DNA of 47,888 bases, taken from positions 1 to 47,888 of the forward strand of contig VBBQ01000013.1 of assembly GCA_005888755.1 (NCBI GenBank). Direction: 5' to 3'. Source of the stretch: Candidatus Bathyarchaeota archaeon. Lineage in GTDB: Archaea; Thermoproteota; Bathyarchaeia; 40CM-2-53-6. Both the position numbers and the translations under genes were made by a program. Shown here piece after piece: positions 1 to 47,888 of the stretch; position 1 is the stretch's first letter, and every line of letters begins with the position of its first letter. Under the pieces are notes generated by a model that was given only the letters and a program-made list of their open reading frames with translations, was not told where the DNA came from and made no database searches.

Positions 1-100
1 TCGGTTCACCACTCTTAAATCGGCTTATGAGAATTCAAGCGTGAAAGCTGGATAGAACGTTGTGCCGAACGAACTCTAGAGAAAAGATAGTGTTTCTGAA

Positions 101-108
101 CTTTAAGG
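101..108 (+). promoter_or_regulatory. Possible TATA element for the MBL-fold gene
   Basis: CTTTAAGG lies about 22 nt upstream of the TTG start at 126. That spacing fits an archaeal TATA box driving a leaderless transcript. The call rests on spacing and AT-richness only. Confidence 0.3.
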
Positions 109-125
109 AAAGGATGCTACCATAA

Positions 126-902
126 TTGCACAAGGTCGCTGAGGGAGTTTACAGGATTCCAGCAAGAGCGGCCAACACATACCTCGTTGAGGCTTCCAAG
201 GGTCTAGTGTTAGTGGACACTGGATTGCCAGGTAGCGAGAAGAGGATTCTCAAAGCTATCGCCAGGCTAGGAAGGACCCCCTCAGACTTGAAACTTGTAT
301 TGTTGACGCACCGGCACTTGGACCATATTGGCAGTGCGGCGGCTTTGAAGAAGCAGACAGGGGCGAAGCTGGCGTCTCATCCGTTTGAGAAGCCCTATGC
401 GGCCGGGACGCTGGTGATATCGGTTCCGAGCGCTTGGAGTTTCTATGGAAGAATTGTGAGGAAGCTGACGACGCTGGAATATTGGTCACTCAAGTTGTTC
501 CGAATTATCAAGTTCCAGACCGCGCACGTAGATCTCGCTGCAGACGAGGAGTCGGTCTTGGATGGAGTGGGTTTAGACGGATCTGTGGTATGGACGCCGG
601 GACACACCAAAGGATCGGTTACCCTTTTTCTCAATCAGCCTAGTGTGGCCATCGTCGGTGATCTATTGCGTGCTCGTCGAGGCCAGCTTGTGGAACCTTT
701 GCTGATGGAGAGTATTCCTCAGACCCAGGCGAGCGTAAAGCGCGTGTTGGATTTGGATCCAGAGATTATTTGTCCGGGGCACGGGAAACCTCTGCCCGCG
801 TCAAGGGTAAAGATCGAGAAGAGGATGGTGAAACATGTTGTTGTGGCGAAGAAAAAGGAAGAGGAGGAGGACCTGGAGGAGCTAACGTCTGGCCTTTTCT
901 AG
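126..902 (+). CDS. MBL-fold metal-dependent hydrolase
   Basis: Metallo-beta-lactamase fold hydrolase of 258 residues. The metal-binding HRHLDH motif is at residues 62-67. Further ligand positions are a His in TPGHTKGS near residue 159, an Asp in VGDLL near 178 and a His in CPGHGKP near 219. This is the usual glyoxalase-II-like layout for a binuclear zinc or iron site, and no signal peptide is seen. The substrate cannot be named; thioesters, lactones and phosphoesters are all possible in this family. The start is TTG with a TATA-like element just upstream. The C-terminus ends in a Lys/Glu-rich tail. The last 21 bases overlap, in antisense, a remnant of a superoxide dismutase 3' end, so the present stop may have been acquired with that DNA. 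Confidence 0.85.
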   Translation: MHKVAEGVYRIPARAANTYLVEASKGLVLVDTGLPGSEKRILKAIARLGRTPSDLKLVLLTHRHLDHIGSAAALKKQTGAKLASHPFEKPYAAGTLVISVPSAWSFYGRIVRKLTTLEYWSLKLFRIIKFQTAHVDLAADEESVLDGVGLDGSVVWTPGHTKGSVTLFLNQPSVAIVGDLLRARRGQLVEPLLMESIPQTQASVKRVLDLDPEIICPGHGKPLPASRVKIEKRMVKHVVVAKKKEEEEDLEELTSGLF

Positions 903-975
903 TCTCTTCTCAACATCGTCCCAGCTGACAAGGTTCAGCCAAGCATGAATGAAGTTCGCTGGTCACTCTTCTCTA
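882..975 (-). pseudogene. Remnant of a superoxide dismutase 3' end
   Basis: Read on the minus strand, this stretch encodes a SOD C-terminus: residues like NFIHAWLNLVSWDDV followed by EKRLEKARR and a TAG stop at 884-882. The intact SOD ending at 1628 has AYVDAWWNVVNWDDV and the same EKRLEKARR. At DNA level the two 3' ends are roughly three quarters identical over about 75 bases by eye. Upstream of about 960 the frame breaks and similarity fades, so only the tail survives. It overlaps the end of the MBL-fold gene in antisense. Confidence 0.7.
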
Positions 976-1087
976 GGTCACACGCAGGCGTAGAACCTGA
1001 TAGATCGCATCGAATAGTTTCGTCGACCAGTGCGAGAAAAGACGTCATCAAGCAAATGGGTCCATTCAGCAACAGGGACAATGCAAC

Positions 1088-1585
1088 ATGCAGAAGTCAG
1101 CGATCTTTAGCATTCGTGCGCGAAAGAAGAAGATTCAAGGTCAGGTAACACGAGTTCTTACTCGCGGAGAGGACCAAGCTTGGTTGGCGGGAATCATAGA
1201 AGGCGAAGGGTCAGTTCTCTGGGCAAGTAACGGGAATGACGAGTGGCGCGCGAAGATTAGCATCATAATGAATGATCGAGCGGTGATTGCATATGCAGCG
1301 AGACTGATGGGAGCAACGCCTTTCTACGACAAGAAGAGGAAACGTTGGCATACTTACGCGGAAGGATTCCGAGCCATCCAAGTAGCCAAACTAACTGGTC
1401 CCCACATGCGCGGTCAGAAGAAGGAACTCGCACTCGCTATGGTCACCGCAGGACACGTTTTCAGGGGACGAGAACCGCCGTGGCACTTCAGATTAGCCTA
1501 TGACAATGACCTTCAGAAGAATGTTAGAACCCTGGAATTGTCTCTGGCTTCTAGAATTGAAGTTGCGGAATCCCTGGCGACTTGA
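1088..1585 (+). CDS. LAGLIDADG-type homing endonuclease-like protein
   Basis: Protein of 165 residues with one LAGLIDADG-type motif, WLAGIIEGEGSV, at about residues 32-43; the Glu of the motif would be the metal ligand. A basic KKRKRW stretch follows near residue 82. One motif in a protein this short fits a single-repeat enzyme acting as a homodimer. No intein splice blocks are visible, and the gene is free-standing rather than inside a recognisable intron. It lies between two copies of a SOD 3' end (882-975 and 1628 onwards), which suggests arrival by mobility. The ATG at 1088 is used here, but a later start is possible because the first 25 residues carry no recognisable element. It could also be a domesticated WhiA-like or regulatory LAGLIDADG protein. 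Confidence 0.7.
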   Translation: MQKSAIFSIRARKKKIQGQVTRVLTRGEDQAWLAGIIEGEGSVLWASNGNDEWRAKISIIMNDRAVIAYAARLMGATPFYDKKRKRWHTYAEGFRAIQVAKLTGPHMRGQKKELALAMVTAGHVFRGREPPWHFRLAYDNDLQKNVRTLELSLASRIEVAESLAT

Positions 1586-1627
1586 AGGGAAAAAATCAAA
1601 AGGGGGTTCGAGTTTAGGGATACGCGT

Positions 1628-2236
1628 CTATCGTCTGGCTTTTTCAAGACGCTTTTCGACGTCGTCCCAATTGACGACGTTCCACCAGGCGTCGACATAT
1701 GCGGCTCGATCATTTCGGTATTGCAAGTAGTAGGCGTGCTCCCAGACATCCAGGACGAGAAGGGGGACTACTCCTTGGACTGTTAGGTCGTTGTGTTTCT
1801 CGGCTTGGAGCGTGATTAGTTGTTGTGTCCATGGTTCGTAGGCTAGGACGGACCAGCCGCTTCCTTCCACTTGTTTGGCGGCGGTGCTGAACTGTTCTTT
1901 GAACGAGTCGAACTTGCCGAAGTCGGTGTTGATCTGGTCGGCTATCTTTCCGCCTGGTTTTCCTCCGCCGTTCGGTTTCATGTTGGGCCAGAAGGTGCTG
2001 TGCATGGTGTGGCCGCTGCCGTGGAAGGAGAGGTCTCGTTCGATTGCTTTGACGTCGACGCCAGCGAAGCCGGTCTCGCGGGCTTTCTGGAGCTTGTCTA
2101 GGGCGGCGTTTGCGCCGTTCACGTAGGCGAGGTGGTGTTTGTCATGGTGTAATCGCATTATCTCTTCAGATATGGTCGGGACAAGGGCGTTGTACCCGTA
2201 GGGAAGGTCGGGTAGCTTGTATCTGTGATGGGGCAT
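1628..2236 (-). CDS. sod: Superoxide dismutase (Fe/Mn family)
   Basis: Fe/Mn superoxide dismutase, 202 residues, converting superoxide to oxygen and hydrogen peroxide. The N-terminal LHHDKHH motif supplies the first ligand (His30). The second is the last His of GHTMHSTFW, and the Asp and His of DVWEHAYY complete the metal site. Length and domain order are normal. The reading frame is open upstream to 2335, but homology begins at the ATG at 2236 (MPHHRYKLPDLPYG). A TATA-like element about 24-34 nt upstream supports this as a leaderless start. Metal choice, Fe or Mn, cannot be decided by eye. Its 3' end is duplicated as a remnant at 882-975. Confidence 0.95.
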   Translation of the reverse strand: MPHHRYKLPDLPYGYNALVPTISEEIMRLHHDKHHLAYVNGANAALDKLQKARETGFAGVDVKAIERDLSFHGSGHTMHSTFWPNMKPNGGGKPGGKIADQINTDFGKFDSFKEQFSTAAKQVEGSGWSVLAYEPWTQQLITLQAEKHNDLTVQGVVPLLVLDVWEHAYYLQYRNDRAAYVDAWWNVVNWDDVEKRLEKARR

Positions 2237-2259
2237 GAGGCATCGGCTGTTGTAGTGTT

Positions 2260-2270
2260 GATAAAAAACT
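2260..2270 (-). promoter_or_regulatory. TATA element for sod
   Basis: On the minus strand AGTTTTTTAT lies about 24-34 nt upstream of the sod ATG at 2236, the expected distance for a leaderless archaeal transcript. Confidence 0.5.
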
Positions 2271-2580
2271 ATGCTCAAAACCGTGTGTGATGCTCGCCCG
2301 GGAATCACTCTCGCTTTGTGGGAGCTTTTGTGCAATCTGCTTGAATTTTTTCTGAATTGGTTGTTTCTGTCGGGGCTACGTTCCGGGTTTTTTCTTCGAG
2401 ACGGGCGTATTATGGGCTTGTCTGGCCTTTTTCGACCTTTGTGTTTTCCCCTGGGATTAAGCGTGGAAAGTCGTGTTCTGGAAATCGTGGGTTTGGAATG
2501 GGGATTAAGGCTGATAATAGCCGATTTTTTCCATTCTCTGGGTTTCCATCAACCACTCTTGCGTCGCGAGGTCGAGTCGC

Positions 2581-2768
2581 TAAGACCCTATTTTCCGGAA
2601 AACAATTCCTGTCTGGCACTGATAACAGGTGAGTCCGGGTGATTAGGGCGTAATTCTGGTTCGTATGGCCCAGGAAAGATGGCGACGATTCCGAACGATT
2701 TTCGGGAAAGTTCATGGAGTGGTCCCAGATTTGAGATCCGGGCTTGAAATGGGTGAATTTCTCTTCTA
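2581..2768 (+). repeat. Dispersed noncoding repeat, copy 1
   Basis: This 2237-2910 gap contains no convincing gene. Within it, 2581-2768 resembles 28318-28515 in the same orientation. Shared landmarks in order are ACCCTA-TTTTC, CTGTC-GCACTGAT, CAGG-GA-TC-GG-GATT-AGGGC, CGATTCC-GAACGATTTT-GGG and TTGA-ATGGG-GA-TTTCT. The weaker element around 2497-2540 (ATTAAGGCTGATAATAG) resembles the last block again, so the array may be periodic. Function is unknown; it lies upstream of sod on the opposite strand. Confidence 0.5.
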
Positions 2769-2910
2769 ACCAACCTGGGATCCTTGGTGTCCGTGGAGGT
2801 CATTCTGGTAGAGATGGTTCTCGCGGAGCGGAAACAAGTATAGGACGCCTGTCTCATCCAGTAGATTGGAGTTGGAGGCTCCAAACGGTCTTGCATTGGT
2901 GTGAGCGATT

Positions 2911-3285
2911 GTGAAAGGAACAGAATACCCGGACCATTTCGCCGACTTCCTAGTATTCCTATGCGAGAAGTACCGTGTTGATAGGAGCCGGTTATTTGTC
3001 GAGTACAGTTCTAGACCTCCTCCACAGCTGAAGGGTAGTAGAGCAGGCTACTATGAGGGATTGCTCTCGTTCCGTGAAAAGGACGGTCATACCGAGTTCC
3101 TAATCACGGTCTTCGAAGCTTCACGCGAACCCCTTCTAACACTGGCACACGAGTTCGGTCATCTGGTAAAGAACCTAAAGTCGGGGAGCTTTGAGAAACA
3201 TATGCGTCCACCAAACGATGCAGCGGAGAAAGCGTTTGATGACCATGCTCGGAACGACCTAGCTGAGTTCCGGTCCGCCAGGTAA
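2911..3285 (+). CDS. Small HExxH putative zinc metalloprotease
   Basis: Protein of 124 residues with an HEFGH motif at about residues 89-93 inside LTLAHEFGHLVK, the classic HExxH zinc site. The layout, a central beta/alpha region then HEFGH, resembles the compact zincin domains of the ImmA/IrrE (DUF955) type, but no helix-turn-helix domain is attached. A third ligand may be an Asp or Glu in the AEKAFDDHARNDLAEF tail. The start is GTG at 2911; no signal peptide or membrane segment is visible, so it should be cytoplasmic. Substrate unknown. Its neighbours give no partner: a noncoding repeat lies upstream and purine-rich DNA downstream. Confidence 0.6.
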   Translation: MKGTEYPDHFADFLVFLCEKYRVDRSRLFVEYSSRPPPQLKGSRAGYYEGLLSFREKDGHTEFLITVFEASREPLLTLAHEFGHLVKNLKSGSFEKHMRPPNDAAEKAFDDHARNDLAEFRSAR

Positions 3286-3558
3286 ACAGTGCAGGCTAAG
3301 CGGACATGATTGAGGATGAGGACCCTGTCTCAACGTTTTTTGTGAAGGGAGCGGCGTGAAAAGGTCGACCACCCCGGGGGTCGAGAAGTAGTTAGCAGAA
3401 AGGAATAGTTAGAGAAAGAGAAGAGTTCCGCAAGAAAAAAAAGTTAGAGAAAGTGTTTTGTCGGGAGTATATCAGGCTTGACGAGACGAGACTACCTAGG
3501 TTAATGCTTCTTTTCGCGGTTCTTTCTCGATCGCTAAGACATTCTTGTCGAAGGCGAG
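3286..3558 (+). other. Gene-poor stretch with purine-rich direct repeats
   Basis: No supported gene. AGTTAGAGAAAG occurs twice, at about 3407 and 3440, with a related AGTTAGCAGAAAGG just before. All lie in a strongly purine-rich tract. A short inverted repeat (CGACC/GGTCG) lies near 3364-3385. Could be a 5' leader or regulatory region for the downstream hypothetical genes. Confidence 0.3.
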
Positions 3559-3702
3559 TTGATGCGAGAAGGTCAGGGGGAAGATTCTGGACGAATCGTT
3601 CAAGATTTGACGAAATGCTATGTGATTCTATTATCTGGCCTCCCTTACCTCTTGAAAGACAAATATGCTCTTGCTGTTACGATTACCACGAGGACCCCAT
3701 AG
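3559..3702 (+). CDS. Possible small protein, 47 residues
   Basis: Short frame starting TTG-ATG and encoding 47 residues with a hydrophobic centre (CYVILLSGLPYLL). It ends nine bases before the GTG start of the next gene, consistent with co-transcription. It looks more protein-like than the Arg/Cys/Trp-rich overlapping frame at 3453-3710, which is the reason for choosing it. No homology is recognised. It may equally be noncoding. Confidence 0.25.
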   Translation: MMREGQGEDSGRIVQDLTKCYVILLSGLPYLLKDKYALAVTITTRTP

Positions 3703-3711
3703 AGCTGTAGG

Positions 3712-4104
3712 GTGGGACCGATCTATTATCGTCTAGACGAGAGGTTCTTTGAAGCCATAGACCTTTCCCAGCAGAGGAAAAGGCTCAAGGCCGCACGACC
3801 TGAAGAGCTGAAGACCATTCTACAGTCAACGCTCGTATCCCTCGGAGCGGATTTTCGCCGACTCGCCGAAGAGATCGCTCGGGCGGGCGATAAGACGCTA
3901 GAACAGATCGCTCGGTCGGTCGCTGAAGAAAGAATCACGCTCTCCTATTCAATTCTGCCGGACAAAGCCTTCGAATATGTTCTAGCCGAACTCAAGCGAA
4001 TCAACAAAACCGTACTGGAGAGATGGGGCCACGAAAAATCCCTGCCGAAGGGAAACAGAGTGATCCTCATCGGCCTACCCCGATTCCGAGCGGAAGAAAA
4101 CTAG
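3712..4104 (+). CDS. Hypothetical helical protein
   Basis: Protein of 130 residues starting at GTG 3712. It is rich in Arg, Glu, Leu and Ala with helical periodicity, notably the region LGADFRRLAEEIARAGDKTL (residues 44-63), and has no cysteine cluster or membrane segment. Composition and codon use look genuinely coding. I do not recognise the family. A seven-T run follows at 4137-4143, a plausible end of transcription. Confidence 0.6.
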   Translation: MGPIYYRLDERFFEAIDLSQQRKRLKAARPEELKTILQSTLVSLGADFRRLAEEIARAGDKTLEQIARSVAEERITLSYSILPDKAFEYVLAELKRINKTVLERWGHEKSLPKGNRVILIGLPRFRAEEN

Positions 4105-4136
4105 CCAACAAGACAGCCCCTCCTTCTCGGCGAGCC

Positions 4137-4143
4137 TTTTTTT
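4137..4143 (+). terminator. Oligo-T terminator
   Basis: Seven consecutive T residues follow a GC-rich stretch 33 bases after the stop of the preceding gene. Archaeal transcription commonly ends at such oligo-T runs. Confidence 0.4.
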
Positions 4144-4171
4144 ATGAAACACGCCCTAGCCGCGCGGGAAT

Positions 4172-5470
4172 TTGGTTCTCTCCACGCCACTTGGCGTCAT
4201 TGTCATTGGAGTCTTCATTGGCACCTACATTCTCATTCTCTCGGACAGGTTCCACAAGCCCTCCGCAGCGGTGCTCGGTGCGACGATGATGGTGGGTACG
4301 GGAGTTCTCACAGAAACGGACCTTTTCTCCGCAATCAACTGGCAGGCTCTAGGCGTCTTGCTGGGAATGTTCATCATAGCCTCTTCGCTCCGCGAAGCAG
4401 GATTCTTCGAATGGATGGGACTACATCTTGCTAGATCAGTAGATGCCCATCCTATCCGCATGTACATTCTCCTGCCACTAATGACGGCGGGAATGGCTTC
4501 CTTGCTCGATATCGTGACCGTTGCGCTCTTCATTGTTCCACTCACCGTCGAAGTGTTTGAAGGACTGGAAATCGACCCGGTCCCCTTCGTCATTGCCGAG
4601 GTTCTCGCCGCAAACATAGGCGGCATAGCGACCATGGTGGGTGATCCAACAAACGTGATAATCGGATCTTCTCTCGGACTAAACTTCAACCAGTTCCTCC
4701 AGAACACGGCACCCATCGCCCTCGCCGCTCTTGCAGTAAACGGCGGCTTACTCTACCTGAAGAACCGAAACTTCCTTCACCGGGACGCTATGAGACGACA
4801 TCGGCAGAGACCAGTTATTGACCTGAGAAGCCCATCAGAGGCAGTCAAAGATCGTGGACTCCTCAGGGTCAGCCTCGTATCCCTATTACTGGCGGTCAGC
4901 TTCCTCGTGGTCCACACTTTTCTCGGTGTCTCAGCTGCCCTCGCTACCCTTCTCCCCGCCTTCCTAATACTGGTCTACGAGTCGTCTCGGTCCAACGAGG
5001 TCCAGCATGTCCTTGCTCGAATAGACTGGCAGATTTTCTTCTTTTTTGGGGGACTCTTCATACTTGTCGCCGCGCTCGGAAAGACGGGAGTTCTTTCGAT
5101 GCTCGGGAGCGAGATGACACAAATCTCTGGAGGAAACGTCGCGTTGTCAGTGACTTTGGTGCTCTGGGTCACGGCACTAATCTCGCAAGTCGTAGATAAT
5201 GTACCATTGGCCACGGTTTTCATCCCTGTTATTGCGGTTATGGCCAACACGCCCGGCGTGCCCATCGCACCCCTTGCGTGGGCGCTTGCCGTCGGGACCG
5301 GAATAGGAGGAATGGCCACTCCCTTGGGTACCGCTTCCAACATTGTCGCACTGAACATTCTAAACAAACCGAAACAACGGTTGAGCTTCACCCGATTCGC
5401 AAAGAGATCGATTCCGTTGACCATAATCGACCTAGCCATTGCGAATCTGATTCTACTTCTTCGTCTCTAA
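4172..5470 (+). CDS. ArsB/NhaD-type (ion transporter superfamily) permease
   Basis: Polytopic membrane protein of 432 residues with about 11 hydrophobic segments. The two inverted halves each carry the family's re-entrant signature: GDPTNVIIGSSLGLNF near residues 154-169 and TPLGTASNIVALNIL near 385-399. A hydrophilic linker between the halves (about residues 198-225, PVIDLRSPSEAVKDRG) is typical. Members include arsenite pumps (ArsB), Na+/H+ antiporters (NhaD) and SLC13/YbiR-like anion permeases, and sequence alone does not decide between them. It precedes a DUF47-PiT phosphate cluster on the same strand, which hints at an anion such as arsenite, phosphate or sulfate. No arsenic regulator or reductase is present. 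The start is TTG at 4172. Confidence 0.8.
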   Translation: MVLSTPLGVIVIGVFIGTYILILSDRFHKPSAAVLGATMMVGTGVLTETDLFSAINWQALGVLLGMFIIASSLREAGFFEWMGLHLARSVDAHPIRMYILLPLMTAGMASLLDIVTVALFIVPLTVEVFEGLEIDPVPFVIAEVLAANIGGIATMVGDPTNVIIGSSLGLNFNQFLQNTAPIALAALAVNGGLLYLKNRNFLHRDAMRRHRQRPVIDLRSPSEAVKDRGLLRVSLVSLLLAVSFLVVHTFLGVSAALATLLPAFLILVYESSRSNEVQHVLARIDWQIFFFFGGLFILVAALGKTGVLSMLGSEMTQISGGNVALSVTLVLWVTALISQVVDNVPLATVFIPVIAVMANTPGVPIAPLAWALAVGTGIGGMATPLGTASNIVALNILNKPKQRLSFTRFAKRSIPLTIIDLAIANLILLLRL

Positions 5471-5577
5471 GCCCGATCGGTGACGAGTGCCATGTCAAGA
5501 TGAGGGATACGGCACTCTTTTCTAGCCCTCCGGGCTGCCAGAACCGTTAGAGGCTACGATCTCTCTTTACCTGGAAA

Positions 5578-6279
5578 ATGAATGCGATGAACCAAATGAT
5601 TCGTCGAGTCAAAGGCTTCTTCCAGCTCGGCGAGAGGGACGCTTTCACGCGGATCGACGAGCTTGCCAGTCTGGGGGAGGAGTCGCTTCACCTTCTAGTC
5701 AAGATACTTACTAACTCACCCAACGGACTCTCCGACATCGAAACATGCACTAATAGGATCAGTCTTTTGGAGAAACAGGGAGACAAGATAGTTCAGTCGC
5801 TCGAGGAGATGTTCGGGAAAGGCTCCATATCTGCGCTTCTCATGAGAGAGTTCGAGAGACTAGCTGACTCTGTTGACGGAGTGCTTGACAGAGCTCACGC
5901 CTTGTCACGGCAGATCAGAAGAGTGACCAAGAGGCCCTTGCGCGAAGCCAAAGAATTCGACGCAATCATCCGCAAGGACCAAGTTCGTCTGATAGAGATC
6001 GGACTCGTGCAGCTCCAAGGCCTCAGGAAACTCTTCAACATTGCAGGCTCGGACATGAGACAATCACTTGAACTGGCTAAGCGGATTGAACTGCTCGAAG
6101 AACAGGGAGACGATATCAAGGACAATATGCTTGATGAGATCTATGGATCATGGGAGGCGCTCGACTACGCCTCGTTTCACAACTATCTCGAAACAACGAT
6201 CGAGGCGGACGATATCCTCGACCGCTGCGAGGACGCATCGGATCTGGTAATTGTGATAATGAAGGGTCTGGGCGCTTAG
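5578..6279 (+). CDS. DUF47/PhoU-like phosphate transport accessory protein
   Basis: All-helical protein of 233 residues of the DUF47 (TIGR00153) PhoU-like family. It has two helical-bundle repeats with acidic, metal-binding style motifs: ETCTNRISLLEKQGDKIV (about 57-74) and RIELLEEQGDDIKDNML (about 166-182), matching the family's E-x-x-x-D-x-x pattern. Such proteins are usually encoded beside PiT permeases and are thought to modulate them. Here it is followed 10 nt later by the first of two PiT genes, so the three genes form an operon. Cytoplasmic; the mechanism is inferred from family context. Confidence 0.88.
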   Translation: MNAMNQMIRRVKGFFQLGERDAFTRIDELASLGEESLHLLVKILTNSPNGLSDIETCTNRISLLEKQGDKIVQSLEEMFGKGSISALLMREFERLADSVDGVLDRAHALSRQIRRVTKRPLREAKEFDAIIRKDQVRLIEIGLVQLQGLRKLFNIAGSDMRQSLELAKRIELLEEQGDDIKDNMLDEIYGSWEALDYASFHNYLETTIEADDILDRCEDASDLVIVIMKGLGA

Positions 6280-6289
6280 GAAACAGAGC

Positions 6290-7216
6290 ATGAACCCGTC
6301 CCTAGACGCCCTATCCCTAGTCCTAGCGGGGCTCTTGGGAGCAGTTGTTAGTGGGAACAATATCTCCGCATGCTGCGGGACAATTATCGGCAGTGGAATG
6401 GTCAACCGACGATCGGGAATCATGATCGCCATTGCCGGCTATTTACTGGGATTATCCATCGAAGGTCCCAAACTCTTCAAAGTCAGACTAGCTTTCCTCC
6501 CGACTGAAACTAGCACGGAGATTTTCTCGATACTCCTAGCCACACTTCTCATTTTCATCGGTGGAGAACTCACGAGAGTCCCCCTCTCACTTTCGAAAGC
6601 GTTGACCGGGACAATTCTAGGCGTAAGCTTCGCTATCGGGACGCTTCAGCAGACCGACTATCTGATTCTCATCCTGATCTTCTGGGTGAGCGCACCAATA
6701 GTGGCGACATCTCTCGGCATGTTATTCGTCAAGCTCGATGACCGGTATAGCACTAGAAACCTATGGATGAAACTCTCACTTCTCAAAGCGGGATTAGTAG
6801 TGATGGCTTTCCTTTCCGCCTACGTCACGGGTAGCAACGCTCTAGGACTCATTGCCGGAGTACCATCCAACCAGCCTCAGATCGCAACGGTTGCAGTCGC
6901 CATTGGAAGCGTTCTTGGAGCGTTTGTTCTTGGTCGAGGAGCTCTGCGCAGGCTAACAGAGGGCATCTACAGCCTCAGATACCCCAACGCATTCTACTCC
7001 CAGCTACTCGGCGCGGGGACCGTCGAACTAGCCAATCAGCTTGGGGTTCCACTGTCCACTACCGAGACAGTTTCCTCTGGAATCATAGGGTCCGGCCTAG
7101 CAAGCAAGATGCGGGTCATGAACTCTAGAAACGTATTCCTCATCATCGCAAGCTGGGTTATCTCGCCAGCCCTAGGATTTGCTCTCGGATACGGGTTAAC
7201 TCTGATTCTCGGCTGA
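6290..7216 (+). CDS. PiT-family inorganic phosphate permease, paralogue 1
   Basis: Membrane protein of 308 residues with about 9-10 hydrophobic segments. It carries the duplicated PiT signatures: SGNNISACCGTIIGSGM at about residues 21-37 and TETVSSGIIGSGLA near 262-275, with VTGSNALGLIAG marking the start of the second repeat. PiT proteins take up phosphate driven by H+ or Na+. The Asn-Asp of the canonical GANDV motif is Asn-Asn here, so substrate or coupling ion may differ from the neighbour. The stop overlaps the next gene's ATG (TGATG), indicating translational coupling. Confidence 0.88.
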   Translation: MNPSLDALSLVLAGLLGAVVSGNNISACCGTIIGSGMVNRRSGIMIAIAGYLLGLSIEGPKLFKVRLAFLPTETSTEIFSILLATLLIFIGGELTRVPLSLSKALTGTILGVSFAIGTLQQTDYLILILIFWVSAPIVATSLGMLFVKLDDRYSTRNLWMKLSLLKAGLVVMAFLSAYVTGSNALGLIAGVPSNQPQIATVAVAIGSVLGAFVLGRGALRRLTEGIYSLRYPNAFYSQLLGAGTVELANQLGVPLSTTETVSSGIIGSGLASKMRVMNSRNVFLIIASWVISPALGFALGYGLTLILG

Positions 7217-8307
7217 TGGGACTAGGTCCCTCCGAGGAGCGCTGGTACCACTCTGCAAATATCGTCTGGGGGGCCTGCCTTCGGTCAATACTAAGTCTCG
7301 CATGTGTTCGTGCCTTGTTGGTGAACGTCGAGATTGGGCTCGCAGTGCTGTTCGTTCTAGCCTTTGGCAATGGAGCGAACGATGTAGGTAAGAGCGTCGC
7401 GGCCCTCATGATGGATCCGGACACTGCAGCCTTCAAGCCGAGATATGCACCCCTCATCTGGGGAGGCCTGTTCAGTGGCCTTGGCAGTATCCTAGCCATC
7501 ATAATCTCGGTCAGACTATTCTCTGCGTTCACTCCACAGAGCTTCTTCCAAACAACGCCGGGGTTTTCCTTCATACTTGCTGCTCTAGTAGGTGCAGCCT
7601 CATGGATACTTATCGCAACTCTTCTCAGGATTCAGGTGTCGACGACCCACGCAATCGTCGGGGCGATCATAGTACAGGCCATCTACCTGCTTGGTGCATC
7701 CAGCCTAGAATGGACCTTCCTCATCTGGAGGATCCTCCTTCCCCTGGCCGCGGGGCCATTTGTCGCTCTCTTCGGCGTCTACATTATCAGCCGGTTATTT
7801 CGCAAACGAGACACCGAGGTTGATGAACCCTCCTCAAGACGCCTCGGAATGGCCGACTGGGGTTCTGCCGCAGGTGTAGCCTTCGCGAGAGGTGTGAACG
7901 ATGCCCCTAAGATGGCTGCTCTCGGCGCTTTCCTATTACTGGGCACGTCGGAGGATGGCGTTTTGCTTCCCTACATTGTCGTAGGTGTCGCGGTCGTAGC
8001 GGGCTCGCTAGTGTGGGGGGATCGGGTGGCCAAGACATTGATCGGACATACTCCGCTCCATCGTGGGCATAGGTTGAAGGCGCACGCGGCAACGGCGGTG
8101 CTCGTCTCTGCCGGATCATACTTTGGCGATGCTTTTTCGACAACTCATGTATCCGAGGGTGCGGCAGCAGGGCATCATGGGAAGAAGGGCAGGCAGTTCT
8201 TGGGGTCGGCGTTGCGGGGAATGGCGCTGGCCTGGATGGTGACTCTGCCCGCTGCAGGACTATTGGCTATTGTCGCCTCAATCCTTGGAACAAGGTTCTG
8301 GGGTTAG
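7216..8307 (+). CDS. PiT-family inorganic phosphate permease, paralogue 2
   Basis: Membrane protein with both canonical PiT repeats: FGNGANDVGKSVAALMM and RGVNDAPKMAAL, plus the matching VSTTHAIVGA and FSTTHVSEGAAAG segments. This is the more canonical of the two tandem PiT genes. From the ATG at 7216 the protein has 363 residues, but homology begins near residue 37. A GTG at 7321 would give a typical N-terminus (VNVEIGLAVLFV); the ATG is kept because it overlaps the previous stop. Predicted role: low-affinity phosphate (or metal-phosphate) symport, modulated by the DUF47 protein of the same operon. Confidence 0.9.
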   Translation: MGLGPSEERWYHSANIVWGACLRSILSLACVRALLVNVEIGLAVLFVLAFGNGANDVGKSVAALMMDPDTAAFKPRYAPLIWGGLFSGLGSILAIIISVRLFSAFTPQSFFQTTPGFSFILAALVGAASWILIATLLRIQVSTTHAIVGAIIVQAIYLLGASSLEWTFLIWRILLPLAAGPFVALFGVYIISRLFRKRDTEVDEPSSRRLGMADWGSAAGVAFARGVNDAPKMAALGAFLLLGTSEDGVLLPYIVVGVAVVAGSLVWGDRVAKTLIGHTPLHRGHRLKAHAATAVLVSAGSYFGDAFSTTHVSEGAAAGHHGKKGRQFLGSALRGMALAWMVTLPAAGLLAIVASILGTRFWG

Positions 8308-8412
8308 TCGCAGCCAGAACTGAGCGAGTGCTCTTCCCAAGCGGGGAAGTATGGGGCTGCACACTGCAAGCCAGAGATATCTAGCTTGAGACGGGTCCTT
8401 GTACCACACGCG

Positions 8413-8420
8413 TTATAAAT
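8413..8420 (+). promoter_or_regulatory. TATA box
   Basis: TTATAAAT lies 30 nt upstream of an ATG at 8450, a textbook archaeal TATA box at the spacing expected for a leaderless transcript. Confidence 0.55.
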
Positions 8421-8449
8421 GAAACCGGAATGATGGGCGGCTTGGAGCG

Positions 8450-8662
8450 ATGGAGTCGTTAGTCGTATCTCCAACCGCTGAGCCTCGAGGCTCTTCAGAC
8501 GCTAAGGATGAGTTCTTTTTCCTGAAACTCTTCCTCCGATACACGATAGACTCAGCCTCGCGCGCAGGAGCGGCCCCCATTGAAACAGAACTCTTCGGAG
8601 TCGAGACACGAGTAGAAAGACGCAGTTTCTACTCGAGCCCTGTAGTCTCTCCGGTCCTTTAG
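8450..8662 (+). CDS. Possible small hypothetical protein
   Basis: Frame of 70 residues whose ATG sits 30 nt after a strong TATA box. It contains DAKDEFFFLKLFLRYTID near the middle, with no cysteine cluster and no clear membrane segment. The promoter position is the main support. I recognise no family, and the transcript could instead be a noncoding RNA from the same promoter. Confidence 0.35.
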   Translation: MESLVVSPTAEPRGSSDAKDEFFFLKLFLRYTIDSASRAGAAPIETELFGVETRVERRSFYSSPVVSPVL

Positions 8663-9073
8663 TCTAAGGGCCGTCCCAGAAACCAGCAGTGTTGGTGTTT
8701 CCAATGGAGAGCGGAGCCTCCGAACATGCTCGAGTCTCACTGGTGTTGCTCGTGTTTGGAGCGAGAGTGAGAAATTCGAGTCCACACAAGTGTGCAGTGG
8801 TAACTGGGCACTTGAACTTGGTTCCCAGACGGGAAGTTCGGTAGCGCCTATACCGAAAACGTGTACTATACTAGTTTCTTGCCGAAGAACTCGCTCACAA
8901 CAAAGAGTCTGGTTCTGCGTCGGCAAAGCGAGTAGATGGTTCCGCTCGGGCCACCCTGATTCCGCCCGAGGTCGTGAAAGAAAATTGAAAATGAAAACAA
9001 GAGTGGTAGTGTTAGATCCGCACCCGCAGCATCACGCTGCCGGTTTCAAACCTCGAGGAGGTTGTTAGGAAAG
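8663..9073 (+). other. Long leader region with two hairpins
   Basis: No supported gene. Two perfect 7-bp inverted repeats are present: TTCGGTA/TACCGAA at 8837-8857 (7-nt loop) and CTCGGGC/GCCCGAG at 8945-8970 (12-nt loop). A TATA-like GTACTATACT lies at about 8862. A 25-codon frame, ATG 8991 to TAG 9068, ends just before the phosphoesterase start and could be a leader peptide. Confidence 0.35.
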
Positions 9074-12000
9074 TTGTCGAATAAACCCTCGTTTGTCAGA
9101 ATCAAGATAATCCTGATTTGCAGCTTTGTCTTGCTAGGATCACTAGCAGCAGCCCCAATAGCGGCTTCCCCCAATCAGTCTCACAGTCATAGCGTCATCC
9201 TCGCCCCATCGGGCGCAACTTTCGATTACGTAGTCACGATACTAATGGAGAACAACGGCTACTGTGAAGTCATCACCACTTGCGGTGGTGGTGGACCCTA
9301 TCAAACATCACTTGCTGCAGCGTATGGATTAGCTGGAACATGCCAGAGCGATTCATCCTGTTCTACTGGCGGATATACAGCAGTAGACCATCCGAGTGAG
9401 GGCAACTACCTTCAACTGATTGCAGGGGACGACTATGGATTCACAAATGATTGCGGTTATTGCCCTGGTCGAACAAGCGCATTGAATATCATCGATAGGA
9501 TTGAAGCATCAGGAAGAACATGGGATGCTTTCTATGAGGGCGGTTCCGGTTCCGGAACTTGTAATGCAAACCCACCGCGCGGAGGAGACCACTATGCGTT
9601 TATTACTTTCACCGACATACAAACGAATACTGCAAGATGTAGCCACCTTCTCTCAACAACAGCATCAACGGATACGCAGTTTCTCGCCGAATTGAACTCA
9701 GCTACGCCAGCGAATTATATCTGGTTGACTCCTAACGACTCAAACAACTGCCACGACACAGCCATGAGCTTCTGTGACAACTACCTGAAAACACTTGTAC
9801 CAAAGATTCTGAGCAGCACCCTCTTTACGACTAAGAAGGCAGCCTTATGGATTCAGTATGATGAAGGAAATAACAGCTACCCACATGACTTCATTTATGG
9901 TTCTTGGTCAGGTCCAGTTGTGAAAACAGGATACGTTGGAACCGGTTCCTACAGCCACTATTCATACCTCAAGACCCTGGAAACAGTCTGGGGCCTGAGT
10001 TCACTCACATCGAACGACGCAAACGCGGCCCCTATGACAGAGTTCTTCGGCTCAGTAACACCGCCGACATTATCCACAAGTTTCACTATCTCACCTAGTA
10101 CTCCGGTGGTTAACGTACCAGTCACTTTCACAGCGACCACAAGTGGTGGGACACCACCGTACAGCCTCAACTGGAATTTTGGAGACAGCGGATCCGGGTC
10201 AGGAGCTTCAGTCACCCACACCTATGCCAGCCCGGGATCCTTCAGCGTTACAGAGACTGCGACAGACTCTGCCTCTCCATCCCAGACCTCGACCAGCTCT
10301 CAGACAGTAACGGTCGTCAGTTCATTACCATTGTCGGCAAGCTTTACGTTTCTTCCCGCGACTCCGGTGGTGAACTCTCCCGTGTCGTTCACTGCGGTAA
10401 CGACGGGTGGAACGCTACCGTACGCAGTTAGTTGGGACTTCGGCGACGGCGCAACCACAACAGGCGCGACGGCGACTCACACATATACTGCGGCCCAATC
10501 GTTCACGGCGGTGGAGACGGTGACGGATTCGTCCTCACCAAAGCAAACCGCGTCGGCCACTCACACCCTAGTCGTATCATCATCGCTCACAGGGAACTTC
10601 GACAACACTTGGTACATCAACAACTGTCCAGGAGGCACGGAGACGATCTCCAACGGGGTACTGCAGACGCGACAGTCAACACCCGGGGGCGGGCCAAACA
10701 GCTACGGCTACTGCACCGCTCAAAGAGGCAGTTTCCCATGGGGCTCGACAGTGGGCACTGCCCTTCCCTCTGGGATAACAAGCGTTACGGTATCGTTCAA
10801 CTTTCTGAACAGAAACCTTCTCTCTGGCTCTAGATACCATCTCTATATTGCGCTCTACTATCAGATTCCCTCATCAACGTCAGGAGGCACAACCTACTCT
10901 TGGCTGGATACGCAATCGCGCGTTGAAAATATTAACGGAGTTGATAGCCCTATCGGCAGCACAGCCACCTACGACCCCGGAGACTCTTTCGGCTGGGACA
11001 TTATCACCTTACAAATAAACCCGGGACAGTCAGGAATACTCACAGCCGATGCTAGGCAGCTTTGCCAGGGCGATCTTGCTGCGTGGGGACTTCCGACAAA
11101 CACTCAATGTACCCTGAAAGGAATTGAAATCGGAACGGAAGGCTACCTCGTAAACTCAGTCAACGTTGACTGGTACACAGTCAACCTCAACGTAGGCCCA
11201 ATCCCACTGACGACAAGCTTCACGGTCTCGCCCAGCAACCCTGTAGTGAACACGCGAGTAACTTTCACCGCCACAACTATTGGCGGAACATCACCCTACA
11301 CGATTAGCTGGAACTACGGGGATGGCACAGCAGGGACCGGCTCCACAGTCACCCATACTTACACGACAGCTCAATCCTTCACTGTGACAGAGACTGCGAC
11401 AGACTCGTCTACACCTGCCCAGACAGCCACCAGTTCCAAGACAGTAACGATCTCTATGCCACCTCCACCGTCAACCAGCTTCACATCCCAACCAGCAAGT
11501 CCAATCGTAAACACACCCGTGACATTCACTGCTACTACAACAGGAGGAACGGCTCCATACTCTGTGACTTGGAATTTCGGTGATGGATCATCGGGAACAG
11601 GAGCCTCAATCGTTCATACCTTCGCCAGTGTTCAATCCTTTACGGTAACTGAAACGGCGACCGACTCGTCTTCACCCTCCCAGAGTGCGACCAGCTCCAA
11701 GACAGTGACTGTCCAGCCCACTCCACCGTTGTCAACTAGTTTCACTTTCCTCCCCGCCACGCCACTGGTAAACTCGCCAGTCACACTCACGGCAGTAACA
11801 ACGGGCGGAGCGCTACCCTACGCTAACAGCTGGAACTTCGGCGACGGGACAACGGGCACTGGAACCACAACTACCCATACATACACAACGGCCGGACCGT
11901 TCACAGTAACAGAGACTGCGACAGACTCGTCCACTCCAACGAAGACCGCGACCAGCACTCACTCTATAACCGTATACACAAGCCTCCCACTCTCAACAAC

Positions 12001-12523
12001 TTTTAGCGTTTCCTCAACTTCGCCCCAAGTTGGCCAGGCAGTAACGTTCAGCGCCTCCGCCACAGGCGGAACGACACCTTACCTTTACACAGTAGCGTTC
12101 GGTGATGGTGGAACAGGAACCGGAAAAAGTGTAACGCACGCCTATTCTGCCGCGGGTTCATACACCGCTACTGCAACTGTTACAGACTCCGCGTCGCCGC
12201 AAGCGAGTGTTTCACGGACCATAACTGTTAACGTGCAGGCATTGCTCCCGCCGATATTAACGGTCCCCAGTAATCAGACTGTGCCCGCGGGAACCTGGAT
12301 CAATTTCACAATCACAGGCACCCCGGCAAACACCGGAGGAAGTGTAACCCTCTCGGCAACAGGCCTACCAATAGGCGCAACCTTCAACCCAACGATCGCA
12401 CTCTTCTCATGGAAACCCACCTCGAGCCAACCCGGGTCCTACACCGTCACCTTCATGGCTATCTACTCCCACCAGCAAGCCAATGGGCATTCAGGTAAGC
12501 CAAGCCGCTCCCGGGGGGTCTAA
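9074..12523 (+). CDS. Secreted phosphoesterase with six PKD domains
   Basis: Large surface protein, 1149 residues from TTG 9074. It has an N-terminal signal or anchor segment (ILICSFVLLGSLAAAPIAAS) and then a phosphoesterase domain (acid phosphatase/phospholipase C, alkaline-phosphatase-like fold) to about residue 330. That domain has VTILMENNGYCEV, ALWIQYDEG and SHYSYLKTLETVWGL, the usual Asp/Glu/His metal-site regions. After it come two PKD domains, a beta-rich segment of about 210 residues, four more PKD domains (each with FGDG and HTY/HAY landmarks) and an Ig-like domain. TTG 9074 is preferred to TTG 9062 because a GTTAGGA precedes it, exactly as in the paralogue at 12728. The frame ends at 12523 without an anchor; the anchor is in another frame at 12462-12713. 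Predicted role: release of phosphate from organic phosphoesters at the cell surface. Confidence 0.8.
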   Translation: MSNKPSFVRIKIILICSFVLLGSLAAAPIAASPNQSHSHSVILAPSGATFDYVVTILMENNGYCEVITTCGGGGPYQTSLAAAYGLAGTCQSDSSCSTGGYTAVDHPSEGNYLQLIAGDDYGFTNDCGYCPGRTSALNIIDRIEASGRTWDAFYEGGSGSGTCNANPPRGGDHYAFITFTDIQTNTARCSHLLSTTASTDTQFLAELNSATPANYIWLTPNDSNNCHDTAMSFCDNYLKTLVPKILSSTLFTTKKAALWIQYDEGNNSYPHDFIYGSWSGPVVKTGYVGTGSYSHYSYLKTLETVWGLSSLTSNDANAAPMTEFFGSVTPPTLSTSFTISPSTPVVNVPVTFTATTSGGTPPYSLNWNFGDSGSGSGASVTHTYASPGSFSVTETATDSASPSQTSTSSQTVTVVSSLPLSASFTFLPATPVVNSPVSFTAVTTGGTLPYAVSWDFGDGATTTGATATHTYTAAQSFTAVETVTDSSSPKQTASATHTLVVSSSLTGNFDNTWYINNCPGGTETISNGVLQTRQSTPGGGPNSYGYCTAQRGSFPWGSTVGTALPSGITSVTVSFNFLNRNLLSGSRYHLYIALYYQIPSSTSGGTTYSWLDTQSRVENINGVDSPIGSTATYDPGDSFGWDIITLQINPGQSGILTADARQLCQGDLAAWGLPTNTQCTLKGIEIGTEGYLVNSVNVDWYTVNLNVGPIPLTTSFTVSPSNPVVNTRVTFTATTIGGTSPYTISWNYGDGTAGTGSTVTHTYTTAQSFTVTETATDSSTPAQTATSSKTVTISMPPPPSTSFTSQPASPIVNTPVTFTATTTGGTAPYSVTWNFGDGSSGTGASIVHTFASVQSFTVTETATDSSSPSQSATSSKTVTVQPTPPLSTSFTFLPATPLVNSPVTLTAVTTGGALPYANSWNFGDGTTGTGTTTTHTYTTAGPFTVTETATDSSTPTKTATSTHSITVYTSLPLSTTFSVSSTSPQVGQAVTFSASATGGTTPYLYTVAFGDGGTGTGKSVTHAYSAAGSYTATATVTDSASPQASVSRTITVNVQALLPPILTVPSNQTVPAGTWINFTITGTPANTGGSVTLSATGLPIGATFNPTIALFSWKPTSSQPGSYTVTFMAIYSHQQANGHSGKPSRSRGV

Positions 12524-12713
12524 CGGAGGGAGTGGAGGTTCAGGTGGAGGCTCGAACGGGAGCTGTACGCTTTGCGGAATAATCCCGAAGCTCTCATCGA
12601 CCATCGGTCTTCTCTTTGTCGGCGGACTTCTCGGACTGGTCGGTGCACTTGCCGTTCTTACCATCAGGGCTCGCGCGAGTCTAGAACGAACCAAGCGACG
12701 GATGGGAGTCTGA
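12462..12713 (+). pseudogene. Out-of-frame C-terminal anchor of the PKD phosphoesterase
   Basis: In the frame shifted by one base from the preceding gene, the sequence runs STPTSKPMGIQVSQAAPGG, then a Gly/Ser-rich linker, a short CTLC motif, one membrane helix (IGLLFVGGLLGLVGALAVL) and a basic tail. The helix and tail (GGLLGLVGALAVLTIRARA) match those of the next gene (GGIIGLVASITLLTIRARA). This must be the missing C-terminus of the PKD protein. The shift falls at about 12455-12462, or possibly at the G6 run at about 12514-12519. Either a real mutation, slippage, or a sequencing indel. Confidence 0.75.
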
Positions 12714-12727
12714 GGCAGTTAGGACAA

Positions 12728-13894
12728 TTGTCGAAGAAACTGGACGTCGGCACAGCCGCCGGAGCCCTGCTCATTTGCGGCCTGGTCTTTGGCTCATTAC
12801 TGACGGTTCCGCTGGCAGCCTCGAAAAATCACTCTCCCGTCCATAGCACTACCCTGGGTCCACCGGCTAGTGCGCCGTTCGACCATATCGTAACAATCAT
12901 GATGGAGAACCAGGGTCTATGCGATGTCTACACCGGATGCGGTGGATCAGCTCAGTATATGAGCAGTCTAGCCGACGCTAACACTCTCGTGATGACATGG
13001 GGCACAATAGGCCATAACAGCGAACCAAACTACATCTCACTGATAGGAGGATTCGATGACACCAGCACCAACAACGACGGAGTGTGCTGCTACTTCGAAT
13101 CTCAACAGAATCTCATAGATCGAATAGAGTCTGCGGGGATTACATGGCAAGCATTCGCCGAGGACGCAGGCAGCTCGGGAACATGCAGCTTTAGCCCACC
13201 GAGAAGTGGAGATCACTTCCCGTTCATAGACTTCTCAGACATGAACATTGCCGCCAGATGCTCACACTTCCTAACAACGGCCTCGTCATCTGACCCTGAA
13301 TTCCTGGCCGCATTGAATACAGCTAGCCCGGCGAATTTCATCTGGTTAACACCCAACGACTGCAATAACGGACATGACCAATGTAGCTCTTCCTCAGGAA
13401 TTGCAGGCGGTGACGCATACCTATCGACCCTCGTGCCGCATATTCTCGGCAGTTCAGAGTTTACTTCGACAAAGGCAGCTTTGTTGATACTCTACGACGA
13501 AGGCTATTCGCAATGCTCTAACACGGGCGGGACTGGAGAATGTGTCTACGCTTCTTTCAGTGGACCAGCGGCGAAGAAGGGCGTGCAGATCAGCCCAGCC
13601 GGCGCATCTCACTACTCCTATCTGTCAACGATTGAGGCCGCATGGAGTCTATCCTCGCTCAATTCTAATGATGCGGGAGCACCAGACATGCTAGGTGCTT
13701 TTGGCGCATGTACGACCAGTTGCACTTCCCCTCCCGCGGGTGCAACGGGCACATTTCTCGGACTTTCCAACAGCGTATGGTTGATCATCATCGGCGGAAT
13801 CATAGGGCTGGTTGCCTCGATTACCCTGCTCACGATCAGGGCGCGGGCGAAACTCAAACACGAGAAACGAACAAGGAACCAGTCCGCTAGCTAG
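12728..13894 (+). CDS. Membrane-anchored extracellular phosphoesterase
   Basis: Paralogue of the preceding phosphoesterase without PKD domains, 388 residues from TTG 12728. The signal segment ALLICGLVFGSLLTVPLAA is followed by the phosphoesterase domain (IVTIMMENQGLCDV, ALLILYDEG, SHYSYLSTIEAAWSL) and a C-terminal membrane helix with a basic cytoplasmic tail (TIRARAKLKHEKR). The frame is open upstream to 12572, but that part overlaps the previous gene's anchor region. The start chosen has the same GTTAGGA-(4 nt)-TTG-TCG-AA context as the upstream paralogue. Several Cys pairs suggest extracellular disulfides. Predicted to hydrolyse phosphoesters outside the cell; substrate unknown. Its stop overlaps the convergent gene by 4 nt. 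Confidence 0.8.
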   Translation: MSKKLDVGTAAGALLICGLVFGSLLTVPLAASKNHSPVHSTTLGPPASAPFDHIVTIMMENQGLCDVYTGCGGSAQYMSSLADANTLVMTWGTIGHNSEPNYISLIGGFDDTSTNNDGVCCYFESQQNLIDRIESAGITWQAFAEDAGSSGTCSFSPPRSGDHFPFIDFSDMNIAARCSHFLTTASSSDPEFLAALNTASPANFIWLTPNDCNNGHDQCSSSSGIAGGDAYLSTLVPHILGSSEFTSTKAALLILYDEGYSQCSNTGGTGECVYASFSGPAAKKGVQISPAGASHYSYLSTIEAAWSLSSLNSNDAGAPDMLGAFGACTTSCTSPPAGATGTFLGLSNSVWLIIIGGIIGLVASITLLTIRARAKLKHEKRTRNQSAS

Positions 13895-14271
13895 TCCTCA
13901 GCAAGTCTCGCGATGCGTCTTTCCCTCAAGGACAACGATATGGTGATTATGCTAACGATGGTCCCTGGTATGGCATAGAAGAGTGTGAAGATGGAGATTG
14001 CGATGGCGCGCTCGTATCTCGTTCTGGATCCGAGCACGACGATGATCCCATTGACAACCCAGAGCACTCCGAGGAAGAGGAAAGGGAAGGCCATGTCTGA
14101 GGGTCGTAAGCCTATCGCCGAGACGAGCGTAGTCCAGGGTCCTAGTCCTATGGTCTGCTCTCCGGTGTAGTATCCTGTGACTAGTTTTCGTGCTCCATCG
14201 AAGACCAGCCAGGCTCCAAGAATGAAGCTTAGAATCGAGATGATGGCTGTCGCGGGGCTGAGCCTCTGCAT
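13891..14271 (-). CDS. Hypothetical four-helix membrane protein
   Basis: Protein of 126 residues with four hydrophobic segments: residues 7-25, 48-66, 68-80 (LFLGVLWVVNGIIV) and 92-112, ending in a basic/acidic cytoplasmic tail RERRIARLAED. No enzymatic motif is visible and I do not recognise the family. It converges on the phosphoesterase gene with a 4-nt overlap. Confidence 0.65.
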   Translation of the reverse strand: MQRLSPATAIISILSFILGAWLVFDGARKLVTGYYTGEQTIGLGPWTTLVSAIGLRPSDMAFPFLFLGVLWVVNGIIVVLGSRTRYERAIAISIFTLFYAIPGTIVSIITISLSLRERRIARLAED

Positions 14272-14326
14272 AGCCTTCTCCTCTCGTCGTGTCTCTTATT
14301 AGACGGGGGACTCCCTCCGTCTCTCT

Positions 14327-14635
14327 ATGACTGATTCTGGTCCTGTGCTTTCTGATATGGAGGAGGGTGGGGACGGTATGGCAAAGTATGCGCGGATGGT
14401 GTTGGAGTTCATCAAGAAAGACGTGTTCGAGGACCGGAAACAGGTCTCCGTTGAGGAAGTAGTTACGCTCATTGCAGCGTTGACCGATATCTCTGTTAGC
14501 CTATTGTCACGGTTCCGGAAGGACCAGGTCGACCCGGCCAAAGCGACAGAGGTTGGAAGGGACGTTTTCAAGTACATGGTCGGACGTCTAGGATTCGACA
14601 TCGACAAACTAGATAAATCAAACATCTACGTCTAA
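14327..14635 (+). CDS. Small helical hypothetical protein
   Basis: Protein of 102 residues. After an acidic, flexible N-terminus (GPVLSDMEEGGDG), residues 18-95 look helical with regular hydrophobic spacing. It has no cysteine cluster or membrane helix. The true start may be the ATG at 14378 (MAKYARM). It is flanked by a divergent membrane protein gene and a convergent cystathionine lyase gene, so it is transcribed alone. Function unknown. Confidence 0.55.
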   Translation: MTDSGPVLSDMEEGGDGMAKYARMVLEFIKKDVFEDRKQVSVEEVVTLIAALTDISVSLLSRFRKDQVDPAKATEVGRDVFKYMVGRLGFDIDKLDKSNIYV

Positions 14636-14807
14636 CAGGAAAAGCTCTGTTTTGAGGGGTTCTTGGGCACGCGAGACCTGAGTAGGCACCGGGGCCCATG
14701 AAAACTCCCTCAGGAATGGACAATGCCTCATCAAACACCGAGTCTGCCTATGACGCTTCATTGAAATAAATCGAGTCATTGACCGTTCGTTGGAAACTCG
14801 TCTTTGC

Positions 14808-15950
14808 CTAAAGGCCTTTGAATCCCTTTTGAAGATCCTCGAGCAGATCTTCAACGTCTTCTATTCCCACGCTCATACGGATGAGTGTGTCTTTGATTCC
14901 CTGCTCGATTCTTCTCTGGCGCGGGATACTCGCATGTGTCATGCTGGCCGGGTGTTCGATAAGAGATTCGACTCCTCCTAAGCTCTCTGCCAAAGTGAAG
15001 ACCCGAAGTTTCGTCAAGAGTTTTTCGCATTCTCCGAACCCACCTTTAAGCTCGAAGCTAAGCATTCCACCGTATCCTCGCATCTGGCGTTTGACGACAT
15101 CGCGCTGTGGATGATCTGGAAGGCCAGGATAGTATACCCGTTCAACCTGGGGCTGTTTCAGGAGATACTCACTGATCTGTTTAGCGTTGGAGTTGTGACG
15201 ATCCATCCTGACAGCCAGTGTCTTGATTCCTCGCAATACTAGCCAGCAGTCCAATGGTCCCGGCACCGCCCCGACGGCATTCTGAAGAAACTTGAGACGT
15301 TTGCCTACTTCAGTGTCGGTTGTGATCGCGGCACCACCGATTAGGTCGCTGTGGCCTCCAAGATATTTAGTCGTGCTGTGGACCGAGATGTCGGCGCCAT
15401 GCTTCAACGGGTTCTGGAGATAAGGGCTTGCAAAGGTATTGTCAACAACTAGCAGCGCATGATTTTTCTTTGCGACCTTTGAGATGGCTCGGATGTCCAC
15501 AACTCTCATCAATGGGTTGGTGGGTGTTTCGATCCAGATCATTCTGGTGTTCTTTCGAACTGCCTTCTCCACCTTGTCAGGCGACCTCGGGTCCACAAAG
15601 GAGAATTGCAGGCCGTAGTTTCGGAGAACTTGGTCAAACAGTCGGTAGGTTCCACCATAGATATCGTCTCCAGCGATCACGTGATCTCCCTTTCGCAGAA
15701 GCATCAGAACGGTAGCCGTCGCGGCGAGACCTGAACTGAAAGCAAGGCCGATCTTGCCATCCTCGAGGGACGCTAAACTCTCTTCCAGAGCGTTACGCGT
15801 GGGATTTGCCGTTCGCGAATAAACGTACTTTCCTTCGCGGCCTGGTCTAACTTGCATATACGTTGAAGTGAGATAGACGGGGACCGTGACAGAGCCTGTC
15901 GCAGGATCGGGGTCCTGTCCCGCATGAATTGCTTTGGTGGAAAATCTCAT
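14808..15950 (-). CDS. Cystathionine gamma-lyase / gamma-synthase (PLP enzyme)
   Basis: Cys/Met metabolism PLP enzyme of 380 residues. The PLP lysine is in [18 protein letters not shown]. Other hallmarks are [13 protein letters not shown], the [15 protein letters not shown]-terminal region and the C-terminal [18 protein letters not shown]. The open frame extends to 16343, but homology begins at ATG 15950 ([12 protein letters not shown]), about 30 nt after a TATA-like element. Lyase versus synthase cannot be settled by eye. A cystathionine beta-synthase-like gene nearby on the same strand favours reverse transsulfuration (homocysteine to cysteine) with this enzyme as the lyase. Confidence 0.9.
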
Positions 15951-15975
15951 GATAAAATGCCAAGCGGTGGGTGCT

Positions 15976-15984
15976 GATTTAACA
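15976..15984 (-). promoter_or_regulatory. TATA element for the cystathionine lyase gene
   Basis: TGTTAAATC on the minus strand ends about 26 nt upstream of ATG 15950, a good position for a leaderless promoter. Confidence 0.45.
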
Positions 15985-16144
15985 TATCTTTCTGAACTGA
16001 TTGTGGCATCGGAAATAGGAGGTATGTTCGAAACGTCTCCGGATCCGCGCGACCGGGAGACAACTGCAGACTTGAGGCATCTTGCGGGAAACGAGTTCTT
16101 CCGTCGAGAACTTTCGATGGACAATTTCGGTAACAAGGAGCATA

Positions 16145-16415
16145 GTGACGAAGGAAAGAATAACTGAACTCTTTGACGAGGTAGGGTTGGTCGGCAAGAA
16201 ACGGCACCGGCCTTCTCAACTTTAGTGCCGGCGAGCAGCAACGAGTCGCAATAGCAAGAGCGTTGGCGAACAAGCCGCGGCTTGTTCTGATGGACGAACC
16301 GACAGGGAGCTTGGACCGGGATACTTCGCGAGCAATCATGCAACTGGTCACGAGTATCCTCAAAGCGGATGGTGTGACTTTGATCATTACGATGCGTAAC
16401 TTTGAGACCCTCTAA
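16145..16415 (+). pseudogene. Decayed ABC transporter ATPase (LolD/MacB type) fragment
   Basis: A plus-strand fragment encodes [18 protein letters not shown], then after a one-base frameshift at about 16221-16223 the signature loop [18 protein letters not shown], Walker [13 protein letters not shown] and VTLIIT. It lacks the N-terminal Walker A half and stops early (MRNFETL), before the usual switch histidine context. This is the C-terminal half of an ABC ATPase of the lipoprotein/MacB export class, truncated and frameshifted. No permease partner is nearby. Confidence 0.8.
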
Positions 16416-16513
16416 GAAACGCCGTCGAGGTCGTTCCTCAAAGCGAGCCGGGTAGCATCGGACTTTATCACAGCCGTGAGCGACGGGCAGACACTGAGGG
16501 TTAGCTGCACCTC

Positions 16514-16714
16514 TTATCGGCGAGGGTTCTCTATTCCCAGGCCTTTCAGTTTGTATTGGAGATGCTTCTCCATGTCCTTCGTCATAAGTAATCCGCTTCT
16601 CATGCTATTGTAGATGAAGAGCCAATAGTCCTTCTGGGCGTTTCTCTCTCCTCCGATGCCGACAACGTAGAGTTCAATCTGATCTAGCAGGTTCATCACG
16701 TCTCGATCTCTCAA
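16514..16714 (-). CDS. Small hypothetical protein downstream of the beta-synthase gene
   Basis: Protein of 66 residues, mixed helix and strand character (NLLDQIELYVVGIGGE near the start, basic C-terminus GIENPRR). It begins 14 nt after the stop of the cystathionine beta-synthase-like gene on the same strand, so it is probably co-transcribed. No motif is recognised. The stop-start spacing and balanced composition are the reasons for calling it. Confidence 0.5.
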   Translation of the reverse strand: MRDRDVMNLLDQIELYVVGIGGERNAQKDYWLFIYNSMRSGLLMTKDMEKHLQYKLKGLGIENPRR

Positions 16715-16728
16715 CCTTCATCCACCTC

Positions 16729-17703
16729 TCAAGTTACCGAGAAGCCTTGTTCCGTCATCCATTTGTCTGAGAATATCTTGCTGAGATAGTTCCGGCCAGT
16801 GTCAGGGAGCAACGTGACAATCATTTTGTGCTCATCCAGGCGCTCTGCAACCCTCAAGGCCGCTTGCACTGCTGTTCCTCCGGACCCTCCCACCATGATT
16901 CCTTCTTCCTGAGCGAGTCGTCGGGCCATCTGGAAAGCGTCGGTGTCAGAGACCTGTATGACGTCGTCTACAATCGACATGTCCAGTGTTCCAGGCATGA
17001 AATCCTCCCCTATCCCCTCCACCTTGTACTGGTGGGGCTGCTCATTTTGTCCGTGAAAACGTGGATAGAAAATGGACCCCTCTGGATCCGCGCCGACAAC
17101 GTTCAGGCCTTTTTTCTTCTCTTTTAGAAACCGACCTATTCCTGTGATGGTCCCTCCGGTTCCTATGCCGCAGACAAAAACGTCCACCTTTCCCTCAGTC
17201 TGGCGCCAAATCTCGGGCCCCGTTGTCCGGTAGTGAGCACCAGGATTGGCCCGGTTCTCGTACTGGTTAGGCACGTAGGAGTGGGGAGTCTCTCGTGCCA
17301 GCCTCTCCGCGACCTTAGTATAATGTTCAGCGGATTCCGGTGGAACGTTTGTAGGCGTCACCACCACTTTCGCTCCGTATGCTCGTAGGATCGCCCGCTT
17401 CTCTTCGCTCATCTTGTCCGGCATGACAAAGATCATCTTGTAGCCTTTCACGGAGGCAACCATTGCCAAACCGACTCCCGTGTTTCCTGAAGTAGGTTCT
17501 ATGATAGTTCCACCAGGCTTTAGGAGTCCTTTCCTCTCCGCTTCCTCGATCATCGCAACTCCAATTCGATCCTTGACACTTCCACCAGGGTTGAGGTTTT
17601 CCAGCTTGGCGAGAATAGTAGGTTTGAGACCTTGCGAGACCTTGTTCAGCCGGACGAGAGGGGTGTTTCCAATAACATCCAATATGGTCTTGTGAACTTC
17701 CAT
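16729..17703 (-). CDS. Cystathionine beta-synthase-like / cysteine synthase
   Basis: PLP-dependent beta-family enzyme, 324 residues. The PLP lysine is in NPGGSVKDRIG (about residue 44). The substrate loop is PTSGNTGVGLAM, and the phosphate-binding GIGTGGTITGIGRFLKEK segment is intact. The stretch DPEGSIFYPR and YKVEGIGEDFMP resembles cystathionine beta-synthase more than CysK, but there is no C-terminal CBS regulatory pair. With the gamma-lyase gene on the same strand it probably forms a reverse transsulfuration pathway, condensing serine (or an activated serine) with homocysteine. O-acetylserine or O-phosphoserine sulfhydrylase activity is an alternative. Starts at ATG 17703. Confidence 0.88.
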   Translation of the reverse strand: MEVHKTILDVIGNTPLVRLNKVSQGLKPTILAKLENLNPGGSVKDRIGVAMIEEAERKGLLKPGGTIIEPTSGNTGVGLAMVASVKGYKMIFVMPDKMSEEKRAILRAYGAKVVVTPTNVPPESAEHYTKVAERLARETPHSYVPNQYENRANPGAHYRTTGPEIWRQTEGKVDVFVCGIGTGGTITGIGRFLKEKKKGLNVVGADPEGSIFYPRFHGQNEQPHQYKVEGIGEDFMPGTLDMSIVDDVIQVSDTDAFQMARRLAQEEGIMVGGSGGTAVQAALRVAERLDEHKMIVTLLPDTGRNYLSKIFSDKWMTEQGFSVT

Positions 17704-17802
17704 TGAGACAGCTGCTTCCTTTCATATCTTCAATCAAAGGTTGTTTATCTGAATAATGCAGACCCGTCCTTCCACTCAGCTCACTTGTTCTTCTTGGCAC
17801 CT

Positions 17803-18205
17803 TCACGAATAATTCGAAGAACTTGTCCGCCCCGCTTGGCGGAGTTTTCTTCTTGGGCTCAGGGTGACGGTTCTGCCTGGCTTTTCGAACCGTTTTGCGA
17901 GCACAAAGACCCCAAAGGAGAGAAGCGCTCCTGCAATCGCTGTGACTGTCGAGCTTAGGATCGTAGTGGTCTCTCCCACTGAACTTATCAGGCTGGCTAT
18001 TTGATCCGTTGGCAGGCGAAAGTGTCAGTGCCAAGCCGACCACGCTTTGAATGGTCAACAACGAGAATGCTGCGATTATCAGCGTCCAGGCACGGAACGA
18101 GCCTGTTATCCTTTGAACCTCGTACGCGTAGAATACCACGCCTGCTTCGAAGATGAGTTCTAGAACCGCGAAGTAGAGCGTTGGGAGGACGATTGGATCC
18201 AGCAT
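17803..18205 (-). pseudogene. Two- to four-helix membrane protein with a frameshift
   Basis: Starts at ATG 18205 (MLDPIVLPTLYFAVLELIF) and encodes three hydrophobic segments up to TLSPAN near 18010. There the coding frame shifts by one base, and the sequence continues with SLISSVGETTTILSSTV, a further membrane helix (AIAGALLSFGVFVLAKRF) and a basic tail ending at 17803. Without the shift the first frame runs out-of-register into the beta-synthase gene, which is implausible. Either a decayed gene or a base error in the assembly. Function unknown. Confidence 0.55.
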
Positions 18206-18332
18206 TCATTCTATTGCCTCACTTTCGTATCTCCGCTGTCCCAAGGAAGAAATCCATGAATTTCTCCGACGCAACCCTCCGAGGCGAGCCAGCGATTACT
18301 CCTTCATAGTTCGCAAATGCAGACTCTTGATT

Positions 18333-18661
18333 CTATCCTGTCGAGGTAATCTGGAACTCTCTCAACCGCTTATCATGATCGCTACCCCTCATCTTCAGAA
18401 GTTTACGAGGGCCTTTCGCATCGAGGACTCGATCTCGACCGGCTTGAGAGCGACGACACAGTCGACCAGGAAGCTCAATCCTTCCTCGGTAGCTGCGAAA
18501 GACCCTCCTGCCATTCTCCAAGCTTGACCCCATTAACCGAGTACTGAAGGGCTAGCGTTGTTTTTCCGCAGCCAGCGCTCCCAGCCGCCATCACCGCGTC
18601 GCCTTGCATGAATCCGCCATGTAACATCTCGTTACAACTCGGTTATCCCGGTCCGAACTCT
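18333..18661 (-). pseudogene. Decayed KaiC/RecA-like ATPase
   Basis: Pieces of a KaiC-family ATPase can be read on the minus strand across several frames. They are RVRTGITEL, then EMLHGGFMQGDAVMAAGSAGCGKTT (Walker A) and LALQYSVNGVKLGE, then TEEGLSFLVDCVVALKPVEI and ESSMRKALV, and finally KMRGSDHDKRLREFQIT, the typical C-terminal strand region. The central part carrying Walker B is missing, and at least three frameshifts are present. It lies just downstream of a winged-helix gene on the same strand, so an intact operon may once have included it. Confidence 0.8.
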
Positions 18662-18716
18662 ACCGTCCTCTCAGACCCTTTCAGAGAAGAACTGGTCGAA
18701 TCCAGAGACCCCTGTC

Positions 18717-19028
18717 CTAGAACTTGGTGTCGTCAATTTTCTCAACTCCCTCCAGATTCCTCAGATGTTTCGCGATAGCGTCCAAGACCTCCCGGTCTCT
18801 AGCACGGTCCAAGAGCAAGACTTCCGAACGTCCAATCCTCCTCGTCTTCAGGATACCCAGATTCACCAGACCCCGGACATCCTCTTCGATCGCGTTCCCG
18901 GTTCTCCCAATACGACGCGCGATACTGTCGAGAGTGTCGATAAGTCCAGGGTTGCGGTGGAACAAAACCAGTAAGTCTCCGGTAGTCTCCGAAGCTAGAA
19001 GCGTTTCCAGCATCTGCGCGGCGCTCAC
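18717..19028 (-). CDS. Winged helix-turn-helix regulator
   Basis: Protein of 103 residues with an archaeal winged-helix layout. The first helix is around TGDLLVLFHRNP, the helix-turn-helix follows at TLDSIARRIGRTGNAIEEDVRGLVNLG, and the wing is at KTRRIGRSEVLLLD, with a C-terminal helix. The GTG start at 19028 overlaps the stop of the upstream gene (GTGA), implying translational coupling with it. It is a likely DNA-binding regulator; no ligand or metal site is visible. The adjacent decayed KaiC-like gene may have been its partner. Confidence 0.7.
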   Translation of the reverse strand: MSAAQMLETLLASETTGDLLVLFHRNPGLIDTLDSIARRIGRTGNAIEEDVRGLVNLGILKTRRIGRSEVLLLDRARDREVLDAIAKHLRNLEGVEKIDDTKF

Positions 19029-19435
19029 TTTTTCCGCGCCTCCATCGCACAAGCTTCCTTTGCCCTCTCGAGGGCTTCACCATAATCGAAGCGTTCTTGA
19101 GAATTGTATGGAATATTCAGCTTCCGGAATAGGTCTTTGACTATGACTTTCTCAAGGACTCCTGCCCCGCTGCCGAATACAGATTGTAGTTTCCTGTGGA
19201 ACTCCTTTGGATCGGTTGCCTCATTGAACATGCCCTGGCCATTTAGAACTCCGAGGATTGCTTGACCCAGAGCCGCCTTAACCCCCTCGCCGATGCTGAG
19301 CTGTAGCATCGAAGAGAAGGTTTTCTCTTGAGCCAGCTTTGAGCTGGTTCTGTTTGTCTTCCAGCTTGTTCGGAAGTCGTCCTGAGGCATGGTTGAAACG
19401 GACGAACTCATGACTGGAGCTAGGCTCCTGCTCAC
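19025..19435 (-). CDS. Helical hypothetical protein coupled to the winged-helix gene
   Basis: Protein of 136 residues with a flexible Ser/Thr-rich N-terminus and a helical core (SIGEGVKAALGQAILGVLN, then DPKEFHRKLQSVFGSGAGVL). The core resembles the small protein encoded divergently at 19607: a helix with G-x-A-x-x-A-I, a loop, then F-x-x-x-L-x-x-x-FG. It shares a stop/start overlap with the downstream winged-helix gene, so both are made together. Function unknown; signalling or gene-regulation partner is an inference from context. Confidence 0.6.
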   Translation of the reverse strand: MSRSLAPVMSSSVSTMPQDDFRTSWKTNRTSSKLAQEKTFSSMLQLSIGEGVKAALGQAILGVLNGQGMFNEATDPKEFHRKLQSVFGSGAGVLEKVIVKDLFRKLNIPYNSQERFDYGEALERAKEACAMEARKK

Positions 19436-19606
19436 TTGTCTCGTTGAGACCCGTTCAAGCGATAAACTCGCTGTAACCTAGCCCGCGCCATTCTAGTTGT
19501 TACAAAATCGGCCCCGAAATCGTGAACATTTACAATGAACAGGGAAAGATAGGTTACAACACATGTATTCGCTCTGATTCCTGGGCTACGTTGAGCTGGA
19601 CAACTC

Positions 19607-19834
19607 TTGCGGTCTCCTCTGGTAGAAGTATTCCACGAGACCCTAGGCTTGTGTTTGGCTTCAACCCTCAAAGACATGCTGGGCCTTGCAGCTTGTGAAT
19701 CCGTGTACGGTCTCTTAGAGAGAAACGGGTTTCCTAGACGGGAAATTTGCAACAGATTCGATGACACTGTGACTGTGTTGACTAGAGCCTTTGGGCGTAT
19801 CGTCCTGGGTGCTCGTCCATCGAACCGTTGTTGA
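19607..19834 (+). CDS. Small helical hypothetical protein
   Basis: Protein of 75 residues. The pattern LGLAACESVYGLLERNGFP followed by ICNRFDDTVTVLTRAFG is a two-helix core similar to that of the protein at 19025-19435, transcribed in the opposite direction. It looks like a compact archaeal family in which an AA/SV helix, a charged loop and an L-x-x-x-FG helix recur. The start is an ATG at 19607. Function unknown. Confidence 0.55.
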   Translation: MRSPLVEVFHETLGLCLASTLKDMLGLAACESVYGLLERNGFPRREICNRFDDTVTVLTRAFGRIVLGARPSNRC

Positions 19835-20204
19835 AATGTTTAGTCAGTACTCGCAAAGAGCCGGATTTTCCTGCCAGGATTCTCTAAGACATCGATTGAT
19901 CGTCTTGAAAGAGGGCGGTTGTTGTTAATCACTTGATTCCAAAGAGCAGGCATGACGGGATAGACTTTGACAGACCGGAAGGAACAAGAGTTGCGAGGTC
20001 GTGAGATAGTGGCAATCGCAACGGTTCCCATGATAATTCCTGAACACGTCGAAAAAGGCGTCAAAGCGGCTTGACGCGTCGATCATGAGTCGCCAGGGTA
20101 GCCTGTGAGGGATATTTCGAGTAAGCCGCGAATAGACCGCTTTTCTTGCAAGAAATGCATAAATTAGCGCCACAGCCGCGGGTGCGAAGCCGGACGATTC
20201 AAAA
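19835..20204 (+). other. Intergenic region with the Lrp-domain promoter
   Basis: No convincing gene. It holds a clear TATA element near 20158 and a short frame ending at 20073 that is too small to support. A large part of the region has mixed, non-coding composition. Confidence 0.35.
20158..20166 (+). promoter_or_regulatory. TATA box for the Lrp-domain gene
   Basis: CATAAATTA preceded by a purine-rich AAGAAATG (possible BRE) lies about 40 nt upstream of ATG 20205. Confidence 0.5.
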
Positions 20205-20519
20205 ATGGCCTCGCTAATCGCGTTCGTTAGCATATTCGTGGAGTCGCCTTACATGGATGATGTAGTGCAGGCCCTATCTCGTCTGGACAAGGTGGTCGAT
20301 CTTTACGAGGTCACCGGCGAGTTTGACATTGTCACTGTCGTCTCAGCCTCAGACATTGAGGAGTTTCGAGATGTCCTGAAAAACAAGATAATGAAGGTCA
20401 AAGGGGTCAAGAGCACTGTGAGCTCAATCGTTCTAAAAACTCACAAGGGCTCCGGGTCCAACGGCGACATCTTGAACGCGACTTCCGCGGTGTCGGCTTC
20501 TGTCAGCCACAGGAAATAG
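20205..20519 (+). CDS. Stand-alone Lrp/AsnC ligand-binding (RAM) domain
   Basis: Protein of 104 residues matching the Lrp/AsnC effector-binding domain alone: a beta-alpha-beta-beta-alpha-beta fold with ALSRLDKVVDLYEVTGEFDI and the conserved G-E-x-D-I turn, but no helix-turn-helix. A Ser/Gly-rich tail follows residue 84. Such domains form dimers/octamers that bind amino acids and can regulate full Lrp proteins. The gene sits 81 nt upstream of kdpA on the same strand, so a role in the potassium system is possible but unproven. Confidence 0.8.
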   Translation: MASLIAFVSIFVESPYMDDVVQALSRLDKVVDLYEVTGEFDIVTVVSASDIEEFRDVLKNKIMKVKGVKSTVSSIVLKTHKGSGSNGDILNATSAVSASVSHRK

Positions 20520-20600
20520 ATTAACCACCCTTGAATCCTGAGACCATTCTATGGAGGCTGTTAGCGGCTGATCGACCCGAGCAATCTATTCTTACTCATC

Positions 20601-22286
20601 ATGATTCTCGTCGTAGCCATACTGTCAGGGCGGTTTCTAGCACCCTACATCACTAGAGTTTTCTCACGCTCCCCCAGCCGACTAGACAAGGTTCTCAATC
20701 CCATCGAGAAAGGAATCTATCGGCTTATCAGCGTAGATCCAGCTCGCGGCATGGGCTGGAAAGAATACTTCCTTGCTGCACTCGTTGTCAACATTTTCCA
20801 GATGGCGATCGCCTTCATAATATTCGCGTTTCAAGGCGTGCTCCCTTTGAACCCGCAAGGGTTTCCTGGTCTCTCCTGGGACTTGGCGTTCATGCAGGTT
20901 ATCAGTTTCGGCACCAACACCAACCTACAACACTACAACGGCGAAGGGAACTGCATCCAGTTGCCAAACTGCGCCGCGCTGACGCCGGGTGTTCCCGGTC
21001 TTTCATATCTCAGCGAAATGATGGCCGTTCAGTTTCTGCAGTTCACAAGTGCAGCAACAGGAATCTGCGTGGCTGTCGCAATGATTCGAGGTTTCGTCGC
21101 CCATTCCAAGGACTTGGGTAATTTCTACGTGGACTTCACGAGGTCTCTGACGAGAATACTGTTTCCTCTGTGCTTTGTGGCATCGCTCGTGTTTGTCGGC
21201 CTTGGAGTTCCTCAGACTTTGACCGGCTACCATATCGTTTCAACAGTGGAGGGTGCCACGACCAGAGCGACTCAAACAATTCTGGTTGGACCCGTCGCTT
21301 CCCTCGTCAGCATTATGCAACTCGGAACGAACGGAGGAGGATATTACGGGGCGAATTCGGCATATCCTTTCCAGAACCCGAACCCTGCGTCTGACATATT
21401 CCAGATCTTTCTCATGCTGCTCATTCCGACAACGCTCTGTTTCGTATTCGGCCAGTTAACTGGCAAGAAGCGAGAGACTCGTCCAATCCTCTGGGGTGCC
21501 TACTCCCTCTTCGCACTTGATCTCCTGATCGCTTTCACGCCAAACCTTCCGGTGGTGGGTCCAGGGATGGAGGTCCGGTTTGGAGGCTTCTTCTCCGTAT
21601 TCTGGACCGTCGTCACGACAGCGGTGACCACCGGCTCGGTCAACGCATCCTTGTCGGGGCTAAACCCGCTTGTCATACTCTCGGCTTTCAATGGAATGTT
21701 GATCCAAGCAACTCCCGGTGGAAAGGGAGTTGGGGTGATGTACATGGTCATGTTCATCATTCTCACAGTCTTCATCGTCGGCCTAATGTCCGGTCGGACG
21801 CCTGAGTATTTGGGACTGAAAATTACCGCCCGAGATGTTAAGCTGGTAATGATCGCTTTTCTCGTTCATCCGGTTATCGTCCTCGTTCCGACAGTGCTCG
21901 CTTATTCGACTGGGGCTGCTGGCGCGATCGGCGTTGGAACGAGTTCTATCGGTTTCACCAAGATCTTCTATGAGTTCACATCCGCCGCCGCGAACAACGG
22001 AAGCGACTTTCTCGGAGCATCAGCCAATACGCCATTCTTCAACATCTCAACAGCCCTCGTGATGTTTCTAGGACGCTTCGCACCCATCGGGCTATTGCTT
22101 TCACTCGGCGGATCTATGATCAATAGAAAGAGGCTCACCACAGAAGCCGGCGTAAGGACAGATAGCCCCCTCTTTGCACTGATCCTTGTCGGAAGCATAC
22201 TTGTCCTAGTCCTCCTCACCTTCTTCCCGTTCCTCGCACTAGGCCCCATTCTAGAATTTTTCCAGGGACATGTAAACGGATTCTAG
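20601..22286 (+). CDS. kdpA: K+-transporting ATPase subunit A
   Basis: Potassium-binding, channel-like subunit of the KdpABC P-type ATPase, 561 residues, about ten membrane helices. Four selectivity-filter-like loops are visible: SFGTNTNLQHYNGE (about 103-116), LGTNGGGYYGANSAYPFQNPNP (about 241-262, partly), ATPGGKGVG (about 371-379) and AANNGSDF (about 463-470). Length matches the family. ATG 20601 is the first normal start, although the frame is open back to about 20562 without another ATG, GTG or TTG. kdpB follows after 11 nt. No kdpD/kdpE sensor pair is present in the window. Confidence 0.96.
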   Translation: MILVVAILSGRFLAPYITRVFSRSPSRLDKVLNPIEKGIYRLISVDPARGMGWKEYFLAALVVNIFQMAIAFIIFAFQGVLPLNPQGFPGLSWDLAFMQVISFGTNTNLQHYNGEGNCIQLPNCAALTPGVPGLSYLSEMMAVQFLQFTSAATGICVAVAMIRGFVAHSKDLGNFYVDFTRSLTRILFPLCFVASLVFVGLGVPQTLTGYHIVSTVEGATTRATQTILVGPVASLVSIMQLGTNGGGYYGANSAYPFQNPNPASDIFQIFLMLLIPTTLCFVFGQLTGKKRETRPILWGAYSLFALDLLIAFTPNLPVVGPGMEVRFGGFFSVFWTVVTTAVTTGSVNASLSGLNPLVILSAFNGMLIQATPGGKGVGVMYMVMFIILTVFIVGLMSGRTPEYLGLKITARDVKLVMIAFLVHPVIVLVPTVLAYSTGAAGAIGVGTSSIGFTKIFYEFTSAAANNGSDFLGASANTPFFNISTALVMFLGRFAPIGLLLSLGGSMINRKRLTTEAGVRTDSPLFALILVGSILVLVLLTFFPFLALGPILEFFQGHVNGF

Positions 22287-22297
22287 GGGGGAAACCC

Positions 22298-24445
22298 ATG
22301 TCGACAAGATTGAGCAAGATGATGTCCGCCCGGCGAACAACCCTAATTTCCCGGAAGGTACTCATCGATTCGCTTGTCCGCCTAAGTCCACTCAGGCTGA
22401 TCGCGAACCCTGTAATGCTGATTGTGGAGATCACATTCTTCATCGTGATAGCCATGGCACTCGATCCTGAAGCGTTCCCCAGACTCGCAAGCTCTTCCCT
22501 CCAAGTATTCTACGTGGAGGTTGCATTGATTCTTCTGATTACCGTCTGGTTCAGCACCCTATCCGATGCGCTTGCAGAGAGTCAGGCGAAGAACACGGCC
22601 AATAGCCTTCGAAGGCTGGAGATGGAGGTGTCTAGCAAGAAGATACTGATCGAAGCTGGTTCTAGGCGAATCGTTCCTACTCCGTCAAGGGAACTTCGTA
22701 CTGGTGACCTCATTCTTCTAGAGAAGAATGACACGGTTCCCATCGACGCGCAAGTCCTGGAAGGAATCGCCATGGTGGATGAGTCACTTCTCACAGGGGA
22801 ATCCACTGCGGTTCGGAAGGCTCCGGGAGACGATGTGATCGGGGGATCGCAGGTCCTCAGCGACACTCTCACAGCGAAGGTTACCGTCAATCCTGACGAG
22901 ACTTTCATCAATCAGATGATTAGAATGGTTGAGTCGTCCAAGAGGCCGAAGACCCCAAACGAGCAAGCCGTAACCATTGTCCTGATAGGCCTCACAGCAA
23001 TCTTCACCATCCTAATCGGAGCTTTGCTAGGCGTGTCCCTTGTTCTTAGCCTCGCAGCCGACCTTTCAGTCCTGATAGCACTCTACGTCTGCCTCCTACC
23101 AACGACCATTGGGGCTCTCCTGCCCTCGATCGGCTTGTCAGGCATATCTCGGCTCTACAAGGAAAAGATCGTTGCAAAATCTGGTCGTGCGGTCGAGACG
23201 GCCGGCGATACTGACGTCATTCTTCTCGACAAGACCGGAACTATCACAGTCGGCAACAGGCAAGCAGTGGAGTTCCTACCCTTTCTAGAGTTCAATGAGA
23301 GAGATGTGGGTGAAGCAGCCTTTCTTGCTTCGTGGCATGATGATACTCCTGAGGGTAGGAGCCTGATCAGGCTTGCCTACGAGGCCGGTTTTGTGCCCAA
23401 AGAGATGAACGCTCTAGACGCCTCGGAGGTCTACGAGTTCAGCGCCAGCACACGAACGAGCGGCGTCAAGCTGGCGGGAGGGACTGGCTTCATGCTCCCA
23501 AAGAGCGGCGGAACGGGCCGTGAGAGGGGAAGGCTCAGGAGAAAATTCGAACCTCACGTGGAGGGTGGCGTCCCGATTGGATCGGACGAAACAGAGATCA
23601 TCAAGGGTGCCCCTGATGCTATCAAGAAAATTGTCAAGTCTGTTCCAGCCGACTATGACAAGATCGTTCAGGAAATATCGGCTGCTGGTGATACAGCCAT
23701 GGCGCTTTCGAGAAATCGAGAAGCAATCGGGATTGTGCGGTTGAGAGATGTTCTCAAACCCGACATCAGGGAGAAGATAATGGCGGTTAAGGTGATGGGC
23801 ATTAGACCAGTCATGATAACTGGTGACCAGCCACTCACCGCCAAGAGCATAGCTGCCGAGGTGGGAATTGACGAGTACCAGCCAGAGGCGAAACCCGAGG
23901 ACAAGTATGACATTGTCAAGAGAGAGCAGGCCGAGACGAGAATTGTTGCAATGATAGGAGACGGGACCAATGATGCCCCTGCGCTAGCGATGGCCGATGT
24001 GGGTCTAGCGATGAATTCTGGAACTCAAGCCGCAAAAGAGGCTGCTAACATGGTAGACCTTGAATCGAATCCCGCCAAGATCATAGAAGTAGTGATGCTC
24101 GGCAAACAGTTACTGATGACTCGAGGCGCAGTAACGACGTTCAGCATCGCGAACGATGTCGCGAAGTATTTTGCGATAATGCCTGTGCTGTTTGCGTCAA
24201 CTGTCCCCGAGCTGAAGGCTTTGAACGTGCTCGGGCTTGGACTCAACACTGCTGTGCTCTCGGCCCTTATCTTCAACGCTATCATCATTCCCCTTCTCAT
24301 TCCCCTGGCGATGAGGGGGGTCACGTTCAAGCCCTCTGGGACAATGACTCTTTTCCTGAAGAACACGATGATCTATGGGTTTGGCGGAGTCATCGTTCCA
24401 TTCGTCGGTATCAAGCTGATAGACATCGCGATATCGTTGGTCTAG
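22298..24445 (+). CDS. kdpB: K+-transporting ATPase subunit B (P-type ATPase)
   Basis: Catalytic P-type ATPase subunit, 715 residues. The phosphorylated Asp is D311 in LLDKTGTITVGN, TGES is near 165-168 and the hinge GDGTNDAPA near 554-562. Membrane segments cluster at residues 35-90, 225-275 and the C-terminal 120 residues. It is longer than usual because of an insertion in the nucleotide-binding domain near residues 392-425 (GGTGFMLPKSGG, then RERGRLRRKFEPHVEGG), between SGVKL and the EIIKGAPDAI strand. It energises uptake of K+ through KdpA. Spacing to kdpA (11 nt) and kdpC (11 nt) indicates one operon. Confidence 0.96.
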   Translation: MSTRLSKMMSARRTTLISRKVLIDSLVRLSPLRLIANPVMLIVEITFFIVIAMALDPEAFPRLASSSLQVFYVEVALILLITVWFSTLSDALAESQAKNTANSLRRLEMEVSSKKILIEAGSRRIVPTPSRELRTGDLILLEKNDTVPIDAQVLEGIAMVDESLLTGESTAVRKAPGDDVIGGSQVLSDTLTAKVTVNPDETFINQMIRMVESSKRPKTPNEQAVTIVLIGLTAIFTILIGALLGVSLVLSLAADLSVLIALYVCLLPTTIGALLPSIGLSGISRLYKEKIVAKSGRAVETAGDTDVILLDKTGTITVGNRQAVEFLPFLEFNERDVGEAAFLASWHDDTPEGRSLIRLAYEAGFVPKEMNALDASEVYEFSASTRTSGVKLAGGTGFMLPKSGGTGRERGRLRRKFEPHVEGGVPIGSDETEIIKGAPDAIKKIVKSVPADYDKIVQEISAAGDTAMALSRNREAIGIVRLRDVLKPDIREKIMAVKVMGIRPVMITGDQPLTAKSIAAEVGIDEYQPEAKPEDKYDIVKREQAETRIVAMIGDGTNDAPALAMADVGLAMNSGTQAAKEAANMVDLESNPAKIIEVVMLGKQLLMTRGAVTTFSIANDVAKYFAIMPVLFASTVPELKALNVLGLGLNTAVLSALIFNAIIIPLLIPLAMRGVTFKPSGTMTLFLKNTMIYGFGGVIVPFVGIKLIDIAISLV

Positions 24446-24456
24446 GAAAGAAAACC

Positions 24457-24912
24457 ATGATGAACTTCAAAAGAGAATTCCGACAAAACTACAGCCCTGC
24501 TATGAGATTGGCAGTAATCTCGCTGGTTCTCTGCGGGCTAGTGTTTCCCCTTGTCATAACGGGAATCGCCCAAGTATTCCTCCCATCTCAGGCGAATGGA
24601 AGCTTAGTACAGCTTCACGGCAAGAACGTAGGGTCGAGTCTTATCGCGCAGACTTTCAGCCTGCCCATCTTCTTCCATCCCAGGAACGATTCTGCCTCTG
24701 GAGTCGATCCCGACATTACTGTCAAGGATGCGTATTCTCAGATTCCAAGGATAAGCTCGGCCACTGATATTTCCGTGGACATGCTGCAGCAGATTGTCAA
24801 CCAGAACGAAGAGGGCACGTTCTGGATCTTCGGTACTCCTTACGTGAATGTCCTAAGACTAAACCTAGTTCTCATTCAAACAAATAATTCGGCCTACGGG
24901 GCCTTCCAGTAA
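24457..24912 (+). CDS. kdpC: K+-transporting ATPase subunit C (short form)
   Basis: Single-span accessory subunit of KdpABC, 151 residues: a membrane helix at about 16-38, then GSSLIAQTFSLPIFFHPRNDSASGVD (partly), a conserved SGVDPDIT turn and the C-terminal VNVLRLNLVL strand. Typical bacterial KdpC is about 190 residues. The segment with GRPSA and the Gly/Asn-rich loop between the FHPR and SGVDP motifs is missing here, so this is a compact form. Last gene of the kdp operon. Confidence 0.93.
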   Translation: MMNFKREFRQNYSPAMRLAVISLVLCGLVFPLVITGIAQVFLPSQANGSLVQLHGKNVGSSLIAQTFSLPIFFHPRNDSASGVDPDITVKDAYSQIPRISSATDISVDMLQQIVNQNEEGTFWIFGTPYVNVLRLNLVLIQTNNSAYGAFQ

Positions 24913-24957
24913 GTTCGTCCAGAGATCGAGTACAACATCGCGTGTTTCGAGAAGAGC

Positions 24958-25398
24958 CTACATTAGTTTCTGGTAGAGTACGAAGTAGGCGGTGGCCATG
25001 AAAACGAAGCTTAGAAGCATGCCGAACCCTAGGAAGCTGTATGCGCGTTTGGGCCGGTAGGCGTTCCTTGTACTCATGAACATCATGTAGAGTCCGACGA
25101 CTCCAAATGCGTAGAGCAAAGCTACGAACACTCCTTCGGCCGGAGTCTGGTTGTTAATGTCGTGCGGATAGACGAAGCCGAGGCCTTGCTGTACGTTCAA
25201 GAGGCTTACAGACGTACCAGCGCCCACTAGTATGAACAATCCGCCCGCGAGAACAAAGACGGTGAAGGCAAGAATCACGAATGAGGCTACAGGCAATAGC
25301 GGCCTGCTTGATCCAGGCGCGAGTTTCACAAAGCTCATCCTGAACGCCAAGTTGTTGAGGGATCTCTTCAGTTTGAAGAATCCTGTTCTGAAACCCAT
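24958..25398 (-). CDS. Hypothetical four-helix membrane protein
   Basis: Protein of 146 residues. A basic amphipathic N-terminus (residues 1-30) precedes four hydrophobic segments: LLPVASFVILAFTVFVLAGG (34-53), 54-62 extension, VFVALLYAFGVVGLYMMFM (90-108) and LGFGMLLSFVFMATAYFVLY (122-141). The outside loop between helices contains PHDINNQTPAEG. I do not recognise the family with certainty. It converges on kdpC. Confidence 0.6.
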   Translation of the reverse strand: MGFRTGFFKLKRSLNNLAFRMSFVKLAPGSSRPLLPVASFVILAFTVFVLAGGLFILVGAGTSVSLLNVQQGLGFVYPHDINNQTPAEGVFVALLYAFGVVGLYMMFMSTRNAYRPKRAYSFLGFGMLLSFVFMATAYFVLYQKLM

Positions 25399-25413
25399 CG
25401 CTAGTACACGTCG

Positions 25414-25752
25414 TCAAGTCGGAGAGTGGCCATCGCCGATTATAAGCCCTGCTTTCCGTCCCGTCAAGTCTTCCGTTGCTCGGGGACTAGACTTGCTCTC
25501 ATCGACTCTGGGGATTACCGTCGTCGTCGGGTTCCCCTTCATTGCTTCACCTGAGATCCCTTGCGCCTCAGAAGCCCATAGCTTCTTCTTGGCAGTGAAC
25601 GGTCGAACCTCAACCGCCCCCTCACGCCTGTAGCCTGGTAGCTTGGCCAGTTGCCAGGCAAGGATTTTACAGTGGCCAACCAACTGGATATCCCATGTCA
25701 GACCTGTCAACTGGTCAGGATCACTTCCGTCATTCCATGGTGACAGGCTCAT
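25414..25752 (-). pseudogene. Remnant of an IS605-type tnpB 3' end
   Basis: On the minus strand, residues VEVRPFTAKKK, SEAQG and EAMKGNPTTTVIPRVDESK correspond to the tail of the TnpB gene at 45997-47196 (VRFARSRPP, EAQG, EAVKGNPTPTVIPGVDAPK). DNA identity is high across the GGGGAACCCGAC to ATCGA stretch near 25486-25545. The zinc finger and RuvC parts are absent, so only the 3' end of an insertion sequence remains. The frame is open by chance or by relic. This conserved segment is where IS605 guide RNA scaffolds normally lie. Confidence 0.7.
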
Positions 25753-25882
25753 ACGACGAACTCCTAATGTGATAGAATGATTCGTTGAACATTACGGTTA
25801 GAGGTGACCGAAGCTATCACGAAACAGCAACCGAGGAGTTTACAGTGCCTGCTTTCCCACGTGGATGCGCTGCTCTGAAACC

Positions 25883-25892
25883 GTTTTTATAG
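25883..25892 (+). promoter_or_regulatory. TATA box for the zinc-ribbon gene
   Basis: GTTTTTATAG about 45 nt upstream of the TTG start at 25933, in an otherwise GC-rich context. Confidence 0.45.
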
Positions 25893-25932
25893 CGCGTTTG
25901 GTCATGAGAGCTCACGAGGCTTCCGCACCGAT

Positions 25933-26115
25933 TTGTGTCCGCAGAGAATCTTATGCTCCAAGTGCGGCGAACTCCTCTATACCGGGCTTGAGCTGGAGAC
26001 TCCTGGTGAGATCATTCAGCGGAATGGAGGCTATTGTCCCAAGTGTGGTAAGAAGCTGGGGTTTGACACTGAGAACCTGAAGATTATTCCTCAGACGCCT
26101 GTTCCTGGTCCGTAG
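25933..26115 (+). CDS. Small zinc-ribbon protein
   Basis: Protein of 60 residues with CPQRILCSKC at the start and CPKCGKK near residues 35-41, giving a two-knuckle zinc ribbon. The acidic loop LELETPGEIIQRNGG separates the knuckles. TTG 25933 is the start that retains the first Cys. A TATA box lies upstream and a six-T terminator lies 13 nt downstream, so it is a monocistronic transcript. It could bind nucleic acid or act as a protein-protein adaptor; the exact role is unknown. Confidence 0.7.
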   Translation: MCPQRILCSKCGELLYTGLELETPGEIIQRNGGYCPKCGKKLGFDTENLKIIPQTPVPGP

Positions 26116-26128
26116 CTGCTTCGCATTA

Positions 26129-26134
26129 TTTTTT
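26129..26134 (+). terminator. Oligo-T terminator after the zinc-ribbon gene
   Basis: Six T residues 13 nt beyond the stop and upstream of gcvT. Confidence 0.4.
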
Positions 26135-26175
26135 CTACCCGCACTGAACAGCCAGCACCTCGCGAGTCGTTAGTC

Positions 26176-27381
26176 TTGGCAAGAAGAACCCACGTCTACG
26201 AGTATCACAGGAAGCACGGCAACATTGTCGAATATGCTGGTTTCAACCTCTCCGTCTGGTTCGAAGGCATAATCCCGGAATGCCACAGCGTCAGGAACCA
26301 CTGTGGGATATTCGATGTCTCCCACATGGGACGGGTCCTAGCGGAAGGAAAAGGTGCCGAATCATTTCTCAACCAGCTCACGACAAACGACGTGTCTAAG
26401 CTCGCGGTTGGAAGAGGGCAGTATTCGCTTCTTTGCAATCTTAAGGGGGGAATTATGGATGATCTAACTATTTTCAGGATCGGTAGCTTGCGCTATCTTG
26501 TTGTCTATAACGCGGGTAACCGTGACAAGAACTGGAACTGGCTTCTCAAGAACAAGCCGCCAAGCGATATGACCATTTCCGATGTTTCTGATAATGTTGC
26601 TATGTTCGCGATTCAAGGTCCCAGGGCAGGTACCGTCCTCTGGAACGTATCCGGTGTCAAGCTCGAAGAAGTAGAAAAGTATGGAACTAGGGATGTGAGG
26701 GTTGCGGGGATACCGTGTCTCTTGACGCGTAGCGGTTACACAGGTGAGGACGGTTTCGAGATCTACGTCTGGAATACCAGTGTAGAGGAACCATCAGATG
26801 CTGTGAAAGTCTGGGAAAAGCTGTTGTTGGGCGGTAGAGAGTTAGGCATCTGTCCTGTCGGGCTGGGTGCTAGAGACGTTTTGAGACTTGAGGCGGGCAT
26901 GTGTCTCTATGGAAATGATGTTGACGAGAACACTTCACCCGTTGAGGCGAAGCTGAACTGGGTGGTTCATTTGGAGAAGCCGGATTTTGTGGGCAAGAAT
27001 GCGATCATGGGCTTGAAGGAAAAAGGGCCTAGCCGAGTGAGGGTTGGTTTCAGGATGAAGCAGAAGGGAATTCCGCGCCAGAACCAGGACATTTTTGTTG
27101 ATGCTGAGGCCGTTGGAAAAGTTTCGAGCGGAACATTTTCTCCAACGCTCAGCGTCGGGATCGGAATGGGCTATGTCCCTCCATCACTGGCGGCTGTCGG
27201 CGAGACATTTACTGTGGGAATCCGTGACCGGAGAGTCCAAGCTGAGGTCGTTAAACTTCCCTTCTACCAACGACGATCAGAGAATCAGGTTGTTGTGTTC
27301 GGGGAGGAAATGGGGCTGAGGGAATTCAGGAAGAAATACAGCTCGTCAGGTCAGCCCACGGTTGCAACTGCGACCCATTGA
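26176..27381 (+). CDS. gcvT: Aminomethyltransferase (glycine cleavage T protein)
   Basis: Tetrahydrofolate-dependent aminomethyltransferase, 401 residues from TTG 26176. The folate domain shows VEYAGFNLSVWFEG, IFDVSHMGRV and LNQLTTNDVSKL. The central YTGEDGFEIYV and GLGARDVLRLEAGMCLYGNDVDE blocks are the family's hallmark, with the catalytic Asp in GARDVLRLEAG, followed by the C-terminal beta-barrel domain. It transfers the methylene group of lipoyl-bound aminomethyl to folate. No gcvH or gcvP is present in the window, so the rest of the system must lie elsewhere. Confidence 0.93.
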   Translation: MARRTHVYEYHRKHGNIVEYAGFNLSVWFEGIIPECHSVRNHCGIFDVSHMGRVLAEGKGAESFLNQLTTNDVSKLAVGRGQYSLLCNLKGGIMDDLTIFRIGSLRYLVVYNAGNRDKNWNWLLKNKPPSDMTISDVSDNVAMFAIQGPRAGTVLWNVSGVKLEEVEKYGTRDVRVAGIPCLLTRSGYTGEDGFEIYVWNTSVEEPSDAVKVWEKLLLGGRELGICPVGLGARDVLRLEAGMCLYGNDVDENTSPVEAKLNWVVHLEKPDFVGKNAIMGLKEKGPSRVRVGFRMKQKGIPRQNQDIFVDAEAVGKVSSGTFSPTLSVGIGMGYVPPSLAAVGETFTVGIRDRRVQAEVVKLPFYQRRSENQVVVFGEEMGLREFRKKYSSSGQPTVATATH

Positions 27382-27447
27382 TTCAATCGCGAGCCGTTCT
27401 CCAGGATAGAAAATCTTGGTTCGGGTCGACGGGTGTGGGATCTATGT

Positions 27448-27609
27448 CTAGCCAGCTACTTCGAAGCTTCGGGCTTTGAGCCGGTCGCATTCGTGCTTTG
27501 TGCTGTGCTTTTCGCACAGGTCTCTGCTGCAGTGGGGACAGTTCTCTACTGCAAGTATTTGGCAGTCGGTGCATACTGTTCCCCATACGAGTGCCATTTT
27601 TTGTTTCAT
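27448..27609 (-). CDS. Small AN1-like zinc-finger protein, 53 residues
   Basis: Frame of 53 residues beginning at ATG 27609. It contains CTDC (13-16), CPHC (24-27), C32, H35, H39 and C41 in the order CxxC-x7-CxxC-x4-C-x2-H-x3-H-x-C. This resembles AN1/B-box-type zinc fingers that bind two zinc ions, and the motif makes chance coding unlikely. It has no membrane segment. It is convergent to gcvT, with rps12 further upstream on the same strand. Likely a nucleic-acid or ubiquitin-like-binding adaptor; function unknown. Confidence 0.7.
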   Translation of the reverse strand: MKQKMALVWGTVCTDCQILAVENCPHCSRDLCEKHSTKHECDRLKARSFEVAG

Positions 27610-27757
27610 GTCTCCAGGATTTCTCAGCGTATTAGCGATGGTTACTAAAGCCGTTTGGACATTTCTTACTCAAAAAGATAAGTAAACTGGTACCGAACCT
27701 ACACGGACGCGTATATCGAAACAAAGACCCGGCTGTAACCTTTCATTATCAATCGAA

Positions 27758-28195
27758 CTAGCGACGTGGCTTCTCTTTTTTGCCCTTCAATAAGGCGTCA
27801 AGGCTTACACCGTTGACAGTAAAGACACGGTAGCGTGTTCCTGGAAGGTCGCCATAGGCTTTCCCTTCAGCGCCTCCAATTCCCTCGATCTCTACCTCAT
27901 CATGTTCGTCTATGAAGTTCAATGCTCCATCGCCAGGTAGGAACGCTGTTACGGTCTTGCCGTTCTTGATAATCTGCGCTCGCACGCACTTGCGGACAGC
28001 GCTGTTGGGCTGTCGGCATTCCACGCCGACCTTCTCTAGGACGATAGCTTTTCCTTGTGGCGCTCCTTGGAGCGGGTCTGACTTGTAGTCCAGTCCAAGC
28101 ATTCGTCGCTTGTACGGTGCGTAGGCCCACCTGAACTCTTTACGTCTCTTCCGGAGCTTTTGGGCTGCGAACAGCCCTCGCGATGCCTTGGCCAT
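27758..28195 (-). CDS. rps12: Ribosomal protein S12
   Basis: Archaeal uS12, 145 residues, at the decoding site of the small subunit. Typical segments are [24 protein letters not shown](R)[14 protein letters not shown] and [17 protein letters not shown], ending in a basic tail. It starts at ATG 28195 and has its own TATA element (28237-28246). It follows the RNA polymerase-nusA block in the usual archaeal order but is separated from nusA by about 410 bases containing a noncoding repeat. Confidence 0.97.
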
Positions 28196-28236
28196 TCATT
28201 CACCGTTTACTGGGAAGACAGCTAGCTCGCTGGGTT

Positions 28237-28246
28237 GCTTTTTAGA
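28237..28246 (-). promoter_or_regulatory. TATA box for rps12
   Basis: TCTAAAAAGC on the minus strand, about 42-51 nt upstream of ATG 28195. Confidence 0.45.
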
Positions 28247-28317
28247 TTGACGATTGGCATGGGTTTACTTTTACAAGGGTCTGCGGAGACCACTAATGCC
28301 GCGCGAAACCGCCAAAG

Positions 28318-28515
28318 AATACCCTACTTTTCTGACGAGACGATTTGCTGTCCAGCACTGATTCCAGGCGACTCAGGCGATTCAGGGCACAATCCACGCT
28401 CGGATGCCAGGGGCGAAACCTGCCCTTTTTTCGCCGATTCCCGAACGATTTTGGGCGGACGATCAGATGGCATCATGGATTCGCATTCAAGGTTGATTAT
28501 GGGCGATTTCTGGAA
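28318..28515 (+). repeat. Dispersed noncoding repeat, copy 2
   Basis: Same-orientation relative of 2581-2768, with matching blocks in the same order (ACCCTA, CTGTC-AGCACTGAT, CGATTC-CGAACGATTTT and TTGA-TATGGGCGATTTCT). It fills most of the 409-base gap between nusA and rps12, in which no gene is seen. Identity by eye is roughly two thirds, with small indels. Plus-strand frames across it are poor in coding character. Confidence 0.5.
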
Positions 28516-28604
28516 TCGCGTCTGTTTTCAGGGTGGGCCCCTTTCTCTCTTCGGAAATTGGTCCAGAGGCTACTGGGCGTTTCGGTTTTGCGGAGAAAAC
28601 CGGT

Positions 28605-29045
28605 TTATTGGACGACTACGTGGTCGATGTCGAAGTATCTCTTCACGAGCAAGCGTGTCTTGTCAATCGTTCGACCGTTCTTTCCTATAGCGATCGCCTT
28701 GTCCTGTGGGTCAACCTCAACCACCACGATTTTCTTGTCCGGCCTTTCGGTTACTCGGATCTCTTTGATCCTCGCTGGCGAGAGGCTGTTCTTGATCAAG
28801 CCTTCAGGGGTCTCCGCGTACTCCACGACTTCGATCTGGCGGCTTGTCATGCGGCGTAACTGGTTGATGTTCTTCCCGCCCTTGCCGATAGCGAGCCCCA
28901 TGTCGCCTGGCTTTGCTACGAAAATGATCCGTCCTAGTTTCTCGTCGATCACGCAGTCTTGCGTGGTAGCGCCTGTAGTGCTCTCGAAGAGAGCCATATA
29001 CTTCATTTCTTCACTCGTTAGCTTGATCTTGGGCTGAAGCATCAC
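28605..29045 (-). CDS. nusA: NusA-like KH-domain transcription factor
   Basis: Archaeal NusA-related protein of 146 residues with two KH domains and no N-terminal NusA domain or S1 domain. The GxxG loops are in MGLAIGKGGKNINQLRR (about 55-71) and AIAIGKNGRTIDKTR (about 115-129). It binds RNA and is thought to act in transcription termination/antitermination. The ATG overlaps the L30e stop by 4 nt (ATGA), so it is part of the RNA polymerase operon. Confidence 0.93.
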   Translation of the reverse strand: MMLQPKIKLTSEEMKYMALFESTTGATTQDCVIDEKLGRIIFVAKPGDMGLAIGKGGKNINQLRRMTSRQIEVVEYAETPEGLIKNSLSPARIKEIRVTERPDKKIVVVEVDPQDKAIAIGKNGRTIDKTRLLVKRYFDIDHVVVQ

Positions 29046-29344
29046 TTGTTCTCAACCAGCTTCAAGATCTCAGAGTCACCAGGTTCTCTAACCACCATTG
29101 ATGCGACGGGGAAGGGTTTCTCGCAGAGAGCGCCCAGGTCGAGGCTGCTGCCTTGAAAGACGTAGACGGGAACTTCTGACTGCCCCGCATCGTATACGAT
29201 ATTCTCACGAAAGTCCACCGGACAATTGCTCGCAAGTATCAACAGCTTGGCTCTTCCGAGGGAGGCGCTTGAGAGAGCGACTTTGCTTCCGAACTCGACC
29301 TTGCCAGTCTTGACCGCCATGCGGATTTGTTTGTTCACGTCCAA
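29042..29344 (-). CDS. rpl30e: Ribosomal protein L30e
   Basis: L30e-family RNA-binding protein of 100 residues: VKTGKVEFGSKVALSSASLG, then KLLILASNCPVDFRENIVYD and PVYVFQGSSLDLGALCEKPF. It binds kink-turn RNA in the large ribosomal subunit. It lies 6 nt downstream of rpoA and overlaps nusA, as in other archaeal RNA polymerase operons. Confidence 0.93.
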   Translation of the reverse strand: MDVNKQIRMAVKTGKVEFGSKVALSSASLGRAKLLILASNCPVDFRENIVYDAGQSEVPVYVFQGSSLDLGALCEKPFPVASMVVREPGDSEILKLVENK

Positions 29345-29350
29345 CTGGTT

Positions 29351-32300
29351 CTACTTGCTCCCTTTCCGGGACATGGACATCGAGACCTCTATCAGGCCAG
29401 TACCCATCGGCACTTGTTGCCCGACGATAACGTTCTCGGCGACTCCTCTGAGGGTGTCCACGATGCCTTTCACTGCTGCGTCCACTATTGTGGGGATGGT
29501 GATCTCGAAGGCTGCTTTCGCAAGGGTGCTCGCTTTCTCTCCGCTGACACCGTGACGTCCGACTTGGAGAACCTCGCCTGATGAGGTCATCATGTCAGCT
29601 ACAAGCATCACGTGCCGAACGTCCACATCCAGACCCTGTTCCTCCAGTACTCCTAGGGCTTCTTTGATTACTACGTTGCGGGCTGCCTCGATCCCGAGGA
29701 CGACGGCTGTTTCGTTTATGTTGTTGCTGACTGTTCGGCTTGTGTCAACGCCTGGGACTTCGAAGGCGAGTGCGAGGCTGGATCCTTCTGTTCTGACTAT
29801 CCATTCGCCTTTCTCCTCGATGACTAGCGCTCGTCGGACAGCGGGCAAGCCTTTGACATGATGGACCAGGAGCTTGCTCGCTAGTCTTCTGAACTGGGGG
29901 ATCTCAAGCTCCTTGGACTTGATCTCTACGTGGTATCCTTCGACTTTGACCTCGGTGTTCGGCGGTTTCACTGCGTCCCGCACGTCTTGGACGGTGATTT
30001 CTCTTTCTCTCATCGCTTGCGGGTTCAGTTTCACATCAATCCTCATCCGTGTGACATCGGACTCGAACGAGCTTGCAATGTCTCCTAGAGTAGCGTGGGT
30101 GAGCAAGGTGGCTACTTCCTGAGCCTTCTCTCTGCTGGTGCGGTGCTTCGCGTCCAAGTACACGGTCATGTTTGGAGTTGAAGGTATCTTGCGTGCGTCT
30201 ACGATCTCGATCAGTCTGGGAAGCCCCAGGGTGACGTTTTGCTCTCTCACTCCAGCGAAGTGGAATGTTCGAAGTGTCATCTGCGTACCTGGTTCGCCGA
30301 TGGACTGGGCGGAGACTATTCCTGCAGCCTCGCCGGGTTCCACCAGGGCGCGCTTGTAGTTCTCGATCGCCTCCAAGACAGTCTCGTCAACAGCTGTCTT
30401 AGGCAGCTTCGCGTTTACTAGGCTCTGGCGCAGCTTGTTCAGTATCAACGGCGATAGAGTGTTGTTCGCCTTGTCTACTTCGTCCTCAACGTATTCCTTG
30501 GTCGCGGCGACTCCTTTTTTCATCGTAAGCCGGATACGTTCGATTAGTCGATCTATGTTGACGGCCTTGCCGTGGTCGCTCTTCGCTGTGTCGACGCCGT
30601 CTTCTCCGTAGCGGACCTGGATTATGTTACCTCGGGAATCTCTGACGGTCGAATCGTACTCGACTCTGAGATGCTCTAGGGCGTTGATTAGTCGTCGTTG
30701 CATGTATCCGCTTTGTTGAGTTCGGACAGCTGTATCCACGAGACCTTCTCTTCCTCCCATTGCGTGGAAGAAGAATTCGATGGGTTCAAGTCCGTCTCGG
30801 TAGGAGTTGTAGACGAAGCCTCGGGCTGCTGCTCCCGCGTCTCCGGGTTTGAAGAATGATAAGGCTCTGCCACGGTATCCTCTGAGGATTCTTTTTCCTC
30901 GGATCGATTGTTGGCCGACGCTTGCGGTCATCTGTGATATGTTGAGGGTTGAACCTCTGGCTCCTGCTCTGCTCATTATTACGCCGCTGTTGTCCATCTG
31001 GAAGTACTGGTCGGCGAACTCTCCTGCTACGTCACGAGCTCTCGAGAGTTCGTTCATGATGTAGAGCTCCAACGATTCTTCCAGTGACTGCCCTGGCAAT
31101 CGTTCCAAGGTTTCCTTTCGATAGCTGTCGATGTATTCGTTGACTTTCTCTTCCGCTTTGGCGATCGCCTTCGCGATCTTCTCCTTGGTGGCAGGAGGGA
31201 TTTCGAGCTCGTCGAACGCGTATGTGAATCCTCGAAGCACCATGTAGCGGTCGAGAAGTTTTGTGACTGCGTTGAGGAATGTCCTTGCTTCTTCTGCCCC
31301 ATAGTCTTTGACTATTCGGTGGAAGAGGCTCTCTGATTTTTCGGCACCGATTGAGGCTTTGTCGATGACGCCTTGTTCGAGAACGCCGTCTTTGACCACG
31401 ATGAACGCGTCATATGGGCAGTCGTGGAGGACTCCTTTGTCGCAGTCCGCGCACTTGTAGTAGGCTGAAAGGTTGGATTTCGATACGAAGTTGAAGCCTT
31501 TTGGCATGACAATGCTGAAAATCTGTTTTCCGGTCCATTTCTCTTCGGGTTTTGTAACTGCTGGTTCTGGCATTGGTCCTTCGAAGCCAGCAGCCGCTAG
31601 AAGCTTCGAGACATCTGCTCGGTTTAGAAGCGTTGATTTCTGTGTGAGAAGGAAAGCTGCTGTCAGAGAGTCTCGTATGGCTCCTATGATTGGTCCGCCG
31701 TATCTGGGTGAGAGAATCTGGTCTTGCACCTGCATTAGCAGTCGTGCTTCGGTGCGGGCTTCTTCTCCCTGAGGGACATGCAGGTTCATCTCGTCACCGT
31801 CAAAGTCCGCATTGTAAGGCGGACAGACGGTCGGGTTGAGCCTGAAGGTCTTGTACGGGAGGACTCGGACGCGGTGTGCCATTATGGACATTCTGTGTAG
31901 ACTCGGCTGCCGGTTGAAGAGCACAATGTCGCCGTCTCTGAGATGTCGTTCGACAATGAAGCCTGGCTGCAGAGCTTCGGCGACAACCTTTCTGTCGGTG
32001 ACGAATTCCAGTCTGACTCTTCTTCCATCGGGACGGACGATGTACAATGATCCAGGGTAGGTGTCAGGGCCGTTGGCGATGAGCCTCTTCATCTCCTCGA
32101 GGTTATAATCGGTCGCCTTTTCCGGGATAGTTAGTCGGCTAGCAACATCGAGCGGAACTCCTACCTCGTTGATGTCTAGGTTCGGGTCAGGGGATACGAC
32201 TGTTCGGGCTGAGAAGTCAACTCTCTTACCTGACAAATTGCCTCTGAATCTTCCCTCTTTTCCTTTTAATCGTTGGACAAGTGTCTTCAAAGCTCGTCCT

Positions 32301-33196
32301 GATCGGTGTCTTGCGGGAGGTAGACCTGAGACTTCGTTGTCGAAGTATGTGGTTACGTGGTATTGTAGGAGTTCGTGTAGTTCTTGGATTATGTTGATGG
32401 GAACTCCCGATTCAAGGGCCTCTCGCAGTTTCTGGTTGATCCTAATGATATCGACGAGTTTGTGTGTCAAATCGTCTTCCGACCTGATGCCGGACTCGAG
32501 AGTGATAGAGGGCCTGACCGAGACAGGTGGGACAGGCATGACTTGGAGGACAGCCCACTCCGGCCTTGCCGCCTTAGGATCCATTCCTAAGAGTATCAGG
32601 TCATCGTCAGGAATTCTCTCAAGCCTTTCCCGGACAGTGCTGGGTGTTAGGCGTACAGCGCCTCCCTCTGCCACGATCTCGTGGAACGTTGTCGGTTTGC
32701 CATGCTCGATTGGGTACTGTTTCTGTCCGCAATGAGGACATTGCTGAGCCTTCTTTGCATCTTTGATGATCTCATCGAGAAAAGCGTCAGGAACGGTGTT
32801 GAGTCGTTGTTTGAGGTCTGCGTGGCGTACTTTGAACTTCTCGATCTTCTCCTCGCTCAGAAGTATTCTTCCGCAGTTTCTGCAGGTAATTGAGAGAAGC
32901 CGGTGAATGAGCTTGGCAAAGCTCACGTGAATAACTGGCTCTGCGAGTTCTATGTGCCCGAAGTGTCCTGGACACGCTGAGGCGGTGTTACCGCAGGTCT
33001 TGCATTTTTGACGGGGTTCTAGAGTCCCGAGTCTGCCATCCATTAGCCCAGATACGATGGGTACTCCGTCCTCATCGTACGTGTCGGCAGCTTGAACTTC
33101 TACTGCTGACAGTTTTCGAAGTTCTGATGGTGATAAGAGAGTGAACCGTATGCTCTGGATGATCTTGTGAGCTTCTTCCATTGCGGCGAGTGCCAT
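29351..33196 (-). CDS. rpoA: RNA polymerase largest subunit, unsplit A'/A''
   Basis: Largest subunit of RNA polymerase, 1281 residues as one open frame. The zinc ligands C65, C68, C75, H78 (KCKTCGN, CPGHFGHIE) are followed by two more CxxC pairs (CRNCG near 106 and CPHCG near 150). The catalytic NADFDGDEMNLHVP is near residue 461, and A''-type motifs such as AAGIVSAQSIGEPGTQMTLR lie in the last third. In most archaea the protein is split into A' and A''. An unsplit gene is known in Thaumarchaeota and some relatives. Two bases separate it from rpoB. Confidence 0.96.
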   Translation of the reverse strand: MALAAMEEAHKIIQSIRFTLLSPSELRKLSAVEVQAADTYDEDGVPIVSGLMDGRLGTLEPRQKCKTCGNTASACPGHFGHIELAEPVIHVSFAKLIHRLLSITCRNCGRILLSEEKIEKFKVRHADLKQRLNTVPDAFLDEIIKDAKKAQQCPHCGQKQYPIEHGKPTTFHEIVAEGGAVRLTPSTVRERLERIPDDDLILLGMDPKAARPEWAVLQVMPVPPVSVRPSITLESGIRSEDDLTHKLVDIIRINQKLREALESGVPINIIQELHELLQYHVTTYFDNEVSGLPPARHRSGRALKTLVQRLKGKEGRFRGNLSGKRVDFSARTVVSPDPNLDINEVGVPLDVASRLTIPEKATDYNLEEMKRLIANGPDTYPGSLYIVRPDGRRVRLEFVTDRKVVAEALQPGFIVERHLRDGDIVLFNRQPSLHRMSIMAHRVRVLPYKTFRLNPTVCPPYNADFDGDEMNLHVPQGEEARTEARLLMQVQDQILSPRYGGPIIGAIRDSLTAAFLLTQKSTLLNRADVSKLLAAAGFEGPMPEPAVTKPEEKWTGKQIFSIVMPKGFNFVSKSNLSAYYKCADCDKGVLHDCPYDAFIVVKDGVLEQGVIDKASIGAEKSESLFHRIVKDYGAEEARTFLNAVTKLLDRYMVLRGFTYAFDELEIPPATKEKIAKAIAKAEEKVNEYIDSYRKETLERLPGQSLEESLELYIMNELSRARDVAGEFADQYFQMDNSGVIMSRAGARGSTLNISQMTASVGQQSIRGKRILRGYRGRALSFFKPGDAGAAARGFVYNSYRDGLEPIEFFFHAMGGREGLVDTAVRTQQSGYMQRRLINALEHLRVEYDSTVRDSRGNIIQVRYGEDGVDTAKSDHGKAVNIDRLIERIRLTMKKGVAATKEYVEDEVDKANNTLSPLILNKLRQSLVNAKLPKTAVDETVLEAIENYKRALVEPGEAAGIVSAQSIGEPGTQMTLRTFHFAGVREQNVTLGLPRLIEIVDARKIPSTPNMTVYLDAKHRTSREKAQEVATLLTHATLGDIASSFESDVTRMRIDVKLNPQAMREREITVQDVRDAVKPPNTEVKVEGYHVEIKSKELEIPQFRRLASKLLVHHVKGLPAVRRALVIEEKGEWIVRTEGSSLALAFEVPGVDTSRTVSNNINETAVVLGIEAARNVVIKEALGVLEEQGLDVDVRHVMLVADMMTSSGEVLQVGRHGVSGEKASTLAKAAFEITIPTIVDAAVKGIVDTLRGVAENVIVGQQVPMGTGLIEVSMSMSRKGSK

Positions 33197-33198
33197 GG

Positions 33199-36100
33199 TT
33201 ATGCTCTCTCCTCTAGGTTCAGTCGGGGCGCGATTCCAAGTGCCATGAGTTCTTGAACCAGAAGTTTGAATGCGTAGGATATTGCTACTGGAGAAATGAC
33301 GGCTTTCTCAGCGTCGATTCGGCAGATGTACTTGTTCTGTTTGATATCGTGATACGCCAGAGTGCCGCATGTCTCGCAGACGTAAGCGATGTATTTGTCA
33401 GACTCTTCTAGGAGCCTGTCGCGGAGTAGGGCTGATGCTCCGTGTCCGATAAGGCAGTCTCTTTCCATTTCTCCGAATCGTAATCCTCCTCCTCTGGCTC
33501 TCCCTTCGGTGGGTTGTCGGGTGAGCATCTGAACTTGGCCTCTGGCGCGGGCGTGCATCTTGTCGGCTACCATGTGGTGGAGTTTCTGGTAGTAGACCAC
33601 TCCGATGAATAGGTCTGCGGCAAGCCGTTCTCCGGTGATCCCGTTGTATAGTGGTTCTCGCCCGCTCTTCGCGAAGCCGAGCTTGGTCAACATGTCGCCT
33701 ATGGCTTGTGGTCCTATGTTTTCGAAGGCAGTGCCGTCCATAATCTCTCCCATTTGCGATGCGAGTTTTCCGCCAAGTGTTTCTACGAACTGTCCGATCG
33801 TCATTCTGGATGGGATAGCATGTGGATTGATGATAACGTCAGGGACGACTCCGTCAACTGTGAAGGGCATGTCTTCTTGTGGTACGAGGAGTCCGATCAC
33901 TCCCTTTTGTCCGTGGCGTGATGCGAATTTGTCGCCCAGTTCGGGGACACGAAGGTCTCTTACTTTGACCTTGACGAGTTTACTTCCTTCGATGGATTCG
34001 GTTACGAAGACTTGATCGATGGTTCCCTGTTCCGAGGGTCTCATCGTTACGGAAGAGTCGCGTTTCGTCGGGCCCTTTGCTTCGAACTCGCGGTATTCTT
34101 CCATGAATCTCGGCGGGCTTGTTCTTCCTACGAGGACCGTGTTGCCGGTGGCTTCTGCTTCAGGGGAGATGATTCCGTCCTCCTCTATGAGTCGGTAGTA
34201 GCGGTCACCTCGGTATCCTCGGATTCCTGCTTCTGGAATCTCGAACTTGTCGCGTAGTCCTCCGAGGTACTGTCTGCTTTCAGCCTCGTATATTCGGTAA
34301 AAGGTGGAGCGGAAGAGGCCTCTGTCAACGGAGGATTTGTTGATGATAATCGCGTCCTCCATGTTGTAGCCTTGGAAGGAGAGAATGGCTACGACGACGT
34401 TTTGTCCGGAAGGGCGCTCAAGAGCGTTGAAGATTTCCATCGGCTTCGTCTGGACGATCGGGGTTTGTGCATAGTGCAAGAGATGTGAACGAGAGTCCAC
34501 TCTAGTGAAGAAGTTGGTGGAGAAAACACCGAGGGCCTGCTTTGCCATTGCAGATTCGTACGCGTTTCTTGGAGACTGGTTGTGCTCTGGGAACGGAATC
34601 ATGCTTGCAGCGATTCCGAGCATTACATAGGGAGCGATTTCGAGATGGGTGTGATCTTTTCTAAGATCGTGTTCATACATCGCTATAAGCGCATTTTCCT
34701 CTTCGTCTGCATCAAGCATCTCTACCACGCCTGACCTAACCAGGTCCTGCCAGGTGATTCGCCCCTGTTCGAGCTGGATGAGATGATCCTCGGTCAGACG
34801 TGGTCTGCCGCCCTCAACTATGATCACTGGGCGACGGACTCTTCCCGCGTCACAGTTGACATGCAGATCCGGTCGCCCGCCTTGCGCTTCCGGGGGGTGG
34901 AATGAGACATTTACTTCAGAGCTTAGTTTTCCTTCACGCCGGAGCTCTCTGAGCTCTCCCGCTAGGGCCTCGGGATCTTTGGAATATCCCGCCAATATTC
35001 CGTCGACTATGGCCTTGCCTCCTGTGGCTCTGAGTTTCTTGTCGGATTCTTCAATCAACACTACGCCCATTCTGCGTAGTTTGTCGACCATTTCTCGTGG
35101 TTCGACTCCAACTGAGATGCTGCTGGAAAGGGCTAGGTTCTTGACAAGCCCGCAGTTCGATCCTTCGGGCGTCTCGTCGGGACAGAGTCTTCCATAATGC
35201 GTTGGGTGAAGATCTCTAGCTTCGAGGTTAGGTTGGCTGCGGCTGAGCGGTGACTGTAGCCTTCTGAGGTGGCTTAAGGTGCTAACGAAGTTTGTGCGAT
35301 CCAGCAGCTGTGTTACTCCGATTCTTCCCCTTACCCAGTTCCCTGTTGCTATTGCATGCTGAACTCTTTCGGTGATTATGCCCGGCCTGATAGCATTAGC
35401 GATTGAGAATTCTATGTGTCGTCTGATTGTTATCCTCTCAAGTTGGTACTTGAGATCGCGTGTGAGGTTTCGGAAGGATATTCGGAAAAGCTCTGCCAAG
35501 AGAGAGCCGGCCAGTTTCAGTCGTTTGTTTGCGTAATGGTCTTTGTCATCGGGGCTTCTCCTTTCATGCTTTACCTCTATTATTCGAGCAGCGATTTCTG
35601 TCAAGAAGAGGCCCTTTTCTCTTCGCTCGGAAGGTAGTCTACCCAAGTGCGGTAGGAAATTCCGGTCCAACACAGACTCGGCTTTCTTAAGTCGGTACTC
35701 GTCGACTTGTCCCGGAGCTAGACGGTTACCGAGATAGAGAAGCGCGTCATGGACGTTGTTAGCTTCTAGTGACTTTTCGTAGGATACTTCGAGCTCGTCC
35801 TGAATGTCTGGATCTGTGCTGACGAGCTCGGCAATCTTAGCATCTTCTTCGAAGCCAAGTGCCCTCATGAGGATCATCAAAGGAATATCGCTTGGAATCC
35901 CAGGCATTGTCACGTAGATTCCTCCATCACCTTTCAGAGCGACCTCAATTCGGGCTCGGAAACCGACTGTTGTGGAAAATATCTTGGCCTTGTAGGTCGG
36001 ATTAACGCCGGTGTGTTCGACATCTACGAGAATACGATTAGCGGCCAGGTCTTCAAGTGCAACGATAACTCGTTCTGACCCGTTTACTATGAAATATCCT

Positions 36101-36524
36101 CCGGGATCAAGCGGATCTTCTCCCACACCTATGAGATCATCAGGTGAAAGTTTGGAGAGTAAGCAGATTTTTGATTTGAGCATTACAGGCAGGTCCCCGA
36201 TGTAGACCATTTCGGGTTGCCCCTCACGTTCCCCGATCACCGGGATCATTTCCATGTGGAGGGGTGCTGCATAAGTCAGATTCCGAATTCTTGCCTCAGC
36301 GGGATAGATCGATCTCTCCGTACCATCTACTTCTATTACTCGAGGTGCTCCAATCTCTATCTTGCCAAGTTTGATCCTTAATGGATAGTCTCCGCTTTCG
36401 ATTGGTAGTTCCCCAACCTCGTCAACAATTGCCTGAAGTCCTCTATCAACAAAATCGTCGTAGGAGTCGATGTGTTGATGAACTCTTTAGATAAGTTCCA
36501 GAGTTGTTGGGTTGTTACTGCCAT
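33199..36524 (-). CDS. rpoB: RNA polymerase subunit B, frameshifted near the start
   Basis: Second-largest RNA polymerase subunit, about 1108 residues if one base is restored. The clean frame starts only at 36255 (MEMIPVIGEREGQ), too late for the family. Upstream in that frame the sequence reads QHIDSYDDFVDRGLQAIV and IEIGAPRVIEVDGTERSIY, clear RpoB N-terminus, but it lacks a start. The first residues MAVTTQQLWNLSKEFI come from the ATG at 36524 in another frame. The switch is at about 36477-36480. Other landmarks include the KFASRHGQKGVIG hybrid-binding block, RVDSRSHLLHYAQTP and the C-terminal zinc region CETCGTLAYHD-CRID. A one-base deletion in the assembly is the simplest cause. Confidence 0.92.
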
Positions 36525-36549
36525 TCAATTTTCCTCAAAACAATATTTT

Positions 36550-36819
36550 TCAAAAATCTTCCACGACATATCTGTAAAAGTCGGATTCTCCCGCGGTCGC
36601 GCTCCTCCGGATGACCTTGATGATATCGCCTGGTTTCGCACCAACTGTTCTAGCAGCGGGGTCGCTTGACTTGATGTATGGTAGCTGGAACGGTTTGATG
36701 TGAAAGCGGCCTAGTACGTCCTTCGCTTCTTCAGGCTTGAGGAGGATGTGTTTTGGGACAAGTTCGTGCTTGAATACGTCGTAAGAGAGTTCCTTCTCCT
36801 TGTCTTGCTTCTTTACCAA
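36550..36819 (-). CDS. rpoH: RNA polymerase subunit H (Rpo5)
   Basis: Archaeal Rpo5/RpoH, 89 residues, related to the C-terminal domain of eukaryotic RPB5. Recognisable segments are HELVPKHILLKPEEAKDVL, FQLPYIKSSDPAARTVGAKP and GDIIKVIRRS, ending YRYVVEDF. Starts at TTG 36819, the first gene of the operon, 25 nt before rpoB. Confidence 0.94.
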   Translation of the reverse strand: MVKKQDKEKELSYDVFKHELVPKHILLKPEEAKDVLGRFHIKPFQLPYIKSSDPAARTVGAKPGDIIKVIRRSATAGESDFYRYVVEDF

Positions 36820-36900
36820 TTATTAGTAGCTACCTCGGGAGCGGGGGACGGCTTAGAGTCCGACCTACCACAGGTGAAAAGTACGGCGGCTGGAAACCCG

Positions 36901-36908
36901 TTAATAAA
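36901..36908 (+). promoter_or_regulatory. Possible TATA element for the DNA methyltransferase
   Basis: TTAATAAA lies about 36 nt upstream of TTG 36943, within the divergent rpoH/methyltransferase region. Confidence 0.35.
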
Positions 36909-36942
36909 CCTAGTTTCTAACGTCGGGACGCCGATAAAACTC

Positions 36943-37779
36943 TTGTCGTCAAACGATGAATTTCCCAAGAAACATAGACCAGTAAACCGACTAAACGATC
37001 TCTCTGGAAAAGAGTGGATCAAGTTCACAAAGTCCTGGTTCAAACACAGCCCTCCACCTCGAGATCGGACGAAACTGATTCATCCAGCGGGTTTTCCCGA
37101 GACACTTGTCCGCGAGTTTGTGGAGTTCTTCACTAAACGGAACATGTGGGTCCTGGACCCGTTCTTGGGAACCGGGAGTACACTTCTTGCAGCAAGGGCT
37201 GCGGGGCGTAACGCGGTTGGAGTTGAGATCAATCCTCGCTACGCCGCTATGGCCAGGTCGCGGCTCGAAGAGATCGCGCCCTCTGACGGAACGCGGCAAC
37301 TTGTACTCCAAGGGAACTCCCGGGACCTAAGGAAGATCTTGGAGAAAGATTACGTTCGTGAGGTAGATTTCTGCATCACCTCGCCGCCATACTGGAATCA
37401 GCTGAAGCGCGCCAGCCTCCGACAACGCGAACGCAAGCAGAATGGACTTGACACTAACTATAGTGACAACCCTGAGGATATTGGAAACATTGGCGATTAC
37501 GAGGAATTTCTCGATGCCCAAGAACGAATCTTTAGCGAAGTATATGGGGTCATGAAGGTCGGAGGGTACTTGGTAGTCGTGACGAACAATGTTTTCTCAC
37601 AGGGTCGGCTCTACCCTCTCGCGTTTGACACGTTGACAACTCTGGCCGAATCGTGGGTTCCAAAGGATGAGAGGGTCTGGTTGCATGATGATAAACGGCT
37701 GCTTCCTCTTGGAATTTACAACGCCTGGGTTGGAAACCGTTCGCACCAATACTGCCTCATATTCCGGAAGGAAGAGTAG
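36943..37779 (+). CDS. Orphan DNA methyltransferase
   Basis: S-adenosylmethionine-dependent DNA methyltransferase, 278 residues from TTG 36943. The SAM-binding motif I DPFLGTGSTLLAARAAGR is at about 68-85, and catalytic motif IV TSPPYWNQLKR is near 147-157. The order (I then IV) resembles the gamma arrangement, and TSPPY is typical of amino-methylating (N4-cytosine or N6-adenine) enzymes. The frame is open to 36748, but that segment overlaps rpoH; GTG 36874 is an alternative start. No restriction endonuclease is beside it, so it is an orphan. It is divergent from the RNA polymerase operon. Confidence 0.85.
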   Translation: MSSNDEFPKKHRPVNRLNDLSGKEWIKFTKSWFKHSPPPRDRTKLIHPAGFPETLVREFVEFFTKRNMWVLDPFLGTGSTLLAARAAGRNAVGVEINPRYAAMARSRLEEIAPSDGTRQLVLQGNSRDLRKILEKDYVREVDFCITSPPYWNQLKRASLRQRERKQNGLDTNYSDNPEDIGNIGDYEEFLDAQERIFSEVYGVMKVGGYLVVVTNNVFSQGRLYPLAFDTLTTLAESWVPKDERVWLHDDKRLLPLGIYNAWVGNRSHQYCLIFRKEE

Positions 37780-38264
37780 TGAACCCTTCTCTCTGTGCGT
37801 CGTCAGATTTTTTTTGAAAGGACTAACTTTCACATCGCGAAGCTCTTTCCGGAAGAAGCCTCCTCGGAGCCTTGTCGCTTGATTCGTGAATTGCAACGCG
37901 AGGCTGGCTACTATTCTCCGCTCTTCCGACAGGACCGAAGAGACAACACAGCCCAGATGACGGATGCCATCCGAGAATTCCGAATTAGATAATTGGAGGT
38001 ATAACCCTTCGCAGACTCGTAACCTAGTTTTCCACCGCGAGTAAGGGCCCGTCGAATCCATTTTGAATTTAGTGTATGCCTGCCTAATCCACCTATGTGC
38101 GTCCGGCATGCTTCGTTCTTTGGAATCTGACCTCTAATCATGTATCCACTGAGGTTTTGGAAACGTTCCATCGGATAGTTACATTCTCGAAGGAGGTTGC
38201 ATCTAGGGTACTGACTTACGCATTTCGATAGTAAGATATTGACTTGCCAAAAACGGTGTTTGCC
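37780..38264 (+). other. Intergenic region after the methyltransferase
   Basis: No supported gene. A 65-codon plus-strand frame (GTG 37795) ends in a charged helix (REAGYYSPLFRQDRRDNTAQ) and might be a relic or a small protein, but the T8 run lies inside it. The remainder, 38000-38264, shows nothing recognisable. Confidence 0.3.
37808..37815 (+). terminator. Oligo-T terminator after the methyltransferase
   Basis: Eight T residues 29 nt after the stop codon, a plausible archaeal terminator. Confidence 0.45.
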
Positions 38265-38900
38265 TTACTTTCTTGCAGCCCTTTCTCCTGAAACAATGTA
38301 TGCGACACTCTCGCCCACGTAGGTGGCATGGTCAGCTATTCTCTCAAGGTATCTCAAGATCAGAGTACCGGAGATCATGCATTTGGTATCGCTGTCGGGG
38401 CTTGTCGCCGATCTCTTGACGAAATCCAAGTAGGCATCGTCCACAACGTCATCCATCTTCGGCAGCTTGCTTGCCATCTCGACATTCCGCTCTGTGAACG
38501 CCTTTATGCTCAACCGAATCATTTCCTTCGCCTGGCTACCAACACGCTCGATTGCAGTCTTGTCGCAAGTCGACAAATCGCCGAATATTCCGAATACATC
38601 TGAGATGTCATGAGCGTATCGACCGAATCTTGAGAACCCGTAGGCGACCTCCATACATGACTTGACGAACCTCAAATCAGAAGCCACGGGTTGGTATCTG
38701 GCAATTATCTCGACGGCTAGTTCGCTGACCTCGTCTTGGAGCATGCGAAGCTCCTCAGACCAGTTGTATATCCGTTCCCGGAGATCTTTTCCTTGAACAT
38801 AGGCATCTATCGCTGTCGATACTGTGTTTTCTGAGAGTTCTGCCATGTCGAGAACCATATTTCGCAGTTTCTCAAGACCCAAATCCATTAGTCGTGCCAT
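38265..38900 (-). CDS. phoU: PhoU phosphate uptake regulator
   Basis: PhoU, 211 residues, two repeats of a three-helix bundle. Landmarks: ENTVSTAIDAYVQGKDLRER, EELRMLQDEVSELAVEIIAR and YLERIADHATYVGESVAYIV. The E/D-x-x-x-D metal-binding motifs characteristic of PhoU are present in both halves. It modulates PstSCAB activity and is encoded 11 nt after pstB as the last gene of the pst operon. The second PhoU-domain protein in the region (43472) carries a DNA-binding domain, this one does not. Confidence 0.93.
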   Translation of the reverse strand: MARLMDLGLEKLRNMVLDMAELSENTVSTAIDAYVQGKDLRERIYNWSEELRMLQDEVSELAVEIIARYQPVASDLRFVKSCMEVAYGFSRFGRYAHDISDVFGIFGDLSTCDKTAIERVGSQAKEMIRLSIKAFTERNVEMASKLPKMDDVVDDAYLDFVKRSATSPDSDTKCMISGTLILRYLERIADHATYVGESVAYIVSGERAARK

Positions 38901-38911
38901 TCCGAGATCAC

Positions 38912-39727
38912 TTATCCGAACTTGCCAGTGAGGTACCGCTCTGTCAGCTCTTCCGTGGGGTTCTCGAACAGGTTTGTTGTCTCACCGTATTCGATGAGTT
39001 GTCCGAGGTAAAGGAAAGCGGTATAGTCTGACACCCTAGCGGCCTGCTGCATATTGTGAGTCACAATCACCACAGTGTACTGGTCTTTGAGATTTGTTAT
39101 CAGTTCCTCTATCTTTGCGGTGGCTATAGGATCAAGGGCCGAGCATGGCTCATCCATCAGTAAGACCTCGGGTTCAACGGCTAGAGCACGAGCGATACAG
39201 AGTCTCTGCTGTTGTCCTCCGGAGAGACTGGACCCTGATTTGTCAAGCTCGTGTTTCACCTCTTCCCAGAGAAATGCGAGGTCAAGACTTCGCTTTACCG
39301 CGCGGTCGAGTCTAGCGTGGTCTCTCTCCCCGTTTAGTTTAAGGCCGGCGGCGACATTGTCATAAACGGACATTGTCGGAAACGGGTTGGGTTTTTGAAA
39401 TACCATCCCAATCTTCCTTCTTACGCTAACGGGATCGACGCCTTTGGCGTATACGTTGGCATCATCGAGTAATACAGCTCCGGAAACCTTCGCTTGCGGA
39501 ACCAGTTCATGCATTCGGTTCATACATCGAATGAGGGTTGATTTTCCGCACCCTGACGGACCTATTATTGCGGTGACGTGGTTCTCTTTGATCCTCAGAG
39601 ACACGTCCTTGAGAACGTGGTTATTCCCGAACCAGGCGTTGAGCTTATCGGTTTGGATCTTTAACGGTTCCACCGGCCTAGATATCAGGATTGGTTTCGT
39701 ATTTTCAGCTTTCAGTTCCTTATCCAC
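38912..39727 (-). CDS. pstB: Phosphate ABC transporter ATPase
   Basis: ATP-binding subunit of the high-affinity phosphate importer, 271 residues. Walker [10 protein letters not shown] (about 56-64), signature [16 protein letters not shown], Walker [14 protein letters not shown] and switch His in [15 protein letters not shown]. The [21 protein letters not shown] region is PstB-typical. It lies between pstA (14 nt upstream) and phoU. Confidence 0.97.
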
Positions 39728-39741
39728 TTGGATGCCCAGTG

Positions 39742-40626
39742 TCAGATTCTAGACCTCACTGCCCCGTACTTGCCTCTAGTGGCAATTCGTACCGCCAAGT
39801 TCAAACATAATACTAAGACGATGAGAATCAAGGCTGCTCCCCACCCTTGTTGCTGGGCACCTGAGACATAATTTTCGCTGGAAAGAAGGAAAATTCTAAC
39901 GGGGAGCGCGTCAACTTGCTGATTCAGCCCTGAAAAGAAGTACGAACTTGTACCAATTGTCAGGAGTAGGGGGGCGGACTCGCCTGAAATCCGGGCAATA
40001 GAGAGGAGCGCTCCAGTAACGACTCCGCTTCGGGCCGTGCTTAATACTACACTTATCGTTGCTCTCCATTTTCTTATTCCGAGCGCCATGGCGGCATCGC
40101 GCACCGATCTGGGAACCAGTTTTATCGACTCCTCTGTGGTTCGAGTAACTATTGGTAACATTATGATCGATAGAGCTACTCCCCCTGCAAAAGCAGAGAA
40201 GCCTACTCTTAACCCGACGACCAAGATCGAGTAGACAAGGATCCCAATTACAATGGAAGGAAACTCGCTAAGCACATCGTTGAGAAACCTTATGCTCCTT
40301 CCAAACCTATTATCTCCGAACTCGGCGAGGTACACACCTGCAAGCAACCCGATCGGAACCGCTATGACAGCAGTTAGGCCCATCAAAACGAGCGTTCCCT
40401 CGATCGAGACCGCAATCCCACCAGCGAGAGCTGCATTTCCCGTAGGCAGAGTTACGAGGGCTGGTGTGCCAGTTAGAAACTGGACGCTTAGAGCGGTGGC
40501 GCCGTTTCTAACTACTTCAAACAAAATGCTTGCCAGTGGAATCATTGCGAGAGTTACACATAGGAACCCGAGGGAGAACGCAATTCTATCCTTGAACCTC
40601 CTCCAACTGGGAGTCGAGGTCCTCAC
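39742..40626 (-). CDS. pstA: Phosphate ABC transporter permease
   Basis: Inner permease of PstSCAB, 294 residues, six membrane helices. The EAA-type cytoplasmic loop is [19 protein letters not shown]. The frame is open to 40662, but GTG 40626 overlaps the pstC stop (GTGA), which is the natural translationally coupled start and removes a 36-nt overlap. Pairs with PstC to form the channel. Confidence 0.95.
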
Positions 40627-41654
40627 TCGACTATTCCTCCAGTTACCTTGAAGACTCTCCAAACCATCAAGCGAGCGAAAATATTGATCACGAGGGCAAA
40701 AAGGAAGAGGACTATCCCGAGTCCGAATAGGGCAGATAGGTGAAGCCCAGTAGCGTCACCGAATTCGGTCGCAATAAGGGAAGACAACGTCACCCCTCCT
40801 TTGAGGAGAGAAGTAGGAAGAACGTAGGGACCCGGGGTCCCCCCTATGACCATGGTGACTGCCATCGTTTCTCCGACTGCGCGTCCTAGCCCGAGTATTG
40901 CAGCTCCGAAAATGCCGGAGCGACCATATCGGAGGACGCCAAGCTTGACCACCTCCCACCGGGTTGCCCCAATGCTGTACGCTGCCTCTCTCTGGCTTGA
41001 GGGTACTGCCATCATCGTCTCTTTAGAGACTGATGAAACAGTTGGAATGATCATTATCGAAAGGACTAGTCCCGCTGTAAGTATGTCATAGCCCGTCGCG
41101 GTCCCATGGAAGGCAGGGATCCAACCCAGGTAAGTGGATAGTGGTGTTTCCAAGTAGTCACGGACCCAGAACCTGAAGACAAAGAGTCCCCAGAACCCAT
41201 AGATGACGCTAGGAACCGCGGCAAGAAGTTCGATGACCTGTGAAAGTGGTGACCTTAGGAAACTTGGTGCCATTTCCGAGAGAAATATCGCAATCCCTAG
41301 GCTGATTAGAATACCGACTGAAATGGCTATTCCGGCAGTCACCAAGGTTCCTAAAATGTAGGGGAGCGCCCCATATGATTCGCTACCGAGGCTTGTGTTC
41401 CAGTCTGTTCCTGTTAGAAAACCAAATCCGAACTTTCCAAACACAGCGAGCGATCCACGGGTCAAGACCACGCTCGTAACTATCAGAATAACAAGCACTA
41501 GACTGCCAATCGAGGTCGCAAGGAATTCGAAGAGATCGTCCGAAGAGAACCCTTTCAGCTTTTGAAAGAAAGTATCTGAGACCTTATCTTCTGCGCGTTT
41601 CGCAGGTGCCGCTTCCTCTGTGGTTGCCAAGATGCTAAATCTCGGGATTCCCAT
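40623..41654 (-). CDS. pstC: Phosphate ABC transporter permease
   Basis: PstC permease, 343 residues. The cytoplasmic N-terminus (about residues 1-45) is followed by six helices, with the EAA-type loop EAAYSIGATRWEVVKLGVLRYG and the periplasmic GSLAVFGKFGFGFLTGTDWN after the first helix, a PstC hallmark. Its stop overlaps the pstA start. It lies 139 nt downstream of pstS, so the operon could be read through or re-initiated there. Confidence 0.95.
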   Translation of the reverse strand: MGIPRFSILATTEEAAPAKRAEDKVSDTFFQKLKGFSSDDLFEFLATSIGSLVLVILIVTSVVLTRGSLAVFGKFGFGFLTGTDWNTSLGSESYGALPYILGTLVTAGIAISVGILISLGIAIFLSEMAPSFLRSPLSQVIELLAAVPSVIYGFWGLFVFRFWVRDYLETPLSTYLGWIPAFHGTATGYDILTAGLVLSIMIIPTVSSVSKETMMAVPSSQREAAYSIGATRWEVVKLGVLRYGRSGIFGAAILGLGRAVGETMAVTMVIGGTPGPYVLPTSLLKGGVTLSSLIATEFGDATGLHLSALFGLGIVLFLFALVINIFARLMVWRVFKVTGGIVE

Positions 41655-41793
41655 CGACTCTGGTTTTTCGTTTGTGTGAGAGGGCTGACATGCCTATTTC
41701 ATCCTCAGGCCGCGGACATTGACTCAGATGGACGACGGGACTCGCAGTTGCCTGCCCGTGGAAAAGAGCCTTCGTGATCGGAGGGACAAGGGT

Positions 41794-42939
41794 CTAGCTG
41801 TGAAGCGTTTGACTATTGAACGTAATACTTCGTAGGGTTGTCTCGTCGACTGTCACTACAGATTGAGGTAGCGGAACGTAGGAAAGGGGCGTAGCTTGTG
41901 CTTGTCCATCATGAACCACAAACCAGAGAAAGTTGACTAGGGCCTGAGCCTTCGCCTGTGTCATGGATGGATTCGCGTTCAGCGCTTTGTAGACCATCAT
42001 GTATGTGAGAGATGCAATCGGGTATGTTTGAGCTCCGGGCTGGTTCAACAGACTCACTGACGTCCAGTTTCCATCCCCTGTAGGGAGAGTTGAGGTGTAA
42101 TTGGAGACTGCATAACCGAGAGTTCGGAGACTTGGCGCAATGAAATTGTTTGCAGGATTCTGGATGTAGCAGTAGGTCATCTTGGGAGTTGCAGAAAGAG
42201 CGTAGTTGAGTTCTACGTAACCGATCGTGTTGTTTGTTCCCTGGATGAACCCGGCGACTCCCTGATTGCCATTTGCTCCGTACGAGTTCGGGGCCCATAT
42301 GGCGGTCTTTCCCACTCCACCGGTCCAAGTGCCCGAGGTATAGAGCCAACTGGTGAAGACGTAGGTAGTTCCGGATCCGTCCGATCGATGTGCGACCCGA
42401 ATCGGCACGTTGGGAAGAGTTACAGTGTTGAGACTTTGGATCGCCGGATCATTCCAGCTCGTGATAGCGCCCGAAAATATCCTAGCTGCTACGGTGGCGG
42501 TTAGGTTGAGACCCGACGTCTTTATCGTCGGTGCCAAGTTATACGCGATGACCACGCCGCCAATTGTCTCCGGAATTTGTACTGCAGGGCTGGTGAGTTT
42601 GGATAGATCAGTCGCAGTGAGCGGCTGGTCTGATGCCGCGAAATCGACCGTCATGGCCTCAAGTTGCGTAATACCGAAACCGCTACCCGCAGGATTATAG
42701 TTGATTTGAACGTCAGGGTTTACCCTGCTATAGTTTGTTATCGCCGCGGAGATAAACGGGTATGGAAACGTGGCACCAGCCCCGCTCAGAGAAATCGTAG
42801 ATGATGAAGATGGTTTCAATATTCCCGCAACTGCGTAGCCAGTGACACCGCTTGCCGCGGCGACGACTACTAGACTGATGATGAAAAGAGTCTTGCTAAT
42901 TCCGCCCTTTCTAACTATCCCTTCCGGACTACTTGCCAT
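41794..42939 (-). CDS. pstS: Phosphate-binding protein
   Basis: Extracellular phosphate-binding protein, 381 residues. An N-terminal membrane helix (LFIISLVVVAAASGVTGYAVAG, about 17-38) probably tethers it to the membrane. The binding fold shows LSGAGATFPYPFISAAI, the GSGFGITQLEAMTVDFAASDQPL region and RVAHRSDGSGTTYVFTSWL. No lipobox is visible. First gene of pstS-pstC-pstA-pstB-phoU. A 9-bp perfect inverted repeat lies 53-81 nt upstream of the ATG. Confidence 0.95.
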   Translation of the reverse strand: MASSPEGIVRKGGISKTLFIISLVVVAAASGVTGYAVAGILKPSSSSTISLSGAGATFPYPFISAAITNYSRVNPDVQINYNPAGSGFGITQLEAMTVDFAASDQPLTATDLSKLTSPAVQIPETIGGVVIAYNLAPTIKTSGLNLTATVAARIFSGAITSWNDPAIQSLNTVTLPNVPIRVAHRSDGSGTTYVFTSWLYTSGTWTGGVGKTAIWAPNSYGANGNQGVAGFIQGTNNTIGYVELNYALSATPKMTYCYIQNPANNFIAPSLRTLGYAVSNYTSTLPTGDGNWTSVSLLNQPGAQTYPIASLTYMMVYKALNANPSMTQAKAQALVNFLWFVVHDGQAQATPLSYVPLPQSVVTVDETTLRSITFNSQTLHS

Positions 42940-42991
42940 TACTATCCGGTGAGATGACGAAGGCTACCGAGTAATTAACAGTCTCACTGAT

Positions 42992-43020
42992 TATACTGAC
43001 TAGCTATGTATGTCAGTATA
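42992..43020. promoter_or_regulatory. Inverted repeat upstream of pstS, candidate operator
   Basis: TATACTGAC and GTCAGTATA form a perfect 9-bp inverted repeat with an 11-nt spacer that begins TAGCTA. It lies 53-81 nt upstream of pstS and overlaps or abuts AT-rich promoter-like sequence on the minus strand. A similar repeat with the same spacer length lies at the AbrB-PhoU gene promoter (43420-43444). Confidence 0.6.
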
Positions 43021-43125
43021 TCACTGTACTTCTCGGAGCGGGTGCGGATACTAATCCTTAGGATAAAGGACGACGTTAGGAAACTGGACCGTCACGCGTG
43101 TTTGCCGACGATGAGACAGTTAGAG

Positions 43126-43374
43126 CTATGGATCCCCGTTTTGGTGGATCGCTTCGGCCTTCGGCCTGTAGGCCCCTCCGGTCTCGGAGTCAACTAGCTG
43201 CCCACTCGGAGTTTTGAGAGAAAAGAACAGTTCTAACAAGCGAAAAGGCACGACCGAGGGGAGAGTTCGAAATTCGATGTCATAGGTCTCGCCGCTCTCT
43301 CCGGTATCTGGGTATACAACTACGGGTGCCTCAGAGAGGTTTTGGGGTTCTGGGACCTGACTCATCTTCTTCAT
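43126..43374 (-). CDS. Small hypothetical protein beside the phosphate operon
   Basis: Protein of 82 residues starting at ATG 43374 (MKKMSQVPEPQNLSEAPVV). It is acidic at the N-terminus with a central hydrophobic stretch (SVVPFRLLELFFSL) and a polar tail, and has no recognised domain. It lies upstream of pstS and is divergent from the AbrB-PhoU regulator. A TATA-like ACTTATTT lies about 24-31 nt upstream on the minus strand. Because it sits between the regulator and pstS, it may belong to the phosphate response. Confidence 0.5.
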   Translation of the reverse strand: MKKMSQVPEPQNLSEAPVVVYPDTGESGETYDIEFRTLPSVVPFRLLELFFSLKTPSGQLVDSETGGAYRPKAEAIHQNGDP

Positions 43375-43419
43375 CACCAAATGTATATCTTCCCGAGAAA
43401 TAAGTAGATAATCCACCGA

Positions 43420-43444
43420 GTATATAGCTAGGGTAAATATATAC
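43420..43444. promoter_or_regulatory. Inverted repeat and TATA region of the AbrB-PhoU gene
   Basis: GTATATA and TATATAC form a perfect 7-bp inverted repeat with an 11-nt spacer. TAGCTA is present at the left junction, as in the pstS site. The right arm overlaps the TATA element (AATATATAC) about 28-35 nt upstream of ATG 43472, so binding there would repress. Candidate autoregulatory site. Confidence 0.5.
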
Positions 43445-43471
43445 ATAGACCAATGGAGATAGGCTCAGCAC

Positions 43472-44512
43472 ATGAAGCAGGTCGAGCTTCGAAGGCTCCA
43501 GATGACAGGGGGAGCAAGCTATACTGTTTCTCTTCCCAAGGATTGGGTAAAAGAACAAGGTCTCAAGGCGGGAGACGTTGTAGCAGTACTTCCACGGTCA
43601 GATTCGTCGCTTACTCTGGTTCCTCACGAGAAGATCCCAGCTAATCAGAGCAAGGGCGCGGAGGTTGTGCTCGCACCTTCAAAGGATCAGGATAGAGAGC
43701 AGATATTGAGAATTGTTGTCGCTCAGTATTTGGCAGGATATGATCTCATAAGGATACGATTTCCGACAGCGTCAAGGCCTGACCTCCGGACTTACATCAG
43801 AGAGGCCGCTCGAAGGATGTTCGTTGGATCCGAGATTATTGAAGAGTCTAAGGATGAGCTGATAGTTCAGTGCCTTTCGACTTATGGTGATTTCCCCGCG
43901 CCAAAGGTAATCTCAAGAATGAGTCTCATATCCAAACTCATGCTGCGCGACGCCGTGGAATCGCTGAAGAATAGAGATACCGCCCTCTCCGAGGAGATTA
44001 TTAAGAGAGACGAGGAAGTTGACCGGTTCTATCTGTTCTTGATACGACAATTAACGATGGCTGTATTGAACCGGAGCCTGATTCAGGAGATCGGGTTGTC
44101 GGACCCCCGAGATTGCCTGGTTTATCGAGTTGTTTCGAAGAGTCTTGAGAGAATCGCCGATCACGCGACAACCATAGCAAGAACGGCCTCAGAATTGGAG
44201 GCGCCTCTTCCACATCGTCTTGTCGACGACTTGTCTAAAGTAAGCGATTTGACCAGCTTGGTTCTAGAAGATGCTCTGAAATCCTTGACGAAAGTCGACG
44301 GAACCGTGGCTAACACTGCAATCGTGTCTGCCCAAAGAGTTGAGAAGGACGCTGAAGGCGTGATGGACAAGCTCTTCGATTTCCGTCTCAACCAGAAGAC
44401 TGTTGTCGCAGTAAGGCTGGCTCTTGAGAGCTTGAAACGCATCTCTGAGTACGGAGAGGACATTGCGGAAATGACCATTAATCTGACTGCGAGGAGAAGG
44501 GAACTTTACTGA
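43472..44512 (+). CDS. AbrB-PhoU phosphate uptake regulator
   Basis: Protein of 346 residues with an N-terminal swapped-hairpin AbrB/SpoVT-type DNA-binding domain (residues 1-48, GGASYTVSLPKDWVKEQGLKAGD) and two PhoU-type helical-bundle repeats. These have ERIADHATTIARTASELEAP near 232-251 and a C-terminal SLKRISEYGEDIAEMTINL. This archaeal PhoU-AbrB architecture is generally annotated as a phosphate uptake regulator. It is plus-strand, divergent from the small gene at 43126, and close to pstS. It is the best candidate for binding the two inverted repeats. Probably leaderless from the TATA at about 43437. Confidence 0.9.
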   Translation: MKQVELRRLQMTGGASYTVSLPKDWVKEQGLKAGDVVAVLPRSDSSLTLVPHEKIPANQSKGAEVVLAPSKDQDREQILRIVVAQYLAGYDLIRIRFPTASRPDLRTYIREAARRMFVGSEIIEESKDELIVQCLSTYGDFPAPKVISRMSLISKLMLRDAVESLKNRDTALSEEIIKRDEEVDRFYLFLIRQLTMAVLNRSLIQEIGLSDPRDCLVYRVVSKSLERIADHATTIARTASELEAPLPHRLVDDLSKVSDLTSLVLEDALKSLTKVDGTVANTAIVSAQRVEKDAEGVMDKLFDFRLNQKTVVAVRLALESLKRISEYGEDIAEMTINLTARRRELY

Positions 44513-44579
44513 CAGGTCGCTATCCGACCGTTTTTCCATGAACAGTTATTTAGACGAACATTTTGTCTGAGCTTGGTAG

Positions 44580-44689
44580 GCCGGGGTCGCCTAGCCTGGT
44601 AGGGCGTCGGATTGCTAAGCCAGATTGTTGGTTGCGGAGATCCGATGGGCCTTAGGCCCTCGTGGGTTCAAATCCCACCCCCGGCGCCA
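44580..44689 (+). tRNA. tRNA-Ser(GCU) with a 22-nt intron
   Basis: Acceptor stem GCCGGGG/CCCCGGC, discriminator G and encoded CCA (44687-44689). Anticodon stem TCGGA/TCCGA (44607-44611 and 44641-44645) with anticodon GCT at 44614-44616. T arm GTGGG-TTCAAAT-CCCAC. The long variable arm GGGCC-TTA-GGCCC (44647-44659) marks tRNA-Ser. The intron 44618-44639 follows position 37. TTGC pairs with GCGG as a 4-bp helix between 3-nt bulges TAA and AGA, a canonical bulge-helix-bulge splice site. A TATA-like GTTATTTAG lies about 30-35 nt upstream. Confidence 0.95.
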
Positions 44690-44907
44690 TCAGCTTTAAC
44701 ACGCACAATCCTACAAGACTTCTAGACTTGTCTTGAATCCGCTATGCCATCAGTGACGGATTCTAAGGAATCTAAACCTCGTTCCAGCAACCCTTACCGA
44801 ATAGGATCGTGGAATTGAGAGGCCTAACCGTAAAAACCGATCCCGAGGCCTTAGCCCAGGTCTCATCTTAAATATCGGATTTACCCCGAAAATCTTCGGG
44901 GGAATCT

Positions 44908-45153
44908 ATGAGCACAAGCTGTCCAAAATGCGGCGTCGAGGTATCAAGCCCACCGGAGCGAGAGTGGAGATTCCAGCGGTACCATGTTTCAAGGTTTAGA
45001 TGCGAGCGCGGGGACAAATTCAACTTTTATTCTGGAGTTGACAGGTCATTCACCATTCCGAGATCGGCGCGAGACCTTAACCGCTGTAGGTCGTGCGAGA
45101 CTGACAATCCCCGTGAAGCCGTTTACTGTAAGAATTGCGGAACCAAACTCTAG
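44908..45153 (+). CDS. Zinc-ribbon protein
   Basis: Protein of 81 residues with three zinc-ribbon pieces: CPKCG near residues 5-9, CERGDKFNFY near 32-41 (one Cys in a possible second knuckle) and CRSCETDNPREAVYCKNCGTKL at the C-terminus, partly a standard double CxxC. TATA-like TTAAATATC lies about 30-40 nt upstream of ATG 44908. A seven-T run follows 11 nt after the stop. Function unknown; DNA/RNA binding likely. Confidence 0.65.
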   Translation: MSTSCPKCGVEVSSPPEREWRFQRYHVSRFRCERGDKFNFYSGVDRSFTIPRSARDLNRCRSCETDNPREAVYCKNCGTKL

Positions 45154-45164
45154 GCAACTTCAAC

Positions 45165-45171
45165 TTTTTTT
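45165..45171 (+). terminator. Oligo-T terminator after the zinc-ribbon gene
   Basis: Seven T residues 11 nt after the stop of the zinc-ribbon gene. Confidence 0.45.
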
Positions 45172-45211
45172 GTTACAATGAATTCACAGAATCGAGAAGA
45201 GCGAGCCCTCG

Positions 45212-45814
45212 GTGCTCCATGATCCAGGTGGATTCTACCCCCTATTTCATGGCCGGAGGCTAGAAATTGCTCGCGGATTATTGAACACTCGCAGAGCTCT
45301 TGCTTTGGATGTGGGGTGCGGAACAGGCTTCCTGAGCTCAATAGGTCTGACTGATGCCGTCGGCATGGACATCCGTTCGAGTCGAGCGGTAACCGTTCGG
45401 GCGTCTGCGGAAAATCTTCCATTCAGAGACCAGGTTTTCGACCTTGTCTTTGCCGGCGAAGTCTTGGAGCACCTTAATGCGCCGGCCCAAGCTCTTGACG
45501 AATGGGTCCGGGTGCTTCGCGCGGGTGGGATGCTGGGCCTTTCGACACCGAACGGACGTCTTGTCAAACTTGAAGGAAACCATCCTGAACACAAGCACCT
45601 CTTCACAGCGGGAGACCTCCAGAACTCTCTGGCACGACGAGGAATCAATCATGTCAAAGTGAAGAGCATCTTCATTGGCTCAGTATCAGGTAGACGTCTC
45701 TTTCGGTTTCTGCCTTGGAGGACTCTCAAACTGTTTCTGCTACATTTTCCAGTACCGTCAGCGATGTCGTATGATCTGTTCTTGTCCGGGATGAAAGTCC
45801 CAGATGCTTCATAG
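45212..45814 (+). CDS. Class I SAM-dependent methyltransferase
   Basis: Methyltransferase-11/UbiE-like protein, 200 residues from GTG 45212. Motif I ALDVGCGTGFLSSIG (about 30-44), then DAVGMDIRSSRAV, ENLPFRDQVFDLVFAGEVLEHL (67-88, partly) and LRAGGMLGLSTPN. Length and layout are normal for a small-molecule or lipid methyltransferase. The substrate is not visible. An earlier ATG in another frame (45179) would not give the domain. Confidence 0.85.
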   Translation: MLHDPGGFYPLFHGRRLEIARGLLNTRRALALDVGCGTGFLSSIGLTDAVGMDIRSSRAVTVRASAENLPFRDQVFDLVFAGEVLEHLNAPAQALDEWVRVLRAGGMLGLSTPNGRLVKLEGNHPEHKHLFTAGDLQNSLARRGINHVKVKSIFIGSVSGRRLFRFLPWRTLKLFLLHFPVPSAMSYDLFLSGMKVPDAS

Positions 45815-45972
45815 GCTCTGTTACAAGACGCAAACTAGGTGGGGGACTGACCCTCGTCTGTTGGTGAGTATCAGACTAGGTTGCTTCACAAATCCGGGTG
45901 TTTGCTCGTCCAAGGATCTTAGAGCGACGCGTGAACGAGAATTCCTACGGGGGACAACGAGGAAGTGGGTCT

Positions 45973-46110
45973 TTTGAAAGCTTCAACCAGGTTCTGTTAA
46001 CTCTTCGTCGGTTGAGTTAGCTTCGGGGCATCGACTCCGGGGATTACCGTAGGCGTCGGGTTCCCCTTCACAGCTTCAGCTGCTCTGCCTTGCGCTTCTA
46101 TCGGAGGCCG
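45973..46110 (-). ncRNA. Putative IS605 guide RNA scaffold overlapping the tnpB end
   Basis: The minus-strand segment at the 3' end of tnpB is strongly conserved with the remnant at 25486-25600, at DNA level. It ends in TTGAAGCTTTCAA at 45985-45973, a short palindrome resembling the right-end cleavage region after which TnpB guide RNAs acquire their targeting sequence. That position relative to the gene is where such RNAs are normally encoded. Inferred from conservation and location only. Confidence 0.4.
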
Positions 46111-47196
46111 GGAACGTGCGAACCTCACCCGTCCCCGCCGAGCCAGGATAACAGCTGCCACCCTGTCCCGGTCCATTACTATTCGACATTTTCCGCACCA
46201 GAGCTTACGTCCCAGTCTCTTGTCCGATTGGAGTCTCTCCCCGCATCTTGGACAAGTCACACTGGACCCTCTGGTCTCACGCCTAGACAGATGAATAATG
46301 GGTAGGCCTATCCAACTGGCCTTATACTCTAACTATCGCTGGGCCATACTGAAGCTCCACCCGGTCATCCTGCCCCGATGTCTTCTACCTTGCCCGTTAC
46401 CCTTCCGGTACAGACGGCGTATTCCTAGAATATCTTCCAGTACTATTGCCTGTCTCCGCTGGACCGCTGTTTCCACAACTGTCTTCGTGGCTGTGTGGAG
46501 GAGATGACCTGTCCTAGCGGTTCTGCGTTCTCCATACTTTGAGGCTAAGACCCTTCTAATCCTCGCATCGTCCCGTTTGAAAGATGCGACTATACGCATC
46601 GTAGTACTGGCTATACGCACTGTCTTCGAGAGGTCGTAGTGATGTGTCTCCTCGTCGTTTCCGACTGTGCGATTACGAAGATTACGGTCAACCCCAACTG
46701 TCGATACGCACTCTATCCCGGGAGCCTCTCGGGCGATGGAGAGGGAGAGCCTGTTCCGGGTCAGAGTGAAAGAACGCACCTCAACTCCTGGTTGAGAAAT
46801 GATCGCTAGAGTATGCTCGGTCAGGGGTAGCCTGAGATGCTTACCTCTCGATATAGGAATCTCCAGCCCCCCACTATTGACCTTGAAACCATAACAGGAG
46901 ACGAGACAGGGTCTGACAACATAAGGGATTCTAGTGGAGAAGGCTCTCCTGAGAGACTTCTTCCTAGCTGCTAGTATTCCAGCGGCCCGGGATATGGCGC
47001 AGAGCTTGTAGCAGCTGGGAGAATCATAATGGTCCAACTGATTATAGGAGAGTAGAGAGAGGCTTCTAAGCGACGACGCGTCGTTCACCAGACCGATACG
47101 TGTAGAATCGTTAACCATCCTCCTGAACACTTCCAGCAATCCTAAGACCTCGCTTGGTGGAACATAGAATTGCCCAACCGACTTTATGGACAACAC
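45997..47196 (-). pseudogene. tnpB: IS605-type TnpB with one in-frame amber codon
   Basis: RNA-guided nuclease-like TnpB, 400 codons. The N-terminal half has a helical REC/wedge region. RuvC-I is STVGVDRNLRNR, RuvC-II IVLEDILGIR, the zinc finger is CPRCGERL and CGKCRI, and RuvC-III is MDRDRVAA. All catalytic Asp/Glu positions are present. The frame is interrupted once, by TAG at 46335-46333 after GWSFSMAQR; the same frame continues LEYKASWIGLPIIHLSRRE and into the zinc finger. One point mutation, such as CAG to TAG, would explain it. No tnpA transposase is nearby. A tail with GNPTPTVIPGVD recurs in the remnant at 25414. Confidence 0.85.
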
Positions 47197-47315
47197 GACA
47201 AGACGATGAGTCCAGACCCAAGGCTATGACTCAGAGAGGCATCCAACGATAAGCTCAACAGTTGGTGAAGGAGACTCTGCTCCCAATTAGGCTGCATACC
47301 GAGAATTATCGGTGG

Positions 47316-47873
47316 CTAGTTGGCAGGGACCTTTACGGCTTTGAGGCCCTGGTTATCCAGTCTCAGCTGAAGCGCGAACGCTCCGTGGAGCGCGCCCAAG
47401 AATCTGGGCTCCATAGTGTTGACGTTGGCCAAGAATAGGGCCGTAGCGTTTGGGACGCTGAGTAGGTCGATCAGCTGTTTGATTCCGGAATAGACTTGTT
47501 CCCAACGTTCACCCCTGATCAGTTCAGCGATGCTGTCGAAGACGAAGCTTGCCCCTGAGTTCTTGCTGTTATCTATGAAATCCGATAATACTGCAGCAAC
47601 GAGTCCAAGCTCCTTGTCTGGAATTTGCATTTCACCGTCAGGTAATTCGTCGGGGACAGAAATCAATGAGGACGCGGCAATGATCTTGATCATTCTCTTT
47701 CCCTTGATGGCTCTGTAGAGCTTGCTGGACTTGGTGGTGAACAGGACGCAGAGTTCGGCGTTGCTGATTCCCTCGGCTAGGAACTTGTCAACCATGGCCT
47801 CATAGTTGGAGCTCGTCTCGTACTCTAGTAGTATGATTGATCCCCGAATTTTCTGATGGTCAAGTTCGACCAT
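47316..47873 (-). CDS. KaiC/RecA-like protein without a P-loop
   Basis: Protein of 185 residues resembling a RecA-fold ATPase core. It has GSIILLEYETSSNYEAMVDKFLAEG at the position of the P-loop but no GxxxxGK[ST], so ATP binding is doubtful. Later strands fit the fold (LCVLFTTK, SFVFDSIAELI, TALFLANVN near the Walker B and sensor positions). This is the archaeal KaiC-like family with decayed nucleotide site, often a signalling partner. The ATG at 47873 is used; the true start may lie beyond the window edge. Confidence 0.6.
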   Translation of the reverse strand: MVELDHQKIRGSIILLEYETSSNYEAMVDKFLAEGISNAELCVLFTTKSSKLYRAIKGKRMIKIIAASSLISVPDELPDGEMQIPDKELGLVAAVLSDFIDNSKNSGASFVFDSIAELIRGERWEQVYSGIKQLIDLLSVPNATALFLANVNTMEPRFLGALHGAFALQLRLDNQGLKAVKVPAN

Positions 47874-47888
47874 GGAAGAGAATGGGTC

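Follow-up and report, generated by a model that had tools for sequence, protein, structure and literature searches.

The DNA between pstS and the gene of an AbrB-PhoU protein in this Candidatus Bathyarchaeota archaeon carries two copies (elements 1 and 2) of one operator, which quite probably belong to a small phosphate regulon in which the AbrB-Alba-like-PhoU protein, as the most likely binder, regulates the phosphate transporters and itself. Comparison of sequences is the source for the operator, its distribution, its position at promoters and its link with AbrB-PhoU, as well as for the lack of a detectable response regulator. The window, i.e. the whole stretch of 47,888 nt that was analysed, is one contig (VBBQ01000013.1) of a 2.0-Mb archaeal genome of about 95% completeness, and the genus relatives of the host are soil Bathyarchaeota MAGs. 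On the minus strand, sequence-family matches identified pstS (41794-42939) and pstC, pstA and pstB (38912-41654), and the operon ends with a classical phoU without DNA-binding domain (38265-38900). The plus-strand gene at 43472-44512 encodes the AbrB-PhoU regulator of 346 aa, which consists of AbrB (residues 1-55), an Alba/IF3-C-like middle part (62-136) and PhoU (136-342). Between these two divergent genes a small ORF of 82 aa is placed on the minus strand (43126-43374), with a conserved YPDTGESGETYDxE motif. The AbrB-PhoU gene was present in most genomes of the genus, mostly adjoining pst, and a phosphate-transport gene occurred in the fetched flank of AbrB-PhoU at 46 of 65 other loci of the class.

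Element 1 upstream of pstS

The original prediction had drawn two matched inverted repeats in this region, and both are present, at 42992-43020 and 43420-43444. The first, TATACTGAC-N11-GTCAGTATA, is a perfect inverted repeat inside element 1, with TAC[TG]GA-N13-TC[AC]GTA as the family consensus. Counts were compared with dinucleotide shuffles of the window: at a spacer of 11 nt, perfect inverted repeats of 9 bp were seen once (0.20 expected) and those of 7 bp six times (3.8 expected), so that the first repeat is mildly unusual when taken alone and the second is not unusual. When the upstream regions of 14 family orthologs were aligned, two conserved blocks appeared in otherwise diverged DNA. 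The pstS-side block is element 1 (42983-43029, minus strand; GTACAGTGATATACTGACATACATAGCTAGTCAGTATAATCAGTGAG; PWM score 59.6), a 47-bp operator whose mean column identity was 86% among 12 genus sequences; its pairwise identity was 80%, compared with 57% in the distal flank and a shuffled baseline of 58%. This conservation shows that the repeat before pstS is a genuine cis-element. In four relatives (L041, L042, L046 and L050) the divergent gene is not pstS: a DUF47 gene takes its place, and a PiT permease gene comes next; element 1 and a TAATTAC box are retained before DUF47-PiT, with 79% identity between the pstS and DUF47-PiT groups, a pattern in which element 1 evidently tracks phosphate uptake rather than pst as such.

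The probable TATA box of pstS, TTAATTA (42972-42978, minus strand), is a conserved AT box and precedes the start codon by about 36 nt. Since element 1 is upstream of this box, it would be outside the pstS transcript. This argues against taking the repeats for RNA hairpins (of a terminator, a small RNA or a riboswitch) instead of DNA sites bound by a protein: the perfect inverted repeat of element 1 could fold as RNA, but several relatives keep the sequence and lose the perfect pairing, and we consider such a hairpin extremely unlikely.

Element 2 at the AbrB-PhoU promoter

A position weight matrix built only from the pstS/PiT promoters of related genomes gave element 2 (43412-43458, minus strand) a score of 15.0, the second best of the whole window, where the next score was 3.1; across 3.8 million shuffled positions the maximum was 12.2. 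The site is in register in the relatives and is a diverged second copy of the operator; it is oriented towards the small ORF, and the core promoter of AbrB-PhoU overlaps with it. Within it, TATATAG (43421-43427, plus strand) is invariant in the genus and forms the core of the phylum-wide CTATATAG operator, and TATATAC (43438-43444, plus strand) falls in GGTAAATATATAC, which archaeal promoter spacing marks as the probable BRE/TATA box of AbrB-PhoU, with the ATG about 30 nt downstream. The small ORF has a probable TATA box of its own, CTACTTATTT (43398-43407, minus strand).

The second repeat as first drawn, GTATATA-N11-TATATAC at 43420-43444, did not stand as a palindrome. In the upstream alignment its left TATATAG is invariant and its right arm reads TATATCC in most relatives, so that conservation does not extend to the palindrome as drawn; its occurrence in the window is also at chance level. 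Likewise, TAGCTA, which had been proposed as a common signature, is conserved in neither element, not even within the genus, and conservation also spoke against the equal 11-nt spacers as a shared signature. The repeats are thus matched in the sense that both are inside copies of one 47-bp operator, while the match does not extend to the spacers, the second palindrome and TAGCTA; at orthologous loci the pstS-side element was conserved and the second repeat, as an inverted repeat, was not. The analysis supported the idea that both sites are regulatory elements of phosphate genes and related to each other, the second site being the runner-up in the window. The general idea of the original prediction was correct, and its details of sequence were not. 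For its exact form, which takes TAGCTA and a pair of matched palindromes, each with an 11-nt spacer, as the recognition site, the presence of both strings in the host genome speaks in favour, but with TAGCTA and the second right arm not conserved within the genus, and a 7-bp repeat of this kind expected 3.8 times by chance, its probability is practically nil.

Distribution of the operator in soil Bathyarchaeia

The 47 bp of the operator form an array of half-sites, TACTG...TAC[TG]GA...CTAYRTAG...TC[AC]GTA...TCAGT. Half-site symmetry inside single sites barely exceeded permutation (4.19 vs 4.00). Model R1, a sequence-only model from 12 element-1 sequences, was searched in 18 genus genomes; beyond element 1 it gave eight weaker matches (E 1.6e-4 to 0.11), all at phosphate genes. 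Four of them were after phoU (two before a small ORF), three before extra pstS-like genes and one on the minus strand of an AbrB-PhoU promoter. Further copies of the operator in soil Bathyarchaeia precede additional pstS genes, another pst operon, the DUF47-PiT operons that stand in for pst, and genes that follow phoU. Model R2 comprised 26 sites aligned gap-free over the 47 bp and found exactly two sites in the host genome, without further regulon members there; it also found, in a different genome, a site upstream of the pstSCAB operon that had not been part of its training set. As R2 was built partly from sites found by R1, its E-values are not independent, and the out-of-sample evidence rests on R1 and the element-1-only PWM. 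Beyond the family, R2 gave only weak matches to the full 47-bp element, which is confined to one family. AbrB-PhoU promoters were also recovered with model R3, an array at the level of the class; most of the weaker R3 matches fell in AT-rich DNA, and their flanks held no recognised phosphate gene. In one relative (L126; G012:C75), operator copies stand before a diverged second pst operon and before one more pstS-like gene.

All 24 distinct sequences that were compared have an AT-rich TATA-like box behind the element, with its centre 7.5-12 bp past the element end; these boxes belong to pst, PiT and small-ORF promoters. A site just upstream of the TATA box is the usual binding place of archaeal activators that aid TBP/TFB.

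The small ORF at 43126-43374 had no match in Pfam or NCBIfam when the window copy was scanned. It belongs to a previously unnamed family of small proteins that share a conserved YxDTGESGETYDxE motif and are about 60-110 aa long; some relatives have two copies. The family occurs at two different places of phosphate loci, one of them after phoU (L049, L051 and L070), always behind the operator.

The operator word across Thermoproteota

A close AbrB-PhoU was found in 114 of 189 Bathyarchaeia genomes. Outside the family, CTATATAG was present in 36 of 65 AbrB-PhoU upstream regions of Bathyarchaeia, where shuffles predicted 0.6; several of these 65 regions come from the same genus and they are not fully independent. 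Among 198 promoters of other genes from genomes of the same class, used as controls, none had the word, and TATATAG occurred in 91% of AbrB-PhoU promoters vs 3% of controls in Bathyarchaeia. A generic TATA box as the identity of CTATATAG was ruled out by these control promoters. The conserved words might also be mere core promoter (BRE/TATA) without a specific regulator: TATATA looks like a TATA box of archaea, and element 2 overlaps with the TATA region of AbrB-PhoU. Against this stand the 36 of 65 AbrB-PhoU promoters with CTATATAG vs 0 of 198 controls, and the position of element 1, which is 47 bp long, upstream of a separate conserved AT box; this explanation is very unlikely.

In other Thermoproteota, CTATATAG was found in 20 of 41 AbrB-PhoU promoters (0.5 by shuffling), including 6 of the 15 in whose flanks no pst gene was recognised. 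Of six pst operons unlinked to AbrB-PhoU, one had a clear CTATATAG upstream and two had related words. The family's 47-bp element and the phylum-wide CTATATAG are related only via the shared CTAYRTAG/TATATAG core. That the operator word follows AbrB-PhoU's own gene points to autoregulation by AbrB-PhoU. Whether the AbrB-Alba-like-PhoU protein is a phosphate regulator throughout Thermoproteota, which would read a CTATATAG-type operator, control pst/PiT and itself in place of PhoR-PhoB, and in soil Bathyarchaeia also drive the YxDTGESGETYDxE small proteins, seems to us an evenly balanced question.

The host genome also encodes two AbrB-PhoU paralogs (G000:C10:82511-83515 and G000:C12:61959-62936); one has a thioredoxin-like and a CDC48-like gene as neighbours, and the other an HflX-like GTPase gene. 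The operator could be real and yet have a different binder, either an unlinked transcription factor or one of the AbrB-PhoU paralogs, so that the adjacent AbrB-PhoU gene would only be a target. The paralogs elsewhere in the genome lend this some weight, as does the fact that regulator genes can be regulon members without encoding the binder. On the other hand, the operator word occurs at AbrB-PhoU promoters phylum-wide, even away from pst, as autoregulation predicts, and no full operator copy was seen in the promoters of the two host paralogs (C10 and C12); we therefore regard a binder of this kind as rather unlikely.

A possible mechanism

With the adjacent regulator as the preferred binder, the divergently encoded AbrB-Alba-like-PhoU protein would act as a one-component regulator that binds the operator and reads phosphate status through its PhoU domain. 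When phosphate is scarce, AbrB-PhoU on the operator would activate (or derepress) the transporter promoters. The position of element 2 over the probable AbrB-PhoU TATA box suggests self-repression: by covering this box, AbrB-PhoU may repress its own gene, and element 2 may meanwhile serve the promoter of the divergent small ORF. We infer the identity of the binder, phosphate status as the input via the PhoU domain, and the sign of regulation.

The AbrB-PhoU protein

The original prediction had also described the neighbouring gene as encoding AbrB and PhoU domains, which holds: Pfam recognised an N-terminal DNA-binding domain (MazE_antitoxin/AbrB, residues 10-54, E 1.3e-8) and two PhoU stretches, and comparison of the predicted model (mean pLDDT 86) with PhoU crystal structures gave a Z of 27. 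The AbrB region of the model had low confidence at its first strand, which is expected for a swapped dimer folded alone. The middle domain (residues 62-136; 43655-43879, plus strand) adopts an Alba/IF3-C fold in the predicted model, with Z of about 10 and rmsd of about 2 A to archaeal Alba proteins. The scores against IF3-C and SepF proteins were only slightly below those of Alba, which indicates the fold rather than Alba membership. No Alba sequence-family match was found for this domain (Pfam at E 0.001 returned only PhoU and MazE_antitoxin), and hence only an Alba/IF3-C fold is claimed. A list of chromosome-associated proteins of Thermococcus includes TK2245, a SpoVT/AbrB-PhoU protein (PMC7325993).

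As in other members of the SpoVT/AbrB family (AbrB, SpoVT, MazE), the swapped-hairpin-type domain is N-terminal; it differs from them in that AbrB is fused here to Alba-like and PhoU domains and linked to phosphate transport. Autoregulation is common in this family.

Comparison with known phosphate control systems

Bacteria control their phosphate genes by a sensor-kinase pair. The proposal that the host manages without a two-component system agrees with our searches, in which the host genome (about 95% complete) had no match to the response-regulator receiver PF00072 or the PhoB-type winged helix PF00486, whereas most control genomes were positive. The locus resembles PhoR-PhoB with PstSCAB-PhoU in that conserved sites are directly upstream of the pst promoters and a classical phoU still ends the pst operon. 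It differs in that the searches detected neither a response regulator nor a winged helix of the PhoB type, and in that the candidate regulator combines AbrB and PhoU in one chain.

The nearest precedent is the haloarchaeal PhoU regulators with pho-boxes. Haloarchaeal PhoU2 (Haloferax volcanii HVO_2374) has a DNA-binding domain and synteny with pst (PMC6267482), and in Halobacterium salinarum, according to work cited in PMC6560208, pho-boxes were needed for pst induction. Common to both cases are a DNA-binding domain fused to PhoU, a short motif at pst promoters and synteny with pst, the last of which was found in the window and in most genus orthologs; the notion of phosphate control through a PhoU-type transcription factor is also shared. 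However, the present proteins are from another phylum, and the operator appears to be a different one. The operator described here is also found before PiT, extra pstS genes and small ORFs, and across Thermoproteota it marks the regulator's own promoter. The predicted model of AbrB-PhoU has an Alba-like middle domain.

The searched literature, which left out most subscription journals, held no account of this operator or of a Thermoproteota AbrB-PhoU regulon, and for most archaea other than haloarchaea the papers searched gave no worked-out scheme of phosphate sensing or of the switching of uptake genes. An operator, a regulon and a candidate regulator, traced from Bathyarchaeia to other Thermoproteota, make phosphate control directly testable and offer a candidate phosphate-responsive promoter module that would require no two-component system.

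Other features of the window

An RNA element was rejected as a candidate, the sole Rfam match in 42700-44800 being a tRNA. Downstream of AbrB-PhoU, a tRNA-Ser(GCT) gene with an intron in the anticodon loop is located at 44580-44689 (plus strand); it was missed by the default tRNA search and found when introns were allowed. A TnpB-related ORF (IS200/IS605 accessory; 46333-47196, minus strand) gave a weak NCBIfam match and is possibly a remnant.
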